Below, piece by piece: positions 1-64,000 of a stretch of DNA of 64,000 nt; position 1 is the stretch's first letter; every line of letters starts with the position of its first letter. Location: positions 1 to 64,000 of the forward strand of contig JAKIZM010000009.1 in the NCBI GenBank assembly GCA_022708025.1, in the 5' to 3' direction. This stretch comes from Bacteroidota bacterium. Its GTDB lineage: Bacteria > Bacteroidota > Ignavibacteria > Ignavibacteriales > Ignavibacteriaceae. A model generated the notes under the pieces. The model was not told the DNA's origin and did not search any database. It was given only the letters and a program-made list of their open reading frames with translations. Made by a program: the position numbers and the translations under genes.

Positions 1-166
1 CTCATATGAAGAATAAGTATTGTTGAAAATTTATTTCACCCAATTGGTGAATATTTTTTTCTCTAATTTATCCCTTTTTTTGATATTTAAATAGTCCTTT
101 CTGTATTTCTATTTCGGATTTAAGAATATTACTGCTGAAACATTCCGTGATAAAATAACTCCCGGT

Positions 167-3064
167 GTGCCTGAAAAATGGTCATTTAAAATTCTTGATT
201 TCAAAGGCAAGAAAGCAGATGCGGAATTTCTTGCTTCAATGTATGATGCTTCTTTAGATCAGTTTGAGCCCATTTACTGGGGCTTAAATATACATTCGAG
301 TTTAGGTGCTAAATTATTCTGGAGCAGTTCAAACTGCTTTATAATGAACAGTTCATTTTTTTACAGTATCGAATTTAATAAACCTTATAATCTCAGATAC
401 AATTTATTATATCCTCAATTGAACAATTTCGGGTTCTCATTTTATGGATTTGGATACAGAAATCGGTATGTGTATCAACCTCCTAAAAAGAAAGAGAAGA
501 AGGATAAAGTATCATTAACTAAAAAAGAAGGATCTGATTATCTAGAAAGCTCTGTAAGTCTTGATGAAGTAGTTGTTGTTTCAGAACGACCTTTGATTGA
601 AAAATCCTCTACTAATGCAGTAAGCTTTATGTTAGGTGTAGATATCCAGACTATTCCAACCGGCGGTGAAAGCAGTGATGAAGATATTCCTGAAACAGAT
701 GACAAAGAAAAGTTTGAAGATATTATCCCAAGAAAAAACTTAAATGAAACTGCTTTCTTTTTCCCTGAATTAAGAACAAATAAAAACGGAGAAGTAATAA
801 TTTCTTTTACAACTCCTGAGGCATTAACACGCTGGAAGTTTATGGGATTCGCTCATACCGAAGATCTTGAACTCGGATTTATAACCAGGGAAACAGTTAC
901 TCAAAAAGATCTGATGATACAGCCAAATCCACCAAGATTTTTAAGAGAAGATGACGAAATATATTTCACTGCAAAAGTAAGTAATCTATCGGATACCACA
1001 ATTTCTGGTTCAGCAACTTTGGAATTATTCGATGCTTTTACAATGCAGCCTGTTGATAATTTATTTGATAATAATGATAACATAAAATCATTCAGTTTAG
1101 AAAAGGAAAAGAGCGATGGATTAAGCTGGAGATTAAAAATTCCAACCGGAAAAACTGAAGCAATAGTTTATCGTGTATTTGCAAAATCGGATAATTTTTC
1201 AGATGGGGAAGAAAATGTTCTTCCGGTTCTTACAAACAGAATGCTGGTTACAGAAACTTTGCCACTTCCTGTAAATGCAAATCAGACAAAGGATTTTACA
1301 TTTGATAAATTAAAAAATAATAAATCAACTACTTTACAGAACTATAATTTAACATTGGAGTTCACCTCCAATCCGGCTTGGTATGCAATTCAGGCTTTAC
1401 CTTATCTGATGGAATATCCGCATGAATGCAGTGAACAGATATTTAGTCGTTATTATGCAAACAGTATCGCAAGTTTTATTGCGAACTCGAATCCAAAAAT
1501 CAAAAAAGCATTTGACAGTTGGAAAACAACTGATAAAGACGCATTGCTTTCCAATCTGGAAAAAAATCAGGAATTGAAAAATGCTTTATTGGAAGAAACT
1601 CCCTGGGTATTAGAAGCACAGAATGAATCCGCAAGAAAAAGGAATATCGGTTTATTGTTTGATCTTGTTAAAATGTCAAATGAGCTCAAAAAAGCTGAAG
1701 ATAAATTATCAAAACTTCAATATTCAAACGGCGGCTGGCCCTGGTTTAAAGGTTTGCCGGAGAGTAAATATATAACTCAATATATTGTTGCGGGATTCGG
1801 ACATCTTGAAAGACTTGGAGTTAAAAACATTAGAGAAAATCAAACTATGTTTCGTATGTTGCTTCAAGCTATCAAATATATTGATATAAGAATGTATGAA
1901 GATTATCAGCGATTAAAGATTCTTAAATTGCCTTTGGATATAAAGAATATCAGCTATGATCAGATATTTTATCTTTATGGCAGAAGTTATTTCCAATATA
2001 TTCCTGTTGATAAAAATCATCAGGAGGCATTCGATTATTGGAAAGGACAGGCTAAGGAATACTGGCTTTCAAATAGAAAATATATGCAGGGAATGATTGC
2101 ACTTGCTCTTTACAGATATTCCGATAATGAAACAGCAGATGCAATTATAAAATCAATACTTGAAAATGCAGTTATCAACGATGAAATGGGAATGTATTTT
2201 AAAGAAGAACGGGGCTGGTTCTGGTATCAGGCACCAATAGAAACGCAATCATTGTTGATTGAAGCTGTTGATGAAATTGCTAACGATCAAAAATCTGTTG
2301 ATTTAATGAAGACCTGGCTGCTTAAAAACAAACAAACAAATGACTGGAAAACCACAACTGCAACTGCAAATGCCTGTTATGCACTTTTACTGAGAGGAAC
2401 TGAGTGGCTTGCTGAAACCCGTTTACCTGATATAAAAATCGGAGAAGAAAATCTTCAAATCGAAAACAATCCTGATATTCATATAGAAGAAGGAACAGGT
2501 TATTTTAAAACATCCTGGAAAGGTGATAAGATAAAATCTGAAATGGGTGATATCACAGTAACAAATAATAACAGCGTTGTTTCCTGGGGTGCAATGTATT
2601 GGCAATATTTTGAACAGCTCGATAAAATTACTCCTTCAGAAACTCCGTTAAAGATCAATAAAAAACTCTTTCTAGAAATTGATACTGAAACAGGAAAAAA
2701 GATAACTCCGATTAATGAAGAAACTGAGCTAAAACCAGGAGATAAAATAATTGTAAGAATTGAAATCCGAGTCGATAGAGCTATGGAATATATTCATCTA
2801 AAAGATATGAGAGCATCAGGTTTAGAACCGATAAATGTTTTATCAACAAATAAATATCAGGATGGTTTATGGTATTATGAAAATACTAAAGATGCTGCAA
2901 CCAATTTTTTCATATATAAATTACCTGTCGGCACCTATGTTTTTGAGTATCCGTTAAGAGCTACTTATAAAGGAAATTTCTCAAATGGAATTACTTCAAT
3001 CCAATGTATGTATGCTCCGGAGTTTTCAAGTAATTCTGAAGGGATCAGAATAAAAATTAAATAA
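167..3064 (+). CDS. Alpha-2-macroglobulin family protein, C-terminal half only
   Basis: This ORF encodes the C-terminal half of a bacterial alpha-2-macroglobulin, normally a large secreted or lipid-anchored protease trap of about 1,600-2,000 residues. Visible features are a TonB-plug-like linker with DEVVVV near residue 133 (also seen inside Bacteroidetes family members), the A2M domain opening at NLNETAFFFPELRT (about 191-204) with PEALTRWKFM, and a thioester-type motif CSEQ at 421-424. The helical thioester domain and a C-terminal domain follow. The GTG start at 167 is nominal. The same frame stays open back to about position 95 and already reads as family sequence (TAETFRDKITPG), but it is closed by TAG at 92 with another stop at 14. 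No signal peptide or MG1-MG4 region is present, so this is a 5'-truncated gene or a frameshift remnant. A strong terminator follows. Confidence 0.75.
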   Translation: MPEKWSFKILDFKGKKADAEFLASMYDASLDQFEPIYWGLNIHSSLGAKLFWSSSNCFIMNSSFFYSIEFNKPYNLRYNLLYPQLNNFGFSFYGFGYRNRYVYQPPKKKEKKDKVSLTKKEGSDYLESSVSLDEVVVVSERPLIEKSSTNAVSFMLGVDIQTIPTGGESSDEDIPETDDKEKFEDIIPRKNLNETAFFFPELRTNKNGEVIISFTTPEALTRWKFMGFAHTEDLELGFITRETVTQKDLMIQPNPPRFLREDDEIYFTAKVSNLSDTTISGSATLELFDAFTMQPVDNLFDNNDNIKSFSLEKEKSDGLSWRLKIPTGKTEAIVYRVFAKSDNFSDGEENVLPVLTNRMLVTETLPLPVNANQTKDFTFDKLKNNKSTTLQNYNLTLEFTSNPAWYAIQALPYLMEYPHECSEQIFSRYYANSIASFIANSNPKIKKAFDSWKTTDKDALLSNLEKNQELKNALLEETPWVLEAQNESARKRNIGLLFDLVKMSNELKKAEDKLSKLQYSNGGWPWFKGLPESKYITQYIVAGFGHLERLGVKNIRENQTMFRMLLQAIKYIDIRMYEDYQRLKILKLPLDIKNISYDQIFYLYGRSYFQYIPVDKNHQEAFDYWKGQAKEYWLSNRKYMQGMIALALYRYSDNETADAIIKSILENAVINDEMGMYFKEERGWFWYQAPIETQSLLIEAVDEIANDQKSVDLMKTWLLKNKQTNDWKTTTATANACYALLLRGTEWLAETRLPDIKIGEENLQIENNPDIHIEEGTGYFKTSWKGDKIKSEMGDITVTNNNSVVSWGAMYWQYFEQLDKITPSETPLKINKKLFLEIDTETGKKITPINEETELKPGDKIIVRIEIRVDRAMEYIHLKDMRASGLEPINVLSTNKYQDGLWYYENTKDAATNFFIYKLPVGTYVFEYPLRATYKGNFSNGITSIQCMYAPEFSSNSEGIRIKIK

Positions 3065-3082
3065 TACTTTGTTAATAAAAAT

Positions 3083-3138
3083 CTGCTGCAGACTAAACAA
3101 ATAGTGATTGTTTACAAGTCTGCAGTAGTTCTTTTTTT
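3083..3138 (+). terminator. Rho-independent terminator after the A2M gene
   Basis: A long hairpin: the arm CTGCTGCAGACT (3083-3094) pairs with AGTCTGCAGTAG (3117-3128) through 12 positions with one G-T wobble. An inner AAACAA/TTGTTT pairing closes the loop, and a T-rich tract follows at 3129-3138. It lies 19 bases after the A2M stop codon. Confidence 0.85.
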
Positions 3139-3231
3139 AATCACTGCACCATTGATTTTCATTCTCAAATCGCGCCAATTTTCGTTATCTTCTCATCAAT
3201 AATTTTAATAATTATTTATAATGGATATTGT

Positions 3232-5040
3232 ATGATCAAAAAACTTCTTTTTACAATCTTATTATTTTTTATCATTTTGTTTTCTTCAAAGATTTATCCC
3301 TGCACAAACTTTATTGTTACCAAAGGCGCAAGCACAGATGGTTCTGTTATGGTTACTTATACTGCTGATTCTTATGGATTTTACGGCGAACTTTTTCACT
3401 ATCCTGCAGCAGTATATCAAAACGGTGTATGGCTGGAAATATACGAATGGGATAGCGGTAAATTCCTCGGAAAAATTCCACAGGCTCCTGTTACATACAA
3501 TGTTATCGGTAATATGAATGAATATCAGGTTGTAATCGGTGAAACTACATTTGGTGGCAGAGAAGAACTTTCCGGCGCAAATGGTATTATTGATTATGGC
3601 AGCTTAATGTATATCGCATTACAAAGGAGTAAAACTGCTCGCGAAGCAATTAAAATTATGACTGATCTTGTTAATGAATATGGTTATTGCAGCAGCGGGG
3701 AATCATTTTCAATTGCAGATGCAAATGAAGCATGGATTCTTGAAATGATAGGCAAAGGTAAAGACAATAAAGGAGTTGTCTGGGTTGCAGTAAAAATTCC
3801 GGATGGATACATTTCCGGACACGCTAATCAGGCAAGGATTACAACCTTCCCATTAAACGATCCTGAAAACTGTATGTATTCACACGATGTAATTTCATTC
3901 GCAAGAGAAAAAGGATACTTTGACGGAAAAGATTCTGAGTTTGATTTTTCTGCAGCTTATGCTCCGATAGATTTTGGTGCAATAAGATTCTGTGATGCAA
4001 GAGTCTGGTCATTGTTCAGAAGATGCAATTCAGAAGCGGATAAATATATTTCTTACATTCGCGGCGAATCTTTGGAAAGAATGCCGTTATATATCAAACC
4101 GGACAAAAAACTATCAGTTCACGATGTAATGAATTTAATGCGCGATCATTATGAAGGAACTGAACTTGATATGACTAAAGGAATTGCTGCCGGACCGTAT
4201 CAAATGCCTTATCGCTGGAGACCATTGGTTTGGGAATATGAAGGTGAAATGTATTTTAATGAACGACCGATTTCTACACCTCAAACTGGTTTTTCATTTG
4301 TATCTCAAGCCCGTTCTTTTATGCCGAGAGAAGTTGGAGGAGTTTTGTGGTTTGGTGTTGATGATTCTTATTTTACTGTATATACTCCAATGTATGCATC
4401 AATGACGAAAGTGCCGTATAATTTTTCTCACGGTGTTGGATCGTTTTCAGAGTTTAGCTGGGATTCAGCATTTTGGGTTTTTAACTTTGTGGCAAATTTT
4501 TCTTACCCGATTTATTCTGTTGTTATAAACGATGTTCAAAAAATGCAGAATGAACTGGAAGGCAAATTTCTTGCTCAACAGGAAAATATTGAATCAACTG
4601 CTTTATCATTGTTAAAGAACTCTAAAGGTGAAGCAATTGAATATCTTACTAATCATTCATTAAAATCTGCTGAGATTACTTTTACAAGCTGGAAAAAACT
4701 GGGAGAAGATTTAATTCTGAAACATATGGATGGAGTTGGAAAAACTGAGTTTTTCAGACCAAAAAATATTGGCTATCCGGACGATTTTAAAAAACTGATT
4801 GTTGAAGAATCAGGCGATGCTCTTAAAATGAAAAATATATTTACCGATCATACTGCAGCTTATAATGAAAGTATAAAAAGAGCTGATGAACTTTTAAATA
4901 AGAAAAAATATTCAGATGCAAAATCACTTTATGAAAAAGCACTGAGCTATAAACCATCAGAAGAATATCCTAAAAACAAAATAGAAAAAATAAATTCTGT
5001 GCTTAATGCTATTGAAGAATTACATAAGAACACTTTTTAA
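3232..5040 (+). CDS. Secreted C69-family dipeptidase (PepD/U34-like)
   Basis: Likely an exported cysteine-nucleophile dipeptidase of peptidase family C69 (N-terminal-nucleophile fold). Residues 1-23 form a hydrophobic signal peptide, directly followed by CTNFIVTKGASTDGS. In this family the Cys becomes the N-terminal nucleophile (here Cys24) after processing, so the signal-peptide junction and catalytic Cys coincide. The core runs to about residue 480. The last 50 residues contain a TPR-like helix pair (KKYSDAKSLYEKALSYKP) not needed for the peptidase fold. The length of 602 aa is above the usual roughly 480-550. The ATG at 3232 is chosen because it starts the signal peptide. The 81-aa gene begins 15 bases after the stop and may be co-transcribed. 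Confidence 0.85.
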   Translation: MIKKLLFTILLFFIILFSSKIYPCTNFIVTKGASTDGSVMVTYTADSYGFYGELFHYPAAVYQNGVWLEIYEWDSGKFLGKIPQAPVTYNVIGNMNEYQVVIGETTFGGREELSGANGIIDYGSLMYIALQRSKTAREAIKIMTDLVNEYGYCSSGESFSIADANEAWILEMIGKGKDNKGVVWVAVKIPDGYISGHANQARITTFPLNDPENCMYSHDVISFAREKGYFDGKDSEFDFSAAYAPIDFGAIRFCDARVWSLFRRCNSEADKYISYIRGESLERMPLYIKPDKKLSVHDVMNLMRDHYEGTELDMTKGIAAGPYQMPYRWRPLVWEYEGEMYFNERPISTPQTGFSFVSQARSFMPREVGGVLWFGVDDSYFTVYTPMYASMTKVPYNFSHGVGSFSEFSWDSAFWVFNFVANFSYPIYSVVINDVQKMQNELEGKFLAQQENIESTALSLLKNSKGEAIEYLTNHSLKSAEITFTSWKKLGEDLILKHMDGVGKTEFFRPKNIGYPDDFKKLIVEESGDALKMKNIFTDHTAAYNESIKRADELLNKKKYSDAKSLYEKALSYKPSEEYPKNKIEKINSVLNAIEELHKNTF

Positions 5041-5055
5041 TCAGAGGAGAATAAA

Positions 5056-5301
5056 ATGAGCGAAGAAAAAAAATCAACTGAAAATTTCGAAAAAGAAATC
5101 AAACTACTGGATATGATCTATACAGATATGGTCGAATCTTTACATCAGAGACCGGACGAAAATGATATAGAAGCAATTCGTCTTTACATAGATAATATGC
5201 GGGGAGTTTTTAATCGCACTGTTTTCAGAGTAACTGAAATAAAAAACAGTTTGCAAAAAGATAAAAAATTAAAACACGAAACCTGGAATCCTCCGGCTTA
5301 G
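5056..5301 (+). CDS. Small hypothetical protein
   Basis: I do not recognise this 81-aa acidic protein. It has no signal peptide or membrane segment and looks mostly helical (ENFEKEIKLLDMIYTDMVESLHQRP, split here as a mixed-charge amphipathic stretch, then a second helix around EAIRLYIDNMRGVFNRTVF). A clear Shine-Dalgarno GAGGAG precedes the ATG. It lies 15 bases behind the C69 dipeptidase gene, so it is probably translated from the same message. A hairpin at 5317-5359 follows. Family membership is unknown, but the coding potential and ribosome site make it a believable gene. Confidence 0.6.
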   Translation: MSEEKKSTENFEKEIKLLDMIYTDMVESLHQRPDENDIEAIRLYIDNMRGVFNRTVFRVTEIKNSLQKDKKLKHETWNPPA

Positions 5302-5316
5302 TTTAACCTGCTATTT

Positions 5317-5359
5317 TCCTCCTCATTATAACTCATAAAAACGGTATTAATGGGGAGGA
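5317..5359 (+). terminator. Possible terminator hairpin
   Basis: TCCTCCTCATTA (5317-5328) pairs with TAATGGGGAGGA (5348-5359) over 12 positions with one wobble. Downstream sequence is T-rich but has no uninterrupted T run, so termination is likely but not certain. It separates the small-protein gene from mutA. Confidence 0.5.
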
Positions 5360-5438
5360 TTCATTAACTATTCCTCTCTATAAACACAAAACTTTTTAGT
5401 AATTTTACGATAACATTTTTTTGAATTCAGGAGTAACA

Positions 5439-7595
5439 ATGTCTCAGGAAGTAAAACTTGAAGAGAAGCTGAACCTAAAAAAAGATTTCCCTGTCCCCTC
5501 TTTTGATGAATGGAAAGCACAGGTTGAAAAAGACCTTAAAGGCGAATCATTTGAAAAGAAACTTATCACAAAAACTTATGAAGGAATTGACCTTCAGCCG
5601 ATTTATACTTCAAACGATATAAAAGATTTACCACAATTAAATTCGCTGCCCGGTTTTGAAAATTATCTGCGAGGAAGTTTTGCCGCAGGATTTAACGGAA
5701 GAGATTGGGAAATTGCCCAGGAGTATAATCAATCGTTGCCGGAAGATCTTAATGAAGCCTTGCTTTATGATCTGCAGCGAGGATTGAACTCGATCAATAT
5801 TGTTCTTGATAATCCGACTCAGCTTGGTCTGGATGCAGATCAATCTAAATCCGGCGAAGTCGGTAAAGATGGTTTATCAATTTCCGGCGTTAGAAAAATG
5901 CTGGTGCTTTTTAAAGATATTGAGCTATCAAATCAGCCGATAAATATTTCAGGTGGTTTTTCAGCTTTGCCGATAACTCTTTTGTTTAATGCTTATGCAA
6001 ATGAAACACGAACAAGCTTAATGAACATTAAAGGATCAATTACTTCAGATCCTTATGAATATCTTCTAACAAAAGGCGTATTACCGTTTTCACTAAATCA
6101 GATTTTTGATGAGATAAAATTAGCAACTGAGCTGATGATCAAATCAAATTCAGCAATTAAAACAATCGGTGTAAGCGGATTACCATATTGCAACTCAGGT
6201 GCAAATACTGTTCAGGAACTTGCTTTTACTCTTGCAACTGCAGTTGAATATTTAAATGAAATGATCTCCCGCGGATTAAGTGTTGATGAAGTTGCAAAGC
6301 GAATCAAATTCACATTTGGAGTTGGATCATTTTATTTTATGGAAATTGCAAAGCTTCGTGCAGCCAGAATGTTGTGGAGTAAAATTCTTGATGCATTCGG
6401 AGCTCAGCAGGCAAACAGTAAAATGTTTATCCATTGTAAAGCAACTGAGTTTAATCAAACTTATTTAGATCCTTATGTAAATATGCTTCGCACAACTACA
6501 GAAACTTTCTCTGCAATTGTCGGCGGTGCGGATTCAATTCATTCAAATCCTTACGATGAATCATTTAATCCTTCCGATAACTTTTCAAGACGAATTGCCC
6601 GCAATACTCAGATCGTGTTAAAAGAAGAATCACATCTCGATCAGGTGATTGATCCTGCCGGTGGTTCATATTTTGTTGAAAAGCTTACTGATGATATCGC
6701 GAAGGCGGTTTGGAAATTATTCCAGATTATTGAAGAGAATGGCGGAATGATAAAAGCAATTCAATCAGGTTTTGTGCAGGAAGAAATTACTAAGGTTGCT
6801 GAAGCAAGAAAAAAAGATTTTGCAAAACGCAAATCAGTTCTTGTTGGAACAAATATGTATGCAAATCCGAAAGAAGAAATAACTAAAATTAAAAAAATTG
6901 ACTACGATGCAATTTATAAAAAGCGGGTTGAGTATATTCAGAAATACAGAATTACCGGAGAAGATAAAAAACATCAGAGTATTTTGAACAAGCTGCAGAA
7001 AATTGCTGATACAAAAAGTTATGATATGATTGAAGATGCAGTTGATGCTTTCATTGAAGGCGCATCAATTGGTGAAATTTCAAAATCTATACGCGCTTCT
7101 GCTGAAAAAGGAATTTCAGTTCAGCCGCTAAAACAATTTCGTCTTGCAGAAATGTTCGAAGAGCTTAAATTATCTGCCGAAGCTTTTAAATCTAAAACAG
7201 GCAGTAAGCCAAAAATATTTTTAGCAACGATGGGTCCGTTGAAACAATTCAAAGCTCGTGCTGATTTTTCAAGAGCATTTTTTGAAGTAGGCGGATTTGA
7301 AATTATTTATCCAAACGGATTTAATTCTACTGATGATGCAGTAAAAGCAGCAATTGATTCTAAAGCTCAGGCTGTTGTTATTTGTTCAACTGATGATACT
7401 TATCTTGAACTTGTTCCTCCGATTGTAAAAGGAATAAAAGAAAAATCAAAAGATACAGTTGTTATACTTGCCGGTTATCCAAAAGATCAGATTGAAGAAC
7501 ATAAAAAATCCGGAGTTGATGATTTTATTTATCTCGGTGCAGATGCACATCAGATTTTAGGAAATTTATTAGAAAGAATTTTAAGTAATGCTTAA
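5439..7595 (+). CDS. mutA: Methylmalonyl-CoA mutase, small (non-catalytic) subunit
   Basis: Partner subunit of the heterodimeric adenosylcobalamin-dependent mutase that interconverts (R)-methylmalonyl-CoA and succinyl-CoA. The N-terminal TIM-barrel half (about 20-520) is mutase-like. The C-terminal flavodoxin-like domain (about 590-718) begins KIFLATMGPLKQFKARADF and lacks the DxHxxG cobalamin-ligand motif, as expected for the small subunit. The ATG at 5439 is preferred over an in-frame TTG at 5421 because CAGGAG lies just ahead of the ATG, giving 718 aa. mutB follows after a gap that has been occupied by a four-helix-protein gene, so the usual tight mutA-mutB coupling is interrupted here. 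Confidence 0.93.
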   Translation: MSQEVKLEEKLNLKKDFPVPSFDEWKAQVEKDLKGESFEKKLITKTYEGIDLQPIYTSNDIKDLPQLNSLPGFENYLRGSFAAGFNGRDWEIAQEYNQSLPEDLNEALLYDLQRGLNSINIVLDNPTQLGLDADQSKSGEVGKDGLSISGVRKMLVLFKDIELSNQPINISGGFSALPITLLFNAYANETRTSLMNIKGSITSDPYEYLLTKGVLPFSLNQIFDEIKLATELMIKSNSAIKTIGVSGLPYCNSGANTVQELAFTLATAVEYLNEMISRGLSVDEVAKRIKFTFGVGSFYFMEIAKLRAARMLWSKILDAFGAQQANSKMFIHCKATEFNQTYLDPYVNMLRTTTETFSAIVGGADSIHSNPYDESFNPSDNFSRRIARNTQIVLKEESHLDQVIDPAGGSYFVEKLTDDIAKAVWKLFQIIEENGGMIKAIQSGFVQEEITKVAEARKKDFAKRKSVLVGTNMYANPKEEITKIKKIDYDAIYKKRVEYIQKYRITGEDKKHQSILNKLQKIADTKSYDMIEDAVDAFIEGASIGEISKSIRASAEKGISVQPLKQFRLAEMFEELKLSAEAFKSKTGSKPKIFLATMGPLKQFKARADFSRAFFEVGGFEIIYPNGFNSTDDAVKAAIDSKAQAVVICSTDDTYLELVPPIVKGIKEKSKDTVVILAGYPKDQIEEHKKSGVDDFIYLGADAHQILGNLLERILSNA

Positions 7596-7600
7596 TGATA

Positions 7601-8052
7601 AATGTTCAATGGTCAATGATAAACAACCAGTGTAAAAGTTATTAAGGGATTTTAATGGACAATAAGTTTGATAAGGATAATATTGTATTAAGCAAGTCTT
7701 TTGATTTTGCTTTGGAAATTATCGAACTATATAAGTTATTAAAAAATAAAAATGAATTTGTAATATCAAAACAACTTTTAAGATGCGGAACAAGTATCGG
7801 AGCTAACATTGAAGAGGCAAATGCCGCACAAACTAAAAAAGATTTTGTAACCAAAATGGCAATTGCATCTAAGGAAGCAAGGGAAATAAGATATTGGTTA
7901 AGATTGCTTTCAAAAAGTAAATTAGTTCAATTAGATTTCAATAATCAGTTACAAAAAAAAGATGAATTAATAAGAATTATTACAGCGATTGTTAAAACAG
8001 CTCAATCAAATTTATCAAAACATTGAACACTGAAGATTCAACATTGAACATT
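7601..8052. repeat. Inverted repeats flanking the four-helix gene
   Basis: AATGTTCAATG at 7601-7611 is exactly inverted as CATTGAACATT at 8042-8052. A further CATTGAACA at 8021-8029 forms a direct repeat with the right-hand copy and overlaps the end of the four-helix gene. Similar half-sites (GGTCAATGAT at 7611-7620; TTGAGTATTGAGC after 8056) border them. The repeats frame a single small gene between mutA and mutB, as expected for an inserted cassette. The exact ends of any cassette are not defined. Confidence 0.6.
7655..8026 (+). CDS. Four-helix bundle protein (S23/23S-rRNA IVS family)
   Basis: A 123-aa protein of the four-helix-bundle family also encoded inside 23S rRNA intervening sequences and related to the Avd accessory protein of diversity-generating retroelements. 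The signature is clear: SKSFDFALEIIELYKLL, then LLRCGTSIGANIEEANAAQ (about 45-63), then SKEAREIRYWLRLL. Family members form pentameric, basic-surfaced bundles; a nucleic-acid-binding role is suspected but the cellular function is not established. It sits alone between mutA and mutB, flanked by short inverted repeats, which suggests insertion of a small mobile cassette rather than a functional link to the mutase. An AGGGA ribosome site precedes the ATG. Confidence 0.88.
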   Translation: MDNKFDKDNIVLSKSFDFALEIIELYKLLKNKNEFVISKQLLRCGTSIGANIEEANAAQTKKDFVTKMAIASKEAREIRYWLRLLSKSKLVQLDFNNQLQKKDELIRIITAIVKTAQSNLSKH

Positions 8053-8095
8053 ATAAATTGAGTATTGAGCTTATAGCATTCTCAACGGAGTTAAA

Positions 8096-10267
8096 ATGAA
8101 ACCAGACTTTAAAAACATAAAACTCGACTTATCTTCAAAACCTGTTACAAAAAAAGATTGGGAAGAAAAGTTTAAACAAGAAACCGGAAAATCACTTAAG
8201 GATTTTATCTGGGAAACGATGGAACAAATTCCTGTAAAATCACTTTACACAAATGATGATCTTAAAGATCTTGAACACAAGGATTATCTTTCCGGAATAG
8301 CACCGTTTTTGCGCGGTCCATATTCTACAATGTATGTTCAGCGTCCGTGGACAATAAGACAATATGCAGGATTTTCTACTGCCGAGGAAAGTAATGCGTT
8401 CTATCGCAGAAATCTCGCACAAGGACAAATGGGTCTTTCAGTTGCATTTGATCTTGCAACCCATCGCGGTTATGATTCAGATCATCCGAGAGTAGTTGGA
8501 GATGTTGGAAAAGCAGGCGTTGCTATTGATTCAATTGCTGATATGAAAATTCTTTTCGATCATATTCCGCTTGATAAAATGTCTGTCTCAATGACGATGA
8601 ACGGAGCTGTTCTTCCAATACTTGCTTTTTACATCGTTGCAGCTGAAGAACAAGGAGTTAAGCACGAACAATTAACCGGCACTATTCAAAACGATATTTT
8701 AAAAGAATATATGGTCCGCAATACATATATCTATCCGCCTGAAATGTCAATGAAAATAGTAGCTGATATTTTTAAGTTCACCGCTAAGAATATGCCTAAG
8801 TTCAACAGCATTTCCGTTTCAGGTTATCATATGCAGGAAGCGGGTGCTACTGCTGATCTTGAAATGGCATACACACTTGCTGATGGATTAGAATACGTTC
8901 GCACAGGAATAAATGCGGGAATGGACATTGATGAGTTTGCACCACGGATTTCATTTTTCTGGGCACAGGGAATGAATTATTTTATGGAAGTTGCAAAGAT
9001 GCGCGCTGCAAGATTGATCTGGTCAAAACTCATTAAACAATTTAATCCTAAAAATCCAAAATCAATGTCGCTAAGAACTCATTCGCAAACTTCAGGGTGG
9101 AGTTTAGCTGAACAGGATCCTTTTAACAATGTTATCAGAACTTGTATTGAGGCTATGGCGGCAGCACTTGGTCATACACAATCACTTCATACTAATTCTT
9201 TAGATGAAGCAATCGCATTACCAACTGATTTTTCTGCACGAATTGCGCGGAACACTCAGCTTTATCTTCAGGATGAAACTTATATCACAAAGGTAATTGA
9301 TCCTTGGGCTGGTTCTTATTATGTTGAAGCATTAACTGATGAGCTTCTTAAAAAAGGATGGCAGCATATTCTTGAAGTTGAATCCTACGGCGGAATGACA
9401 AAAGCAATTGAGGCGGGAATTCCTAAAATGCGGATTGAAGAAGCATCTGCAAGAAGACAAGCACGAATTGATTCGGGAAAAGAAACCATAGTTGGTGTTA
9501 ATAAATACAGATTAGAAAAAGAAGATCCGATTGAAATTCTGGAAGTTGATAACACAGCAGTAAGATTATCACAAATCAAACGACTTCAATCAGTTAAACA
9601 AAACAGAAATAATCAGGATGTTCAGAAAGCTCTGGATGCAATTACCAAATGTGCAGAAACCGGTGAAGGTAATTTACTTGAGCTTTCAATAGTTGCAGCA
9701 AGAGCGCGTGCAACACTTGGAGAAATTTCAACAGCAATTGAAAAAGTTAGTGGAAGGTATCAAGCCGTGACAAGAACAATATCAGGAGTCTATAGCAGCG
9801 AATATTCAAAAGATGATGAGCTTTTTGAACAGGTTCGTAAAATGACTGATGAATTTGCTAAACACGAAGGTCGAAGACCAAGAATAATGATCGCAAAGAT
9901 GGGACAGGACGGACACGACCGCGGAGCGAAAGTTGTTGCAACTGCTTATGCAGATATGGGATTTGATGTTGATGTCGGTCCGTTATTTCAAACACCGGAA
10001 GAAACAGCACAGCAAGCAGTTGAAAACGATGTCCACGTTGTTGGAATGAGCTCACTTGCTGCGGGACATAAAACACTTTTACCTCAGCTTGTTGATGAAT
10101 TAAAAAAACTTGGAAGAGAAGATATAATTGTAATCTGCGGCGGAGTTATACCTGCACAGGATTATGATTTTCTTTATGAACACGGTGCATCTGCTATATT
10201 TGGTCCCGGCACAAAAATTCCGGAAACAGGAATTAAAATAATGGAGTTGATAAAGGAAAGATTTTAA
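8096..10267 (+). CDS. mutB: Methylmalonyl-CoA mutase, large (catalytic) subunit
   Basis: Catalytic subunit of the adenosylcobalamin-dependent mutase, 723 aa. The TIM barrel (about 40-560) carries conserved family stretches such as [10 protein letters not shown] and [13 protein letters not shown]. The C-terminal cobalamin-binding domain has [20 protein letters not shown], with Asp605-Gly606-His607 as the DxHxxG base-off ligand motif missing from MutA. The ATG at 8096 has ACGGAG at normal spacing. Together with mutA and meaB this gives the methylmalonyl-CoA to succinyl-CoA step of propionate or odd-chain/branched acid metabolism, in either direction. No classical methylmalonyl-CoA epimerase lies next to it; a VOC homologue lies at 54982. 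Confidence 0.96.
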
Positions 10268-10391
10268 ATATTAATAAACCTTCTATCTTAAACCTCGGAG
10301 GTTTTGCCAAATAATTGCGTTGATAAAGGAGAAATTTTAAAGCAAAAACAAGACGACACGAATTTTACTTAGTTATACAGATCAAATCCGT

Positions 10392-10424
10392 TTTAATCTG
10401 TCATATCAGTTTAATCTGTGTTCC
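10392..10424 (+). repeat. AATCTGT-type intergenic repeat, copy 1
   Basis: TTTAATCTGT occurs at 10392-10401 and again at 10410-10419, followed by GTTCC. A very similar two-part element with the same ending (AATCTGTGCTCT) lies at 15284-15325. Both are intergenic and on the same strand. They look like members of a short dispersed repeat family; function unknown. The rest of the 185-base mutB-meaB gap holds only a tight palindrome (AAACCTCGGAGGTTT, 10290-10304). Confidence 0.5.
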
Positions 10425-10452
10425 AATTTTTCTTATTTAAGATATTTATTAA

Positions 10453-11568
10453 ATGAAAAAACAAAAACCTGACACATACAAACCGGACTGGACTCCTGAA
10501 AATGCAGGAGATGAGTTCGCTGTGCGTATTGTAAAAGGTACTGAAAGTTCAAATCAAAAAACAACATCTAAAGCAAAAGATATTAAACGCAAACAACTTT
10601 CTGTTGATGATTATGTCAACGGTGTTTTGAAATCTGATAGAAATATTCTCGCTCGAACAATAACTTTGATCGAAAGTAATAATCCAAACCATCACGATAT
10701 TTCACAAGAGGTTTTAACAAAGCTTCTTCCTCATTCAGGAAATTCATTGCGAATCGGAATTACCGGAATTCCCGGCGCTGGTAAAAGCACTTTGATTGAA
10801 TCTCTTGGAATGTATCTGATTAAGCAGGGTCATAAAGTTGCAGTGCTTACAGTTGACCCAAGCAGCACTGTTACTAAAGGAAGTATTCTTGGTGATAAAA
10901 CAAGAATGGAAAATCTTTCAAAGGAGAAAAATTGTTTTATTCGTCCTTCGCCTTCAAGCGGAACACTCGGTGGTGTTACAAGAAAAAGCAGAGAAACAAT
11001 TACAGTCTGCGAAGCTGCCGGATATGATGTTATACTTATTGAAACTGTCGGTGTTGGACAAAGCGAAGTAACTGTTCGTTCAATGGTGGATTTCTTTTTG
11101 CTTGTTTTAATTGCCGGAGGCGGTGATGAACTTCAGGGAATTAAGCGCGGTATTATGGAATTAGTTGATGCAATCCTAATCAATAAAGCTGATGGTGATA
11201 ATGAAAAGCGAGCTAATATTTCAAAAGCTGATTACAACAATGCACTCCATTATCTACAGCCTGCAACAAAAGGATGGACTCCACAAGCTTATACAAGCTC
11301 GGCTTTAACAGGAAAAGGAATTCCCGAGTTGTGGGAAGTGATAAAAAAGTTTGAAGTAACGATAAAAAAATCAGGATTTTTTGAGCAAAGAAGAAAAGAT
11401 CAATCTATTGAATGGGTTTTCAGAATGGTAGAAGATTCTTTGCGAGATGAATTTTATAACAATGAAAAAATTCAGAAGGCAATTAAATCAATAAAAGAAG
11501 AAATTACTAAAGATAAAATAACCCCTACATTAGCTGCTGAAAAACTTTTAATGATTTTTAAATCCTGA
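10453..11568 (+). CDS. meaB: Methylmalonyl-CoA mutase-associated GTPase MeaB (ArgK family)
   Basis: G3E-family P-loop GTPase that chaperones methylmalonyl-CoA mutase, gating adenosylcobalamin loading and protecting it from inactivation. Visible: Walker A GIPGAGKST (about 105-113), the conserved VDPSST and PSPSSGTLGGV segments, ETVGVGQSE (switch/Walker B region) and NKADGDN (base recognition). At 371 aa it is slightly longer than typical (about 320-340) owing to a charged 60-residue N-terminal extension. The gene lies 185 bases after mutB and probably belongs to the same functional unit. The ATG at 10453 starts the family-consistent reading frame, but no strong Shine-Dalgarno is visible ahead of it, so the start is slightly uncertain. 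Confidence 0.94.
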   Translation: MKKQKPDTYKPDWTPENAGDEFAVRIVKGTESSNQKTTSKAKDIKRKQLSVDDYVNGVLKSDRNILARTITLIESNNPNHHDISQEVLTKLLPHSGNSLRIGITGIPGAGKSTLIESLGMYLIKQGHKVAVLTVDPSSTVTKGSILGDKTRMENLSKEKNCFIRPSPSSGTLGGVTRKSRETITVCEAAGYDVILIETVGVGQSEVTVRSMVDFFLLVLIAGGGDELQGIKRGIMELVDAILINKADGDNEKRANISKADYNNALHYLQPATKGWTPQAYTSSALTGKGIPELWEVIKKFEVTIKKSGFFEQRRKDQSIEWVFRMVEDSLRDEFYNNEKIQKAIKSIKEEITKDKITPTLAAEKLLMIFKS

Positions 11569-11725
11569 CCAGTTTTATCTTTATCCGCATTTTATTTGCA
11601 ATCCGTCAATAATCAACCTTGATATAAATTTCAAAATCTGATTTAATTATTACCATCGTAATGTGTTCCTAACAAGTTTTGTTTTCATTATTTTGTGATA
11701 TCAAATCAAACAAATTAGGTTTGTA

Positions 11726-13084
11726 ATGGATTTTGAAATACTTTCTCGTTTACAATTCGCATTCACAATAGCTTTCCATTATATATATCCCCCATTAAGT
11801 ATCGGCATAGGAATCATACTTGTTATAATGGAAGGCAGATATCTTAAAACTAAAGATAAGTTCTACGAAAACATGACAAAGTTCTGGGTAAAAGTTTTTG
11901 CTTTAACTTTTGCTATCGGAGTTGCAACCGGAATAGTAATGGAATTTGAATTCGGTACTAACTGGGCAACGTATTCACGTTTTGTAGGAGATGTTTTTGG
12001 AAGTGCACTTGCTGCCGAAGGTATTTTTGCTTTCTTTCTTGAATCAGGTTTTCTTGCAGTTTTGGTTTTCGGATGGGATAAAGTCGGACCAAAAATGCAT
12101 TTCTTCTCTACTCTTATGGTTTCACTGGGATCAATGTTTAGTGCTGTATGGATTGTGATTGCAAATTCCTGGCAGCAAACTCCAGCAGGATATCATATTG
12201 TTGGAGAAGGTGCTAACGCCCGTGCGGAAATAACAGACTTCTGGGAATTGGTTTTCAATCCTTCTTCTGTTGATAGAATTTCACATGTAATATCAGGTGC
12301 CTGGTTAGCCGGTGCTTTTTTAATAATCAGTATAAGTGCTTATTATATCATAAAGAATCGTCATATCAGATTTGCTAAATCATCAATTAAAATTGCATTG
12401 GTTGTTGCCTTAATAGCTTCATTGTTTCAATTATTTACAGGACATTCCAGCGCAGTTGGTGTTAGTAAATATCAGCCTGCAAAGTTAGCAGCAATGGAAG
12501 CAGTTTTTGATGATCAGACAAATGCACAGCTTTATTTGTTTGGCTGGGTTAATGAAGATAAACAGGAAGTGAGTTTTAGTATTGCAATACCGGGAATGTT
12601 AAGTTATTTAATTGGCTTCGATATTGATACTAAGGTAACCGGTTTAAATTCATTTAAAGAAGAAGACAGACCTCCTGTTAATATTGTATTTCAAGCATAT
12701 CATTTGATGATTGCAATAGGTATGGCACTAATTTTATTAAGTTTACTCGGAGTTTACTTATGGGCTCGCGGAACATTGTTCAAACAAAAATGGTTAATGT
12801 GGATTTTTGTTTTTTCTGTTTTACTTCCACAGATTGCTAATCAGGTTGGATGGATAACTGCTGAAGTCGGCAGACAACCATGGATAGTTTATGGATTACT
12901 GAGAACTTCTGAGGGTCTATCCAAATCAGTAGAAATCGGACAGGTTTGGTTTTCTTTAATTTTATTTACTTTAATTTATATTGGATTGTTCATTTTATTT
13001 ATCTATCTGCTTAATGAAAAAATTCAGCACGGACCCGAAGATGTTGATTCAATTCCGTCTGAAATCGGACATCCAAAATCATAA
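11726..13084 (+). CDS. cydA: Cytochrome bd ubiquinol oxidase subunit I
   Basis: Quinol-oxidising, haem-bearing subunit of cytochrome bd, the high-affinity terminal oxidase in the cytoplasmic membrane. The N-terminus [20 protein letters not shown] holds the conserved high-spin haem ligand (His18 here, His19 in E. coli numbering). The segment [20 protein letters not shown] and the Trp-rich helix around NSWQQTPAG are diagnostic. At 452 aa it is shorter than the 522-aa E. coli protein, which fits the short Q-loop subfamily. About nine transmembrane segments are apparent. cydB follows after 14 bases. It implies at least microaerobic oxygen use. Confidence 0.95.
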
Positions 13085-13098
13085 AGGATAAAAAAGAA

Positions 13099-14127
13099 AT
13101 GGAATTTACTTTTGATTTAAATACTATATGGTTTTTCTTAATCGGAATTCTTTTGATAGGCTATTCAATTCTAGATGGTTTTGACCTTGGAGTCGGAGCA
13201 CTTCACCTTTTAGTTAAAGACGATACCGAAAGAAGAATAATGCTTAACTCAATTGGACCGGTTTGGGATGGTAATGAAGTTTGGCTTGTAACTGGCGGAG
13301 GTGCATTGTTTGCTGCATTTCCTCACGTTTATGCTACAGTTTTTTCGGGATTCTATTCTGCAATAATGCTGCTTTTATTTATGCTTATATTCAGAGCTGT
13401 TGCAATTGAATTCAGAAGTAAACGACCAATGAGATGGTGGCGACAAATGTGGGATGTTGCATTCAGTATTGCAAGTATTCTTATAGCGTTTCTTGCCGGA
13501 GTTGCAGTAGGAAATCTGATTACCGGTATTCCACTAAACGCAAATAAAGAATTTATCGGATCATTCTGGGGTTTAATAAATCCTTATACTGTATTAGTCG
13601 GTGTTACAACTGTTTCACTTTTTATGATGCACGGAGCAATATATGGCGTAATGAAAACTGAGCAAGCATTACACGATAAATTAAGAGGCTGGGTTAACAA
13701 TACAATAATTTTCTTTATTATCTGCTATATTACAACAACAATGTCAACACTAATTTATTATCCGCATATGATTCAGCATTTCAAAGAGGTTCCGGCACTT
13801 TTTGTTTTGGCTATATTAAATATGCTTGCAATTGCTAATATTCCAAGAGAGATATTAAAAGGAAAAGACTTTTTTGCTTTCTTATCTTCTTGTGCATCAA
13901 TTGCTGCATTGCTTGCGTTATTTGCTTTTGGTGTTTTTCCTAATTTTGTAATAGCATCTAACAATCCTGAATTCAGTTTAAATATTTATAATGCTGCATC
14001 ATCACAGAAGACATTAAATATAATGTTGATAATTGCACTGATAGGAATTCCATTTGTTCTTGCATATACAATTAGTATTTATTGGATATTCCGTGGAAAA
14101 GTAAAATTAAATAATATGAGTTATTAA
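13099..14127 (+). CDS. cydB: Cytochrome bd ubiquinol oxidase subunit II
   Basis: Second integral-membrane subunit of cytochrome bd, 342 aa with about eight to nine transmembrane segments. The family N-terminus is clear: GYSILDGFDLGVGALHLL (about 20-37), followed by the GPVWDGNEVWLVTGGGALFA segment and AIEFRSKRPMRWWRQMWD. It is co-transcribed with cydA (14-base gap). No cydX-like small gene and no cydDC exporter is visible nearby. The C-terminus is positively charged, as expected for a cytoplasmic end. Confidence 0.95.
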   Translation: MEFTFDLNTIWFFLIGILLIGYSILDGFDLGVGALHLLVKDDTERRIMLNSIGPVWDGNEVWLVTGGGALFAAFPHVYATVFSGFYSAIMLLLFMLIFRAVAIEFRSKRPMRWWRQMWDVAFSIASILIAFLAGVAVGNLITGIPLNANKEFIGSFWGLINPYTVLVGVTTVSLFMMHGAIYGVMKTEQALHDKLRGWVNNTIIFFIICYITTTMSTLIYYPHMIQHFKEVPALFVLAILNMLAIANIPREILKGKDFFAFLSSCASIAALLALFAFGVFPNFVIASNNPEFSLNIYNAASSQKTLNIMLIIALIGIPFVLAYTISIYWIFRGKVKLNNMSY

Positions 14128-14158
14128 AAATTTTTCAGTTCTTATTAACGGAGGCAAC

Positions 14159-14731
14159 TTGATAGATATCATTTTAAGTATTTTTATAGGTATTGGTTTA
14201 GCTGCTGCTGTTGGATTCAGAATTTTTATTCCATTTCTCATCACTTCAATTGCTGCTTATACAGGTAATCTTGAATTATCTACATACTTTACCTGGATTG
14301 GGACCTTGCCCGCATTAGTATTATTTGCCGTTGCAACAGTTGTGGAAATATTCAGCTATTATATTCCTTGGGTCGACAATTTTCTAGATGCAATTAGTCA
14401 TCCTCTTGCTGTATTTGCAGGTATTATTTTAAGCGGAGCTGTTGTAACTGATTTTCCACCATTGATAAAATGGTCACTTGCTCTTATTGCCGGCGGAGGT
14501 GTTGCAGGAACAATACACGCTGCCCTAGGAATGATAAGATTAAAATCGTCTGCAATAACCGGCGGTACAGGAAATCCAATGGTGTCAACTGCTGAAGCCG
14601 GCGGTTCGATATCTTTATCTTTGATTGCAATTTTTATCCCTGCTGTTGCTGTAATTATAGTAGGAATTATAACAGTTTATTTGTCATTTATGATAAAGAA
14701 AAAATTCTTCTCACCACCTAAAGAGAGTTGA
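14159..14731 (+). CDS. DUF4126 family membrane protein
   Basis: A 190-aa integral membrane protein matching the DUF4126 family: an N-terminal [21 protein letters not shown] segment (seen here around residues 11-31 with conserved Gly/Arg), a middle [17 protein letters not shown] motif and a Gly-rich [14 protein letters not shown] loop. Roughly five hydrophobic segments. Biochemical function is unknown. The start is TTG at 14159, supported by CGGAGG five bases upstream; there is no ATG near the family N-terminus. It is 31 bases downstream of cydB and probably in the same operon. Its last 14 bases overlap the convergent pseudouridine synthase gene. Confidence 0.75.
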
Positions 14732-15254
14732 TTATTTTATATTCGCCTGGTTTAAGATTATTAATATTCCATTGACCAACAGAGATTCTTATCAATCTTA
14801 AGGTTGGAAAACCGACTGCGGCTGTCATTCTTCTTACTTGTCTGTTTCTTCCTTCTGTAATCTTTATCTCAATCCAACTGGTTGGGATATTTTTTCTTAC
14901 TCTTATCGGCGGATTTCTTTCCCAGATTATCGGTTCATCAATAATTTTTGCTTTGGCCGGTTTGGTAATACCATCTTTTAACAACACTCCCCTTTTTAGT
15001 TTGCCAATAGCAGTTTGAGTTATTTGTCCTTCAACCTGAATCCAATAGCATTTTTCAATTTTTTTTTGTGGATCTGAGATTTTATTCTGAAGCTTTCCAT
15101 CATCTGTTAACAACACTAAACCTTCGCTATCATAATCCAGTCTTCCGGCAGGATAAATATTTTTAATCGGAATGAAATCTTTTAATGTTCTTCTTCCTTC
15201 TTTATCAGTAAACTGACAAAGAACATTAAATGGCTTGTTGAAAAGAATCAGCAT
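14718..15254 (-). CDS. 23S rRNA pseudouridine synthase, RluE-like (RsuA/RluB/E/F family)
   Basis: Short RsuA-family pseudouridine synthase of 178 aa without an N-terminal S4 domain, as in RluE, which modifies a uridine in 23S rRNA. It begins directly at the catalytic domain ([15 protein letters not shown]). The catalytic Asp lies in [11 protein letters not shown] (Asp40), followed by [17 protein letters not shown] and the C-terminal [21 protein letters not shown] motif. Length and motif order match RluE. The rRNA target is inferred only from the family. It converges on the DUF4126 gene with a 14-base overlap. Confidence 0.85.
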
Positions 15255-15283
15255 TACAATTTAGGTTAAAAAATATCTTCGGA

Positions 15284-15325
15284 TTTAATCTGTTAAACCT
15301 ATTGAACAGTTCAATCTGTGCTCTA
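15284..15325 (+). repeat. AATCTGT-type intergenic repeat, copy 2
   Basis: TTTAATCTGT at 15284-15293 and TTCAATCTGTGCTCT at 15310-15324 form a two-part element like the one at 10392-10424. It lies in the gap between the GH3 gene and the pseudouridine synthase gene, just upstream of the latter's start. Confidence 0.45.
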
Positions 15326-15340
15326 ATAATTTATTATATC

Positions 15341-17143
15341 TTATTCCGGGTTCCAACTATATCCAACTCTGAAATCAGTATTGGGTATCGAAACAGGAAG
15401 TTTACCTTTAGCGACTAATGTCCCGTTTAGAACATTTAACACAGCACGTTGAGACGCTTTAGAATCACTAAAAGCACAGATATAATTATCTGCATCCGGA
15501 AAGTTTGAAAGTAAATAGGGACTTTCAAAACTTATTATTAATACTTTTTTACCCAGAGCAAGAAAATCCCGGAAGAAATTAAATTGCACATCTGAAACTG
15601 TTTTACCATTTACACCACTTCGTATATAAAAATAAGCAGGCACAATTATAAAATCACTATCCTTAGCTATATCCAATGCCAGTTTATAATCAGAACTGTT
15701 TGATTCACTGGTCAGAGATATATGTGAGTAAACCGAAAACGATTCATGAACAATCTGCGAAAAGTGAGAGTCTTTTATATTCTTACGATTTGTTATATCT
15801 ACAATAAACATTTTTAAGTATTTACTTGAATCAATTGGTAATAATTCTTTATCAGCTTTTACAATTGTAATTGAATTTTCTGCAATAATTTTTGACAGAT
15901 GATAATGTTCCTCAAGTCTGATTCGTTTAGGTAAATCAGTTTCCTGCTTATAATTCTTTGTATCAAGTTTCAGCCAGCGTTTCAATGTTAAGATTTTTTT
16001 AACACTTTCGTTTAATCTCTCTTCTGAAATTTTACCTGATTTAACGGCATCATAAATTGAAGTAATTCCATCTCTTATACTTGGAGGCATTAATAAAATA
16101 TCATTACCGGCTTTAAACGCCATAACACAAGCTTCGGAATTAGAGTAATAATTCGTAACAGCTTTCATATCCAGAGCATCAGTCATAATCAACCCTTTAA
16201 AACCTAACTGCTCTTTTAATAGTTTCGTAATAATATTATATGATAATGATGCCGGAATTTTATTATCACTTTCAAAAGCGGGAACATTTAAATGACCTGT
16301 CATTATAGCCGGAACTTTGTTTTCAATCAAAGAGATAAACGGTTTTAATTCGTTTTCCATCAAAATTTCTTTACTGCCTTTAATTACCGGCATGTCAATG
16401 TGAGAGTCGGTTTTTGTGTTACCGTGTCCGGGAAAATGTTTTGCAATAGGAACAACTCCGCCTTCTAAAGATCCTTCAACAAATGATAAACAAAATTCAG
16501 TTACCACATCTTTATCTTCGGAAAATGATCGAAGATTGATGACGGGATTTTCAGGATTGCTGTTTACATCGGCAACAGGAGCTAAATTAATATTAACTCC
16601 GAGCATAAGCGCCTCAATTGCTGTTGCTTTTCCAGTTTCGTAAGCAAAATCAGGATTGTAAGTTGATCCTAATGCCATATTATGCGGAAAAGTATTAGAT
16701 GCTTTCATTCGCATACCAATACCATTTTCAAAATCTGCTGAAACAAGCAAAGGTATTTTAGAATTCTTTTGCAACTCAGCAATCATTGAAGCAGTTTCTT
16801 CAACATCGCCCGTTGAAATTACTACTCCTCCGATTCCATGTATCTTAACCATTTCCAGAGCAAACTGGAACTCTTTTGATTGCTGATCTAAAGTTTTTCC
16901 AAACACAGCAGGCATAAAAATCTGGGCACACTTATCATACAGTGTCATTGACTCAAGAGTTTTATTTACCCAGAGTTCATCTTCTTCTGAAAGTTCAATT
17001 ACTTTTCGCGTTCCCCTTGATGGTTTATCAATCACATCCTCTTCTCCTTTATTTTTTTTCAATGGGGAAAATGAAACGAACAATTGAAAAATTATCAGAG
17101 TAAGTAATACAAAAAATAATCTGCTGAAAAACTTATCTCTCAT
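15341..17143 (-). CDS. Exported glycoside hydrolase family 3 (NagZ-like beta-N-acetylhexosaminidase)
   Basis: GH3 enzyme likely acting on N-acetylhexosamine in muropeptides or chitooligosaccharides. Diagnostic are the NagZ-type KHFPGHGNTKTDSHIDMPV loop and GLIMTDALDMKAV, holding the family's nucleophile Asp. A GH3 C-terminal-like domain follows. I chose the ATG at 17143 because it begins a classical signal peptide (MRDKFFSRLFFVLL). An in-frame ATG at 17173 would add ten residues before it. With the chosen start the gene overlaps the end of the serine-hydrolase gene by 11 bases (41 with the longer one). In many Bacteroidetes the two activities occur in one polypeptide, so here the pair is split and translationally coupled. 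Confidence 0.85.
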   Translation of the reverse strand: MRDKFFSRLFFVLLTLIIFQLFVSFSPLKKNKGEEDVIDKPSRGTRKVIELSEEDELWVNKTLESMTLYDKCAQIFMPAVFGKTLDQQSKEFQFALEMVKIHGIGGVVISTGDVEETASMIAELQKNSKIPLLVSADFENGIGMRMKASNTFPHNMALGSTYNPDFAYETGKATAIEALMLGVNINLAPVADVNSNPENPVINLRSFSEDKDVVTEFCLSFVEGSLEGGVVPIAKHFPGHGNTKTDSHIDMPVIKGSKEILMENELKPFISLIENKVPAIMTGHLNVPAFESDNKIPASLSYNIITKLLKEQLGFKGLIMTDALDMKAVTNYYSNSEACVMAFKAGNDILLMPPSIRDGITSIYDAVKSGKISEERLNESVKKILTLKRWLKLDTKNYKQETDLPKRIRLEEHYHLSKIIAENSITIVKADKELLPIDSSKYLKMFIVDITNRKNIKDSHFSQIVHESFSVYSHISLTSESNSSDYKLALDIAKDSDFIIVPAYFYIRSGVNGKTVSDVQFNFFRDFLALGKKVLIISFESPYLLSNFPDADNYICAFSDSKASQRAVLNVLNGTLVAKGKLPVSIPNTDFRVGYSWNPE

Positions 17144-18275
17144 CTGATTGATTAATATCTTTAATAACTGCATCGTGCAAAGCAGGACGAACCTTAGTTA
17201 AACCAGAATTTTCCCTAGTTGGATAAACACGATTGGTCAGAAAAACTACAAATAAATTTCTTACCGGATCAGCCCAAACTGACGTACCGGTAAATCCTAA
17301 ATGCCCGAAAGAATTACTGCTGAAAAAATTTCCTGCAGTAGATCCTTTCTCGGATTTTGTATCCCAGCCTAATGCGCGGGTACTCTCAGAACCGTATCTT
17401 TTTATAAACATTTCTATTGTGCTGCTTTTTAAAAATTCTTTGCCGTTTATTTTTCCTTTATTCATCAACATAGCCATTAATTTTGAGATATCCTCAGCAG
17501 TTGAAAAAAGCCCGGCATGACCGGCAACTCCGTTTAATATATAAGAATTTTCATCGTGCACTTCACCCTGAATAGTTTTCATTCGCCAGTAATTATCTAT
17601 TTCAGTCGGAGCACATAATTTCTTCAGTGAATCTGGTACGTTATAGTATGTAGAATTCATTGCTAATGGTTTAAATATTTTATCAGCACAAAATTTATCA
17701 AGAGTTTTTCCGGTTACTTTTTCAATAATTTTTCCAAGTGTAATAAATCCAAGATCGGAATAAATGGTTTTTTCGCCAGGAATATTCTCCAACTTAGTTG
17801 AATATATTTCATTTAATACTTCATTATTATTTAATCCTCTTTCATAAAATCGTATAAAAGCCGGTAATCCTGAATTATGCAGCAACAGATTTTTTATCGT
17901 AATATTCTCTTTATTATTCTTTCCGAATTCAGGAATATATTTTACAACCTTATCATCCAGATTAAATAATCCTCTATTCAAACAAAGCATTGTCGCAGTA
18001 GTTGTAGCAATTACCTTAGTTAATGATGCAAGATCAAACATTGTATTTATATTGACATCAGAAGAATTCTCATCGTATGTAAATTTTCCAAATGAATTCT
18101 CATATAAAATATTTCCATTCTGCCAAATAAGAACAACGGCGCCGGGATATGCTTTATCTTTAATGCCATTATTAACAACTGATTCCACATCTTTAAAATC
18201 ATAACTTTTGTTTTGAGCACAAAGATTCAGGATTAAAAGATTCAGTGAAAGAATAAAAATCGTTTTGAATTTCAT
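17133..18275 (-). CDS. Exported serine hydrolase, class C beta-lactamase/penicillin-binding-like
   Basis: A 380-aa serine beta-lactamase-fold hydrolase with an N-terminal signal peptide (MKFKTIFILSLNLLILNLCAQ). The SxxK motif is SLTK (84-87), the second motif is YSD where YxN is typical, and the third is HLGFTG, the HxG equivalent of KTG. These features fit the class C/DD-peptidase-like esterase family rather than true antibiotic resistance. A role in muropeptide or peptidoglycan-stem cleavage is inferred from its overlap with the GH3 gene. It is transcribed divergently from the aminotransferase gene at 18392. Confidence 0.83.
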   Translation of the reverse strand: MKFKTIFILSLNLLILNLCAQNKSYDFKDVESVVNNGIKDKAYPGAVVLIWQNGNILYENSFGKFTYDENSSDVNINTMFDLASLTKVIATTTATMLCLNRGLFNLDDKVVKYIPEFGKNNKENITIKNLLLHNSGLPAFIRFYERGLNNNEVLNEIYSTKLENIPGEKTIYSDLGFITLGKIIEKVTGKTLDKFCADKIFKPLAMNSTYYNVPDSLKKLCAPTEIDNYWRMKTIQGEVHDENSYILNGVAGHAGLFSTAEDISKLMAMLMNKGKINGKEFLKSSTIEMFIKRYGSESTRALGWDTKSEKGSTAGNFFSSNSFGHLGFTGTSVWADPVRNLFVVFLTNRVYPTRENSGLTKVRPALHDAVIKDINQSDER

Positions 18276-18391
18276 ATCAGAATTTCCTTTGTATTTACAT
18301 ATATAATTTAACCTAAAAAGTTTTCATGAAAAAATCAGATGTATCCTTTCATTCAAATTATTATATTACTACCAAAGGTTTAAGGATTACT

Positions 18392-19864
18392 ATGAGCGAA
18401 CTGGAAAAATACTTTTCAAAATTCCGCAAAAATATAATCGGGATTGATGAATCATTTAATACTCCGTATGGCAAAAAGAAACTTATCTATGCCGATTGGA
18501 TAGCAAGCGGCAGATTATATAAACCAATTGAAGAAAAAATCTGTGAAACCTTCGGTCCGCTTGTAGGTAATACTCATTCAGAAGCAAGTGTTACCGGAAC
18601 TACAATGACACTTGCATACCACGAAGCTCATAAAATTATTAAAGAACATGTTAATGCTAATAAAGATGATGTAATCATTACTGCCGGTTCCGGAATGACA
18701 ACAGTAATCTGTAAATTCCAAAGATTGCTCGGACTTAAAATACCGGAACAGCTTGTAGATTATATCAAGCTGCCGGATGAATTGAAACCGGTTGTCTTTA
18801 TTACACATATGGAACATCACTCAAACCAAACTACCTGGCTGGAAACAATTGCGGATGTTGTTGTTATTAATCCGAATGATGATGGATTAGTAGATATTGA
18901 TGACTTTCACAAAAAATTAAAAAAATATCAGAACAGAAAATTAAAAATCGGTGCCTTTACTGCTGCTTCTAATGTAACCGGTATTGAACCAGATTATTAT
19001 AAACTTGCTAAAATAGTGCATCAACACGGCGGATATTGTTTTGTTGATTTTGCTTGTGCTGCTCCTTATGTAAAAATTGATATGCATCCGTCAGATCCCG
19101 AAGCTAAATTGGATGCAATATTTTTCTCACCACATAAATTTCTCGGCGGACCGGCAACACCGGGAGTTTTAATTTTTGATTCCAAGCTATATAAAAACAG
19201 AGTGCCGGATCTTCCGGGCGGAGGAACAGTTGATTGGACTAATCCGTGGGGACAACATAAATTTGTAAATAATATTGAAGCGCGGGAAGATGGCGGAACT
19301 CCTGCTTTTCTTCAGACAATTAAAGCTGCACTTTGTATCAAATTAAAAGAAGAAATGGGAATTGAAAATATCAGAAAACGGGAAGATGAATTAGTTAAAC
19401 TTGCACTTAACGGATTGAAGAAAATTCCGAAAGTCCACATACTTGCCGGAAACATAGAACACAGACTCGGTGCAATTTCATTTTATGTAGAAGACATACA
19501 TTATAATCTGATAGTAAAAATTCTTAATGATAGATTTGGTGTGCAAGTAAGAGGCGGCTGCTCTTGTGCAGGAACTTACGGACATTATCTTTTACATGTT
19601 GATCCAAACCGATCGAAACAAATCACGGATAAAATTGATCAGGGTGATCTATCCGAAAAACCCGGATGGGTAAGAATGTCAATTCATCAGACTATAACTA
19701 ATGAAGAACTAAATACTATTCTTAATGGGATAGAACAGATCGTTTCCAACATAAAAGAATGGGAAAAAGATTACTTTTACGATAAAAGTAAGAACGAATT
19801 TTTCCATAATTCTTCAAACAGCGAAGAATTAAACAAAATCAAAAGCTGGTTTGAAATAAACTGA
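18392..19864 (+). CDS. Class V aminotransferase (cysteine desulfurase-like PLP enzyme)
   Basis: A fold-type I PLP enzyme of the class V/NifS-like group. The Schiff-base Lys lies in FFSPHKFLGGPATPG; HMEHHSNQTTWLETIADV and the C-terminal VRGGCSCAGTYGHYLL are also typical. The CSCAG motif is like the active-site Cys loop of desulfurases, but the enzyme is longer (490 aa) than IscS/SufS and its substrate is unknown. The ATG at 18392 has AAGGAT upstream and starts at the family N-terminus; an in-frame ATG at 18326 lacks a ribosome site and would add 22 unconserved residues. No Fe-S assembly genes lie nearby. Confidence 0.82.
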   Translation: MSELEKYFSKFRKNIIGIDESFNTPYGKKKLIYADWIASGRLYKPIEEKICETFGPLVGNTHSEASVTGTTMTLAYHEAHKIIKEHVNANKDDVIITAGSGMTTVICKFQRLLGLKIPEQLVDYIKLPDELKPVVFITHMEHHSNQTTWLETIADVVVINPNDDGLVDIDDFHKKLKKYQNRKLKIGAFTAASNVTGIEPDYYKLAKIVHQHGGYCFVDFACAAPYVKIDMHPSDPEAKLDAIFFSPHKFLGGPATPGVLIFDSKLYKNRVPDLPGGGTVDWTNPWGQHKFVNNIEAREDGGTPAFLQTIKAALCIKLKEEMGIENIRKREDELVKLALNGLKKIPKVHILAGNIEHRLGAISFYVEDIHYNLIVKILNDRFGVQVRGGCSCAGTYGHYLLHVDPNRSKQITDKIDQGDLSEKPGWVRMSIHQTITNEELNTILNGIEQIVSNIKEWEKDYFYDKSKNEFFHNSSNSEELNKIKSWFEIN

Positions 19865-19984
19865 ATTATCGGTGTTAAAACCAATTGACTTTGTGTAAAA
19901 TTATTCTATAATATCAATATAGTTATTCAAAATTTCTGCTAAATAAACACATTTTCTTAAACTGTAAAAAAGGAGGGTGTTAAT

Positions 19985-20692
19985 ATGTTAGCGCTTGGTG
20001 CTTATGAAAAATGCAAACAGTATTTAAAACTTCATTCTGCTGAACCTGAGGAAAAGCAAGAAATATTTCCTTGCATTTCCATTTCCAGGCAAACCGGTGC
20101 CGGTTCTTATGAAGTGTCAAAAAATTTATTGGACCTTTTACAACAAAATACAAAACAGCCGGAAGATCCCTGGACATATTTTAACAAAGAGTTGATTACT
20201 CAGGTTCTTGAAGATTTTAATCTTCCAAAGAATTTCAGCGCCTACTTTGTCGAAGATAAATACAGCCACATATCAGATGCAGTAAATGAACTGCTTGGTG
20301 TTAAACCTTCTGAGTGGACAATAGTACAAAAGACTACAGAGATAATTCTTGGATTATCCAGATTTGGAAAAACAATTATTGTTGGAAGAGGAAGTACGGT
20401 TATTAATGCAAAATTACCAAATTGTTTTCAGTTCAGATTAATTGCTTCATTAGATACCAGAATTAAACATATCCAGGAAGTATTTAATCTTTCAAAACCT
20501 AAAGCAATGGAATATATTGCCAAAGAAGAAACTAGCAGGAAGAGATATTTGAAATCTCATTTTTTTAAAGATACTGATGATCCATCGCTTTATCATTTAA
20601 TTATAAATACAAGTAAACTTTCATATCAGGAGGCAGCAGAGGTAATTTTTAATATTGTTCAGAAGAGATATCCGCAGTGTTTTAATATTTAG
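19985..20692 (+). CDS. Cytidylate kinase-like family protein
   Basis: A 235-aa P-loop kinase-like protein of the cytidylate-kinase-like (Cytidylate_kin2) family. It opens with PCISISRQTGAGSYEVSKNL, where the P-loop equivalent is SRQTGAGS; FNKELITQVLEDF and IIVGRGSTVI are further family blocks. It is not the housekeeping Cmk and its substrate is unknown. A very strong ribosome site (AAGGAGGG) precedes the ATG at 19985. The gene is monocistronic by position: 120 bases after the aminotransferase gene and convergent with the hydrolase gene, with only 6 bases between stops. Confidence 0.85.
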   Translation: MLALGAYEKCKQYLKLHSAEPEEKQEIFPCISISRQTGAGSYEVSKNLLDLLQQNTKQPEDPWTYFNKELITQVLEDFNLPKNFSAYFVEDKYSHISDAVNELLGVKPSEWTIVQKTTEIILGLSRFGKTIIVGRGSTVINAKLPNCFQFRLIASLDTRIKHIQEVFNLSKPKAMEYIAKEETSRKRYLKSHFFKDTDDPSLYHLIINTSKLSYQEAAEVIFNIVQKRYPQCFNI

Positions 20693-20698
20693 AAGTCT

Positions 20699-21562
20699 CT
20701 ATTCACTAATTATAAAGTTAACAACGCCTGAATTGAAAATATCCGGTATCTCATACTGTAAAAAGTGTCCGCAATTTTCAATCAATAAAAGTTTACTGTT
20801 CTTTATTTGTAAAGCTCCCAATAATGCGATTTCTTCGGTTGTTGCTTTATAATGGATTCTATTCGGGATTAATAAATCATTCTTACCAAAAAAGATCAAT
20901 GTTGGAATATTGATTTCCTTCAATCGATTAAAAACCGGCTCTGTAAGTAATCCGCTTAATGAGTTTGACACAATCTGACAGTGATTGTAAAACTCTTCAT
21001 CTTTTTTAATTGCAATTCTATCTGATATCATTTCTTCAGCTTCAATAGGCATTTGAAAGAAATTAGCCTTGTAGTTAATTCTTATCTGTTCATTAGAAGC
21101 ATTGTAAGTTAACTCTGGTGAGATGATATCTTTTAGCTCATCAACATCAGTTGAATTAAAAGTTTCAAAGCCTGCAGGAGCAATAAGAATAAGCTTCTTA
21201 ATAACATCAGGAAAGTTTATTACAAAAGATAAAGCAATCTGTCCGCCCATTGAATGTCCGACCAAAACAATATTTTTTAATCCCAAAGCCTTTATAAATT
21301 CATTTAGAAATTCTCGATAAAATTTTACTGAGCCATTATGCAATTGTTTGCTTGATTTGCCATAACCGGGTAGATCAAGTGCAATACATCTAAAATAATC
21401 TTTTAAAACCGGAATGTTTCTATCCCACGCTTTTAAGTAACTGCCAAGCCCGTGAATAAAAATCAAGACATCTGACGAATTCCCTTCATCAATGTATGCT
21501 ATATCGTATCCACAAACTTTTATAAAATTAGTTTTGTATTTGTATTCTATTTGATTAAACAT
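20699..21562 (-). CDS. Alpha/beta hydrolase, cytoplasmic paralogue
   Basis: A 287-aa alpha/beta-hydrolase-fold enzyme without a signal peptide. Visible: oxyanion-loop HGLGSYLKAWDRNI, nucleophile elbow GHSMGGQ, acid in FFGKNDLLIP and histidine in NCGHFLQYE, so the triad is complete. It is clearly related to the lipoprotein hydrolase just upstream (same IAYIDEG...HGL and GHSMGGQIALSF/GIMF patterns), suggesting duplication and relocation of one copy. Substrate unknown; ester hydrolysis is the conservative guess. A terminator lies between the two hydrolase genes, so this gene may have its own promoter. Confidence 0.85.
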   Translation of the reverse strand: MFNQIEYKYKTNFIKVCGYDIAYIDEGNSSDVLIFIHGLGSYLKAWDRNIPVLKDYFRCIALDLPGYGKSSKQLHNGSVKFYREFLNEFIKALGLKNIVLVGHSMGGQIALSFVINFPDVIKKLILIAPAGFETFNSTDVDELKDIISPELTYNASNEQIRINYKANFFQMPIEAEEMISDRIAIKKDEEFYNHCQIVSNSLSGLLTEPVFNRLKEINIPTLIFFGKNDLLIPNRIHYKATTEEIALLGALQIKNSKLLLIENCGHFLQYEIPDIFNSGVVNFIISE

Positions 21563-21564
21563 CT

Positions 21565-21604
21565 GATTAAAAAAGAAAAGATGCTTCCTTCCGAAGAAGG
21601 AAGC
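21565..21604 (-). terminator. Rho-independent terminator, minus strand
   Basis: GCTTCCTT (21583-21590) and AAGGAAGC (21597-21604) form an 8-bp stem with a 6-base loop. Read on the minus strand, the hairpin is followed by a T-rich tract (ATCTTTTCTTTTTT). It lies just after the lipoprotein hydrolase gene. Confidence 0.8.
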
Positions 21605-21614
21605 GAAGTAAATA

Positions 21615-22550
21615 TTATTTTAGAAAATTAATTACTGTATTGTTAAACTCATCTGCTTTTTCAATCATTATCATATGTCCGGCATCATCAAGCTCGACGA
21701 GTTTTAAATTATTTATTTGCCCGATTCCATTTTTGAATACATCTGCAGGAAATCCCGGATTTAAATATGGATTCGGTATTAAGCCATCATACTTACCATA
21801 AACAACTAGTGTTGGTGTTTTGATCTTATTCAGTTTATCAAAAGTTGGTTCATCAAGCATTGCGTTTACACATCTTACAACCGTATAAGCAAACTCATCA
21901 AAATCAGCAGCTTTTCTCATTCTTACTCTTTCTTCAACCATCCATTCCCATTTACTATCCCAACAATAAAAGTTGTTGGAAAGATTTCTTCTTATTCCTT
22001 CTTCGGTAGTTGATTTAACACCTTTCATCGTCATAACACTTCTTAACCAATCTCCTTCACCTCTTTGAAACTCTTCAAATCCTGCCGGAGAAGCCAGAAT
22101 TAATTTTGATAAAGTATTTGGATATTTTATCGCAAACATAATTCCAATTTGTCCGCCCATTGAATGCCCAACATACACAACATTCTTCAGATTTAATTCT
22201 TCGATTAAATTTTTTATCTGTTCAGCATAAAAAGAAATTGAATAAGTATAATTGCCTTTTTGTGATTTTCCATATCCCGGTAAATCAACAGTAATTACTC
22301 TAAAATGTTTAGATAATTCCGGAATGTTATAACGCCAAAAACCCGCATTGCTTGCTAATCCGTGAACCAAAATGAGTGTTTGATCTCCTTTGCCTTCATC
22401 TATATAAGCAATTTTAGGATTTCCTTCTGAATATTTTACAGAATAACCATAATCAATATCTGAAAATTCCAAAGCTGGTTTATCCCAATATAAATAACCG
22501 GAACAGCTCGTAAATATTAATGCTAATAGAATTATTATAATTTTTTTCAT
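21615..22550 (-). CDS. Lipoprotein alpha/beta hydrolase
   Basis: A 311-aa alpha/beta hydrolase carrying a lipoprotein signal (MKKIIIILLALIFTSCSGYLYW, lipobox TSC with Cys16), so it is probably membrane-anchored outside the cytoplasm. Catalytic elements are complete: HGLASNAGFWRYNI, nucleophile GHSMGGQ, acid in YGKYDGLIPNP and DDAGHMIM for the histidine. It lies 10 bases behind the outer-membrane protein gene, so the two are almost certainly co-translated. A role in hydrolysing an ester that enters through that protein is my inference. The paralogue at 20699 lacks the lipobox. Confidence 0.87.
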   Translation of the reverse strand: MKKIIIILLALIFTSCSGYLYWDKPALEFSDIDYGYSVKYSEGNPKIAYIDEGKGDQTLILVHGLASNAGFWRYNIPELSKHFRVITVDLPGYGKSQKGNYTYSISFYAEQIKNLIEELNLKNVVYVGHSMGGQIGIMFAIKYPNTLSKLILASPAGFEEFQRGEGDWLRSVMTMKGVKSTTEEGIRRNLSNNFYCWDSKWEWMVEERVRMRKAADFDEFAYTVVRCVNAMLDEPTFDKLNKIKTPTLVVYGKYDGLIPNPYLNPGFPADVFKNGIGQINNLKLVELDDAGHMIMIEKADEFNNTVINFLK

Positions 22551-22560
22551 TGCCGTCTCC

Positions 22561-24108
22561 TTAAAACATTAACCAGCTTAGAGTGGTAAATAAAACCCAT
22601 GGATCTTTTGGTCGGGTATTAGAATATGTAGCTGATGGTGCATTAAAGAAATCACCAAGTGCTAAATATCCTGCACTTACACCAAGAGTAAGAAATACTT
22701 TCAGATTGTATTTGAACTCCAGATTTACTTCTGTGCCCATATAAGAAGTTCCACCGCTTGGTGTAACATTAGACAAAGCAGTTGCTACACCAATTTTCCC
22801 ACTGAATTTATTAGGAATAAAATCTTTGGAGAAATTTAAGAAAGCTGCTGTAACTCCTAATCCCATATTGGAAATATCGTGAACAACAGAATAGTATCTG
22901 TTAACTACCTGCGGATCGGGGAAAAGTAATAAAGCACGATGTGCACTATAAATTCCTACCGGAGAACCGTAAACATTTCCTGTAATAACACTGTTTAATG
23001 TTCCATCACTTATTCCATTATCATCACCGGTTGTATATAATCCTTCTAATGAAATTTTATCGTTTGCTGTCATACCGTACTTATACTGGATACTCGCATT
23101 TGCACTTACTCCAAAAATATTTGCAGCTTTGCTTGTAACTGTTCCAACGCTATCAATTGTTCCTAAATTAGCAACTACAAATGCATCCGCCCAAAATCTA
23201 TCAGCAAGAAAATCACGGTTGTAAGCTGAGTGAATTCCAACCCAACCAACATTTGCTTCATACTTTTGATTAATACCGGGAAATCTTATCCGGGTTGCAC
23301 CATTGTAATCTGCTAATGCACTGGTTAAACCTTGTCCCAAAACACTAATACCTCCGGCATTCTTTCCCCTATCCCAAACATACCACAAGCTTCCTCCAAC
23401 TTCTATAAGCGGATGAACTCTTGAATCAACATCCAGCATCCATAAAGTTACGTCATCATTTTTGCTTATCTCATTTTCCCATAATTGGAAATAACTGATT
23501 CTGCCTTTTGTTGTCGGAGAAATATCAGCAAAAATACTTGCACCAACAGCCTGAGTTCCCCAGAAAGATAGTTTGTATCCGCTGGTTTGTGCCATTTGAA
23601 CAGAACTAATATTCGGATCGCTTACATTATCAAATAATCTTTGTAAACCAATTACTGCATTCCAATCTGAATTATCCGGTCTTATATCAACATTTGCTAA
23701 CAGTGTCTGAAGATTTACTTGTCCGGCATTTATAGCACCGCCTCGATTATTACCTACACCATAAGCCTGATCACCCCAGGTATAATCAATTTTAAATAAT
23801 CCCCTGAATGTAGCAAACCCATCAAGTATGGATGGCTTATAAATAAACATCGGAACAAATCTCTGCTCAGCATAAAGTGCAGTTTGTGGAACAGTATTAG
23901 TTGAGTTTTGACCAAACAATCTTCCTATAACCTGTCCTTGCAGAAGATCATTTGTAGGAGTAATATTTGAACTTGTCATTCTTGTAAAAGAATAACCAAT
24001 AAATTGAAATTCTTTTGGCCCAGGATCTCTTAATCTGTTATCATCCTGTGCAAAAAAATTTCCAACTGTTAAAAATAAAAAGATGTTAAATAGTAAAAAT
24101 TTTTTCAT
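22561..24108 (-). CDS. Outer-membrane beta-barrel protein, unassigned family
   Basis: A 515-aa exported protein with a signal peptide (MKKFLLFNIFLFLTVGNFFAQ). The mature part is rich in alternating aromatic/glycine strands and ends in a terminal Phe (FTTLSWLMF), the C-terminal signature of outer-membrane barrels. I do not recognise a named family, but long porin-like or channel proteins of this size are usual. Position inside the ligase/symporter/hydrolase locus suggests it admits the locus substrate. A terminator hairpin separates it from the upstream lipoprotein gene, while the lipoprotein hydrolase gene follows after 10 bases. GGTTAACCTCCA upstream contains GGAGG on the coding strand. Confidence 0.7.
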   Translation of the reverse strand: MKKFLLFNIFLFLTVGNFFAQDDNRLRDPGPKEFQFIGYSFTRMTSSNITPTNDLLQGQVIGRLFGQNSTNTVPQTALYAEQRFVPMFIYKPSILDGFATFRGLFKIDYTWGDQAYGVGNNRGGAINAGQVNLQTLLANVDIRPDNSDWNAVIGLQRLFDNVSDPNISSVQMAQTSGYKLSFWGTQAVGASIFADISPTTKGRISYFQLWENEISKNDDVTLWMLDVDSRVHPLIEVGGSLWYVWDRGKNAGGISVLGQGLTSALADYNGATRIRFPGINQKYEANVGWVGIHSAYNRDFLADRFWADAFVVANLGTIDSVGTVTSKAANIFGVSANASIQYKYGMTANDKISLEGLYTTGDDNGISDGTLNSVITGNVYGSPVGIYSAHRALLLFPDPQVVNRYYSVVHDISNMGLGVTAAFLNFSKDFIPNKFSGKIGVATALSNVTPSGGTSYMGTEVNLEFKYNLKVFLTLGVSAGYLALGDFFNAPSATYSNTRPKDPWVLFTTLSWLMF

Positions 24109-24130
24109 TGGTTAACCTCCAATGATTGTT

Positions 24131-24158
24131 AAAAAAAGACGGCAGTTAAACTGCCGTC
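24131..24158 (-). terminator. Rho-independent terminator inside the locus, minus strand
   Basis: GACGGCAG (24138-24145), loop TTAAA and CTGCCGTC (24151-24158) form a perfect 8-bp GC-rich stem. On the minus strand it is followed by seven T residues (24137-24131). It lies between the lipoprotein gene and the outer-membrane protein gene, so the second half of the locus either depends on read-through or has its own promoter. Confidence 0.85.
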
Positions 24159-24168
24159 GATGAAAAAA

Positions 24169-25098
24169 TTATTGATAAATAAATGTCTGAATCCAGGTAG
24201 CACCTAAAGGAATATTATTATATTTCGTACTACCAAAACCTTCTGCAGCGGTTGGCGGAGTAAATCCGGTAATAGCAGGGGTTGTTTGTAATACTTCATA
24301 CTTTAAGTCTTTTGTTGTTACTCTGTAAATTCCTGTTGAAGTTACGGCAGAAGGAACAGACTGATTTAAAGTAATATTTCTTATAGATGTACCTGTATTT
24401 GCTGTTGTAGAAAAAGTTCCAGAATATGTTACATCCACATTAGAACTATCAGTTGCTACAACTGTATATGTTTTATTGCTGTTAAATGTTGCAACAATCT
24501 TTTTAGTTTTTAAAGTTAAAACTAATCCAGGGGCTACATTGGTGCCTTCTGAAATCCAGGTGCCATTTAACAATTCTGTAGTTGGATTCGCCGGAACAAA
24601 ACCCTGAATCCAGGTTACACCCAGTGGGACATTCATATATTTTGTGCTGCCAAAACCTTCCGAAGGAACTGGTGGTGTTATTCCTGTTATTTCCGGGGTT
24701 GTTTGTACAACTTCATATCTCATCATACCTCTTGAATCAACTTCATAGATTCCTTTTGAAGTAACTGAAGTAGGCACTGTTTGGTTTAAAATTATTGAGC
24801 GGATAGATGTTCCGGTATTCTCTGAAACTGAATAGGTTCCTGAATAAGTTACTTCTGTACCAGCACTATCCGTTGCAACTACTGAATATGAGTTATTGGA
24901 ATTAAAAGTTGCTTTAATCTTAACAGTCTTTAATGTTGATACTAATCCGGGGGCTACTCCTGATCCTTCCGAATACCAGGTATTTACAATTTTATCCTGC
25001 TCTGCGGGCGGCTCAACAGTATCATCTTTCTTGCTGTCGCATCCAACATATAAAAATGTTAATGATGCAAATAGAGCCAATAAAAATATGCGTTTCAT
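24169..25098 (-). CDS. Lipoprotein with two tandem homologous domains
   Basis: A 309-aa putative lipoprotein (MKRIFLLALFASLTFLYVGCDS, Cys20 after a hydrophobic signal). The mature protein is two repeats of about 130 residues. Each opens with a Trp/Ser/Glu-Gly block (TWYSEGSGVAPGLVSTLKT and TWISEGTNVAPGLVLTLKT), continues through SYSVVATDS and TYTVVATDS, and ends EGFGSTKYMNVPLGVTWIQ and EGFGSTKYNNIPLGATWIQ. The strand pattern suggests a lipocalin-like or surface ligand-binding fold, which I cannot name. AAGGAG lies ahead of the ATG. It is 13 bases after the acyl-CoA ligase gene and is therefore part of the locus. Confidence 0.75.
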   Translation of the reverse strand: MKRIFLLALFASLTFLYVGCDSKKDDTVEPPAEQDKIVNTWYSEGSGVAPGLVSTLKTVKIKATFNSNNSYSVVATDSAGTEVTYSGTYSVSENTGTSIRSIILNQTVPTSVTSKGIYEVDSRGMMRYEVVQTTPEITGITPPVPSEGFGSTKYMNVPLGVTWIQGFVPANPTTELLNGTWISEGTNVAPGLVLTLKTKKIVATFNSNKTYTVVATDSSNVDVTYSGTFSTTANTGTSIRNITLNQSVPSAVTSTGIYRVTTKDLKYEVLQTTPAITGFTPPTAAEGFGSTKYNNIPLGATWIQTFIYQ

Positions 25099-25111
25099 TG
25101 TTTTCTCCTTT

Positions 25112-26650
25112 TTATTTTGTTTTTGATTTGTTAGTTAATTGATCCTTGTGCATTTGAAGTAATATTTTCTTATCAATTTTTCCTGCTTCACTTTTAGGAA
25201 GCTCGGATAAAAATTCAATGTGTTTGGGGATTTTATATTTAGCCAGATTACCCAAACAAAATTCTTTAATCTCATTTTCATCTAATCTCTCATTCTCTTT
25301 CACAACAATATATGCTTTTCCAACTTCGCCCCATTTTTCATCATCTATGCCAATTACTGCTACTTCTTTAATTTTACTATTAGTATAGAGAAAAGATTCA
25401 ACTTCTGCAGGAAATACATTTTCTCCGCCGCTAATAAACATATTTTTCTTTCGGTCAACAACATAGAAATAACCCTCTTCATCTTTTCTTACAAGATCGC
25501 CGGTATGAAACCATCCATCAGTTATTGATTCCTTTGTTGCTTTTTCATTTCTCCAGTAACCTGGCGTAACAACCGGAGATTTTAACCAAAGTTCACCAAC
25601 TTCATTAGTAACACATTCAATCTGCTCTTCTTTCATAACTTTTGCATCAAAGTAAAAATTTGGAAATCCGATGGATCCTTTTTTTCTTATTGCATCATCC
25701 TGATGTAGTGAAAAACAATTTGGTCCAACTTCAGTTAATCCAAATCCTTGCCTTATAAAAACTCCCTTATTATGCCAGATATTTATTAAAGGTATTGGCA
25801 TTGGTGCACCGCCAACGATAGCATATCTAACAGATGAAAGATCAACTTTGTTAAAGTATTCTGAATCAGCCATCATTTGAAGCATCGTTGGAACACCAAA
25901 AAGTATCGTGGCTTTTTCCTTTTCCATCAATTGCAATATAAGATCAGCATCAAAATGAGTTAACAAAGTATGTGAAGCTCCGTGATGTAAAAAAGGAGTA
26001 AACAAAACATTCCATCCGCCCGTATGAAAAAATGGTGCAAAGCTTTGTGTATGATCTGCAGAGTTTAGATCTAATCGCAATCCGGTATTTATTGAATTCC
26101 AAAACAACATCTTATAAGTTATAATCACACCTTTCGATAGACCCGTTGTTCCTGCGGTATAAAGTATCATAACTGCATCATTTTCATCAAGTTCAATTAA
26201 AGATTTAAAATCAGATTTAAGATTGTTCTCCAATAAAAATTTAGATAACTCACTCAGATTCTTAACTGCTTCGGTTTTTGATAATGAAGACAGTTTTGGC
26301 AAATGATCAGAAAATTCTTCATCATAAAAAAATATTTTTGGTTCCGCATCGTTTATCAAAATATCAAGTTCACGGGGCATCAATCTGAAATTTAACGGGA
26401 CCAATAATGCTCCAAGCTTCATACAAGCTAAAAACAAAATAACATGCTCAGATCTGTTCTTTGAACAAATGGCAATTCTATCGCCCTTATTAATATTATA
26501 TTGTTCTTTCAGATACTGGGCTAATGCATTTGTGCGATTATTAAAATCGTAATAACTCCATTGTATATCGCGTTGATGTTCACGAAGAAACATTCTGTTT
26601 GGAGTATAGGTTGCCCATTTATTTAACCAGTCTGTTTGAAAATTATTCAT
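25112..26650 (-). CDS. Acyl-CoA synthetase (AMP-forming ligase)
   Basis: A 512-aa ANL-superfamily ligase that activates a carboxylic acid to its CoA thioester through an acyl-adenylate. Visible: P-loop YTAGTTGLSKG (about 164-174), the A5-type QGFGLTEVGPN, GWFHTGDLVRKDEEGYFYVV (A7/A8 hinge) and the C-terminal PKSEAGKIDKKIL with the catalytic Lys. Length and motifs fit medium/long-chain or aryl acid ligases; the acid cannot be deduced. It overlaps the symporter gene by 8 bases, so the two are translationally coupled: uptake followed directly by activation. Confidence 0.9.
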   Translation of the reverse strand: MNNFQTDWLNKWATYTPNRMFLREHQRDIQWSYYDFNNRTNALAQYLKEQYNINKGDRIAICSKNRSEHVILFLACMKLGALLVPLNFRLMPRELDILINDAEPKIFFYDEEFSDHLPKLSSLSKTEAVKNLSELSKFLLENNLKSDFKSLIELDENDAVMILYTAGTTGLSKGVIITYKMLFWNSINTGLRLDLNSADHTQSFAPFFHTGGWNVLFTPFLHHGASHTLLTHFDADLILQLMEKEKATILFGVPTMLQMMADSEYFNKVDLSSVRYAIVGGAPMPIPLINIWHNKGVFIRQGFGLTEVGPNCFSLHQDDAIRKKGSIGFPNFYFDAKVMKEEQIECVTNEVGELWLKSPVVTPGYWRNEKATKESITDGWFHTGDLVRKDEEGYFYVVDRKKNMFISGGENVFPAEVESFLYTNSKIKEVAVIGIDDEKWGEVGKAYIVVKENERLDENEIKEFCLGNLAKYKIPKHIEFLSELPKSEAGKIDKKILLQMHKDQLTNKSKTK

Positions 26651-28160
26651 TTACCTTCCTTCTGTTAAACAAATATATTATTGAAGCAACAATAACTGAA
26701 AGTGAAATCGCAATGGATGCTGATACGCCCGGATTTTGCCCTGTTGCTATACTAAACGGCACTTTAAGGTTTCCATAGAAAAATGCAAAGTGAACAAATA
26801 TTGCAACCAGCGAAGCAGTTATAACCGCAGACTTGGGAGTATTTTTCAAAAACATTCCGAACAATATCGGAACAAATGCTGCTGAGAAGTAAGCATACAC
26901 GCCATTTTGTGCAAAAATTCCAACACTTAAATTCGGATTAACAATTTGATCGTAAGATAAAACAATTGATATTATCGCAATTACAATAATTACTACACGA
27001 TTTATTACAATCATTGATCTTACTTTTTTCTTTTCATCTTTTGGTAAATATTTTCCGAACAATGGCTTTATTATATCAGCAGTAATTGATGTTGAAACCG
27101 ATTGTATCAAACCTTCAAGAGTAGAAATACCGGCAGATATCAATCCCATTACCACAATTAAACCTACATAAACAGGAAATTCTTTTACAACATAGGCAGA
27201 TATAACTCCGTCAAGTTTTAATGGCGCACCATTGATAGTTAAATCAGGAAAATCAATTCTTGCATAAAGTCCGGTTATAACAACAAGAAAGAACAACATC
27301 TGAACAAGAATACCGGAGATAAGATATTTATTTACATCTTTATCGGTTTTAAGTAAAAGCGATTTTGTTATGATATGTGGCTGGCAAACTATTGCAACTC
27401 CAATTACTATCTGTGCAAATATTATTTCAAAATAATCACGGAACAGAAAACTTGATTCATTAGTTATTTGTGTAAGTTTTGGATCAATCGCTGCAAGCTT
27501 ATCTAAAAAACCGTGTATTCCATCTGAAAAATGTTTATAACCGGAGCCAAGCAGAATAAATGCAACGACTATCATTATTATTGCCTGAACAGTATTAGTA
27601 TAAACCATCGAGTTGGCACCTCCAAACATCATATAGCCAAAAATAAAAACAACTATTCCGATCAGGATCGTCAATTCGTTAACATTTAATGTTCTAGCTA
27701 ATACTTGTGTTAATCCAACACATATAAGAACTATGAATGTAATTAATAAAAGTGATAAGAAAGCAAAAAATAATCCATAACCTTTACTCTCATATCTTGT
27801 TCCCATCCATTGAGCCATAGTTAATGCTTTAACATTACTGCCGTGCTCTCTGAAACCCTTTGTTAACACGACCAAAGAAATCATTGCTGCTACAGGCATT
27901 ACAAAAGCATAAGATATAACTCCGCTGATTCCATAAAAAGCAATAAATCCGGGATTAATTATAAAAGTGGCTGCACTTGTCATAGAAGCAGCTAATGCCA
28001 ATCCAACCGCAATCGGTGAAAATGATACATTACCGATTGCGTAATCATTGATGTTTTTTATTTTTATTGCACCACGAATAACAAAGTATAATATAACAGC
28101 ACTGTATGCTATTACAAGCACCCAGCCGGCAGTTACTAATTCTTTAGAAGCAATATCCAT
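26643..28160 (-). CDS. Sodium:solute symporter family protein
   Basis: A 505-aa integral-membrane transporter of the SSS family, with about 13 hydrophobic segments. Family patterns include ALAASMTSAATFIINPGFIAFYG (here about 54-76), MAQWMGTRYESKGYG and the conserved GLISAGISTLEGLIQSVSTS region (sodium site). SSS transporters take up sugars, carboxylates, amino acids and similar solutes driven by sodium; ActP-like and proline-type relatives have similar size. The eight-base overlap with the acyl-CoA ligase gene points to a carboxylate substrate. The gene follows the KAS III-like gene by 11 bases. Confidence 0.9.
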   Translation of the reverse strand: MDIASKELVTAGWVLVIAYSAVILYFVIRGAIKIKNINDYAIGNVSFSPIAVGLALAASMTSAATFIINPGFIAFYGISGVISYAFVMPVAAMISLVVLTKGFREHGSNVKALTMAQWMGTRYESKGYGLFFAFLSLLLITFIVLICVGLTQVLARTLNVNELTILIGIVVFIFGYMMFGGANSMVYTNTVQAIIMIVVAFILLGSGYKHFSDGIHGFLDKLAAIDPKLTQITNESSFLFRDYFEIIFAQIVIGVAIVCQPHIITKSLLLKTDKDVNKYLISGILVQMLFFLVVITGLYARIDFPDLTINGAPLKLDGVISAYVVKEFPVYVGLIVVMGLISAGISTLEGLIQSVSTSITADIIKPLFGKYLPKDEKKKVRSMIVINRVVIIVIAIISIVLSYDQIVNPNLSVGIFAQNGVYAYFSAAFVPILFGMFLKNTPKSAVITASLVAIFVHFAFFYGNLKVPFSIATGQNPGVSASIAISLSVIVASIIYLFNRRKVNE

Positions 28161-28171
28161 AATACTTTCTA

Positions 28172-29164
28172 TTAAAGTTTAAAGATTGATAATGCAAAAG
28201 CTAATCCTCCGCCGGACCCGATAAACAAAACTGTATCACCCTTTTTCACTAAACCTTTTTTACGCGCATCATCAAAAGCCATTGGAATGCAGGCAGAGCC
28301 GGTATAACCATAATTTTGCATTATCGTATGTCCTTTTGATCTATCAACACCAAGATTATCAAGCGTTTCCCAAATTGAATTAATATTCAATTGAGTGAAA
28401 AAGTATTTATCAATGTTATCCGGTTTTATATTTAATTCCTTGCAAGCATCTTCAATCATTTTTGTCCAGGTTGTTGGATTAATTTCTTTAGGAAATTTTT
28501 TGACAAACTTTAACAAATGATCTTTCTCTTCAATAACTTTTTGAGTAATTGGTTTATGAGTTCCGCCAGCATATATTCCCATCCAATCACAATATTGTCC
28601 TTCAGTATGCAAACTGCTGGTAATAAATCCTTCATTTTCATTATTGGTAACAGAAAGTAAAACTCCTGCTGCTCCATCGGCAAAAAGCGTAACAGTTTTC
28701 TTATCTTGCATATTTAAGTATTTACTCATTGCATAAGCACCAATAACAAGAATCTTGTTATACTTTTTATCAGCCTTAATATATTTTGAAGCTATATCAA
28801 GCGCAGTTACAAAACCAGCACAAGCAGTATTTACATCAAATGTTCCTGCATTTACTGCATTTAATCTAAATTGCACCACTGATGCTGTTGAAGGAGAAAT
28901 ATATTCGGGAGTATCAGTTGAGATTATAATAAGATCTAATTCTTCAGCAAAAATTTTTCCATCTTTCAGAATTTCATTTGCGGCAGCTACACAAAGATCG
29001 GCAGTTGATTGATTTTCATTACACCACCTTCTTTCTTTAATCGAAAGGTTTTCAACTAACCAGGTATCAACATCTTCGTCAAGCAACTCGTTAAAGTATG
29101 AGTTTGGTATAACTCTTTCAGGGACATACATACCGGAAGCAACTATTTGAGCATTTCTTATCAT
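28172..29164 (-). CDS. KAS III-like (FabH-family) thiolase-fold enzyme lacking the decarboxylation residues
   Basis: A 330-aa thiolase-fold protein of the ketoacyl-ACP synthase III group. The acyl-accepting Cys is present (VNTACAGF, Cys115). Aligning the two other active-site motifs by eye, FabH PHQAN corresponds to FTQLN (His replaced by Thr257) and HGNTSAAS corresponds to YGYTGSAC (Asn replaced by Tyr287). These two residues normally drive malonyl decarboxylation, so an ordinary FabH reaction is unlikely; acyl transfer, Claisen chemistry by another mechanism or thioester hydrolysis are alternatives. The start overlaps the SDR gene stop as ATGA. GTHKPITQ and GSGGGLAFALS are otherwise family-like. 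Confidence 0.85.
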   Translation of the reverse strand: MIRNAQIVASGMYVPERVIPNSYFNELLDEDVDTWLVENLSIKERRWCNENQSTADLCVAAANEILKDGKIFAEELDLIIISTDTPEYISPSTASVVQFRLNAVNAGTFDVNTACAGFVTALDIASKYIKADKKYNKILVIGAYAMSKYLNMQDKKTVTLFADGAAGVLLSVTNNENEGFITSSLHTEGQYCDWMGIYAGGTHKPITQKVIEEKDHLLKFVKKFPKEINPTTWTKMIEDACKELNIKPDNIDKYFFTQLNINSIWETLDNLGVDRSKGHTIMQNYGYTGSACIPMAFDDARKKGLVKKGDTVLFIGSGGGLAFALSIFKL

Positions 29165-29904
29165 AATACCAAACCACCATCAACACTAAGAACTATTCCG
29201 GTTATATATTTTGCTTCATCACTAACTAAAAATAAATAAGCATTTGCAATGTCTTCCGGATCACCGAGTTTTCCCAAAGGAGTTTTTTCTTTAAGCATTT
29301 CAATTATTTTTTCAGGAACGGTATCAACCATTTCTGTAGCTATAAAACCAGGAGCAACTGCATTTACATTTATTCCTTTTCTTCCAAGTTCTCGAGCCCA
29401 AACTTTAGTCATCCCTATAATTCCCGACTTTGAGGCAACATAATTTGTTTGACCAAAATTACCATACAATCCGACCACAGAAGAAGTATTAACAATTCTG
29501 CCGAATTTATTTTCAACCATAATCGGAGCAATTGCTTTTGTGCAGTTAAAAACACCGGTTAGATTAACATCAATTACTTGCTTCCATTGTTCTTCAGTCA
29601 TTTTTAAAAATGATGCATCGCGTGTAATTCCTGCATTATTAATTAAAATATCTATTCTTTTATGTTTCTCAACTATTTTGTTAACTGCATCGGTAACCGA
29701 CACTAAACTAGTTACATTAACCTTTTGAAATTCAATTTTTTCACTTATACCCTTTAATTCCTTTATTGCAGCGTTAGCTTTTTCTTCATTAACATCCCAA
29801 ATAACAACAGTTGCACCTTCTTGTGCAAATTTTTTAACAGCAGCTTTTCCAATTCCCTGTGCCCCGCCGGTAATTACTGCGATTTTATTTTCTAACCTTT
29901 TCAT
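29161..29904 (-). CDS. SDR-family 3-oxoacyl thioester reductase (FabG/PhaB-like)
   Basis: A 247-aa classical short-chain dehydrogenase. Visible: TGGAQGIG cofactor loop (12-19), NNAG (89-92), catalytic Ser142 in SSVVG, Tyr155 and Lys159 in YVASK, and the C-terminal GIVLSVDGGLVL. It resembles FabG (3-oxoacyl-ACP reductase) and acetoacetyl-CoA reductase; in this locus the substrate is more likely a CoA thioester made by the ligase. It is the first gene of the structural unit, with AAGGAT ahead of the ATG and a perfect 20-bp palindrome 20 bases upstream of the start. The 3' end overlaps the KAS III-like gene by 4 bases. Confidence 0.92.
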   Translation of the reverse strand: MKRLENKIAVITGGAQGIGKAAVKKFAQEGATVVIWDVNEEKANAAIKELKGISEKIEFQKVNVTSLVSVTDAVNKIVEKHKRIDILINNAGITRDASFLKMTEEQWKQVIDVNLTGVFNCTKAIAPIMVENKFGRIVNTSSVVGLYGNFGQTNYVASKSGIIGMTKVWARELGRKGINVNAVAPGFIATEMVDTVPEKIIEMLKEKTPLGKLGDPEDIANAYLFLVSDEAKYITGIVLSVDGGLVL

Positions 29905-29924
29905 TTGTTAATCCTTGTTTTTAT

Positions 29925-29944
29925 CGTTTGAAATATTTCAAACG
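29925..29944. promoter_or_regulatory. Palindromic operator 1, ahead of the SDR gene
   Basis: CGTTTGAAATATTTCAAACG is a perfect 20-bp palindrome lying 20 bases upstream of the SDR start codon and 25 bases after the regulator gene's stop codon. A near-identical site precedes the regulator gene (30468-30487). The pair is best explained as the binding site of the GbsR/MarR-type regulator encoded between them. Confidence 0.75.
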
Positions 29945-29969
29945 AAGATTTAAAAAAATATAATTGTTC

Positions 29970-30461
29970 TTAACTAAAAAGTTTACTTCTTTCTTTAGCC
30001 CAAGAAAGAAGAAAATCATTATAATAGTCTTCCATTAATAAATAAAATTTTTCCATCTCAATCATTCTCTGACTAATCGGTTTTAAGTTTTCACTTTTGG
30101 AAGATTTTATTTTTTCTTTAAGTTGTTTTGCAATGCGAGTATTGTTTTTGATTAATTCAAGGTTGTTTCTGAATGCATGTTCAAATATTTCGGGCTCAAC
30201 CTCATAATAGTCCTTCCTATTATCATTTGGCATCCAGGCTTTTCTGATAAGATGCTTATCTCGCAATCTTCGTACTATCTGACTAATTGGTCCTTTGCTT
30301 CTTCCAAGCTGTTTAGTGATCTCATCGAGTGATAGCGGCTCAGGCGAAAATAAAAGTAGAGCAATTATATGTCCCATTAATTTACTTAAACCAAATGCTT
30401 TATAAGCATCACCAAATCTTTGAATGAGCTCTTTTTTTATTTTTTCTTCAATGGTTGACAA
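29970..30461 (-). CDS. GbsR/MarR-type winged-helix transcriptional regulator
   Basis: A 163-aa regulator of the GbsR subgroup of MarR-like proteins. The winged helix spans about residues 20-90: GLSKLMGHIIALLLFSPEPL then SLDEITKQLGRSKGPISQIV (recognition region) and LRDKHLIRKAWMPNDNRKDYYEV (wing). A long C-terminal helical dimerisation part follows. The start is TTG at 30461; operator 2 ends only 6 bases upstream of it, so the message may be leaderless or the operator overlaps the ribosome site. Likely it represses its own gene and the SDR-to-lipoprotein unit, released by a locus metabolite. That ligand is unknown. Confidence 0.87.
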   Translation of the reverse strand: MSTIEEKIKKELIQRFGDAYKAFGLSKLMGHIIALLLFSPEPLSLDEITKQLGRSKGPISQIVRRLRDKHLIRKAWMPNDNRKDYYEVEPEIFEHAFRNNLELIKNNTRIAKQLKEKIKSSKSENLKPISQRMIEMEKFYLLMEDYYNDFLLSWAKERSKLFS

Positions 30462-30467
30462 TTTTTA

Positions 30468-30487
30468 CTTTTGAAATTTTTCAAACG
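30468..30487. promoter_or_regulatory. Palindromic operator 2, ahead of the GbsR-type gene
   Basis: CTTTTGAAATTTTTCAAACG matches operator 1 at 18 of 20 positions and keeps the TTTGAAAT/TTTCAAA core symmetry. It lies directly upstream of the regulator's TTG start codon. It indicates autoregulation and defines a consensus that could be searched genome-wide. Confidence 0.72.
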
Positions 30488-30554
30488 TTAAAAACTTAAC
30501 CCGAATTTGCTTTAAAGTCAAGACTGTTTAAAAGAGAAATTCAGTTACAGGGTA

Positions 30555-31304
30555 TTAAAGAGTTGATTTTAGTTTTGTAAGTCCGGTTTTACTAACAGGT
30601 AACTCCTTACCATTTTTTAAAACTAATCGGTATGATTCTGTATCGGTCTGTTCAAGATGCTGTAAAAAATCCAAATTTATAATATATGATCGATGAATTC
30701 TTACAAACTGATTCTCATTTAGATGATTTTCAAAATACTTCATCGTTTTCTGCTTTAAGAATCTACCTTTTTCAGAATTGATTAAAACATAATCATCCTG
30801 TGCTTCAATCCATTTGATTTCTTCAACAGGAATTATTGTTATTTTTCCGCTGTCTTTAATAACAACTCTTTCTAGAAATTCAATTTTCTCATCTCTTTGT
30901 TTGATAATATTTTGAATTGCAGAATTTTGCTGAAAGCGATCACCAAGCTGCGAAACAGCTTTTTGAAATGCACTCGAAAATCTTTCTTCGGAAAAAGGTT
31001 TTAAAAGATAATCAACTGCGCTGACTTCAAAAGCTTTAATTGCATAATGGTCATACGCCGTTGTAAAAATGATAACCGGAGGATCATCTAATAATTCAAG
31101 CATCTCAAATCCATTAAGCTTGGGCATCTGAATATCCAGAAAGATCAGGTCTGGTTTAAGTTCATTAATTTTTTTTATTGCATCAAATCCGTTTGAACAT
31201 TCTGCTAATATTTCCACATCTGTTCGGTTTGTCAGATAATTTCTTGTAATCTGTCTTGCCAGAGACTCATCATCAATTATAATTGTCTTTATTTTGCTTG
31301 CCAT
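30555..31304 (-). CDS. LytTR-family response regulator
   Basis: A 249-aa two-component response regulator. The receiver domain (about 5-120) has DDES acid pocket residues, phosphoacceptor Asp57 in LIFLDIQMPKLNGFE, Thr in IIFTTAYDHYAIKAFE and Lys in DYLLKPFSEE. The C-terminal LytTR DNA-binding domain (about 145-245) shows the IKWIEAQDDYVLI and FVRIHRSYIINLDFLQHLEQ patterns. It is the last gene of the LiaF-LytS-LytTR unit, 3 bases after the kinase gene, and is certainly the kinase's partner. Confidence 0.94.
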   Translation of the reverse strand: MASKIKTIIIDDESLARQITRNYLTNRTDVEILAECSNGFDAIKKINELKPDLIFLDIQMPKLNGFEMLELLDDPPVIIFTTAYDHYAIKAFEVSAVDYLLKPFSEERFSSAFQKAVSQLGDRFQQNSAIQNIIKQRDEKIEFLERVVIKDSGKITIIPVEEIKWIEAQDDYVLINSEKGRFLKQKTMKYFENHLNENQFVRIHRSYIINLDFLQHLEQTDTESYRLVLKNGKELPVSKTGLTKLKSTL

Positions 31305-31307
31305 AAT

Positions 31308-32369
31308 TCAAACTAAAGTTTTTTGAAAAGGAATATAAATGTTTACAGTAAATTTATTATTATCTTTTTTTACTTCCATAAGATTATCCTGATGATAAAT
31401 TAATTTTAATCTATCCTCAATATTTTTCAGACCAACACCTGCGCCCTTTTTATGAGACTCTCCTTCAAAGTTATTACAAAGAGTAATCTTAAGAAAGTCA
31501 TCTTGTTTTTCACAAGTTAATTTAATCTTTACAGTAGTTAATGTTTCATATACTGCATGCTTTATCGCATTCTCAAACAAAGGCTGCAATATCATACTCG
31601 GAATTTCAGTTTTGCCACATTCTTCATGCAGCTCCTCTTCATATTCAAACTTATCTTCAAACCTGATTTTTTCAATATCCAGATAAAGCTTAATATTTTT
31701 TAATTCCTCAGTAAGAGTGTTTTTTTGTCTGTCATTGTTTGCAAGTGTATATCTTAAAAAATCAGCAAGCTTGATTATCATCTGCCTGGCTTTCTTAGGA
31801 TCAATTTCAGTTAAAGCACTCATTGAATTAAGACTATTAAATATAAAATGAGGATTAATCTGAAACTTCAATGATCTTAACTCAGCTTCGGTAACAAGAT
31901 TTTTTAATTCGGTTTCTTTAACCATTCTTTCCTGGAACCCGGAATAATAAATTACTATATAATAAAATGCTGTCATCAGGAAGTAATACAAAATACCAAT
32001 AACAAATCTTGATCTGATAGTACTGACAAAAAAAGTATCGAATAGCTCAGTATCGGTAACTATACTTATAACAATAAAATATCCAAGCGCCATCCACACG
32101 ACTGAAATTAATACTCCTCCGCCTAAATGTGTTAAAATGATTTTTGAGATTTTATTATTTTCAATCGAAAGGTAAACTGAAGAATACCAAAAACTGAATC
32201 CTAATAACCCAATAAGTAAATTAAAAACTATTGCATCGATAACAACAATTGTCAAACTGGTCTTGCTGTAATAACTAATCAGATTCAGATAGAGATTTGC
32301 AATGATAATAATGAAGAAAAAATAAAAAAGAATATTCTTCGTACTCTTTAGGATAGGATTAGTTGACAT
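31308..32369 (-). CDS. LytS-type sensor histidine kinase
   Basis: A 353-aa membrane histidine kinase of the His_kinase (PF06580) type. Four hydrophobic segments occupy residues 10-145. The phosphorylated His174 lies in KFQINPHFIFNSLNSM. The N-box region reads LQPLFENAIKHAV, and a Gly-rich GAGVGLKNIEDRL forms the G-box. There is no extracytoplasmic sensory domain, so it probably senses within the membrane or through a partner. The LiaF-like protein encoded just upstream is the likely partner, by analogy with LiaF-LiaS. Confidence 0.93.
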   Translation of the reverse strand: MSTNPILKSTKNILFYFFFIIIIANLYLNLISYYSKTSLTIVVIDAIVFNLLIGLLGFSFWYSSVYLSIENNKISKIILTHLGGGVLISVVWMALGYFIVISIVTDTELFDTFFVSTIRSRFVIGILYYFLMTAFYYIVIYYSGFQERMVKETELKNLVTEAELRSLKFQINPHFIFNSLNSMSALTEIDPKKARQMIIKLADFLRYTLANNDRQKNTLTEELKNIKLYLDIEKIRFEDKFEYEEELHEECGKTEIPSMILQPLFENAIKHAVYETLTTVKIKLTCEKQDDFLKITLCNNFEGESHKKGAGVGLKNIEDRLKLIYHQDNLMEVKKDNNKFTVNIYIPFQKTLV

Positions 32370-32378
32370 TTCTTAATA

Positions 32379-33092
32379 CTAAAAATAAGTTTTTAATTCA
32401 CCGCCGCCAAAGATTACCAAGCCTTTAATTATCAGTGTTTTACTTGTATCAATTATTTTATTCGGATCTTTAATACTTTTGTTTGAAAAGCCACCGAATA
32501 TTGGAGTTACATTTAATACTACGTTCCAATCACTAGGCACAACGATTGTGGATCCGCCAAATACAGCAAGTATATCTATTACATTTGTACCTTCAGCAAG
32601 TTTACATCCTTTAAGAATTATTTCTGAACCACCGAATATTGCTGTAATATTTCCACCTTTAAAATTTTCAGAAGTTATTATTTTTGTTCCACCTCCGAAA
32701 ATTGCAATATCATCTATAATATCTCTGTTTATCTGACCAAATTTATCATTCTCTGTTTCTGTTCTTTTCCTCTGATTGACAATAATGTAAAGTCCAATAG
32801 CAATTAATAATATTGCAAATATCACGGAGTTATTATAATCTATCGATGGAAATATTCTAGGTAGAATGAAAATAAAACCAAGTGCTGCAAGAATCCCCCC
32901 AAGGGTTTTCCTGTTTGTATTTAATAAAAGATATAAACCAATAACCAAAAAAAAGAACGGCCATGAAAAGAATATACGTGTAAAATTAAAATCAAACACA
33001 TCAAGTGATTTAAGGAAGAATAATGCTCCAAATCCTATCAACAAACTGCCAAGCAGAATTCTTTTATCAGCTCTATTATTTTTTTCTTCCAT
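32379..33092 (-). CDS. LiaF-like membrane protein
   Basis: A 237-aa protein with about four N-terminal hydrophobic segments (10-115), including LLGSLLIGFGALFFLKSL, followed by a repetitive beta-helix-like C-terminal domain in which AIFGGGTKII, AIFGGSEIIL, AVFGGSTIVV and PIFGGFSNKS recur. This is the LiaF/cell-wall-active-antibiotic-response architecture. LiaF inhibits the LiaS kinase in Firmicutes; here the neighbours are a LytS-type kinase and LytTR regulator instead. It is first in the three-gene unit (spacings 9 and 3 bases), so the set probably senses envelope stress. The target genes are not evident. Confidence 0.85.
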   Translation of the reverse strand: MEEKNNRADKRILLGSLLIGFGALFFLKSLDVFDFNFTRIFFSWPFFFLVIGLYLLLNTNRKTLGGILAALGFIFILPRIFPSIDYNNSVIFAILLIAIGLYIIVNQRKRTETENDKFGQINRDIIDDIAIFGGGTKIITSENFKGGNITAIFGGSEIILKGCKLAEGTNVIDILAVFGGSTIVVPSDWNVVLNVTPIFGGFSNKSIKDPNKIIDTSKTLIIKGLVIFGGGELKTYF

Positions 33093-33622
33093 TTTTTCAG
33101 CTCCTTACTAAGATATATCATTTTCTGTTGGAAAAGTAATACAAAGATACCGCTTGCAAAAATAAAAATCGGTAAAAGCAAGGGAATTATCGGTAAATGG
33201 CTGATTTAATTTGCTTATTGAAATGCAACAAAGAAGAGAAATAAAAAAGGTTGCTCCGAAAAAAAATTATCCTTTTGAGGCTAAAAGAATAAATCGCACG
33301 AAACAACCCTCCTAACTAACAACAAAAATTATTTAATATCCTTTGAATCTAAAAACCCATTTTCATTAAGACTAAATAACTGTAACACCTGTTTTTATTT
33401 ATAGCCAATGTTTATGCCAATTAGTATATGAAGTTTTAATAAAAATTTTAATTAAAGATAAAAACCTGTTTGTTTCATTTTGAAAATTTTCTATTATTAT
33501 ACGAGAATCTTTCAATGTTATTATTAAATAATTAAGTTTTTTCAGTAATTAACATTAATTATATTTAGGACGTGTTTTCGTAATTATAGTTAATTTCATT
33601 ACTATATTTTAGTTAGTGATAT
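33093..33622. other. Gene-free gap between the LiaF-like and OmpA-type genes
   Basis: 530 bases carrying the divergent promoters for the LiaF-like unit and the OmpA-type gene. The only ORF that stands out is a 30-codon lysine/arginine-rich frame, 33223-33315 (MQQRREIKKVAPKKNYPFEA...), which lacks a ribosome site and has no known relatives I can name. The rest is very AT-rich without strong hairpins. Confidence 0.6.
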
Positions 33623-34861
33623 ATGAATCGCTTTATTATTCTTTTACATATAGTTGTTTTAACTTTTTCTTATACAAACAATATAAACTCTCAAACACTA
33701 AGCAGTGAAAATGAATTTCTTAAACAAAATTTCATTGCAACTGTAAACGGGGGAATTTCATATGGATTTACTGACTATAAAAACAGTTCATTAGGACTGG
33801 CAGCAAAAACTTCCTTAGACTATTATCCTTTGATTATTCAAGATGCCAGGTTAGGATTCAAAATCTTTGGCGGTGGATTAAATCTTAAATTTAACGACCC
33901 CAGAAGTTCTGTTTCAAGTAATGATGGTCCGAGAGAAATACCCAAAAATATTAGAACAGATATGATATTTTTAGGCGTTGGATTAAACTTCGGATATGCC
34001 ATAAATGATTATATTATTCCCTCAATTATGATCGGCGGAACTTACCTTAACTTCAGCCCTAAAAGCGAAGATGGAAGTATTCTTGAATTTAATCAATTAA
34101 ACAGATATGATAAATCTGTGTTTACATTTGCAATAGAAGGTAATATTAACTTTAAAATTTCTGATCGTTTTAGTATTAATGCTTCTCTTAGCTATCATCC
34201 AACTTCTATAGATTATCTGGAAGATCTGTCTGCAGCGAATAATTCAGATTCTTATTTAACAGCAATGGTAGGCATATCATACGCAATTACAGGAATTTCT
34301 GATTATAAAAAGGATAATATTCAGGAAGTTCCGGATATAGTACCAGAGCAACCAAAAGACATTACTATAATTCCAAAAGAAGAAGAGAAACAACCAGAAT
34401 TAAGTGGTGAAAAAGATAGCCTCCTTAATGTTGATGAAAATAAACCTCTTGATGAAAAAGAACCGGTCATCGAAAATAAAGAAGTTGAACCGGAAGTTAC
34501 ACAAGAACAAGAAACCTTTTACCAATTCAATCTAAGGGGTGAGGATTTGTTCATCAATAGTTCTTCAAATTTAAAAGAAGGCGCTAAAGTAATTCTGAAT
34601 GAAATTGCCTTTTATATACAGAACCAACCAAAAAGCAAATGGAGAATTGAAGGGCATATGGATAGTCAGGGCTCTGCTTACACTATTAAAAAATTATCTT
34701 ATGACAGAGCTAAAGCTGTTTATGAATATCTTGTTTCCCAGGGTGCTTCACAAGACCAAATGGAAGTTTACGGCTTAGGAGATTCATTCCCTGTAGGAAA
34801 TAATAATACGGCTGAAGGACGCAAGGCTAATAGAAGAATAATGATTATCAGAGAAAATTAG
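33623..34861 (+). CDS. OmpA-family outer-membrane protein
   Basis: A 412-aa envelope protein with three parts: a signal peptide (about 1-24), an eight-strand-type outer-membrane barrel (about 30-230), and a Pro/Glu-rich linker (about 240-305: VPDIVPEQPKDITIIPKEEE). The C-terminal OmpA domain (about 315-412) has the peptidoglycan-binding pattern WRIEGHMDSQGSAYTIKKLS, SYDRAKAVYEYLVSQGA and GRKANRRIMI. It probably tethers outer membrane to cell wall. It is monocistronic by position. The ATG at 33623 begins the signal peptide. Confidence 0.9.
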   Translation: MNRFIILLHIVVLTFSYTNNINSQTLSSENEFLKQNFIATVNGGISYGFTDYKNSSLGLAAKTSLDYYPLIIQDARLGFKIFGGGLNLKFNDPRSSVSSNDGPREIPKNIRTDMIFLGVGLNFGYAINDYIIPSIMIGGTYLNFSPKSEDGSILEFNQLNRYDKSVFTFAIEGNINFKISDRFSINASLSYHPTSIDYLEDLSAANNSDSYLTAMVGISYAITGISDYKKDNIQEVPDIVPEQPKDITIIPKEEEKQPELSGEKDSLLNVDENKPLDEKEPVIENKEVEPEVTQEQETFYQFNLRGEDLFINSSSNLKEGAKVILNEIAFYIQNQPKSKWRIEGHMDSQGSAYTIKKLSYDRAKAVYEYLVSQGASQDQMEVYGLGDSFPVGNNNTAEGRKANRRIMIIREN

Positions 34862-35000
34862 TAATTAGAATTACTGGTTTTGCCTGAATTTTCGTGTGCA
34901 ATTATCTCTACTTATAGAATTTCTACCTGTATTTTTTACTATTTTTGATTTTCCACGTCATTTTCGACGCTATTTCAAATACTTTTATTAGGAATAATTA

Positions 35001-35213
35001 TTGATTAATAATCTGAAATCTTTAATAAGAAATAGCTTAAGAAATTTTATTATGAAAGATTCGATTATTAAAATAGAGCAAGAGAAATTGACAACTCCAC
35101 TGGAGTATGATTATAGGTCTTCATTTCTTAACAGGGGAAAAATAAAATCAAGGCTTGGTTTTATTTATTTTGTTGTACTAGTATCTTCAATAGTAATTCT
35201 ATTCGTAAAATAA
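35001..35213 (+). CDS. Small single-pass membrane protein
   Basis: I do not recognise this 70-aa protein. It has a basic N-terminus and one C-terminal transmembrane helix (LGFIYFVVLVSSIVILFVK) running to the last residue, a tail-anchor-like layout. The start is TTG at 35001 with AGGAA upstream; an in-frame ATG at 35052 would give 53 aa with the same helix. It lies 139 bases after the OmpA-type gene and converges on the acetyltransferase gene. Confidence 0.5.
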   Translation: MINNLKSLIRNSLRNFIMKDSIIKIEQEKLTTPLEYDYRSSFLNRGKIKSRLGFIYFVVLVSSIVILFVK

Positions 35214-35238
35214 ACTACCAGAGCAGCAAATCTTATAA

Positions 35239-35706
35239 TTAAATCTTTTTAATTACTTTAGCAGGAACTCCCGCAACTATAGTATTCGGAGGAACATCTT
35301 TAGTTACTACCGCTCCAGCACCTACTATTGCATTTTCGCCAATTGTTATCCCACAAAGTATGGTAGATGAAGATCCTATTGAAGCACCTTTTCTGACAAA
35401 AGTTTCAACTACTTTCCAATCAGATTCGGTTTGCATCGAACCATCAGAATTAGCTGAGCGTGGATATTTATCATTAATAAATGTTACGTTGTGACCAACA
35501 AAAACATCATCACTTATATGAACGCCCTCACAAATAAATGTATGAGATGATATTTTACAATTTTTACCGATTGACGCATTCTTTTGTATTTCTACAAATG
35601 TCCCAATCTTTGAATTATCATCAATTGAACAGCCGTATAGATTTACAAAATCAAATATCTTTACGTCTTTTCCAAGTTTAACATTATTAAGATTTTTCTT
35701 TTCCAA
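35239..35706 (-). CDS. Hexapeptide-repeat acetyltransferase (WlbB/WbpD-like)
   Basis: A 155-aa left-handed beta-helix acyltransferase. Hexapeptide turns run from IFDFVNLYGC to the end, broken by a loop with GHNVTFINDKYPRSAN, the loop found in enzymes that N-acetylate UDP-3-amino-GlcNAc uronic acid. The C-terminus ITIGENAIVGAGAVVTKDVP and VAGVPAKVI is classical. Together with the dehydrogenase gene upstream and the DegT aminotransferase, it suggests synthesis of a UDP-2,3-diacetamido-uronic acid. It is the last gene on the minus-strand arm. The substrate assignment is by analogy only. Confidence 0.8.
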   Translation of the reverse strand: MEKKNLNNVKLGKDVKIFDFVNLYGCSIDDNSKIGTFVEIQKNASIGKNCKISSHTFICEGVHISDDVFVGHNVTFINDKYPRSANSDGSMQTESDWKVVETFVRKGASIGSSSTILCGITIGENAIVGAGAVVTKDVPPNTIVAGVPAKVIKKI

Positions 35707-35867
35707 ATAAATTTTCTGAGTTTTATTTATTAACTAAATGTAATATTAAATTCTGGGTTGTCGTCAGTTAGGGTTTCTTTCAGCATCTAAAAATTGCTAG
35801 AGAGCGAAGATTCCAAAACTAGTTAGGGATTAAAATATCAATAATTTTAAGTGACTTCAGTTATTAA

Positions 35868-36881
35868 TTAAAAGTGAACGAACTCCTCAATTTCAACTAT
35901 TCTGCCCATACCTTTTAATGATTTATTACTTGCCTCTAATAATTTAACTATTTCTAATCCATCATATCCGTTTGTGAGCGGCTGTCTGTTTTCTTTTATT
36001 GCATCTATACATTCGCGTGCACCAAGTGCAAGAGCTTCTGTCTGATTAACCTTAGGTGAAAACATATCACCTATTCTATACTGAACTAATGCTTCGTGAA
36101 TTCCTTCGGTTGTCTTTATCTCAATTCCGCTATCATATACTTTTATCTTTTCAAAGTTTTCCATATCATCATAAACAAGCATCTTTTTTGATCCGCCGAC
36201 AATCATTCTTCTTATCTTAACTGGTGAAAGCCAATTAACGTGAAAATGTGCAAAACAATTATCTTCAAAATATATACTTATATGCGCTATATTTTCTTTA
36301 CCGTTATAGTTTGCAATTCCATTTGCTGAGATAGCTTTTGCTTTGAGACCGAGAATATACTGCATTATTGAAAGATCATGCGGTGCAAGATCCCAAATAA
36401 CATTAACATCTCTTTGAAATAAACCCAGATTAATTCTCTCAGAGTCAAAATATAGTATGTTTCCCAATTCCCCTTTATCTACTAATTCTTTCATCTTAAT
36501 AACTGCACCATTATAGATAAATGTGTGATCAACAAAAATATTTAGATTTTTTGACTCAGCTATTTCTATTAACTCTTCAGCTTCTGCAACATTAGCTGTA
36601 AAAGGTTTTTCTACCCAAATATGTTTTCCATTCAACAATGCTTTTTTAGCAATTTGATAGTGAGTTGCAACCGGTGTCGCAATAACTATTAGATCACTGT
36701 CTCCGGTCAAAGTTTTCTCACAATCATTTGCAAGGGTTATACTTGGGAATCTCTGTTTCATCAACTTTAATCTGTCTTCTCTCGTATCACAAGCCACGAC
36801 CTGGTCAACATCAGGCTGTGCGAGAAAATTTCTGAGTAGGTTTGGTCCCCAATATCCTAATCCAACTATGGCTACTTTCAT
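35868..36881 (-). CDS. Gfo/Idh/MocA oxidoreductase (WlbA/WbpB-like)
   Basis: A 337-aa NAD(P)-dependent sugar dehydrogenase. The N-terminal Rossmann fold opens VAIVGLGYWGPNLLRNF; EKPFTANVAEAEELIEIAE is the family EKP motif (Lys-Pro catalytic region), and WDLAPHDLSIMQYIL holds the second-domain His. It probably oxidises C3 of a UDP-N-acetylhexosaminuronate before transamination. AGGATT precedes the ATG. Synteny with the WlbB-like acetyltransferase and the DegT aminotransferase supports this pathway, although the sugar transferase gene separates them. Confidence 0.82.
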   Translation of the reverse strand: MKVAIVGLGYWGPNLLRNFLAQPDVDQVVACDTREDRLKLMKQRFPSITLANDCEKTLTGDSDLIVIATPVATHYQIAKKALLNGKHIWVEKPFTANVAEAEELIEIAESKNLNIFVDHTFIYNGAVIKMKELVDKGELGNILYFDSERINLGLFQRDVNVIWDLAPHDLSIMQYILGLKAKAISANGIANYNGKENIAHISIYFEDNCFAHFHVNWLSPVKIRRMIVGGSKKMLVYDDMENFEKIKVYDSGIEIKTTEGIHEALVQYRIGDMFSPKVNQTEALALGARECIDAIKENRQPLTNGYDGLEIVKLLEASNKSLKGMGRIVEIEEFVHF

Positions 36882-36913
36882 AAAAAATCCTAGTTAAAAA
36901 AGTAAAGAAAAAA

Positions 36914-38407
36914 TTATTTAGCACCTTTAGAAAAAAGCATGACTGGTACAGTTTGAAACATCAACTGAATATCTAACCAGGGAGACATGTTGTTAATATA
37001 GTATAGGTCTAAAACTATACTCTCCTGGAATGTAACGATACTTCTTCCCCATACCTGCCAAACGCCTGTACAACCAGGAATAACACTAACTCTTCTCTTT
37101 TGCCATTCATCGTAATTTTCAAACTCATATGGCAAACAAGGTCTTGGCCCAACAAGGCTCATATCACCCTTTATTACATTGAATAATTGAGGTAATTCAT
37201 CAAGTGAGGTCTTTCTTATAATCTTTCCAATCCAGGTTACACGGCTTTCATTAATAATTTTAGTATCTGATCCATTTTGATTTGCACTATTCTTCATAAA
37301 CTCAATCATCATTTTCTTGCGTTCTTCATCTTCACCTTTTAGCTGTTTCATAGATCTGAATTTATAAAAATTAAATTCTTTACCGTCTTTGCCAATTCTT
37401 TTTTGCTTAAACAATATTGGCCCGGGTGATGAAAATTTAACCATTGTAGCAATAAATGCCATTACAGGTGAAAGAAATAAAATTGCAAAAGAAGCAATTA
37501 CAACATCTGAAATCCTTTTTAAGCCTATTGTAAAACTATCGTTATACTGAGGTGAAACATCTATAACCGGTATATCGGAATACTTTTCAATCTTTAGCTT
37601 CTGATTGACAACATCAAGCAGATTAGATGTTATTCTAATCGGAACACCAAATGTTTTGCAATAGTCAACAACATCAAAAAATTTTTCATACGACTCATTT
37701 TCAATTGCAATTATTAATTCATCAACTTGATAATTATTCAGAACTTCTTGAAGATTTTCAAGGCTGCCTAATACTCTCTTACCCGCAACAACAAAATCAC
37801 CAACACGTCTTGTATCATCAACAAAACCAAGAATATTTAGACCAAGCGGATTTTCATATATTAATTTTGTTGCTAAAAGTTTTCCGGGTTTGCCATCACC
37901 AACTATAATAACATTTCTCTTAAAACTGCTTTGGCTTAATTCAATAAATAACCATTTTAATAATTCTACACGTATTACAAATAATAGCCCAATTGAAATT
38001 AAAAAGAATAAAACAAAAAGAAGCCTTGAATCAATTACAGTTCTTGAATCAAGTAAAAAAGATAATAGAACAATTTTTAATGAGCTGTAATATATCGCTT
38101 TTAAAATTTGAGTAAAGTGTGAAGTTCTATTTAGAATTATGTCAAGACGATACAATCCATTATATTGAAATATAATTAAAATAATCAATGATATCAGAAC
38201 CACTAACGAAAGAATCTCTGGAATCGATCCATAAAACTCAAAAAAGTTTAATGATGTATTGTTTCGAAGTGCAAAAATTGAGACTAAAAATGAGAAAATC
38301 AGTATGAAAAAGTCTGAAATTCCAAAAAAGTATTTATATTTGTAATTTTTTTTCATATGGTTAATAGAAATAGTTAAGCTTTTCATAACATTCAGGAATT
38401 GTGCCAT
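36914..38407 (-). CDS. Initiating polyprenyl-phosphate sugar phosphotransferase
   Basis: A 497-aa polyprenyl glycosylphosphotransferase of the WbaP/WcaJ/ExoY group, which starts repeat-unit assembly by moving a sugar-1-phosphate onto undecaprenyl phosphate. The order is four to five N-terminal membrane segments (about 28-160), a Rossmann-like domain (NVIIVGDGKPGKLLATKL onward), a membrane anchor near 310 and the catalytic bacterial-transferase domain. The last contains FKQKRIGKDGKEFNFYKFRSM (split by a conserved Arg-Ile), KTSLDELPQL and SLVGPRP. The start at 38407 is supported by AAGGA eight bases upstream; later in-frame ATGs exist at 38386 and 38356. The presence of this gene defines the locus as Wzx/Wzy-dependent. 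Confidence 0.92.
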   Translation of the reverse strand: MAQFLNVMKSLTISINHMKKNYKYKYFFGISDFFILIFSFLVSIFALRNNTSLNFFEFYGSIPEILSLVVLISLIILIIFQYNGLYRLDIILNRTSHFTQILKAIYYSSLKIVLLSFLLDSRTVIDSRLLFVLFFLISIGLLFVIRVELLKWLFIELSQSSFKRNVIIVGDGKPGKLLATKLIYENPLGLNILGFVDDTRRVGDFVVAGKRVLGSLENLQEVLNNYQVDELIIAIENESYEKFFDVVDYCKTFGVPIRITSNLLDVVNQKLKIEKYSDIPVIDVSPQYNDSFTIGLKRISDVVIASFAILFLSPVMAFIATMVKFSSPGPILFKQKRIGKDGKEFNFYKFRSMKQLKGEDEERKKMMIEFMKNSANQNGSDTKIINESRVTWIGKIIRKTSLDELPQLFNVIKGDMSLVGPRPCLPYEFENYDEWQKRRVSVIPGCTGVWQVWGRSIVTFQESIVLDLYYINNMSPWLDIQLMFQTVPVMLFSKGAK

Positions 38408-38534
38408 CCGTTAAATCCTTGTTTTCTAACTATTTTCAAAGCTTTATATAAAGAATAATTTCAAAATGAGATTTTGGAGAGTTTTTATAAAATGATTTGA
38501 GACAATTTTTAAGCTGAATTGCTGGAATTTTTAA

Positions 38535-38564
38535 TAAAAAAAGCCCGATTTGAATTATCGGGCT
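38535..38564 (-). terminator. Rho-independent terminator, minus strand
   Basis: AGCCCGAT (38542-38549), a 7-base loop and ATCGGGCT (38557-38564) form a perfect 8-bp stem. On the minus strand it is followed by a run of T. It follows the DegT aminotransferase gene and separates it from the sugar transferase gene. Confidence 0.85.
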
Positions 38565-38593
38565 AAATTTTATTTGAAACAATCTCACAATAA

Positions 38594-39727
38594 TTAGTTA
38601 TTAAAGAAATCTTTTATTCTACTAATTACGTAATTGATCTGTTCATCTGTCATCTCAGGAAACATTGGTAAAGATAGTCCTGCTCCTGCATTTCTTTCAG
38701 AATTTGGGAAGTCGCCCTTCTTATATCCCAGATATTTAAAGCATTCCTGTAAATGCAACGGAATTGGATAATGCAATCCAACATTAACACCATTTTCAGT
38801 TAAATAATTTTTAAGACTGTCGCGCAATTTATTACTTGCTTCCAAGCTTCCGTCATTTAATTGAATTACATAAAGATGATATACGTGTTTAGCGTATGAC
38901 ATTTCTTTAGGAATAATTACTTTTTTCAGACTCTTTAAACCTTCATTATATTTAGCAGCCACAGACCTACGAGCATCAGTCCATTTGTTAAGATACTTCA
39001 GTTTTACTCTAAGTACTGCTCCTTGTATTCCTTCCATTCGGTAATTATGTCCTAACGTTTCATGATAATATTTTTGAGACTGTCCATGTTCTCTCAATTT
39101 TTTTATCTTATTAAATAATAGTTCATCATTTGTAGTAACAGCACCTCCTTCACCATAAGCGCCCAAATTTTTACCGGGATAATAACTGAATGAAGCTGCA
39201 TTCGTCAATCCACCGATCAACTTCCCCCTATACTCTGCAAGATGAGCTTGAGCAGCATCTTCTACTAAAAACAGATTATGTTTTTTTGCAATTTCTCTTA
39301 ATGGATCTAAGTCAGCACTTTGACCATACAAATGAACTGCAACAATAGCTTTGGTTTTAAGAGTTATTTTCTCTTCAACTTTTGAAACATCAATATTATA
39401 ACTCTCAGGATGACAGTCAACGAAAACGGGAGTTGCACCGCAAAGCGTTGCACCCCAGGCAGTAGCGATAAATGTATTGGCTGGCATTATTACTTCGTCG
39501 CCTGGTCCAATACCCAAACCCCATAAAACGAGATGATTAGCATCTGTACCAGAACTTGTACCTAAGCAATATTTAACCTGCTGAGCAGCAGCAAAATCTT
39601 TCTCAAAATTTTGAACTGAGGCACCAAGTATATAAGCTGTATTATCTAGTACATTTTGAATGGCTGTATTAACTTCTGCTTTTACTGAATTATAGTTTGC
39701 TTTAAGATCCAAAAAAGGGACGTTCAT
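38594..39727 (-). CDS. DegT/DnrJ/EryC1/StrS-family sugar aminotransferase
   Basis: A 377-aa PLP-dependent sugar aminotransferase. Visible: VEDAAQAHLAEYRGK (cofactor Asp region), SFSYYPGKNLGAYGEGG with the Schiff-base Lys, YRMEGIQGAVLRVKL and VGLHYPIPLHLQ. Closest in pattern to WlbC/WbpE and FdtB, which install amino groups at C3 of nucleotide sugars. GGAGAT precedes the ATG. With the Gfo/Idh/MocA dehydrogenase and the LbH acetyltransferase it can complete a 3-acetamido sugar branch. A terminator follows. Confidence 0.9.
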   Translation of the reverse strand: MNVPFLDLKANYNSVKAEVNTAIQNVLDNTAYILGASVQNFEKDFAAAQQVKYCLGTSSGTDANHLVLWGLGIGPGDEVIMPANTFIATAWGATLCGATPVFVDCHPESYNIDVSKVEEKITLKTKAIVAVHLYGQSADLDPLREIAKKHNLFLVEDAAQAHLAEYRGKLIGGLTNAASFSYYPGKNLGAYGEGGAVTTNDELLFNKIKKLREHGQSQKYYHETLGHNYRMEGIQGAVLRVKLKYLNKWTDARRSVAAKYNEGLKSLKKVIIPKEMSYAKHVYHLYVIQLNDGSLEASNKLRDSLKNYLTENGVNVGLHYPIPLHLQECFKYLGYKKGDFPNSERNAGAGLSLPMFPEMTDEQINYVISRIKDFFNN

Positions 39728-39956
39728 TTTATCTCCATTAGTTAATTTTAAATCATAAAAAGATATTTATTATCATTATTTTAAAAATCCGGTTTTTTAC
39801 ACTAAAGATTTTCCATTTTTTAATTTATTAACTTAGACCTATGTTCACCGCAATGGTTCTTTTATTCCAGATTTAGAATTTTTTATTACTATTTAACTAC
39901 AACTTTTATGCTAAGTTTTTTTTTACCAAATATCCGTTCGTTATTTAAAAAATATT

Positions 39957-40886
39957 TTAACTTTTTGTATCAATAGTGGAAGAGTTTCTGAGATTTGATT
40001 TTATAATCATTTCAATCATAGAATCTAATGTGTAAGATCTGGTCCAGGATGATTTCAATTCATCCCTGTCTGAAATAAATTTAGGATCGATTACACCCGG
40101 ATTTAGATCCCGATATTCAGCATTAAGCTTTCGATTACTTAACTCCTCAAATCTTCTAGAGATATCCTCGTTTAAGCATCCATCTCCCACAAGAAGATAA
40201 TTATCTTTATCACCAATCAAAGTAGTATTAATTATCAAATCTATTGCTTCATCAATGTAAAAAATGTTTGAAATATGCCCTTTATTTACAATAATTTTTT
40301 TATTGTTAAAAGCGCTGTTAAATAGCTGAGTTAAGAGTTGAGTTGGCACTTCCCCTAAAGATGAAATGGATCCTAATCTTAAATTAATAACTCGGGTGGA
40401 TGTTTTATTAAACAAAGCTTTAAAATAATTTTCAGCAGCTACTTTTGCTATCCCATAAGAAGTTAAAGGCTGAGGTACAGATGAATCAAAAACAGGGCTT
40501 TCATTTAACTCACTAAATATTTTAATAGTGGAAATGTTAATAAATTTTTGGGGTTGTTTCTCTTTTAACCAGTCCCAAAAGAACTCGTGAATATTCAGAT
40601 TTGAGTTAATCTCAAATAACAACTGTTCAGTAAATGATTTTGACCGATCAACCTGCCAATGAAAATTTATTATATAATCAAAAGTTTCAAGTTGGTTTAA
40701 ATCTTCTTTTTTATAAATTTTTATTGGCTTTACAGATGATGTCCATTCCACTCTTTTAGGTAGTTCAGGATAACCTTTTAAGATTATTGGAATTACTGTA
40801 GCATTCAGGTCTTCCAGTCGTTGGCAAATCTCTTTGCCTAAACGACCGGTAGAACCTGTTATTAGAAACTTTTTTCCTTGTAAAAT
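39957..40886 (-). CDS. NAD-dependent epimerase/dehydratase-like protein, apparent ATT start
   Basis: An SDR-fold nucleotide-sugar enzyme. A GTG at 40751 would give 264 aa but would omit the cofactor-binding strand. The frame is open upstream and reads GKKFLITGSTGRLGKEICQR, a complete Rossmann GxxGxxG motif. Between the in-frame stop and this motif there is no ATG, GTG or TTG. An ATT at 40886 lies 7 bases after GGGAG, giving 309 aa. The active-site Tyr/Lys region reads LTSYGIAKVAAENY. Sequence after about residue 250 is less typical, so the reaction is unassigned. It starts 4 bases past the upstream epimerase's stop codon. A single-base assembly error is the main alternative. Confidence 0.78.
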   Translation of the reverse strand: MLQGKKFLITGSTGRLGKEICQRLEDLNATVIPIILKGYPELPKRVEWTSSVKPIKIYKKEDLNQLETFDYIINFHWQVDRSKSFTEQLLFEINSNLNIHEFFWDWLKEKQPQKFINISTIKIFSELNESPVFDSSVPQPLTSYGIAKVAAENYFKALFNKTSTRVINLRLGSISSLGEVPTQLLTQLFNSAFNNKKIIVNKGHISNIFYIDEAIDLIINTTLIGDKDNYLLVGDGCLNEDISRRFEELSNRKLNAEYRDLNPGVIDPKFISDRDELKSSWTRSYTLDSMIEMIIKSNLRNSSTIDTKS

Positions 40887-40890
40887 CTTT

Positions 40891-41889
40891 TTACTCCCAG
40901 CTTCTTAATACTTCCTGATTAAGCAATTCATCCGGAGTATATGGTAAACTCTTGAACCAGGCGATTGTTTTATGAATACCCTCTTCAATAGAAGTCTGCG
41001 GAACATAGCCAGTTAATTGTTGAAATTTAGAGTTATCACCGAATAATCTCATAACATCACCTGGACGCGGTGCTTGTTTTTGAATATATACATTAGGATC
41101 AAGTGAAAACTCTTTACAAATTGTCTCAGCAATCTTTTTAATACTTGTTTCTTTTTTCGTAGATATATTAAAATGATTATTAAGGCACTTCTTATTCCTT
41201 GCAACGTCAATTATTCCTTTGGCAGCATCTTCAACATAAATAAAATCTCTTGTTTGATCTCCTTCCCCAAAAATAACCAAAGGTTGCTTGTTCATTGCTC
41301 GCACAATCATCTTGGGAATTAACTCACCGCGATAACCCTGCCAGTGCGAATTTGGACCGTACATATTAAATGGTCTTACAGTAACCCAAGGCAATCCGTA
41401 TGTTCTGCCAAAACTAAAAGTATAAACATCTTGTGCAACCTTCGCTGCAGCATAAGGTGTTTCCGGGTTCAAAGGATGTTTCTCATCCATAGGAACATAT
41501 TGTGCAGTTCCAAATACCTCTGAAGATGAACAATTAACAAATAGTTCAACTTTTTTATCACGGGCAGCTTTTAAGCAATTCAGGGTTCCATTAACAACTA
41601 CATCGTTAACTTTTTCAGGTTCCTTTATTGATTGTCTTAAATCTAAAACAGCTAAATGAAAGACAACCTGACAATTTTCAAATGCTTTTTCTACATCATG
41701 CGAATTTGTTATACTGCCTTTTATTACTTTAAGATTTGGGTTATTGAAAATTCCTTTTAGATGTAATTCTTTTCCATGTGTAAAATCATCTAATATTGTA
41801 ACTTTGTTCCCTCTTTCTAGCAATTGATGCACTAAATGAGAGCCAAGAAAACCGGCTCCTCCTGTAACTAAAATATTTTTGTTTTGCAA
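40891..41889 (-). CDS. NAD-dependent nucleotide-sugar epimerase/dehydratase
   Basis: A 332-aa extended SDR. The cofactor loop is VTGGAGFLGSHLV (8-20). The catalytic Ser is in NCSSSEVFG, and Tyr/Lys in YAAAKVAQD. VRPFNMYGPN and DQTRDFIYVEDAA are family blocks of UDP-glucose 4-epimerase, GDP-mannose and UDP-glucuronate-decarboxylase-like enzymes. The specific product cannot be read. The start is TTG at 41889 with AAAGGA upstream. It is the first gene of the minus arm, and the following epimerase gene is translated with almost no gap. Confidence 0.88.
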   Translation of the reverse strand: MQNKNILVTGGAGFLGSHLVHQLLERGNKVTILDDFTHGKELHLKGIFNNPNLKVIKGSITNSHDVEKAFENCQVVFHLAVLDLRQSIKEPEKVNDVVVNGTLNCLKAARDKKVELFVNCSSSEVFGTAQYVPMDEKHPLNPETPYAAAKVAQDVYTFSFGRTYGLPWVTVRPFNMYGPNSHWQGYRGELIPKMIVRAMNKQPLVIFGEGDQTRDFIYVEDAAKGIIDVARNKKCLNNHFNISTKKETSIKKIAETICKEFSLDPNVYIQKQAPRPGDVMRLFGDNSKFQQLTGYVPQTSIEEGIHKTIAWFKSLPYTPDELLNQEVLRSWE

Positions 41890-42734
41890 AACTATTTTTC
41901 CTTTCGTTTATGATATAAAGAAGTTTATTAATTTTAATTTACATTTTTAGATTTGTAAATATTGTATATAATTTATAACTGAAAGAACACATTTCCAAGA
42001 TTACTTAATCTTCGGAGCTAATACTTGAAGTCTAAAGAACTAGCTGATTGGGTCTGTTCTGGAACTTGTTCCCAAATAATATATTACATTATGTGTAATA
42101 GCAAATTCTTTCTAAAGTTACGAAACCGATTTACATAAAATGAATGCTGTGTTGTCAAGTATATTCTTAATAACCAGACTGATCTTATCTCTTATCTCTT
42201 ATATCTTTGTACTGTGTTCTAGTTTAATAAAAAGATACTTTCTCTGATCACTAATTTAAACTGAATGCAATATCTTTAGAGAAAAAGCTTTTATCAACTA
42301 GAATACTTAACTATAAGATATAATTATTAGCAAGAATTATGCTAATTAAATTTTATTAAATTTCAATGACGGAAAGCAATTCCTTCCTGTAGATTATTAA
42401 ATCCATTGATACTTTACTTCAGAATTATGAAATTAGGAATTAAGTATAATAAGAATCTTTATATTTATATAAATTGATTATAGTAATAATATGATTCACA
42501 AAAAAGATATTTTCTCATTTTGATATGATTGACATTGTATGCGCTATCAAGAAAGAAAAATTACTATATGTTGGTGGCACAAATATTGTTTTATGTCCAA
42601 AATGTTATTAAATATCTGTTGTGTGTTAGCCTTGTTAATATAAGTATGAACTTCAAAGCCATTTAATTAAATTATTTTAGTCAGTATTTTTTGATTTATT
42701 AATATTTATCGATACAAAATCAATTAGAGAATTA
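41890..42734. other. 845-bp divergent regulatory region of the polysaccharide locus
   Basis: No ORF of useful size on either strand. It separates the two divergent arms and must contain both promoters. Notable items are a 7-bp tandem repeat (CTTATCT, CTTATCT, CTTATAT, 42184-42204) and long AT-rich tracts with many short T/A runs. No sigma-factor box, riboswitch or ops/JUMPstart-like element could be identified with confidence. Confidence 0.6.
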
Positions 42735-43349
42735 ATGAAATATTTATCAACTTTACTAGTTGCAACACTTTTAATATTAAATGGTCTAAATATCTATGCA
42801 CAGGGTTTAAATCCCAGTGATGGAATTAGAATATCTTTTCTTGACATAAATGATCTTATTACCGGTGATTATTTTATTCAGCCGAATGGATTAATTAGTT
42901 TACCATTAATTGGTGCTATAAATACAAATAATAAAGACTTTAAAGAAATTAAATCTGAAATTGAAGCTCGTTATGATTCGTTGTATAAGGATCCGCATTT
43001 AAGTGTTAATGCTCTATTTAGGATTAACATCTTAGGAGAGATAAGAAATCCAGGATTTTATTATGTTTCTGATGCTGAGAAATTTACAGCTATATTGGCA
43101 TTTGCTGGTGGAACAACTGAAACGGCAGATATAAGTAACATAACACTAATTAGGAATTTTCAGGAAATTAAGATTGATGTTCACGAAATTATCAAGGAAG
43201 GTAGCACAGCAAAGGAGTTTGGTTTGCAGTCGGGAGATCAGATTTTTGTTCCAAGAGATTGGTGGGTAAACAATTCTTCATGGATTACAATTGTTGCTTC
43301 TGCTTTGGCACTTATTGTAACGAGTTATGCAATCTTTTTTCAACACTAA
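42735..43349 (+). CDS. Polysaccharide export protein (Wza-like, PES/SLBB)
   Basis: A 204-aa exported protein of the polysaccharide export family. After the signal peptide (about 1-22) comes the PES domain: NPSDGIRISFLDINDLITGD, IQPNGLISLPLIGAINTNNK (both typical). An SLBB domain follows (INILGEIRNPGFYYVSD, LQSGDQIFVPRDWW). The C-terminus ends in a hydrophobic helix (WITIVASALALIVTSYAIFF), which could sit in the outer membrane as in Wza or in the inner membrane. No lipobox Cys is seen. At 204 aa it is shorter than E. coli Wza (about 380). It is followed by the Wzc-like gene, its normal partner. Confidence 0.88.
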   Translation: MKYLSTLLVATLLILNGLNIYAQGLNPSDGIRISFLDINDLITGDYFIQPNGLISLPLIGAINTNNKDFKEIKSEIEARYDSLYKDPHLSVNALFRINILGEIRNPGFYYVSDAEKFTAILAFAGGTTETADISNITLIRNFQEIKIDVHEIIKEGSTAKEFGLQSGDQIFVPRDWWVNNSSWITIVASALALIVTSYAIFFQH

Positions 43350-43382
43350 TTTGGTTATTTACAGCATCGAAAATTAAAATTT

Positions 43383-45959
43383 ATGAAAAACACAATTCCA
43401 AATAACTTCAAAAAAGAAAAATCCCTTCTTGAAATAATAAATATTGTCTATAGAGGACGTATTAAAATAGTAATTTCGGTATTCCTATCTTTAGTTTTAG
43501 CGTTTTTGTATATTAAGTTTACTCCGCCAGTATATGAATCCAAGGCATTATTAAAAAAAGAAGCTGCAGAAAATCCCGGGCAAAAGGATGAGTTCAGTGA
43601 ACTTGTTAAACTTCAAACTTCAGATCAACTTGAAACAGAAATGGAACTGATAAAAACCAATGAAGTTTTAAGTGGAGTAATTAATGAGTTAAAGTTATAT
43701 GTAGAGCTTAGAAAGGTAGTTGACCCGAACGGAAATTCTTACGAGTTCAACAACATTTTTGTTGATTTTCCTGATTCTGCAAATAACTATACTAAACAAA
43801 TGTCATTCAGTTTTCCGATTTTTAAAAATTTTCAACTGTTAAATGATTATACGGAGAAAGAATATTATATAAAGAAAATTAATCAAAACCGTTTTGAGCT
43901 GTGGGATGCTAAGGGAAAAAATATAATAACTAGCTTTAACGATTTCTCAGTAAGTAAATCAGATTCTATTAAAGAATCTAATGCTTTGGATTTATCGGAT
44001 TCGACTAAGTCATCGGTGCAAGATGCTGAAGGAGTGACAGTAATTACTGACGCTGCTAAGTTTGAGTTTAGCTGGAGTGATGCGCCTGTAGGGAGTAAAA
44101 TTTATTTTAACATTAAAAACTACCTGAAATTCTTGACGAGGTTTGGCGACGCAATTAACGTCTCAAGAGTTGGTCATACAGGTGTGTTTGAATTGAATGT
44201 CAGATCAGTGTCTCCGCTTGCTTGTAATATTATTGCCAATAGTGTTATTCGTCATTTCAGAGAAGTGAGAATGGAACAGCAAAAGCAAATGGTTCGTTAC
44301 TCATTTCATTTTGTTGACCAACAATTATCCGAAGTTCAGAAAAAATTATTAGATGCAGAAAATAATCTGAGCAGCTTCAAAGGCTCTCAGCAAATAATGA
44401 ATATTGATCAAAATACTCAGGAACTTCTAAACTATCAAAGTACTTTGGAAGCTGAAAACTTACAAACCGATCTTCTCCTGTCAGATTATAGGAACAAAGA
44501 AGTAGCGTTGAAAAGTGAACTCAAATCAAGTGGATATTTTGATCAAGGCTTCCTTTCACCATCAACTGAATCTCAGAGCAGTTCACCATTTACCACTTTG
44601 ATGTCACGGCTTTCAGATTTGGAGTTGCAGAGACTGGAGCTTTTGCAGAAACGTACAGAGAAACATCCTGATGTTGTAAAACTTGATGAGCAAATACGTC
44701 TTACAAAAGAACAATTATCTAGTTATAACCAGAACACTTTAGCATCATATAGAATTGTAATCGATGCTATGGAGAAAAAACAAGCAAAAATTAAAGATCT
44801 TATGTCTGGATTTGAAGCACAAATTAAGAGATTACCAGGACAAGAAAGTCAGCTAGCTAGATTAATCAGAGAAAAAGAAGTGTATGAAAAAATATTTAAT
44901 GTATTATTGAATAAACGAGAGGAAATGAGAGTAGCCGAGTTATCGAAGTTACAAGATATAATAATAGTTGATTATCCCAGCAGTCCCTTTAAACCTGTTC
45001 TACCCAAGAAATTATTTACTTTAATAATAGCTGTATTTTTAGGTGGATTTGTCGGTATTGTTATTATTTTTATTGGAGAATTAAGTAAGACAAGACTAAT
45101 TAGTTTGGATGACCTTGAAAATGAATTTAATATGCCAATACTAGCTTTGATTCCAATTTTTGATAAATCCATCCGTAATAAAATGAAAAAATCGAATGAC
45201 AAAAAAGATCAGTTTGTGATGTTGCAAACTGATAACTCAGGAATTAGTGAGTCTTACAGGTTGCTAAATACGAAGTTGTCGCATTTAGATCTAAAAGATA
45301 AAACAATTATGGTTACTAGTTGTGAAGAAAATACAGGTAAGACTACCATCGTTGCAAACCTGGCTATTACTTTGGCTTTAAATAATAAAAACGTTTTAAT
45401 TATCGATTGTGATCTAAGAAAAGGTGAGCTATCTAGAAGGTTCAATGTTTTTCATAACTCATCAGGATTAATTGATTTCCTTGAAAAGGGCAGCTCTCCT
45501 GTAATTTATACAAAATTATTAAAGAAAATAAATATTTTACCATCGGGCGGTATAAATGAAAATTCAAGCATATTACTAAGTTCGGATCGGATGAAATCAC
45601 TTTTTGAAAAAATTGATACATCTGCCTATAACTATGTTATAATAGATACACCTCCCGTGACAAGAGTTGTTGATACGCTTATTTTAGGTCAATATGTAAC
45701 GAATGCTATACTAGTTGTACGACCTGATATAAGTATGAAGGATTCAGTGATTGGAGGAATACAGGACATGAATCAAGCACAAATTAAGATACTTGGGATT
45801 GTCGCTAATGCTACAGAGATCCAGAGCTCTTATCGATATCGCTACAGCTATGGTTATGGTTATGGTTATGGGAATTCCCCCAAAGATAAAAATGGTAAAC
45901 ATGGTGTAAAAAAATTGAGTTCAATAGTACGCAAACATTCTAAAGTAAATTCCTCCTGA
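43383..45959 (+). CDS. Wzc-like chain-length determinant and BY-kinase
   Basis: An 858-aa polysaccharide co-polymerase with a Wzz domain and a bacterial tyrosine-kinase domain. Two transmembrane helices (about 30-48 and 543-560) bracket a periplasmic coiled-coil part. The kinase domain (about 620-800) has Walker A ENTGKTT (652-654 for GKT), Walker A' LIIDCDLRKGE and Walker B YVIIDTPPV. The C-terminus carries a Tyr cluster (YRYRYSYGYGYGYG, about 817-832), the autophosphorylation tail. The P-loop has Cys at the place where Gly or Ala is normal (SCEENTGKTT). It forms the export machinery with the Wza-like protein 33 bases upstream. Confidence 0.92.
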   Translation: MKNTIPNNFKKEKSLLEIINIVYRGRIKIVISVFLSLVLAFLYIKFTPPVYESKALLKKEAAENPGQKDEFSELVKLQTSDQLETEMELIKTNEVLSGVINELKLYVELRKVVDPNGNSYEFNNIFVDFPDSANNYTKQMSFSFPIFKNFQLLNDYTEKEYYIKKINQNRFELWDAKGKNIITSFNDFSVSKSDSIKESNALDLSDSTKSSVQDAEGVTVITDAAKFEFSWSDAPVGSKIYFNIKNYLKFLTRFGDAINVSRVGHTGVFELNVRSVSPLACNIIANSVIRHFREVRMEQQKQMVRYSFHFVDQQLSEVQKKLLDAENNLSSFKGSQQIMNIDQNTQELLNYQSTLEAENLQTDLLLSDYRNKEVALKSELKSSGYFDQGFLSPSTESQSSSPFTTLMSRLSDLELQRLELLQKRTEKHPDVVKLDEQIRLTKEQLSSYNQNTLASYRIVIDAMEKKQAKIKDLMSGFEAQIKRLPGQESQLARLIREKEVYEKIFNVLLNKREEMRVAELSKLQDIIIVDYPSSPFKPVLPKKLFTLIIAVFLGGFVGIVIIFIGELSKTRLISLDDLENEFNMPILALIPIFDKSIRNKMKKSNDKKDQFVMLQTDNSGISESYRLLNTKLSHLDLKDKTIMVTSCEENTGKTTIVANLAITLALNNKNVLIIDCDLRKGELSRRFNVFHNSSGLIDFLEKGSSPVIYTKLLKKINILPSGGINENSSILLSSDRMKSLFEKIDTSAYNYVIIDTPPVTRVVDTLILGQYVTNAILVVRPDISMKDSVIGGIQDMNQAQIKILGIVANATEIQSSYRYRYSYGYGYGYGNSPKDKNGKHGVKKLSSIVRKHSKVNSS

Positions 45960-46404
45960 TTCAATATTCTCTCTTAATCAAATTGACAAAGGACTGATAG
46001 ATCTACCTTATGCACTCAAAATTTTTGAATTTATAACTTTTTAATAAGTATTTTTGGGTTTCTAATTAAATTAGATTTAATATTGTAAAAGTTGAGAAAA
46101 GATTAAGTAGATTTGTTTTCCATTTCATTTTAAGAGAAAAAGTCATCAATTTGAGACATATAATAATGCAGATTTTCAATGAATCTATATAATTCTGTCA
46201 GTTTATTTGCAATTCATTTTGGTGTGATATTTAGTATAAATACACAAAATTTTGACTCTGTTCGTTGAAGAAATCTTAAAATAATAGTTATTGTTTCTTC
46301 ATTATTGAACATTAATTTTTGTAATGAGCATACTTATCATTTATAATTAAAAGGGTTTTATAGAAAAACCAAATAAGATGGTTATCATTTGGGAATAATA
46401 GATT
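45960..46404. other. Gene-free gap after the Wzc-like gene
   Basis: 445 bases without a credible ORF on either strand. AT-rich, with a small hairpin (GGTTTT/AAAACC near 46350) too weak for a terminator. It may hold an internal promoter for the modification genes starting at 46405. Confidence 0.55.
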
Positions 46405-46920
46405 ATGATTAAAAGTATTTTTAGCAGATTTTTATTAATTTTAGCGTTTTACGCACCATTCGGATATAGATTAAGACCATGGCTACATCGTATACGAGGT
46501 GTTAAAATGGGCAAAAATGTATGGATAGCAAAAGCTGTATATCTTGATGAATTACACCCTGAAGATATAGAAATTGGTGATAACTCAATAATTAACTTTA
46601 GGACTACTATTTATACACATTCATATTTTGGCCCAAGGCAGAAAAAAAGTTCCGGAAAGGTGATAATAGGTAAAGATGTCTATGTTGGGCCACATTGCCT
46701 GATTTTACCAGGAGTGAAAATCGGGGATTGCTCTGTTATAAAAGGTGGTACTGTTTTAACACGAAATGTTCCGTCACATACTTTTTGGGGAATGCCGAAT
46801 CCCGGACCACTTGCGACAGTTACTGTTCCATTAACACCCGGACACACACAAGAAGAATTTGTAAAGGGACTTCGTCCTATTAAGAAAAAGAAGGTAACCC
46901 CCGACGCAACATTAGATTAA
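46405..46920 (+). CDS. Left-handed beta-helix acyltransferase
   Basis: A 171-aa acyltransferase of the WcaF/maltose-O-acetyltransferase-like group, with an N-terminal hydrophobic/basic region (FLLILAFYAPFGYRLRPWLHR) and hexapeptide turns from IEIGDNSIIN to GDCSVIKGGTVLT. The tail is unusual: FWGMPNPGPLATVTVPLTPG, then a Lys-rich end. It stands immediately before an acyl carrier protein gene (44 bases), which makes acyl-ACP a plausible donor rather than acetyl-CoA. That is an inference. Confidence 0.75.
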   Translation: MIKSIFSRFLLILAFYAPFGYRLRPWLHRIRGVKMGKNVWIAKAVYLDELHPEDIEIGDNSIINFRTTIYTHSYFGPRQKKSSGKVIIGKDVYVGPHCLILPGVKIGDCSVIKGGTVLTRNVPSHTFWGMPNPGPLATVTVPLTPGHTQEEFVKGLRPIKKKKVTPDATLD

Positions 46921-46964
46921 TTTTATAGATTTTTTATAAACATTATAAAAGGAAGAAAAATATC

Positions 46965-47219
46965 ATGAGCCAAATCAGTGCAGTTAAAGAATTCATTATA
47001 GAGAATTTTCTTTTTGGAGAAGAAGATCAACTTAAGCTAGATACAGATTTTTTTGATCAAGGCATCATAGATTCTACTGGTGTGGTTGAATTAGTAAGTT
47101 TCTTAGAAGAAACATTTAACATATCTATTGATGATGAGGAATTGATTCCAGAAAATCTCTCCAGCCTAAAAAATATAGATGTATTCCTTCAAAAAAAGCT
47201 TAATCATAAGGTGGTTTAA
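46965..47219 (+). CDS. Acyl carrier protein (phosphopantetheine-binding)
   Basis: An 84-aa carrier protein. The attachment site is Ser37 in FFDQGIIDSTGVVELVSFLE; the usual DSL is DST here. The helical layout and acidity are otherwise normal. It is not the housekeeping AcpP: it lies within a polysaccharide locus, between an acyltransferase gene and an asparagine-synthase gene, whose start follows after 2 bases. It probably tethers an acyl or aminoacyl group used to decorate the glycan. AGGAAG precedes the ATG. Confidence 0.9.
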   Translation: MSQISAVKEFIIENFLFGEEDQLKLDTDFFDQGIIDSTGVVELVSFLEETFNISIDDEELIPENLSSLKNIDVFLQKKLNHKVV

Positions 47220-47221
47220 GC

Positions 47222-49219
47222 ATGTGTGGAATTGCAGGTATTGTTAATCTAGGAAATCAGCAACCAATTACTCCTGATGCACTCAGGCGAATGGTTTCAG
47301 TTCAGCAATACCGTGGACCAGATGAGTCTGGTGCTTATTTAGATGATCATATTGCTTTAGCTCATGCACGACTAAGTATTATAGCCCTCAAAGATGGCAC
47401 TCAACCGATACATAATGAAGATAAATCTCTCTGGATAATTTATAATGGAGAAGTTTTTAACTATCCGGAACTTAGACAAGAATTAATTAATCGCGGTCAT
47501 AAATTTTACACGTCCAGTGATACTGAGGTTATTTTACATTTATACGAAGAAAAAGGAATTAACTTCCTAAATGAGCTGAACGGGCAATTTGCTTTCGCAA
47601 TCTGGAACTCAAAAAATAGAACCTTGATTCTTGCCCGCGATAGAGTTGGAATTTTACCATTACATTATACAATTCAAAATCAACGGTTATATTTCGCTTC
47701 TGAAATAAAGGCTCTTTTTGCCAACAAAGAAATTAAACGGTTAATTGATCCCGAATCTCTCGATCAAATTTTTACATACTGGACGACACTTCCAGGGAAA
47801 ACAGCTTTTAGCCAAATAAAAGAACTGCCACCTGCTCATTATATGATAATTTCACCATACGAAATTAAAACTGAGAAATACTGGGACCTGAATTTTCCAA
47901 TAAATTCTGAAACAATAAATAAAAAGAGTGATAATTTAATAAATGAGATATCTGAAACACTAATGGATTCAGTTAAAATCCGTTTGCGAGCAGATGTTCC
48001 AGTTGGTACTTATCTCAGCGGCGGTTTAGACTCTTCAGCCTTAACCGAAACTGTTAAAAAGAATTTTAATAATGAACTTAGATCATTCGGAATCAGATTT
48101 GAAAATAAGGATTACGACGAAGGCAAATTCCAAAATGAAATGGTTGATTTCTTAAAAGTTAATCACTCAGAAATTACAGCAAGCAATGATGCTATTGGAG
48201 CTAACTTAGAGAAAGTTTTATGGCATACTGAAAAACCATTACTTAGAACAGGACCTATTCCGTTATTTATTTTATCTGAACTGGTTAATCAGAGTGGTTA
48301 TAAAGTTGTACTAACCGGTGAAGGTGCTGATGAAGTCTTTGGTGGGTACGACATATTTAAAGAAGCAAAAATCAGAAACTTTTGGGCGAAAGATCCTGAT
48401 TCCAAATTAAGACCATTACTGCTCGGAAGATTATATCCGTATATATTTAAAGATGATCGTGTAAAACAAACGCTTATTGCCTTCTTTAAAAACGGGATTG
48501 ACAATCCTGACGATCCATTCTTCTCACATAACATTCGATGGAAAAACACAAGCAAAATAAAAAACTTCTTCTCTGAACAGATAAAAGATAATACCAAAGA
48601 TTACGATAGCTATTCAGAGTTATTGAAATTATTGCCAGCTGATTATTCTTATTGGGATACTGTAACCAAATCACAGTTTTTAGAATCGTTGATCTTTCTT
48701 AGCAATTACTTGTTATCTTCGCAGGGAGACAGAGTTGCTATGGCACACTCAGTTGAGTTAAGAGTTCCTTATCTGGATCATAGAATTATTGAACTTTTAA
48801 ATAAAGTAAATTCTGAGATCAAAATAAACGGCTTAAATGAAAAATACTTACTGAAGCAAGTATTTAAAAACAGACTTCCTTCAAATATTATAAGTAGATG
48901 GAAAAATCCTTACAGAGCACCTATTCATAAAGCACTGTTAAATAACAATCTTAACCTGATTAAAGATTACTGCTCTGAGGATGCAATAAAAAGAACAGGA
49001 ATATTTGAATATAGCAAAGTTCAGAAACTTATAAACAAACTTGAGAAATTAGATAAAGCCAGTGAATTTGATGAAATGGCTTTAGTTGGAATCATCTCAA
49101 CACAAATAATATCTAAGATCTTTATAGATGACTTTAAATCCGATTTGGATGGATCAACCAAATTCGATTTATTCTTCGATTATCGGTCTGTAAATGAAAA
49201 GCTAACAAATGTTATTTAA
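47222..49219 (+). CDS. Asparagine synthase (glutamine-hydrolysing) homologue 1
   Basis: A 665-aa AsnB-like amidotransferase. The class II glutaminase domain begins at Cys2 (MCGIAGIV), with RGPDESG and the IIYNGEVFNY block. The synthetase domain has the PP-loop YLSGGLDSSAL (about 265-272) and GEGADEVFGGYDIF. In polysaccharide loci such enzymes often amidate uronic acids or other acyl groups rather than making free asparagine. It directly follows the ACP gene. The substrate is unknown; a carrier-bound or sugar carboxylate is likely. Confidence 0.9.
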   Translation: MCGIAGIVNLGNQQPITPDALRRMVSVQQYRGPDESGAYLDDHIALAHARLSIIALKDGTQPIHNEDKSLWIIYNGEVFNYPELRQELINRGHKFYTSSDTEVILHLYEEKGINFLNELNGQFAFAIWNSKNRTLILARDRVGILPLHYTIQNQRLYFASEIKALFANKEIKRLIDPESLDQIFTYWTTLPGKTAFSQIKELPPAHYMIISPYEIKTEKYWDLNFPINSETINKKSDNLINEISETLMDSVKIRLRADVPVGTYLSGGLDSSALTETVKKNFNNELRSFGIRFENKDYDEGKFQNEMVDFLKVNHSEITASNDAIGANLEKVLWHTEKPLLRTGPIPLFILSELVNQSGYKVVLTGEGADEVFGGYDIFKEAKIRNFWAKDPDSKLRPLLLGRLYPYIFKDDRVKQTLIAFFKNGIDNPDDPFFSHNIRWKNTSKIKNFFSEQIKDNTKDYDSYSELLKLLPADYSYWDTVTKSQFLESLIFLSNYLLSSQGDRVAMAHSVELRVPYLDHRIIELLNKVNSEIKINGLNEKYLLKQVFKNRLPSNIISRWKNPYRAPIHKALLNNNLNLIKDYCSEDAIKRTGIFEYSKVQKLINKLEKLDKASEFDEMALVGIISTQIISKIFIDDFKSDLDGSTKFDLFFDYRSVNEKLTNVI

Positions 49220-49291
49220 TCTGGGAATTAAATAAGTATAAAAATAATTTAATAAAATAGTAAACTGAAATAATTATATAAGGTTAAATTT

Positions 49292-50248
49292 ATGAATTTC
49301 ACAAAAGACTCAATTAAAATTGATCCAGCTAAAGAATTTGAAAAAATTAGTACAAAATTAAGAGATGATGTCACTAAAAAACTTAAGAAAAGAGGAGCAG
49401 TAGTCGGAATTAGTGGGGGAATTGATTCATCAGTCGTATTAGCTATATGTGCAAAAACATTCGGACCAGAGAGAGTGGTGGGCGTTATGCTGCCTGAAAA
49501 CGATTCTAATCCGGATAGCCTTGAGCTGGCAACAAAGCTGGCTGAAAAGTTTAATGTTAAATATATCGTTGAGAATATGACAGATGCTTTAGCAGGGTTT
49601 GGATGTTATAGAAGAAGAGATGAAGCAATTAAAAATGTTTTTCCTGAGTATAATAATAACTATAAAGCTAAAATTACTTTACCAACTAACTTATTAGAAA
49701 AGGATTTGTTAAATGTTTTCCAGTTAACGATCATTGCACCTGATGGCAGTACAAAATCAGAAAGATTACCATTGAAAGAATATTTGCAAATCGTTGCTGC
49801 TTCAAATTTTAAGCAAAGAAGCAGAATGAGTATGCTTTATTATCACGCCGAATCCAGGAATTATGCTGTAATCGGTACCGGAAATAAAAACGAACATGAA
49901 CAAGGATTCTTTGTTAAATATGGTGATGGCGGGGCAGATATAAAACCCATTACTCACTTATTTAAAACTCAAGTATTTCAACTTGCTGAATATCTGGAAG
50001 TACCTGATGAAATTCGTAAACGGACTCCAACTACTGACACATATAGTGCTGAACAGACACAGGAAGAATTCTTTTACAGAGTCCCTTTTGCAATCCTTGA
50101 TACGGTATGGTTTGGCTGGGAAAATAATGTCCCTGTAGAAAAAATTGCTGAGGCTTTGCAACTAACAAAAAGCAATGTAGAGGCTATTATAAATGATATC
50201 CAGAGAAAAATCAGAACTACAGAATATTTAAGAATGGAACCGTTATAG
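49292..50248 (+). CDS. NAD+ synthase-like ATP pyrophosphatase
   Basis: A 318-aa adenine-nucleotide alpha-hydrolase of the NadE family. The PP-loop is GISGGIDSSV (about 38-47); VIGTGNKNEHEQGFFVKYGDGGADIKPITHL (the Gly/Asp-rich metal and ATP loop, split here by family pattern) and KRTPTTDTYSAEQTQEE are NadE blocks. There is no glutaminase domain, so it would need ammonia. Its place between an asparagine synthase and a methyltransferase in a polysaccharide locus is odd for a housekeeping gene. It may be an amide-forming enzyme acting on the glycan pathway. True NAD synthesis cannot be excluded. Confidence 0.8.
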   Translation: MNFTKDSIKIDPAKEFEKISTKLRDDVTKKLKKRGAVVGISGGIDSSVVLAICAKTFGPERVVGVMLPENDSNPDSLELATKLAEKFNVKYIVENMTDALAGFGCYRRRDEAIKNVFPEYNNNYKAKITLPTNLLEKDLLNVFQLTIIAPDGSTKSERLPLKEYLQIVAASNFKQRSRMSMLYYHAESRNYAVIGTGNKNEHEQGFFVKYGDGGADIKPITHLFKTQVFQLAEYLEVPDEIRKRTPTTDTYSAEQTQEEFFYRVPFAILDTVWFGWENNVPVEKIAEALQLTKSNVEAIINDIQRKIRTTEYLRMEPL

Positions 50249-50432
50249 TTGTTGAACATTACTGTCTAGTGATTAGTGTTCCATACAGGCTTCAAAGTAA
50301 AAAGATTAATTTCAACTGTTAAATAAATTACTACACTAATCTTATTAATTGATTTTGTGTTTTAAAATATCACTCATCTATAAATTTTAAAAATTGCCTT
50401 GAAGTCAACGGTTTTATCTTAATTTACAGATA

Positions 50433-51107
50433 ATGCAAATATTGAAACGTACATATAACAGTATTCGGGAAAAAGGTTTATCAAGAACCTATCAGAGTGT
50501 AATAAGTGTCATAGAGGATTTTTACTTTGAATTGAAATACGGAATATCAACTTCCAAAATTGTCAGGCGGGAAGATTTGGATATCTCTGAAAAAAGTAAA
50601 CAACACAGCGAAGAATACAAACCGACTCGTATCAGACATTTCAGACTTTTAATTAAATCATTAGATCTCCCGAAAGACAGTGTTTTTGTTGATATGGGCT
50701 CAGGCAAGGGAAGAGTGCTTTTGATGGCTTCATTAAACAACTTCAAACGTGTTACCGGTGTTGAAATATCATCTCAACTTTGTGAAATAGCTAGAGAAAA
50801 CAAGGCTAAATTTGAAAAGGCACTGGGAAAACAATTACCTATTAACATAGTTAATATAGATGTTTTAGAATATAATGTACAGAATGATGAAAATGTGTTT
50901 TACTTTTATAATCCATTTGATAACTATATAATGGAAAGGATAATTGAACGAATCAAACAGTCATTAATTGATAATCCAAGAAAAATATGGTTAATTATTA
51001 ATAACTTTACACCATTTATAGCCCTTATTGAGAATAGATATAAATTACTTAAAAGCAAGGAGTTTATTTACGGTGGAACTGAGTTCGCCGTATATATTAT
51101 TGATTGA
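50433..51107 (+). CDS. SAM-dependent methyltransferase
   Basis: A 224-aa class I methyltransferase. Motif I is VFVDMGSGKGRVLLMA (about 84-99); GVEISSQLCEIAREN supplies the acidic ribose contact and FYFYNPFD the post-II region. The N-terminal 70 residues are basic and family-unassigned (SIREKGLSRTYQSVISVIED). Target unknown; sugar or amide methylation would fit the locus. The ATG at 50433 has no strong ribosome site. Confidence 0.8.
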   Translation: MQILKRTYNSIREKGLSRTYQSVISVIEDFYFELKYGISTSKIVRREDLDISEKSKQHSEEYKPTRIRHFRLLIKSLDLPKDSVFVDMGSGKGRVLLMASLNNFKRVTGVEISSQLCEIARENKAKFEKALGKQLPINIVNIDVLEYNVQNDENVFYFYNPFDNYIMERIIERIKQSLIDNPRKIWLIINNFTPFIALIENRYKLLKSKEFIYGGTEFAVYIID

Positions 51108-51164
51108 AAAATGATTAGAAAATCTGGTAATATATTTTTTTGAATAAAACTCTGAGAAATTATA

Positions 51165-52208
51165 ATTAAGAATAGAATAGTAAATATCGATTTAACCTCA
51201 GATAAACGATGGGATAATTTTGTTATGAATAATCCCAAAGCATCGATTTATCATACTTCAAGCTGGCTAAAATCAATTTCTTCTTCACTTGGATACAAAT
51301 TCTATCCGATTGGTATCGAAAATTCAGATACAGGTGAATTGACCGGAATTCTTCCGCTGGCACAAGTAAAAAATTTCTTGTCTGGAAGCAAGTTAATATC
51401 ATTTCCACTGACGACACATTGTGAGCCATTAGTGGAAGAAGAACAATTAAAAAAGATTTATGATAAACTAATCTCAGAATCCGGGAAAAATGATTTTGTA
51501 GAAATTCGTTCTTTAGATTATGACTGCAATGTAGAAAGAGCAAGTCTGAACGAGAATTTCGTGATTCATGTTTTGGAATTGGAAGAAACAGAAGATAAAA
51601 CTTTTCAGAAATTTCATGGAACCAGTGTTCGCGCTTCAATCAGGCGTGCAGAAAAAAATGGACTTTCATTCGAAATAAATAACAACACTACCGGATTAAA
51701 AGCTTTCTATTCTCTTTTTTCTAACTTAAGAAAAAGATTAGGACTTCCGATTCTCCCGTATAAATTTTTTAATGACATTTATACAAATCTTATTGAAGAT
51801 GATATGATATTAATCCCTCTTGTGAAACTTGGAAACCAGGTTATTGCTGCTGGATTTATTCTAAAGTTCAAAGATACTTTTTATTTGGAATATACTGATT
51901 CGGATAAGTCGAAATTGAATTTATACCCAAATCATAAATTATTTTGGGAAATAATAAAAATTGCGATTAGAGAGAAGGCAAGGTATGTCGATTTCGGAAG
52001 AACAGAAATTAATAATCATTCCTTAATAACTTTTAAAGAAAAATGGAATGCAAAGCAAAAAAGACTGAAATATTGGCGAGTCGGTATCAAACAGGAAACT
52101 GAATCCTCTTACAGAAACATTAAATCCGTTTTTATAAAAATCAACAAATATTTACCTCAAAACATATTAAGATTAGAAAGTAAAATTATTCATAAATATA
52201 GTGGTTAA
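51165..52208 (+). CDS. FemAB-like N-acyltransferase, copy 1, apparent ATT start
   Basis: A FemAB/GNAT-fold transferase of the kind that adds amino acids or acyl groups from tRNA or CoA onto sugars or peptides. The ATG at 51225 is not the likely start: 20 codons upstream are open and homologous to copies 2 and 3 (NIDLTSDKRWDNFV against SFIDPTKIERWDELI). No ATG, GTG or TTG lies between 51165 and the preceding stop, but ATT at 51165 follows GAGAA. This gives 347 aa, identical to copy 2. Conserved blocks: YHTSSWLKS, GILPLAQVKNF, CEPLVEEE, VDFGRTEIN, FKEKWNAK. It may modify amino sugars of the repeat unit. Confidence 0.75.
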   Translation: MKNRIVNIDLTSDKRWDNFVMNNPKASIYHTSSWLKSISSSLGYKFYPIGIENSDTGELTGILPLAQVKNFLSGSKLISFPLTTHCEPLVEEEQLKKIYDKLISESGKNDFVEIRSLDYDCNVERASLNENFVIHVLELEETEDKTFQKFHGTSVRASIRRAEKNGLSFEINNNTTGLKAFYSLFSNLRKRLGLPILPYKFFNDIYTNLIEDDMILIPLVKLGNQVIAAGFILKFKDTFYLEYTDSDKSKLNLYPNHKLFWEIIKIAIREKARYVDFGRTEINNHSLITFKEKWNAKQKRLKYWRVGIKQETESSYRNIKSVFIKINKYLPQNILRLESKIIHKYSG

Positions 52209-52309
52209 AAAAATCTCACTTTTTTAGTGATCGAATGTTGTAGTTCGAATTTGTCAAAATAATTTTTGTTATCAGACAAACATACATTCAAAAGTTTGGA
52301 GAAATTATA

Positions 52310-53353
52310 ATTAATAATAGAATAATAAATATCGATTTAACCTCAGATAAACGATGGGATAATTTTGTTATAAATAATCCCAAAGCATCGATTTATCATA
52401 CTTCAAGCTGGCTAAGCTCAGTTTCATCTTCACTTGGATACAAATTCTATCCGATAGGTATCGAAAATTCAGATACAGGTGAATTGACCGGAATTCTTCC
52501 GCTGGCACAAGTAAAAAATTTCTTTTCCGGAAGCAAGTTAATATCATTTCCACTGACGACGCATTGTGAGCCATTAGTTGAAGAAAAGCAATTCAAAAAA
52601 ATTTATGATAAATTAATCTCAGAATCCGGGGAAAATGATTTTGTAGAAATTCGTTCTTTAGATTATTCCTGCAATATGGAAGAAGCAAGTTTAAACGAGA
52701 ATTTCGTGACTCACGTTTTGGAATTGGAAGAAACAGAAGAAAAGACTTTCCAAAATTTTCATAGAACCAGTGTTCAGGCACTGATTAAGAAAACAGAAAA
52801 AAATAATCTTAAATTTGAAATAGATAACAGCACTGTTGGATTAAAAGCTTTTTATTCCCTTTTTTCTGACTTAAGGAAAAGGTTAGGACTTCCGATTCCT
52901 CCTTATAAATTTTTTCACAATATTTATACAAATTTAATTAAAGATGATAGAGTATTAATTCCTATAGTTAAACATGAGGATTTAGTTATAGCTGCCGGAT
53001 TCGTTCTAAAATTTAATGATACTTTTTATATAGAATATACTGCTTCAGATAGCTCAAGTTTAAGTTTATATCCAAACCAAAAGTTATACTGGGAAATAAT
53101 TAAGATCGCAATAAGAGGCGGAGCAAGGTTTGTAGATTTTGGAAGATCAGAATTAACTCACAAGTCCCTAATAACGTTTAAAGAAAGATGGAATACCAAG
53201 CGAAAACGGTTGAAATATTGGCGTATTGGCAGTCAAGCAGAAGAACCATCCTCCACTAGGAAAGGAAAAGCAACTTTTGTGAAAATCAATAAACATTTGC
53301 CTAAAAGTGTTCTTCAATTACAGGGCAAAATATTTTATAAATATAAAGGTTGA
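52310..53353 (+). CDS. FemAB-like N-acyltransferase, copy 2, apparent ATT start
   Basis: Tandem paralogue of copy 1. A TTG at 52484 would remove 58 codons of sequence that are nearly identical to copy 1 at DNA level. In that region there is no ATG, GTG or TTG; the codon matching copy 1's internal ATG is ATA. An ATT at 52310 sits 8 bases after GGAG, giving 347 aa. Visible blocks: YHTSSWLSS, CEPLVEEKQF, FVDFGRSELTH, FKERWNTK. Compared with copy 1 the 5' half is almost unchanged while the 3' half has diverged, suggesting duplication followed by local conversion. Confidence 0.78.
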   Translation: MNNRIINIDLTSDKRWDNFVINNPKASIYHTSSWLSSVSSSLGYKFYPIGIENSDTGELTGILPLAQVKNFFSGSKLISFPLTTHCEPLVEEKQFKKIYDKLISESGENDFVEIRSLDYSCNMEEASLNENFVTHVLELEETEEKTFQNFHRTSVQALIKKTEKNNLKFEIDNSTVGLKAFYSLFSDLRKRLGLPIPPYKFFHNIYTNLIKDDRVLIPIVKHEDLVIAAGFVLKFNDTFYIEYTASDSSSLSLYPNQKLYWEIIKIAIRGGARFVDFGRSELTHKSLITFKERWNTKRKRLKYWRIGSQAEEPSSTRKGKATFVKINKHLPKSVLQLQGKIFYKYKG

Positions 53354-53745
53354 AAAAATAATAATTATCATTTTGAGACTTAAATAAACTCTAATTAAAT
53401 AATCTTACTTAGTATTGGTAAATTATTAGTAAATATGATAGAATATAATGTTTTTCCTCATACTGGAATTTGGCTTATTATTTGTTTTACATTGTTTGCG
53501 TGTGAATCTTGAAAAAGTCAGTTAGTTATTTTCAAAACGCTTTCTTTAATTAGATGAAGTTTTTTTTAAACTCTTTATAAGATGTCTTAAACAAATTTTG
53601 GTATAATAAAAACTTTTACTAAACACATAATGAGAACATTTTGAACAGAGAATATTTGGATAAAGAACCAGTAAATTTTCTCTTTCAAACATCTGATTCT
53701 AAAGAAAGAATTAACAGATTAAGTTTAAATTACAAGTGAATTTAA
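53354..53745. other. Gap between FemAB copies 2 and 3 with a possible 32-aa ORF
   Basis: 392 bases. The only frame of note is TTG-initiated at 53641-53739 (MNREYLDKEPVNFLFQTSDS...), ending 6 bases before copy 3's start. It could be a small protein or a leader peptide, but lacks a clear ribosome site. The rest is AT-rich and featureless. Confidence 0.45.
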
Positions 53746-54780
53746 TTGAATATTAGTTTTATAGATCCGACCAAAATAGAAAGATGGGATGAGTTAATAC
53801 TTAACTTTCCTGACTACACGTTTTTCCATACTTCTGATTGGGCAAAAGTATTACAAGAAACATATAATTTTAAGCCACATTACTTAAAGTTTACAGAATC
53901 TGGTCGGATAAAAGCTATCTTGCCATTGATGGAGGTTAATAGTCTTTTTACTGGTAAAAGGGCCGTATCTTTACCCTTTACTGATTTTTGTGAGCCTTTG
54001 ATTTCAAGCGGTGTTAATTTAAAACGTCTTCGTAACAGAGTTATGAATTACAGCAAACAAAAAAGATTTAATTCTGTTGAATTCAGAGATAGTGAAGTTC
54101 ATCTGGATAATTCTATCATTATACCAGCTGGCTATCAGCATATTCTGGATTTAACTTTAAGAGAAGAAGATCTTTTCAGGAATTTATCTGATAATACAAG
54201 AAGGAATATCAGAAAGGCAATAAGGAATCGTGTTACTTTTGAAATAGATAATTCTCTTTCTGCTTTGGAAGACTTTTATAATATGAATTGTTATACAAGA
54301 AGACGACATAATCTGCCCCCTCAGCCATTCAAATTTTTTAAAAACCTTTATGAAATAGTATTAACTAAAAATAAGGGAATTATATGTATATCAAAATATA
54401 AAGGGAAAAGTGTTGCCAGTGCAGTATTTCTTTTGATTGGTCAGAAAGCAATCTATAAATATGGAGCTTCACTTTTCGAATATCAAAACATAAGACCTAA
54501 TAATCTGCTGATGTGGGAAGCAATAAAATATTTAAAGGATCAAGGATATAAAGAACTTAATTTTGGAAGAACAGAACTTGAAAATATTGGTTTGAGAAGA
54601 TTTAAACTCGGTTGGGGGGCTGAAGAGATGCTATTAAATTATTATAGATTTGAATTTGGGAAAAACGGTAAAATTTCCGCGTCAACAAGCTCCTTAAATC
54701 AAGGTAGGCTTCCATTAAACAAATTTCCTATATTTCTGCTCAAGATAATCGGTAATTTGGTATATAAACACGTAGCTTAA
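53746..54780 (+). CDS. FemAB-like N-acyltransferase, copy 3
   Basis: A 344-aa third FemAB-like protein, more diverged from copies 1 and 2. It keeps the same landmarks: YTFFHTSDWAKVLQETY, ILPLMEVNSLF, CEPLISSG, RRNIRKAIRN (basic patch), ELNFGRTELENIGLRRFKLG. The start is TTG at 53746, matching the N-terminal lengths of copies 1 and 2 and so supporting their ATT starts. No strong ribosome site is seen. It probably acts on a different acceptor than the tandem pair. Confidence 0.8.
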   Translation: MNISFIDPTKIERWDELILNFPDYTFFHTSDWAKVLQETYNFKPHYLKFTESGRIKAILPLMEVNSLFTGKRAVSLPFTDFCEPLISSGVNLKRLRNRVMNYSKQKRFNSVEFRDSEVHLDNSIIIPAGYQHILDLTLREEDLFRNLSDNTRRNIRKAIRNRVTFEIDNSLSALEDFYNMNCYTRRRHNLPPQPFKFFKNLYEIVLTKNKGIICISKYKGKSVASAVFLLIGQKAIYKYGASLFEYQNIRPNNLLMWEAIKYLKDQGYKELNFGRTELENIGLRRFKLGWGAEEMLLNYYRFEFGKNGKISASTSSLNQGRLPLNKFPIFLLKIIGNLVYKHVA

Positions 54781-54981
54781 GAATAAAAAATATTCTTAAT
54801 CAGGAATTTATGAGATTTAGCTATTTTCAGAATTGTTATCGAATTAACTTAAGATTTATGTTCGAATGAAATGTCACCTGTTGCAAAAAATGATTCTTAT
54901 AAAATTAATTGATGAAAAGAATTTTATAAATAATTAATTATTAATGAAACTTCTATCTATTAAAAAAAAGATTAAATAGTT

Positions 54982-55407
54982 ATGATTATCGATCATTTAG
55001 GAATAGTTGTAAAATCGATTGAAGAAGGAATAAAATATTGGGAAGAAGTCTTTGGTTATAAACAGATGACCGAAGTTGTTATAAATACAAGACAGAAAGT
55101 AAAAGTTGTCTTCTTAAAGAAAGAAAATTCTCTTCTTATAAAGTTAATTGAACCTACTGATGAAACTTCATCAGTTTATAGAGTTTCAAGAAAAGGTGGT
55201 GGATTACATCATTTAGGCTTCAGATGCAAAGATATTAATGCAGAAATTACACGTCTTAAAAGTTTAGGATTACGTATCATAACAAATCCTGAGCCGGGAG
55301 AAGCTTTTGAAAATAATCAAATAGCTTTTTTATTAGGAAATCAGGCTTTAAATATTGAACTAATTGACACCGATAAAAAAGCCAAGGAAATAATTTATAA
55401 TGACTAG
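54982..55407 (+). CDS. VOC-family protein, methylmalonyl-CoA epimerase-like
   Basis: A 141-aa vicinal-oxygen-chelate protein resembling methylmalonyl-CoA epimerase. Metal ligands are recognisable: His5 in DHLGIVV, His in GLHHLGFRC and Glu in NIELID. Length and pattern fit the epimerase family, but the location inside a polysaccharide locus, 40 kb from mutAB, makes a different substrate more likely, for example another 2-substituted acyl thioester on the locus's carrier protein. The ATG at 54982 has no strong ribosome site. The deacetylase gene follows after 15 bases. Confidence 0.78.
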   Translation: MIIDHLGIVVKSIEEGIKYWEEVFGYKQMTEVVINTRQKVKVVFLKKENSLLIKLIEPTDETSSVYRVSRKGGGLHHLGFRCKDINAEITRLKSLGLRIITNPEPGEAFENNQIAFLLGNQALNIELIDTDKKAKEIIYND

Positions 55408-55422
55408 TATCTGGAGATAACT

Positions 55423-56334
55423 ATGCTCAGATTATATTATGCAATAAAACCATTCTTTCCAAGATGGTTTCAACTTATTCTAAGAAGAATTCATGCGAAA
55501 AGAGTGTCAAAAAATTATAAGAATATATGGCCAATATTTCCTGGAAGTGAAGAGAAGCCTAAAAATTGGAAAGGTTGGCCTGAGGGTAAGGAATTTGCTC
55601 TCGTGCTTACTCACGATGTAGAATGGAGAGGGGGTCATGACAAGTGTAAATTACTCTTAGAGATTGAGAAAAAACTTGGATTTAAATCTTCATTTTATTT
55701 TGTTGCTGAAAGATATAAGGTTGATAAAGAATTACGTGACTATATTGTAGAAGAAGGATTTGAGGTTGGAGTTCATGGGTTAAAACACGATGGGAAATTA
55801 TTCCGGAGTAGAGAAATATTTTCTGAAAGAGCAATAAAAATTAATCAATACTTAGATGAATGGAATTCCGTTGGATTCCGAGCTCCTGCAGTACATCACA
55901 AACTTGATTGGATTGCAGAACTAAATGTTGAATACGATCTATCTACGTTTGACACAGATCCTTTTATGCCTCAACCTGACGGAGTTGGTACAATTTTCCC
56001 GTTTCTGGTTGCGCGAGAAGACGGTCAACCTGCTTATGTTGAATTACCTTATACATTAGATCAGGATTTTACAGTCTTTATACTTCTGGAAGAAACAACT
56101 CCACGAATCTGGATTGATAAATTAAATTGGATTGCCAAGAATGGTGGAATGGCGCTGGTAATTATACATCCTGATTATGTGAATTTTAATAACAAAAAGA
56201 CATCAGAAGAATATCCGATTAACTATTATTCTGATTTTCTTAAGTATGTAAAAGATAATTATCAAGGCAGATACTGGAATGCGTTACCAAAAGAGGTCGC
56301 AGCACATTATAAGAAAACAACAACAATTAATTGA
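55423..56334 (+). CDS. Polysaccharide deacetylase-family protein (NodB-like)
   Basis: A 303-aa carbohydrate-esterase-4-type protein. The first motif is LTHDVEW, the THDVD/E variant of TFDD, with SSFYFVAERY and the His motif VHGLKHDG; IHPDYVNF supplies the last His. Most acetyl-removal enzymes of this kind are exported, but no signal peptide is seen; the N-terminus is basic and amphipathic (RLYYAIKPFFPRWFQLILRR). It may act on the lipid-linked unit in the cytoplasm. The glycosyltransferase gene begins 2 bases after its stop. Confidence 0.82.
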   Translation: MLRLYYAIKPFFPRWFQLILRRIHAKRVSKNYKNIWPIFPGSEEKPKNWKGWPEGKEFALVLTHDVEWRGGHDKCKLLLEIEKKLGFKSSFYFVAERYKVDKELRDYIVEEGFEVGVHGLKHDGKLFRSREIFSERAIKINQYLDEWNSVGFRAPAVHHKLDWIAELNVEYDLSTFDTDPFMPQPDGVGTIFPFLVAREDGQPAYVELPYTLDQDFTVFILLEETTPRIWIDKLNWIAKNGGMALVIIHPDYVNFNNKKTSEEYPINYYSDFLKYVKDNYQGRYWNALPKEVAAHYKKTTTIN

Positions 56335-56336
56335 TA

Positions 56337-57515
56337 ATGCAGAATAAAAAAATTTTAATGGTAGTGTACAGCTTCTTTCCTGAGGATGTAAGGCCCAGGA
56401 GAGAAGCTGAAGCGTTGATTAATGCCGGTTATACAGTTGACATTATTTGTTTAATACTGCCCGACCAAACTAAATTTGAAAATATCTATGGAGTTAATAC
56501 TTACAGAATAAATCTTTCTAAAGCACGATCTTCAAGGAGGAATTATATATATCTATATGGTCGCTTTTTTATTCGTTCTTTCTTCTTGTTAAATAGATTA
56601 TTTCTAAAAAATCGCTATTCGGTAATTCATATTCATAATATGCCGGATTTTCTGGTTTTCCTCGGTGTAATTCCAAAACTTTTTGGTTCAAAAATTATTC
56701 TGGATTTACATGATCCTACTCCGGAAATGTCACTTACAAAATTTGCGAACGGAAAAGATAGCCGGTTAACTAAAATTTTGAAATGGCAGGAGAAAGTAAG
56801 CATTAAATTTGCACATAAGATTATTACAACTAACAAATCATTTCTTGATAGGTTTATTTCACGCGGATGCCCTCCGGATAAAATAAGTATTGTAATGAAT
56901 TCCCCGCAGGAATCTATTTTTAACAAATCCAGTAATTATTTAAAAGATAAATCGAATAAGAACAAATTTATAATAATGTATCACGGAATAATTATTACCA
57001 GATATGGAGTTGAGGAATTAGTTAATGCTGTAGATTTGTTAAAAACTAAAATTCCCAGACTGGAATTATGGGTTTACGGTGCCGGTGAGGATTTACCAAT
57101 TTTTCTTGAACTGGTTAAAAAACTCAATTTAGAAAATACTGTAAAGTACTTTGAGCAAGTTCCGATAGAAGAAATTGTGGAAATTATACCGAAATGTGAT
57201 GTTGGAATAATTCCAAACAGACTTACTCCTTTTACCAAGATAAATTTTCCGACAAGAATATTTGAATACTTGTATATGAAAAAGCCTGTAGTGGTGCCAA
57301 GAACTCAGGGTATTAAAGATTATTTTAATGAAGAATCAATTTTTTACTTTGATGCTGGCAATGCTGAGGATTTAGCCAAAACAGTATTCAATATTTATTC
57401 AGATCAAGAAAAAGCCGCAGAGGTTATAAATAAAGGTTATAAAATTTATCAAGAACACAGATGGGAGAATCAGAGCAAGCATCTTGTTGAAATTTATAAA
57501 GGGTTACTTAATTGA
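56337..57515 (+). CDS. Glycosyltransferase family 4
   Basis: A GT-B fold glycosyltransferase of 392 aa from the ATG at 56337; an in-frame TTG at 56331 overlaps the preceding gene's stop and is less likely. The N-terminal domain starts KKILMVVYSFFPEDVRPRRE. The C-terminal nucleotide-sugar domain shows MYHGIIITRYGVEELVNAV, LWVYGAGEDLPIF and the acid region GIIPNRLTPFTKINFPTRIFEYL, ending in PVVVPRTQGIKDY. The start of the next gene overlaps its stop by 4 bases. Sugar specificity unknown. Confidence 0.88.
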   Translation: MQNKKILMVVYSFFPEDVRPRREAEALINAGYTVDIICLILPDQTKFENIYGVNTYRINLSKARSSRRNYIYLYGRFFIRSFFLLNRLFLKNRYSVIHIHNMPDFLVFLGVIPKLFGSKIILDLHDPTPEMSLTKFANGKDSRLTKILKWQEKVSIKFAHKIITTNKSFLDRFISRGCPPDKISIVMNSPQESIFNKSSNYLKDKSNKNKFIIMYHGIIITRYGVEELVNAVDLLKTKIPRLELWVYGAGEDLPIFLELVKKLNLENTVKYFEQVPIEEIVEIIPKCDVGIIPNRLTPFTKINFPTRIFEYLYMKKPVVVPRTQGIKDYFNEESIFYFDAGNAEDLAKTVFNIYSDQEKAAEVINKGYKIYQEHRWENQSKHLVEIYKGLLN

Positions 57516-58444
57516 TTTCCGAACAGACTGTGAACACAGTAAAATATGTTTTGATAACTGCTGCTAAGAATGAAGAATCATTTATAGAAAATACTATTCA
57601 ATCAGTTCTCAATCAAACGATCAAACCTGAAAGATGGGTAATTGTAAGTGATGGTTCAACAGATCAGACAAACAACATTGTTGAACAATACAGTAGCAAA
57701 AATAAATTTATCGAATTTATTGCACTCCCCCCTACTAAAGAACGTAATTTTGGTTCGAAAGTAAATGCCCTCAATAGGGCACTCAAAAAATTAGAGGGGA
57801 TGGAATTTGATTTTATTGGTAATCTGGATGCGGATCTTACTCTAGACAATCGATATTATGAGAATGTAATTAACAGATTCCACGCAAATCCAAAACTTGG
57901 TGTTGCTGGCGGTATAGTTCTTGATTGTTTTGATAATAAGATAACCCCTCAAAATATAAGTCTTAATACTGTTGCTGGAGGCATTCAGGTCTTTAGAAAA
58001 CAGTGTTTTGAAAAGATCGGTTATTATTTACCTTTTAAATATGGCGGCGAAGATGCATATATGGAAACTAGTGCTCGGATGATGGGCTGGGAAGTCCAGA
58101 CTTTAACTGATTTGAAAGTACTTCATCACAGACCAACCGGCACCGGTATGGGAAGTTTATCAAAGGCAAATTTAAGAAACGGGAAAATGTTTTACACCTT
58201 AGGTTATTCACCAATTTTTTTTCTTGTGAGATGTCTTTATAGAATATTGGATAAACCAATTTTAATCGGTAGCACACTAAATATAATAGGATATTTGTGG
58301 GCTTTTTTTACGAATGAAAAATCCCCAGCCAGTGATGCATTCATTAATTTTGTTAGAAGTGAACAAAGGGAACGCTTAAAATCGCTCTTACCATTTAATA
58401 AAAAAAGAACTGTCGTAAAGACTTCTCGAATGATCAAAATATAG
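57512..58444 (+). CDS. Glycosyltransferase family 2
   Basis: A 310-aa GT-A fold inverting glycosyltransferase. It opens with YVLITAAKNEESFIENTIQS; VSDGSTDQTNN is the nucleotide loop, NLDADLTLDNRYYE the DxD region (Asp107/109), and GGEDAYMETSARMMGWEV the acceptor/catalytic acid area. A hydrophobic C-terminal part (ILIGSTLNIIGYLWAFF) may associate with the membrane. The start is TTG at 57512, overlapping the previous stop by 4 bases. Confidence 0.88.
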   Translation: MISEQTVNTVKYVLITAAKNEESFIENTIQSVLNQTIKPERWVIVSDGSTDQTNNIVEQYSSKNKFIEFIALPPTKERNFGSKVNALNRALKKLEGMEFDFIGNLDADLTLDNRYYENVINRFHANPKLGVAGGIVLDCFDNKITPQNISLNTVAGGIQVFRKQCFEKIGYYLPFKYGGEDAYMETSARMMGWEVQTLTDLKVLHHRPTGTGMGSLSKANLRNGKMFYTLGYSPIFFLVRCLYRILDKPILIGSTLNIIGYLWAFFTNEKSPASDAFINFVRSEQRERLKSLLPFNKKRTVVKTSRMIKI

Positions 58445-58471
58445 GTTTAATAGAAATTAGGAAAAAGTAAA

Positions 58472-60343
58472 ATGTGTGGAATTTGTGGTCAATATTATTT
58501 TAAAGAGAAGCATCCAGTTTCACTCCAAAACATAAAAAGAATGAATGATACGATAACTCATCGTGGTCCTGATGACGAGGGTTATTATATTTCAGATTCT
58601 ATCGGACTTGGATTCAGGCGATTATCCATCATTGACCTATCCGGCGGGCATCAGCCAATGACAGATCACGAAAAATCTGTGTGGGTAATCTTCAACGGAG
58701 AAATTTATAATTTTCCAGAGTTAAAAAAAGAACTTGAAAGTTATGGGCATATTTTTAAAACACGATCAGATACGGAAGTTATAGTTTATGGTTATAAACA
58801 ATGGGGCGCCGATGTTCTTAATCATTTGAATGGAATGTTCGGTTTGGCAATCTGGGATGAAAAAAAGCAACGATTGATCATCGCAAGAGATCGAATGGGT
58901 ATTAAAATAGTATACTACAAAATTGAAGATGGACTGCTCTATTTTGGATCGGAGATCAGAGCAATCCTAGCCGGTTTAAATAAAAAACCGGATATTAACC
59001 CGGCAGCAATTAATTTATTTTTAAGATATCGTTATACACCCGCACCACATACCATTTATAAAGGTATTCAGAAATTAGCTGCAGGTACATGCCTGATCCT
59101 TGAAAATGGAAATGTTGAATTAAAGAGATGGTGGAATTATAAACCACAACTTTTCGATCCCGTTCCTAAAGAGGAGCACGTTAAAGAAGAACTTCTTGAA
59201 TTATATCGCCAGGCAGTAAAAAGTCATTTATTGAGCGATGTACCACTTGGGATACTCTTAAGCGGAGGTGTTGATTCAAGTATGTTATTAGCACTGATGA
59301 ATGAGTTCGGAAAAAACTGGAAATCATTTACTGTTGGTTATGGAAAATCATTTCATGATGATGAACTGGAAGATGCAAAAGAAACAGCGGATATTTTTAA
59401 ATCATCTCATTATTCAGTTAAAATAGATCAGGAGCGATTTGAAGAAACACTTTCAAAGATTATCAATTGCGTAGAAGAACCAATCGCATCATCTTCTATT
59501 GTACCAATGTATCACGTCTGCCAGAAAGCAAGGCAGGAAGTGAAAGTTGCTTTGATGGGACAAGGACCCGACGAATTGTTTGGTGGATATACACGCCATC
59601 TGGGCGTTCAATATGGCAAGTACTGGCGTTCTATTCCCGGGGCAATACGAAAACCGTTCAGCAGAATTTTATCTATGCTTCCAAGAAATGAATCAATAAG
59701 AAGAGGTTTGTATTCACTTGAAGTTCCTCAACGGATGATTCGTTATCAACAGGTTTTCTCTGTAATGTCTGAATCGCTTACAGATGGACTGTTCCAGGAT
59801 AATATCCTGCCCAATAGAACTGGCGATTTAATACTTGCTTCCTGGAAAGATTTAGAACCATTAATCGAAAAGACAGATGAGCTTGGTGGGTTTCAATATC
59901 TGGAAATCAGATCATCTCTTCCAGATGAATTACTTATGTACGGCGACAAGTTATCTATGGCTCATAGTCTGGAAGTACGTGTACCGTATCTTGATCAGAA
60001 GATTGTTGAATATGCAGAGCGCTTGCCTGCAAATTACAAAATCAGGTTTGGGAACCGCAAATGGATACATAAACAAGTTTGTTCCGATTATTTACCAAAG
60101 CAAATTATTAATCGAAAGAAACGTGGTTTCGCAGTAAATGTGGTAGATAAATGGTTTAAAGAATCGCTTTCAAATGAATTTGATAATATGCTGTTAGATA
60201 ACAATTCTCGTATGTATGAATTTCTTAAACCACAGGGAGTTCAGTCTTTATATAAAGATCATACAGCTGGAAAAGCTGATAACCATAAAATTTTGTTTAG
60301 CTTAATTGTACTCGAAAAGTGGATGAGAGATAATAATTTGTAA
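58472..60343 (+). CDS. Asparagine synthase (glutamine-hydrolysing) homologue 2
   Basis: A 623-aa AsnB-like amidotransferase. The glutaminase Cys2 is in MCGICGQYYF; RGPDDEGYY and VIFNGEIYNF are family blocks. The synthetase PP-loop is LLSGGVDSSM (about 262-271), then GQGPDELFGGYTRH. It is closer to canonical AsnB/exopolysaccharide-locus amidotransferases than copy 1. Two copies in one polysaccharide locus support separate amidation steps. AGGAAA precedes the ATG. Confidence 0.92.
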   Translation: MCGICGQYYFKEKHPVSLQNIKRMNDTITHRGPDDEGYYISDSIGLGFRRLSIIDLSGGHQPMTDHEKSVWVIFNGEIYNFPELKKELESYGHIFKTRSDTEVIVYGYKQWGADVLNHLNGMFGLAIWDEKKQRLIIARDRMGIKIVYYKIEDGLLYFGSEIRAILAGLNKKPDINPAAINLFLRYRYTPAPHTIYKGIQKLAAGTCLILENGNVELKRWWNYKPQLFDPVPKEEHVKEELLELYRQAVKSHLLSDVPLGILLSGGVDSSMLLALMNEFGKNWKSFTVGYGKSFHDDELEDAKETADIFKSSHYSVKIDQERFEETLSKIINCVEEPIASSSIVPMYHVCQKARQEVKVALMGQGPDELFGGYTRHLGVQYGKYWRSIPGAIRKPFSRILSMLPRNESIRRGLYSLEVPQRMIRYQQVFSVMSESLTDGLFQDNILPNRTGDLILASWKDLEPLIEKTDELGGFQYLEIRSSLPDELLMYGDKLSMAHSLEVRVPYLDQKIVEYAERLPANYKIRFGNRKWIHKQVCSDYLPKQIINRKKRGFAVNVVDKWFKESLSNEFDNMLLDNNSRMYEFLKPQGVQSLYKDHTAGKADNHKILFSLIVLEKWMRDNNL

Positions 60344-60420
60344 ATTATATTATCCGCAAGATTCAAAGGATTATGTTAAAAAATTATATTCGATAATGTT
60401 TAAACAATTTAAAACTCAAT

Positions 60421-61692
60421 ATGGGAAAGAATATCAGCAAATCGTTATTATATAAATCCGTTATAGCTTCCATAGACCAAGCCTTCCTGTCAGGGTTAAA
60501 CTTTTTAATTTCTATAGTTTTAATAAAGATAGTTTCAAAACCAGAGTATGGATATTATTCAATATTTTTCTCAATTATGTTATTTATGGCATCAGTCCAG
60601 ACAGCCATAATAAACACTCCTCTTGCTGTTTTGCTGATTACTAAAAAGGAAGATGAAAAGAGAAAATACGCCGGCTCATTATTTTTTGGCCAAAATTTAT
60701 TTCTCTTTCCATTAGCGTTTATCGGAGTAGTTGTTGCAATTGCTTTGTGGTATTTTAATTTATTAGAATTCAGCCTTTCTGCAATTATTGGAGCTATTAG
60801 TATAGCTTTTATTGGAATATTATTAAGGGAGTATCTAAGAGCGTATTTTTTTGCTGACGAAGATCCGAAAACAGTTTTAGTAATTGATGTCTTATATGTT
60901 ATATTGTTTATAATCTTGGGTTATTTAGCGTACATATTATCTCAATTAAATGTCGCCTCTGTATTTTTTCTAATGGGTCTATGTTCCTTGCTGGTAGGAA
61001 TATTTTTTATCAAACAAAACATATGGAATTTTTCCCGCAGTGATATAAAAGCGAGTTATAGAGAAAATTGGAAATACGGGAAGTGGGCTTTATTTGGAGT
61101 AACTGTCACACATATACAAACATACAGCTATCTTTATTTATTGGGAATAATTGTAAGTTCGGTTGCAGTAGCTGATGTTTCGGCGGCGCGTTTATTGCTT
61201 ATGCCTCTCATTCTAGTTCAGGAAGGATGGAGCAAAGTAATACTGCCACACGGTTCAAAACTCCGGGAAACAAAACGTTTACCTAGGCTCTTTAAAGAAC
61301 AAATAGCTATAAGTGTAGCATTCGTTATCATTGTATTTTCTCTTGTTTTTATACTCTTTTTTCTTGAACCAATATTGTTAAATATCTTACTTTCAACCAA
61401 GTATGCAAACTCTTTTGATTATATTTTTTACTGGGGTGCTATTTTTGCAATTGGATTTATTACACTAAATGCTAGTTTCGGACTACAAGTTCTAAAACAT
61501 TTTGAACTTATTTCAAAAATTAATTTTGTTACTATGATTATAACAGTACTTTTAGCATATTTTCTTATTCATTCAAATGGTAGTACGGGTGGATTGGTTG
61601 CTCTTATAATCGGTCAAACAGTTTCAGCGATTATCCTTTGGTATTATTATACTAAAGAAACTTTTTCAAAAAAACAATCATCTATGGTTTAA
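60421..61692 (+). CDS. Polysaccharide flippase (Wzx-like)
   Basis: A 423-aa integral-membrane protein with about 12 hydrophobic segments and the MATE-like polysaccharide-transporter pattern: an N-terminal SIDQAFLSGLNFLISIVLIK, then KPEYGYYSIFFSIMLF (typical of oligosaccharide flippases). It moves the lipid-linked repeat unit across the cytoplasmic membrane. The start is ATG 60421. It precedes the ligase/polymerase gene, as in other Wzx/Wzy loci. Confidence 0.85.
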   Translation: MGKNISKSLLYKSVIASIDQAFLSGLNFLISIVLIKIVSKPEYGYYSIFFSIMLFMASVQTAIINTPLAVLLITKKEDEKRKYAGSLFFGQNLFLFPLAFIGVVVAIALWYFNLLEFSLSAIIGAISIAFIGILLREYLRAYFFADEDPKTVLVIDVLYVILFIILGYLAYILSQLNVASVFFLMGLCSLLVGIFFIKQNIWNFSRSDIKASYRENWKYGKWALFGVTVTHIQTYSYLYLLGIIVSSVAVADVSAARLLLMPLILVQEGWSKVILPHGSKLRETKRLPRLFKEQIAISVAFVIIVFSLVFILFFLEPILLNILLSTKYANSFDYIFYWGAIFAIGFITLNASFGLQVLKHFELISKINFVTMIITVLLAYFLIHSNGSTGGLVALIIGQTVSAIILWYYYTKETFSKKQSSMV

Positions 61693-61772
61693 TAAGTCAA
61701 AGAAATTGTCGAATGTCTTTAAATATCAGTCTGTTTTAAAACTTAAAACGTTTAACATTTATTTTTAATTTA

Positions 61773-63038
61773 ATGCTGCAAGATTTATTAAAAAAGTTTC
61801 AGGAACCAATCAATAGCACTGACCTACTGATTAAAATAAATTCTTTTATACTTATTTACATTACTTTTTTTACCACTAAAATTCCTTTCGACCCAAGTAA
61901 TTATGGGGATATCTTTGGAGAAGAGACGACTGATATAAAAAATCAGATAGTTTATCTATTCCTGTTTTTTTCATCTTTGGTTATCTTATCAAAAAGGTTT
62001 GATAATGTATTTTCTCTTATAAGATCTGAGAAATATCTGAGTTTATTTGTTCTTGTATGTTTATTAAGTGCTTTATGGTCAGACTATTCTTTTATGTCAT
62101 TTAAAAGATCTTTTCAATTGTTAGTTATTTTTCTGATAATAGTTGAAGCATTAGTCAATATTGACCATAAAACACTGCTGATGCAGCTTAAAATTATTGT
62201 ATCTGCATATTTATTCTTTAGTGTATATGCGGGACGCTTCATTCCAGCCGCTATTGATCCAGCCTTCGGAACTTGGCGTGGAATTGAAATCCAAAAAAAT
62301 CATCTTGGTCAAACAAGTATATATTGTATTTTAACAGCAATTGTCTTTTATAGCTTTGATAAAACAAGACTTTCAAAGTTATATGATTTTATGCTTTTGC
62401 TTCTTTCTGTTTACTTAATTTACAAAGCACATAGTTCAACTGGCATTTTGGTGCTATCAATGATTATATTTGTTGGTTTAATATTTCAGATAGAATCTAT
62501 TTTTTCAAAATTTGGTTTTGGTAGATCATTTTTGTTATTGCTATTCTTATTCATACTTGGATTTGCTTTTATATTTCTAATTTTTGCTTCTGATATTTTC
62601 AGCTTAATTCCTGGATATTTTGGTAAAGATATGACTCTTTCAGGCAGAAGTGATATTTGGAAGTTTGCTTGGGATGATATAGAAAAAAAATTTCTACTTG
62701 GATACGGTTTTGCGACATATTGGGTAATGGGAACCCCTAGAATTGAAATATTTGCTAGTTATTTTGAAGGCTTTAAAGTAAATCAGGCTCATAACGGCTT
62801 TATAGAAATTATACTTCAATTAGGCGTAGTAGGTGCTATATTATTTTTATTTTTAATAATAGCTTATGGATATCGAATGGTTAAAGTAAACAGCAACCTT
62901 GCAATTCTGATTTTTGTTGCAATCCTCACTTTAAATTATACTGAATCAGCATTGTTCAAAGTAGGTTTCGGGGTAACAACTTTTTATTTTATGGCAGCGT
63001 ATCTAGCACTTTCTATCACTTATTTTAGAACGAGGTAA
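61773..63038 (+). CDS. O-antigen ligase/polymerase family protein (WaaL/Wzy)
   Basis: A 421-aa integral-membrane protein with about 11 segments and a large periplasmic loop. The family Wzy_C-type motif is present: AHNGFIEIILQLGVVGAIL near residue 345, with the preceding SGRSDIWKFAWDDIEKKFLLG (about 291-311) typical of ligases. It either polymerises repeat units (Wzy) or ligates to a lipid (WaaL); the motif does not distinguish. There is 80 bases between the flippase gene and its start. Confidence 0.85.
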   Translation: MLQDLLKKFQEPINSTDLLIKINSFILIYITFFTTKIPFDPSNYGDIFGEETTDIKNQIVYLFLFFSSLVILSKRFDNVFSLIRSEKYLSLFVLVCLLSALWSDYSFMSFKRSFQLLVIFLIIVEALVNIDHKTLLMQLKIIVSAYLFFSVYAGRFIPAAIDPAFGTWRGIEIQKNHLGQTSIYCILTAIVFYSFDKTRLSKLYDFMLLLLSVYLIYKAHSSTGILVLSMIIFVGLIFQIESIFSKFGFGRSFLLLLFLFILGFAFIFLIFASDIFSLIPGYFGKDMTLSGRSDIWKFAWDDIEKKFLLGYGFATYWVMGTPRIEIFASYFEGFKVNQAHNGFIEIILQLGVVGAILFLFLIIAYGYRMVKVNSNLAILIFVAILTLNYTESALFKVGFGVTTFYFMAAYLALSITYFRTR

Positions 63039-63154
63039 TTTAATCAAGAATACAAAAATCAGTTAGCTTATTAATTTAGAAATTTGATATTTATATAATA
63101 ACTTATTCATTTTAATTCTATATATAATAAAAGGGTATTTAGATAGGGATAATA

Positions 63155-64000
63155 TTGAAACCTGAACGTACAGAAAAAAATCATAATCCAAAGAAAAACA
63201 TTTGTTCTGTTTGTATTGCTACTTTTAAGAGACCTGCACTGTTAAATGAGCTTATTCAAAGTTTATTTGAACAGAAGAATATTGAGGATATTATATTAGA
63301 AATTGTTATTGTTGATAATGATTCTGAAAAATCTGCAAAGGAAATTGTAGAAAAATTTTCTGATACTTCTTCTGTAAAAATTTCGTACTATACTCAACCG
63401 ATTCAGAATATCAGCTTAACCAGGAATATGGCTCTTGATAAATCAACTGGTCAATATCTTGCTATTCTTGATGATGATGAAACAGCCGATAAATACTGGA
63501 TAAGAAATTTGATTGATGCAATTGTAAAGTTTGATGCAGATGCTGTATTTGGATATGTTATTCCGGTTTTTGATCCAACTATACCCAACTGGAAAAGACA
63601 AAGAGAAATTTACTTTGAACCAATTGGTAACACTGGTGATACTCCATTAAGTTTTCCAACTACAAATTGTATGATAAAATCTGACAAAGTAAATCAGTTT
63701 AATTTAAGGTTTAATCCTGAATATGGACTTTCTGGAGGCGAAGATCAAGTATTCTTTAGACTGTTATCAACATATGATGCTAAATTCGTTGTTTGCAGAG
63801 AAGCAATTACATACGAAACAATATCAGCAAATAGAAGTAAACTCAAATCTATCTGTAAGCGAGCAACTCATCAAGGAAACGCCTACGGTAGAATTGCTAT
63901 TGGTTCAGCAGATTATAGCTTACACGAAAATACTTTTATATTCTTATTAAAATCAATTTTGGGTATCGGGCATTATGGATTGCAGTCTTTATTTTTTTTA
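63155..64000 (+). CDS. Glycosyltransferase family 2, partial at the right edge
   Basis: An open frame of 282 codons that runs off the window without a stop. It starts at TTG 63155 with AGGGAT a few bases upstream; no ATG lies near the family N-terminus. GT-A features: ICSVCIATFKRPALLNELIQ, VIVDNDSEKSAKEI, ISLTRNMALDKSTG, the acidic ILDDDETADKYW motif and LSGGEDQVFFRL. Probably a glycosyltransferase adding a repeat-unit sugar, followed by further genes of the locus beyond 64000. Confidence 0.85.
   Translation, partial: MKPERTEKNHNPKKNICSVCIATFKRPALLNELIQSLFEQKNIEDIILEIVIVDNDSEKSAKEIVEKFSDTSSVKISYYTQPIQNISLTRNMALDKSTGQYLAILDDDETADKYWIRNLIDAIVKFDADAVFGYVIPVFDPTIPNWKRQREIYFEPIGNTGDTPLSFPTTNCMIKSDKVNQFNLRFNPEYGLSGGEDQVFFRLLSTYDAKFVVCREAITYETISANRSKLKSICKRATHQGNAYGRIAIGSADYSLHENTFIFLLKSILGIGHYGLQSLFFL

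Follow-up and report, generated by a model that had tools for sequence, protein, structure and literature searches.

According to our analysis, the second of three tandem FemAB paralogues (copy 2) is very probably an intact FemAB/FemX-like acyltransferase gene that is translated from a near-cognate AUU codon at position 52310 and would yield a protein of 347 amino acids. It lies in a stretch of 64,000 nucleotides, hereafter the window, of a 3.45-Mb draft genome consisting of 117 contigs. At the level of sequence, support for the ATT start proposed in the original prediction is given by the lack of a canonical start in the frame, by selection that reaches up to the ATT (codons 1 to 58), by the spacing of the Shine-Dalgarno (SD)-like core, by the position at which homologues start, and by near-cognate codons in two relatives (G038 and G043) that are likewise devoid of a canonical start. 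The features concerned are collected in the table.

Features of the window discussed in the text (positions count from the first nucleotide of the window)
Feature	Position	Strand	Remarks
FemAB/FemX-like acyltransferase copy 2	52310..53353	+	347 aa, proposed AUU start 52310-52312
Proposed start codon ATT of copy 2	52310..52312	+	Frame survey and homologue alignment
GGAG, Shine-Dalgarno-like core	52298..52301	+	8 nt before ATT 52310
In-frame TAG bounding any N-terminal extension of copy 2	52241..52243	+	
First canonical in-frame start of copy 2, TTG (codon 59)	52484..52486	+	Gene caller's choice
FemAB-like copy 1	51165..52208	+	347 aa from ATT; first canonical start is ATG, codon 21
Third FemAB-like paralogue	53746..54780	+	30% identity to copy 2; starts with TTG
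NAD-dependent epimerase/SDR gene	39957..40886	-	ATT start, GGAG spacing 7, 4/4 orthologues; second independent ATT case in the window

Reading frame and family of copy 2

Read from 52310 to 53353, copy 2 translates into 347 residues followed by a stop codon. Between the upstream TAG and the first canonical start, 80 codons remain open without any ATG, GTG, or TTG; 22 of them precede ATT 52310, which is the 23rd, and 58 run from the ATT onward. Frame reading bears out that 52310-52483 is free of canonical starts, as had been claimed, and the same holds for the other particulars of the original prediction, namely, that ATA takes the place, at codon 21, of the ATG of copy 1, that ATT 52310 follows GGAG at 8 nt, and that copy 2 counted from this ATT equals copy 1 counted from its own (347 amino acids each). 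Two other triplets stand in frame beside ATT 52310, i.e., ATA 52307, 5 nt after GGAG, and ATT 52304, 2 nt after it. Translation from TTG 52484 would result in a product of 289 amino acids.

Pfam searches assigned copy 2 to PF13480 (Acetyltransf_6; 51.0 bits, gathering cutoff 22), over residues 151 to 285 of 347, and to PF02388 (FemAB; 30.7 bits, gathering cutoff 24). Its score of 135.5 bits against the NCBIfam equivalog TIGR03019 (pepcterm_femAB) is below the cutoff of 260.35 bits; copy 2 was therefore not placed in this equivalog and differs in this respect from the XrtA/PEP-CTERM-associated FemAB proteins. The closest solved structures according to sequence are FemX chains (E value about 2e-5). 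Built from a four-row alignment, the AlphaFold2 model of the 347-residue protein has a low overall quality (mean pLDDT, 56.2). When it was submitted to Foldseek, FemX structures ranked at the top (1xe4, E value of 1.2e-11, 320 columns), and the alignment with Weissella FemX extends across 320 to 339 columns of a model whose mean pLDDT is only 56. Copy 2 thus resembles FemAB/FemX acyltransferases both in its PF13480 and PF02388 matches and in the FemX fold indicated by Foldseek.

Conservation of the upstream codons and position of the start

Among 164 genomes of the order, five contain a match at an E value of 1e-50 or better, namely, the host genome (G000), G043, G035, G038, and G045, the match in the last being partial (38%). 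The coordinates and sequence of G043 agree with those of CP053447.1, Ignavibacteriota bacterium isolate IGN3. Comparison of copy 2 with the orthologues in G038, G043, and G035 gave dN/dS ratios of 0.12, 0.15, and 0.13, respectively, for codons 1 to 58 (dS, 1.09 to 1.23), of 0.16, 0.22, and 0.02 for codons 2 to 20, and of 0.19, 0.13, and 0.14 for codons 59 to 347; the G043 gene has one in-frame stop near its end, where up to the last 7 codons may be misregistered, which leaves codons 1 to 58 unaffected. Since purifying selection on codons 1 to 58 resembles that on the rest of the gene, this part of copy 2 is, as judged from its substitution pattern, translated and no relic. The pattern goes beyond chance, because the upstream codons are conserved as protein while synonymous change with respect to the three genomes is near saturation. 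A scan of codon usage log-odds for upstream coding was too weak in this AT-rich genome, with a mean of about 0 for the first 20 codons.

The aligned codon 1 is ATT in four of five genes (copies 1 and 2, G038, and G035) and ATA, with ATT before it, in G043. The first canonical in-frame codon past this position is codon 21 in copy 1 and in G035, 46 in G043, 59 in copy 2, and 112 in G038. The G038 gene reads AAGGAG-AGCT-ATT and has no canonical codon until that point, while in G043 the ATA at column 1 is accompanied by a weak SD. By eye, the same kind of open reading frame (ORF) end precedes the gene in G038, G043, and G035. From the upstream stop to the conserved N terminus, copies 1 and 2, G038, and G043 are all without a canonical start; G035 has an ATG there. 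As judged from their sequences, G038 (AAGGAG with ATT) and G043 (ATT-ATA) are independent support for a near-cognate start, and the comparison of start codons in related FemAB genes, suggested as a check in the original prediction, places near-cognate codons at the same site in both. The exception, G035 (L006, reverse strand), has its in-frame ATG 32 codons upstream of the ATT, with GGAGAA ahead of it, and would carry a Lys-rich N-terminal extension that is absent from the other orthologues. This orthologue may start canonically, with the extension, and counts against a universal rule: the noncanonical start is not shared by all orthologues.

To narrow down the site of initiation further, 19 members of the family were aligned with MAFFT, and we used the nine homologues that have a single canonical codon near the N terminus. 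Relative to ATT 52310, their Met column lies at 0 in three, +1 in one, +2 in four, and -1 in one. Homologues with several candidates each were left out (L008, L009, L018, L019, and L020, for which the script picks +10, +2, +7, +6, and -1, respectively). For calibration of the SD spacing, 364 ATG-started genes of the genome sample were inspected, and 63 GGAG matches were found within 0 to 24 nt. Spacings of 5, 6, and 8 nt account for 15 of the 63 each and a spacing of 2 nt for a single one; according to these counts, ATT 52310 (8 nt) and ATA 52307 (5 nt) are normally spaced and ATT 52304 (2 nt) is not. An SD at the native spacing therefore holds for copy 2, whereas in G038 the GGAG spacing of 4 is marginal (1 of 63 in G000) and in copy 1 and G043 the SD is weak.

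The reading named in the original prediction as its refutation, in which translation begins at TTG 52484 and the 58 upstream codons are an untranslated relic, is contradicted by these data, and we consider it very improbable. TTG 52484 is indeed the first canonical start, and the protein made from it would retain the Acetyltransf_6 match. However, the selection on codons 1 to 58 argues against it, as do the homologues, which begin at the ATT column, and the orthologues, where this TTG is TTA in three of three and where, in G038, the first canonical codon lies far beyond it. Such a start would also cut strand and helix elements predicted, with low confidence, for a first GNAT-like domain. What is less sharply decided is the exact triplet. 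A start at the neighboring near-cognate ATA 52307 or ATT 52304 is unlikely overall, even if ATT-ATA-ATT is found in both copies and even if the spacing of ATA 52307 is as common as that of ATT 52310. Column 1 is ATT in both G038 and G035, whereas the codon that precedes it is GCT in the former and CCA in the latter, and the spacing of ATT 52304 is nearly unused. On these grounds, ATT 52310 is the most probable of the three triplets.

Entry into the frame from upstream, by a frameshift, readthrough of a stop, or an out-of-frame start, seems still less probable than the TTG start. The prfB gene of the same genome fits the known RF2 frameshift, and G035 does have an upstream in-frame ATG; against this, the DNA ahead of the copies is not conserved (22% identity between them at -100 to -40), in-frame stops lie close by (TAG in copy 2 and in G038, TGA in copy 1, and TAA in G043), and by eye no shared slippery site was seen in the copies, G038, and G043. 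That an ATG was misread as ATT by a sequencing or assembly error would suit a draft of this many contigs, and the relative G043 has apparent frame breaks elsewhere, but the same ATT occurs in both copies, G038, and G035, with ATT-ATA in G043, which leaves this explanation a negligible chance.

Relationship of the tandem copies

Initiation at ATT in copy 2 has a counterpart in copy 1, whose room for a start comprises only GAA-ATT-ATA-ATT, an in-frame TGA being separated from the ATT by only 3 codons, and which has TGAG in place of GGAG. The two copies are 77% identical, with an uneven distribution. As to INDEPENDENCE of the two copies, 60-nt ungapped blocks at offsets 20 to 380 have 88 to 98% nucleotide identity, and the blocks beyond offset 380 have 55 to 85%. 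The tree built from the 5' part (435 nt) joins copy 1 to copy 2 with a bootstrap value of 100, whereas in the 3' tree copy 2 groups with G043 (bootstrap value of 99). Because the 5' and 3' trees group differently, the copies would predate the split between G000 and G043, unless one of them was acquired, and their 5' parts would have been homogenized afterward. We deem them most likely to be old paralogues in which about 430 nt of the 5' part, including the start codon, was homogenized by gene conversion. The 5' parts differ by 2 synonymous and 6 nonsynonymous changes, and the resulting ratio of 0.80 is uninformative.

Since their 5' parts were homogenized, most likely by gene conversion, the two copies do not testify to the ATT start independently of each other. 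The original prediction had stressed the near identity of the copies: their 5' likeness is real, but as independent conservation it does not stand, gene conversion or recent homogenization being indicated instead by the two trees. As far as the sequences tell, the argument from near identity is weak and the one across genomes holds.

Near-cognate initiation in other systems and probable cases elsewhere in the genome

In the mechanism that we propose, the GGAG core would place the 30S subunit at AUU 52310, and the ordinary initiator tRNA with its CAU anticodon would decode AUU as (formyl)Met in spite of the third-base mismatch, with a lower yield and under discrimination by IF3. That fMet is inserted, that the yield is low, and that IF3 represses this gene in the way it represses infC and sigR is inferred from established knowledge. 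A scan for tRNA genes (own locus for 30 of 45 matches, some of the remaining matches falling inside those loci) detected tRNAs with the CAU anticodon, among them two initiator-like genes in tandem. No initiator tRNA with another anticodon was seen in the 30 loci covered.

In E. coli, infC and pcnB are described as starting with AUU, and the same has been proposed for lepA of Borrelia and Bacillus licheniformis (PMC1780047); the pcnB start is also cited in PMC13009471, and an ATT start of infC is reported in Xanthomonas (PMC5559785). For Staphylococcus, PMC13009471 reports the start sites of cvfC1 (AUU) and ccpN (AUA), located by Ribo-Ret and reporters with a lowered yield, and states that conserved AUU and AUA starts reduce yield in S. 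aureus. IF3 is reported to disfavor AUU/CAU pairing (PMC10158994) and to repress infC and sigR, the latter, in Streptomyces, starting with GTC and being misannotated in genomes (PMC5472188). With near-cognate starts already known from infC, pcnB, cvfC1, and sigR, copy 2 appears from its sequence to be a further, well-supported example. What it has in common with infC and pcnB is a near-cognate AUN start after an SD, missed by gene callers; infC, however, autoregulates through IF3, and no comparable feedback is obvious for a FemAB-like enzyme. It resembles cvfC1 and ccpN in having a conserved near-cognate start outside infC, but these are described with extended SD motifs and experimental proof, whereas copy 2 has GGAG only and a start predicted from its sequence. 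The likeness to sigR lies in a misannotated noncanonical start, the differences, according to that report, in the GTC codon and in sigma factor stoichiometry. In the openly licensed literature searched, we found no report of a FemAB gene, or of any gene in Ignavibacteriota, with a near-cognate start.

The SDR gene listed in the table starts with ATT-TTA-CAA/CAC-GGA/GGG in four of four orthologues, with GGGAG just ahead and the first canonical codon 41 to 74 codons downstream; in the window, the GGAG overlaps the 3' end of the preceding epimerase gene, next to its stop codon. Copy 2 had been ranked as the strongest of three ATT cases, which is debatable: with its GGAG spacing and its four orthologues, the SDR gene is arguably the stronger one as far as sequence goes. 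Gene callers limited to ATG, GTG, and TTG misread the N termini of such genes or truncate them, the loss being 58 residues in copy 2 and 45 in the SDR. That two ordinary enzyme genes keep the same near-cognate start in several species suggests undercounting of starts of this kind, and these may be kept to hold expression low or to make it depend on IF3. A more far-reaching idea is that this Ignavibacteriota lineage deliberately holds a small set of surface polysaccharide-type genes from one locus, namely, the SDR and the two FemAB copies, at AUU in several species, as a translational regulon beyond infC whose output is tied to IF3 activity; we regard it as speculative and rather unlikely.

The infC gene of this lineage is itself without a canonical start from the upstream stop to the N terminus in 20 of 20 loci (21 genomes with a match), and by eye its start is ATC in 18, ATA in 1, and ATT in 1. 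A random sample of 594,906 bases was taken outside the window; of its 438 ORFs of at least 120 codons, 28 have at least 20 open codons before their first canonical start. Among these, by eye, only a ClC chloride channel gene is near-cognate-like; prfB also stands out, with an upstream reading that fits the known RF2 frameshift. The window has 5 of 49 ORFs with such a stretch, three of which (copy 1, copy 2, and the SDR) were taken as real by eye; given this by-eye judgment, no enrichment of the window over the sample is claimed. When 151 ORFs with a relative at 55% or above were compared between G000 and G043, G042, and G035, in regions partly chosen around these genes, conserved protein at least 20 codons ahead of the first canonical start was recognized by eye only for infC, ClC, the SDR, and the two FemAB genes. 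Two further ORFs of G000 and G043 (L150 and L081), with upstream stretches of 23 to 24 conserved-looking codons, were interpreted as leaders or overlapping genes whose DNA is conserved between close species.

The ClC gene (L069, 14628-16709, minus strand) has no canonical start in three of three close orthologues, 61 to 77 conserved codons being free of one in the host genome and in two genomes of the same genus (G043 and G042); the comparison covered 23 of 29 further loci and left out at least L111, L115 to L118, and L123. It was not counted as an ATT case, the candidates being CTG, ATT, and ATA and the first of them being GTT in G043. The prfB gene (RF2; L046, 15250-16302) has a conserved N-terminal part without an in-frame canonical start, as expected from the known programmed frameshift of RF2. 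A possible near-cognate start of a GT9 gene in G043 (L099) was set aside, as this genome appears to have frame breaks. Those at L089 (18420-19307, an RNase Y-like ORF) and L005 (the 3' end of the FemAB gene) are probably sequencing indels.
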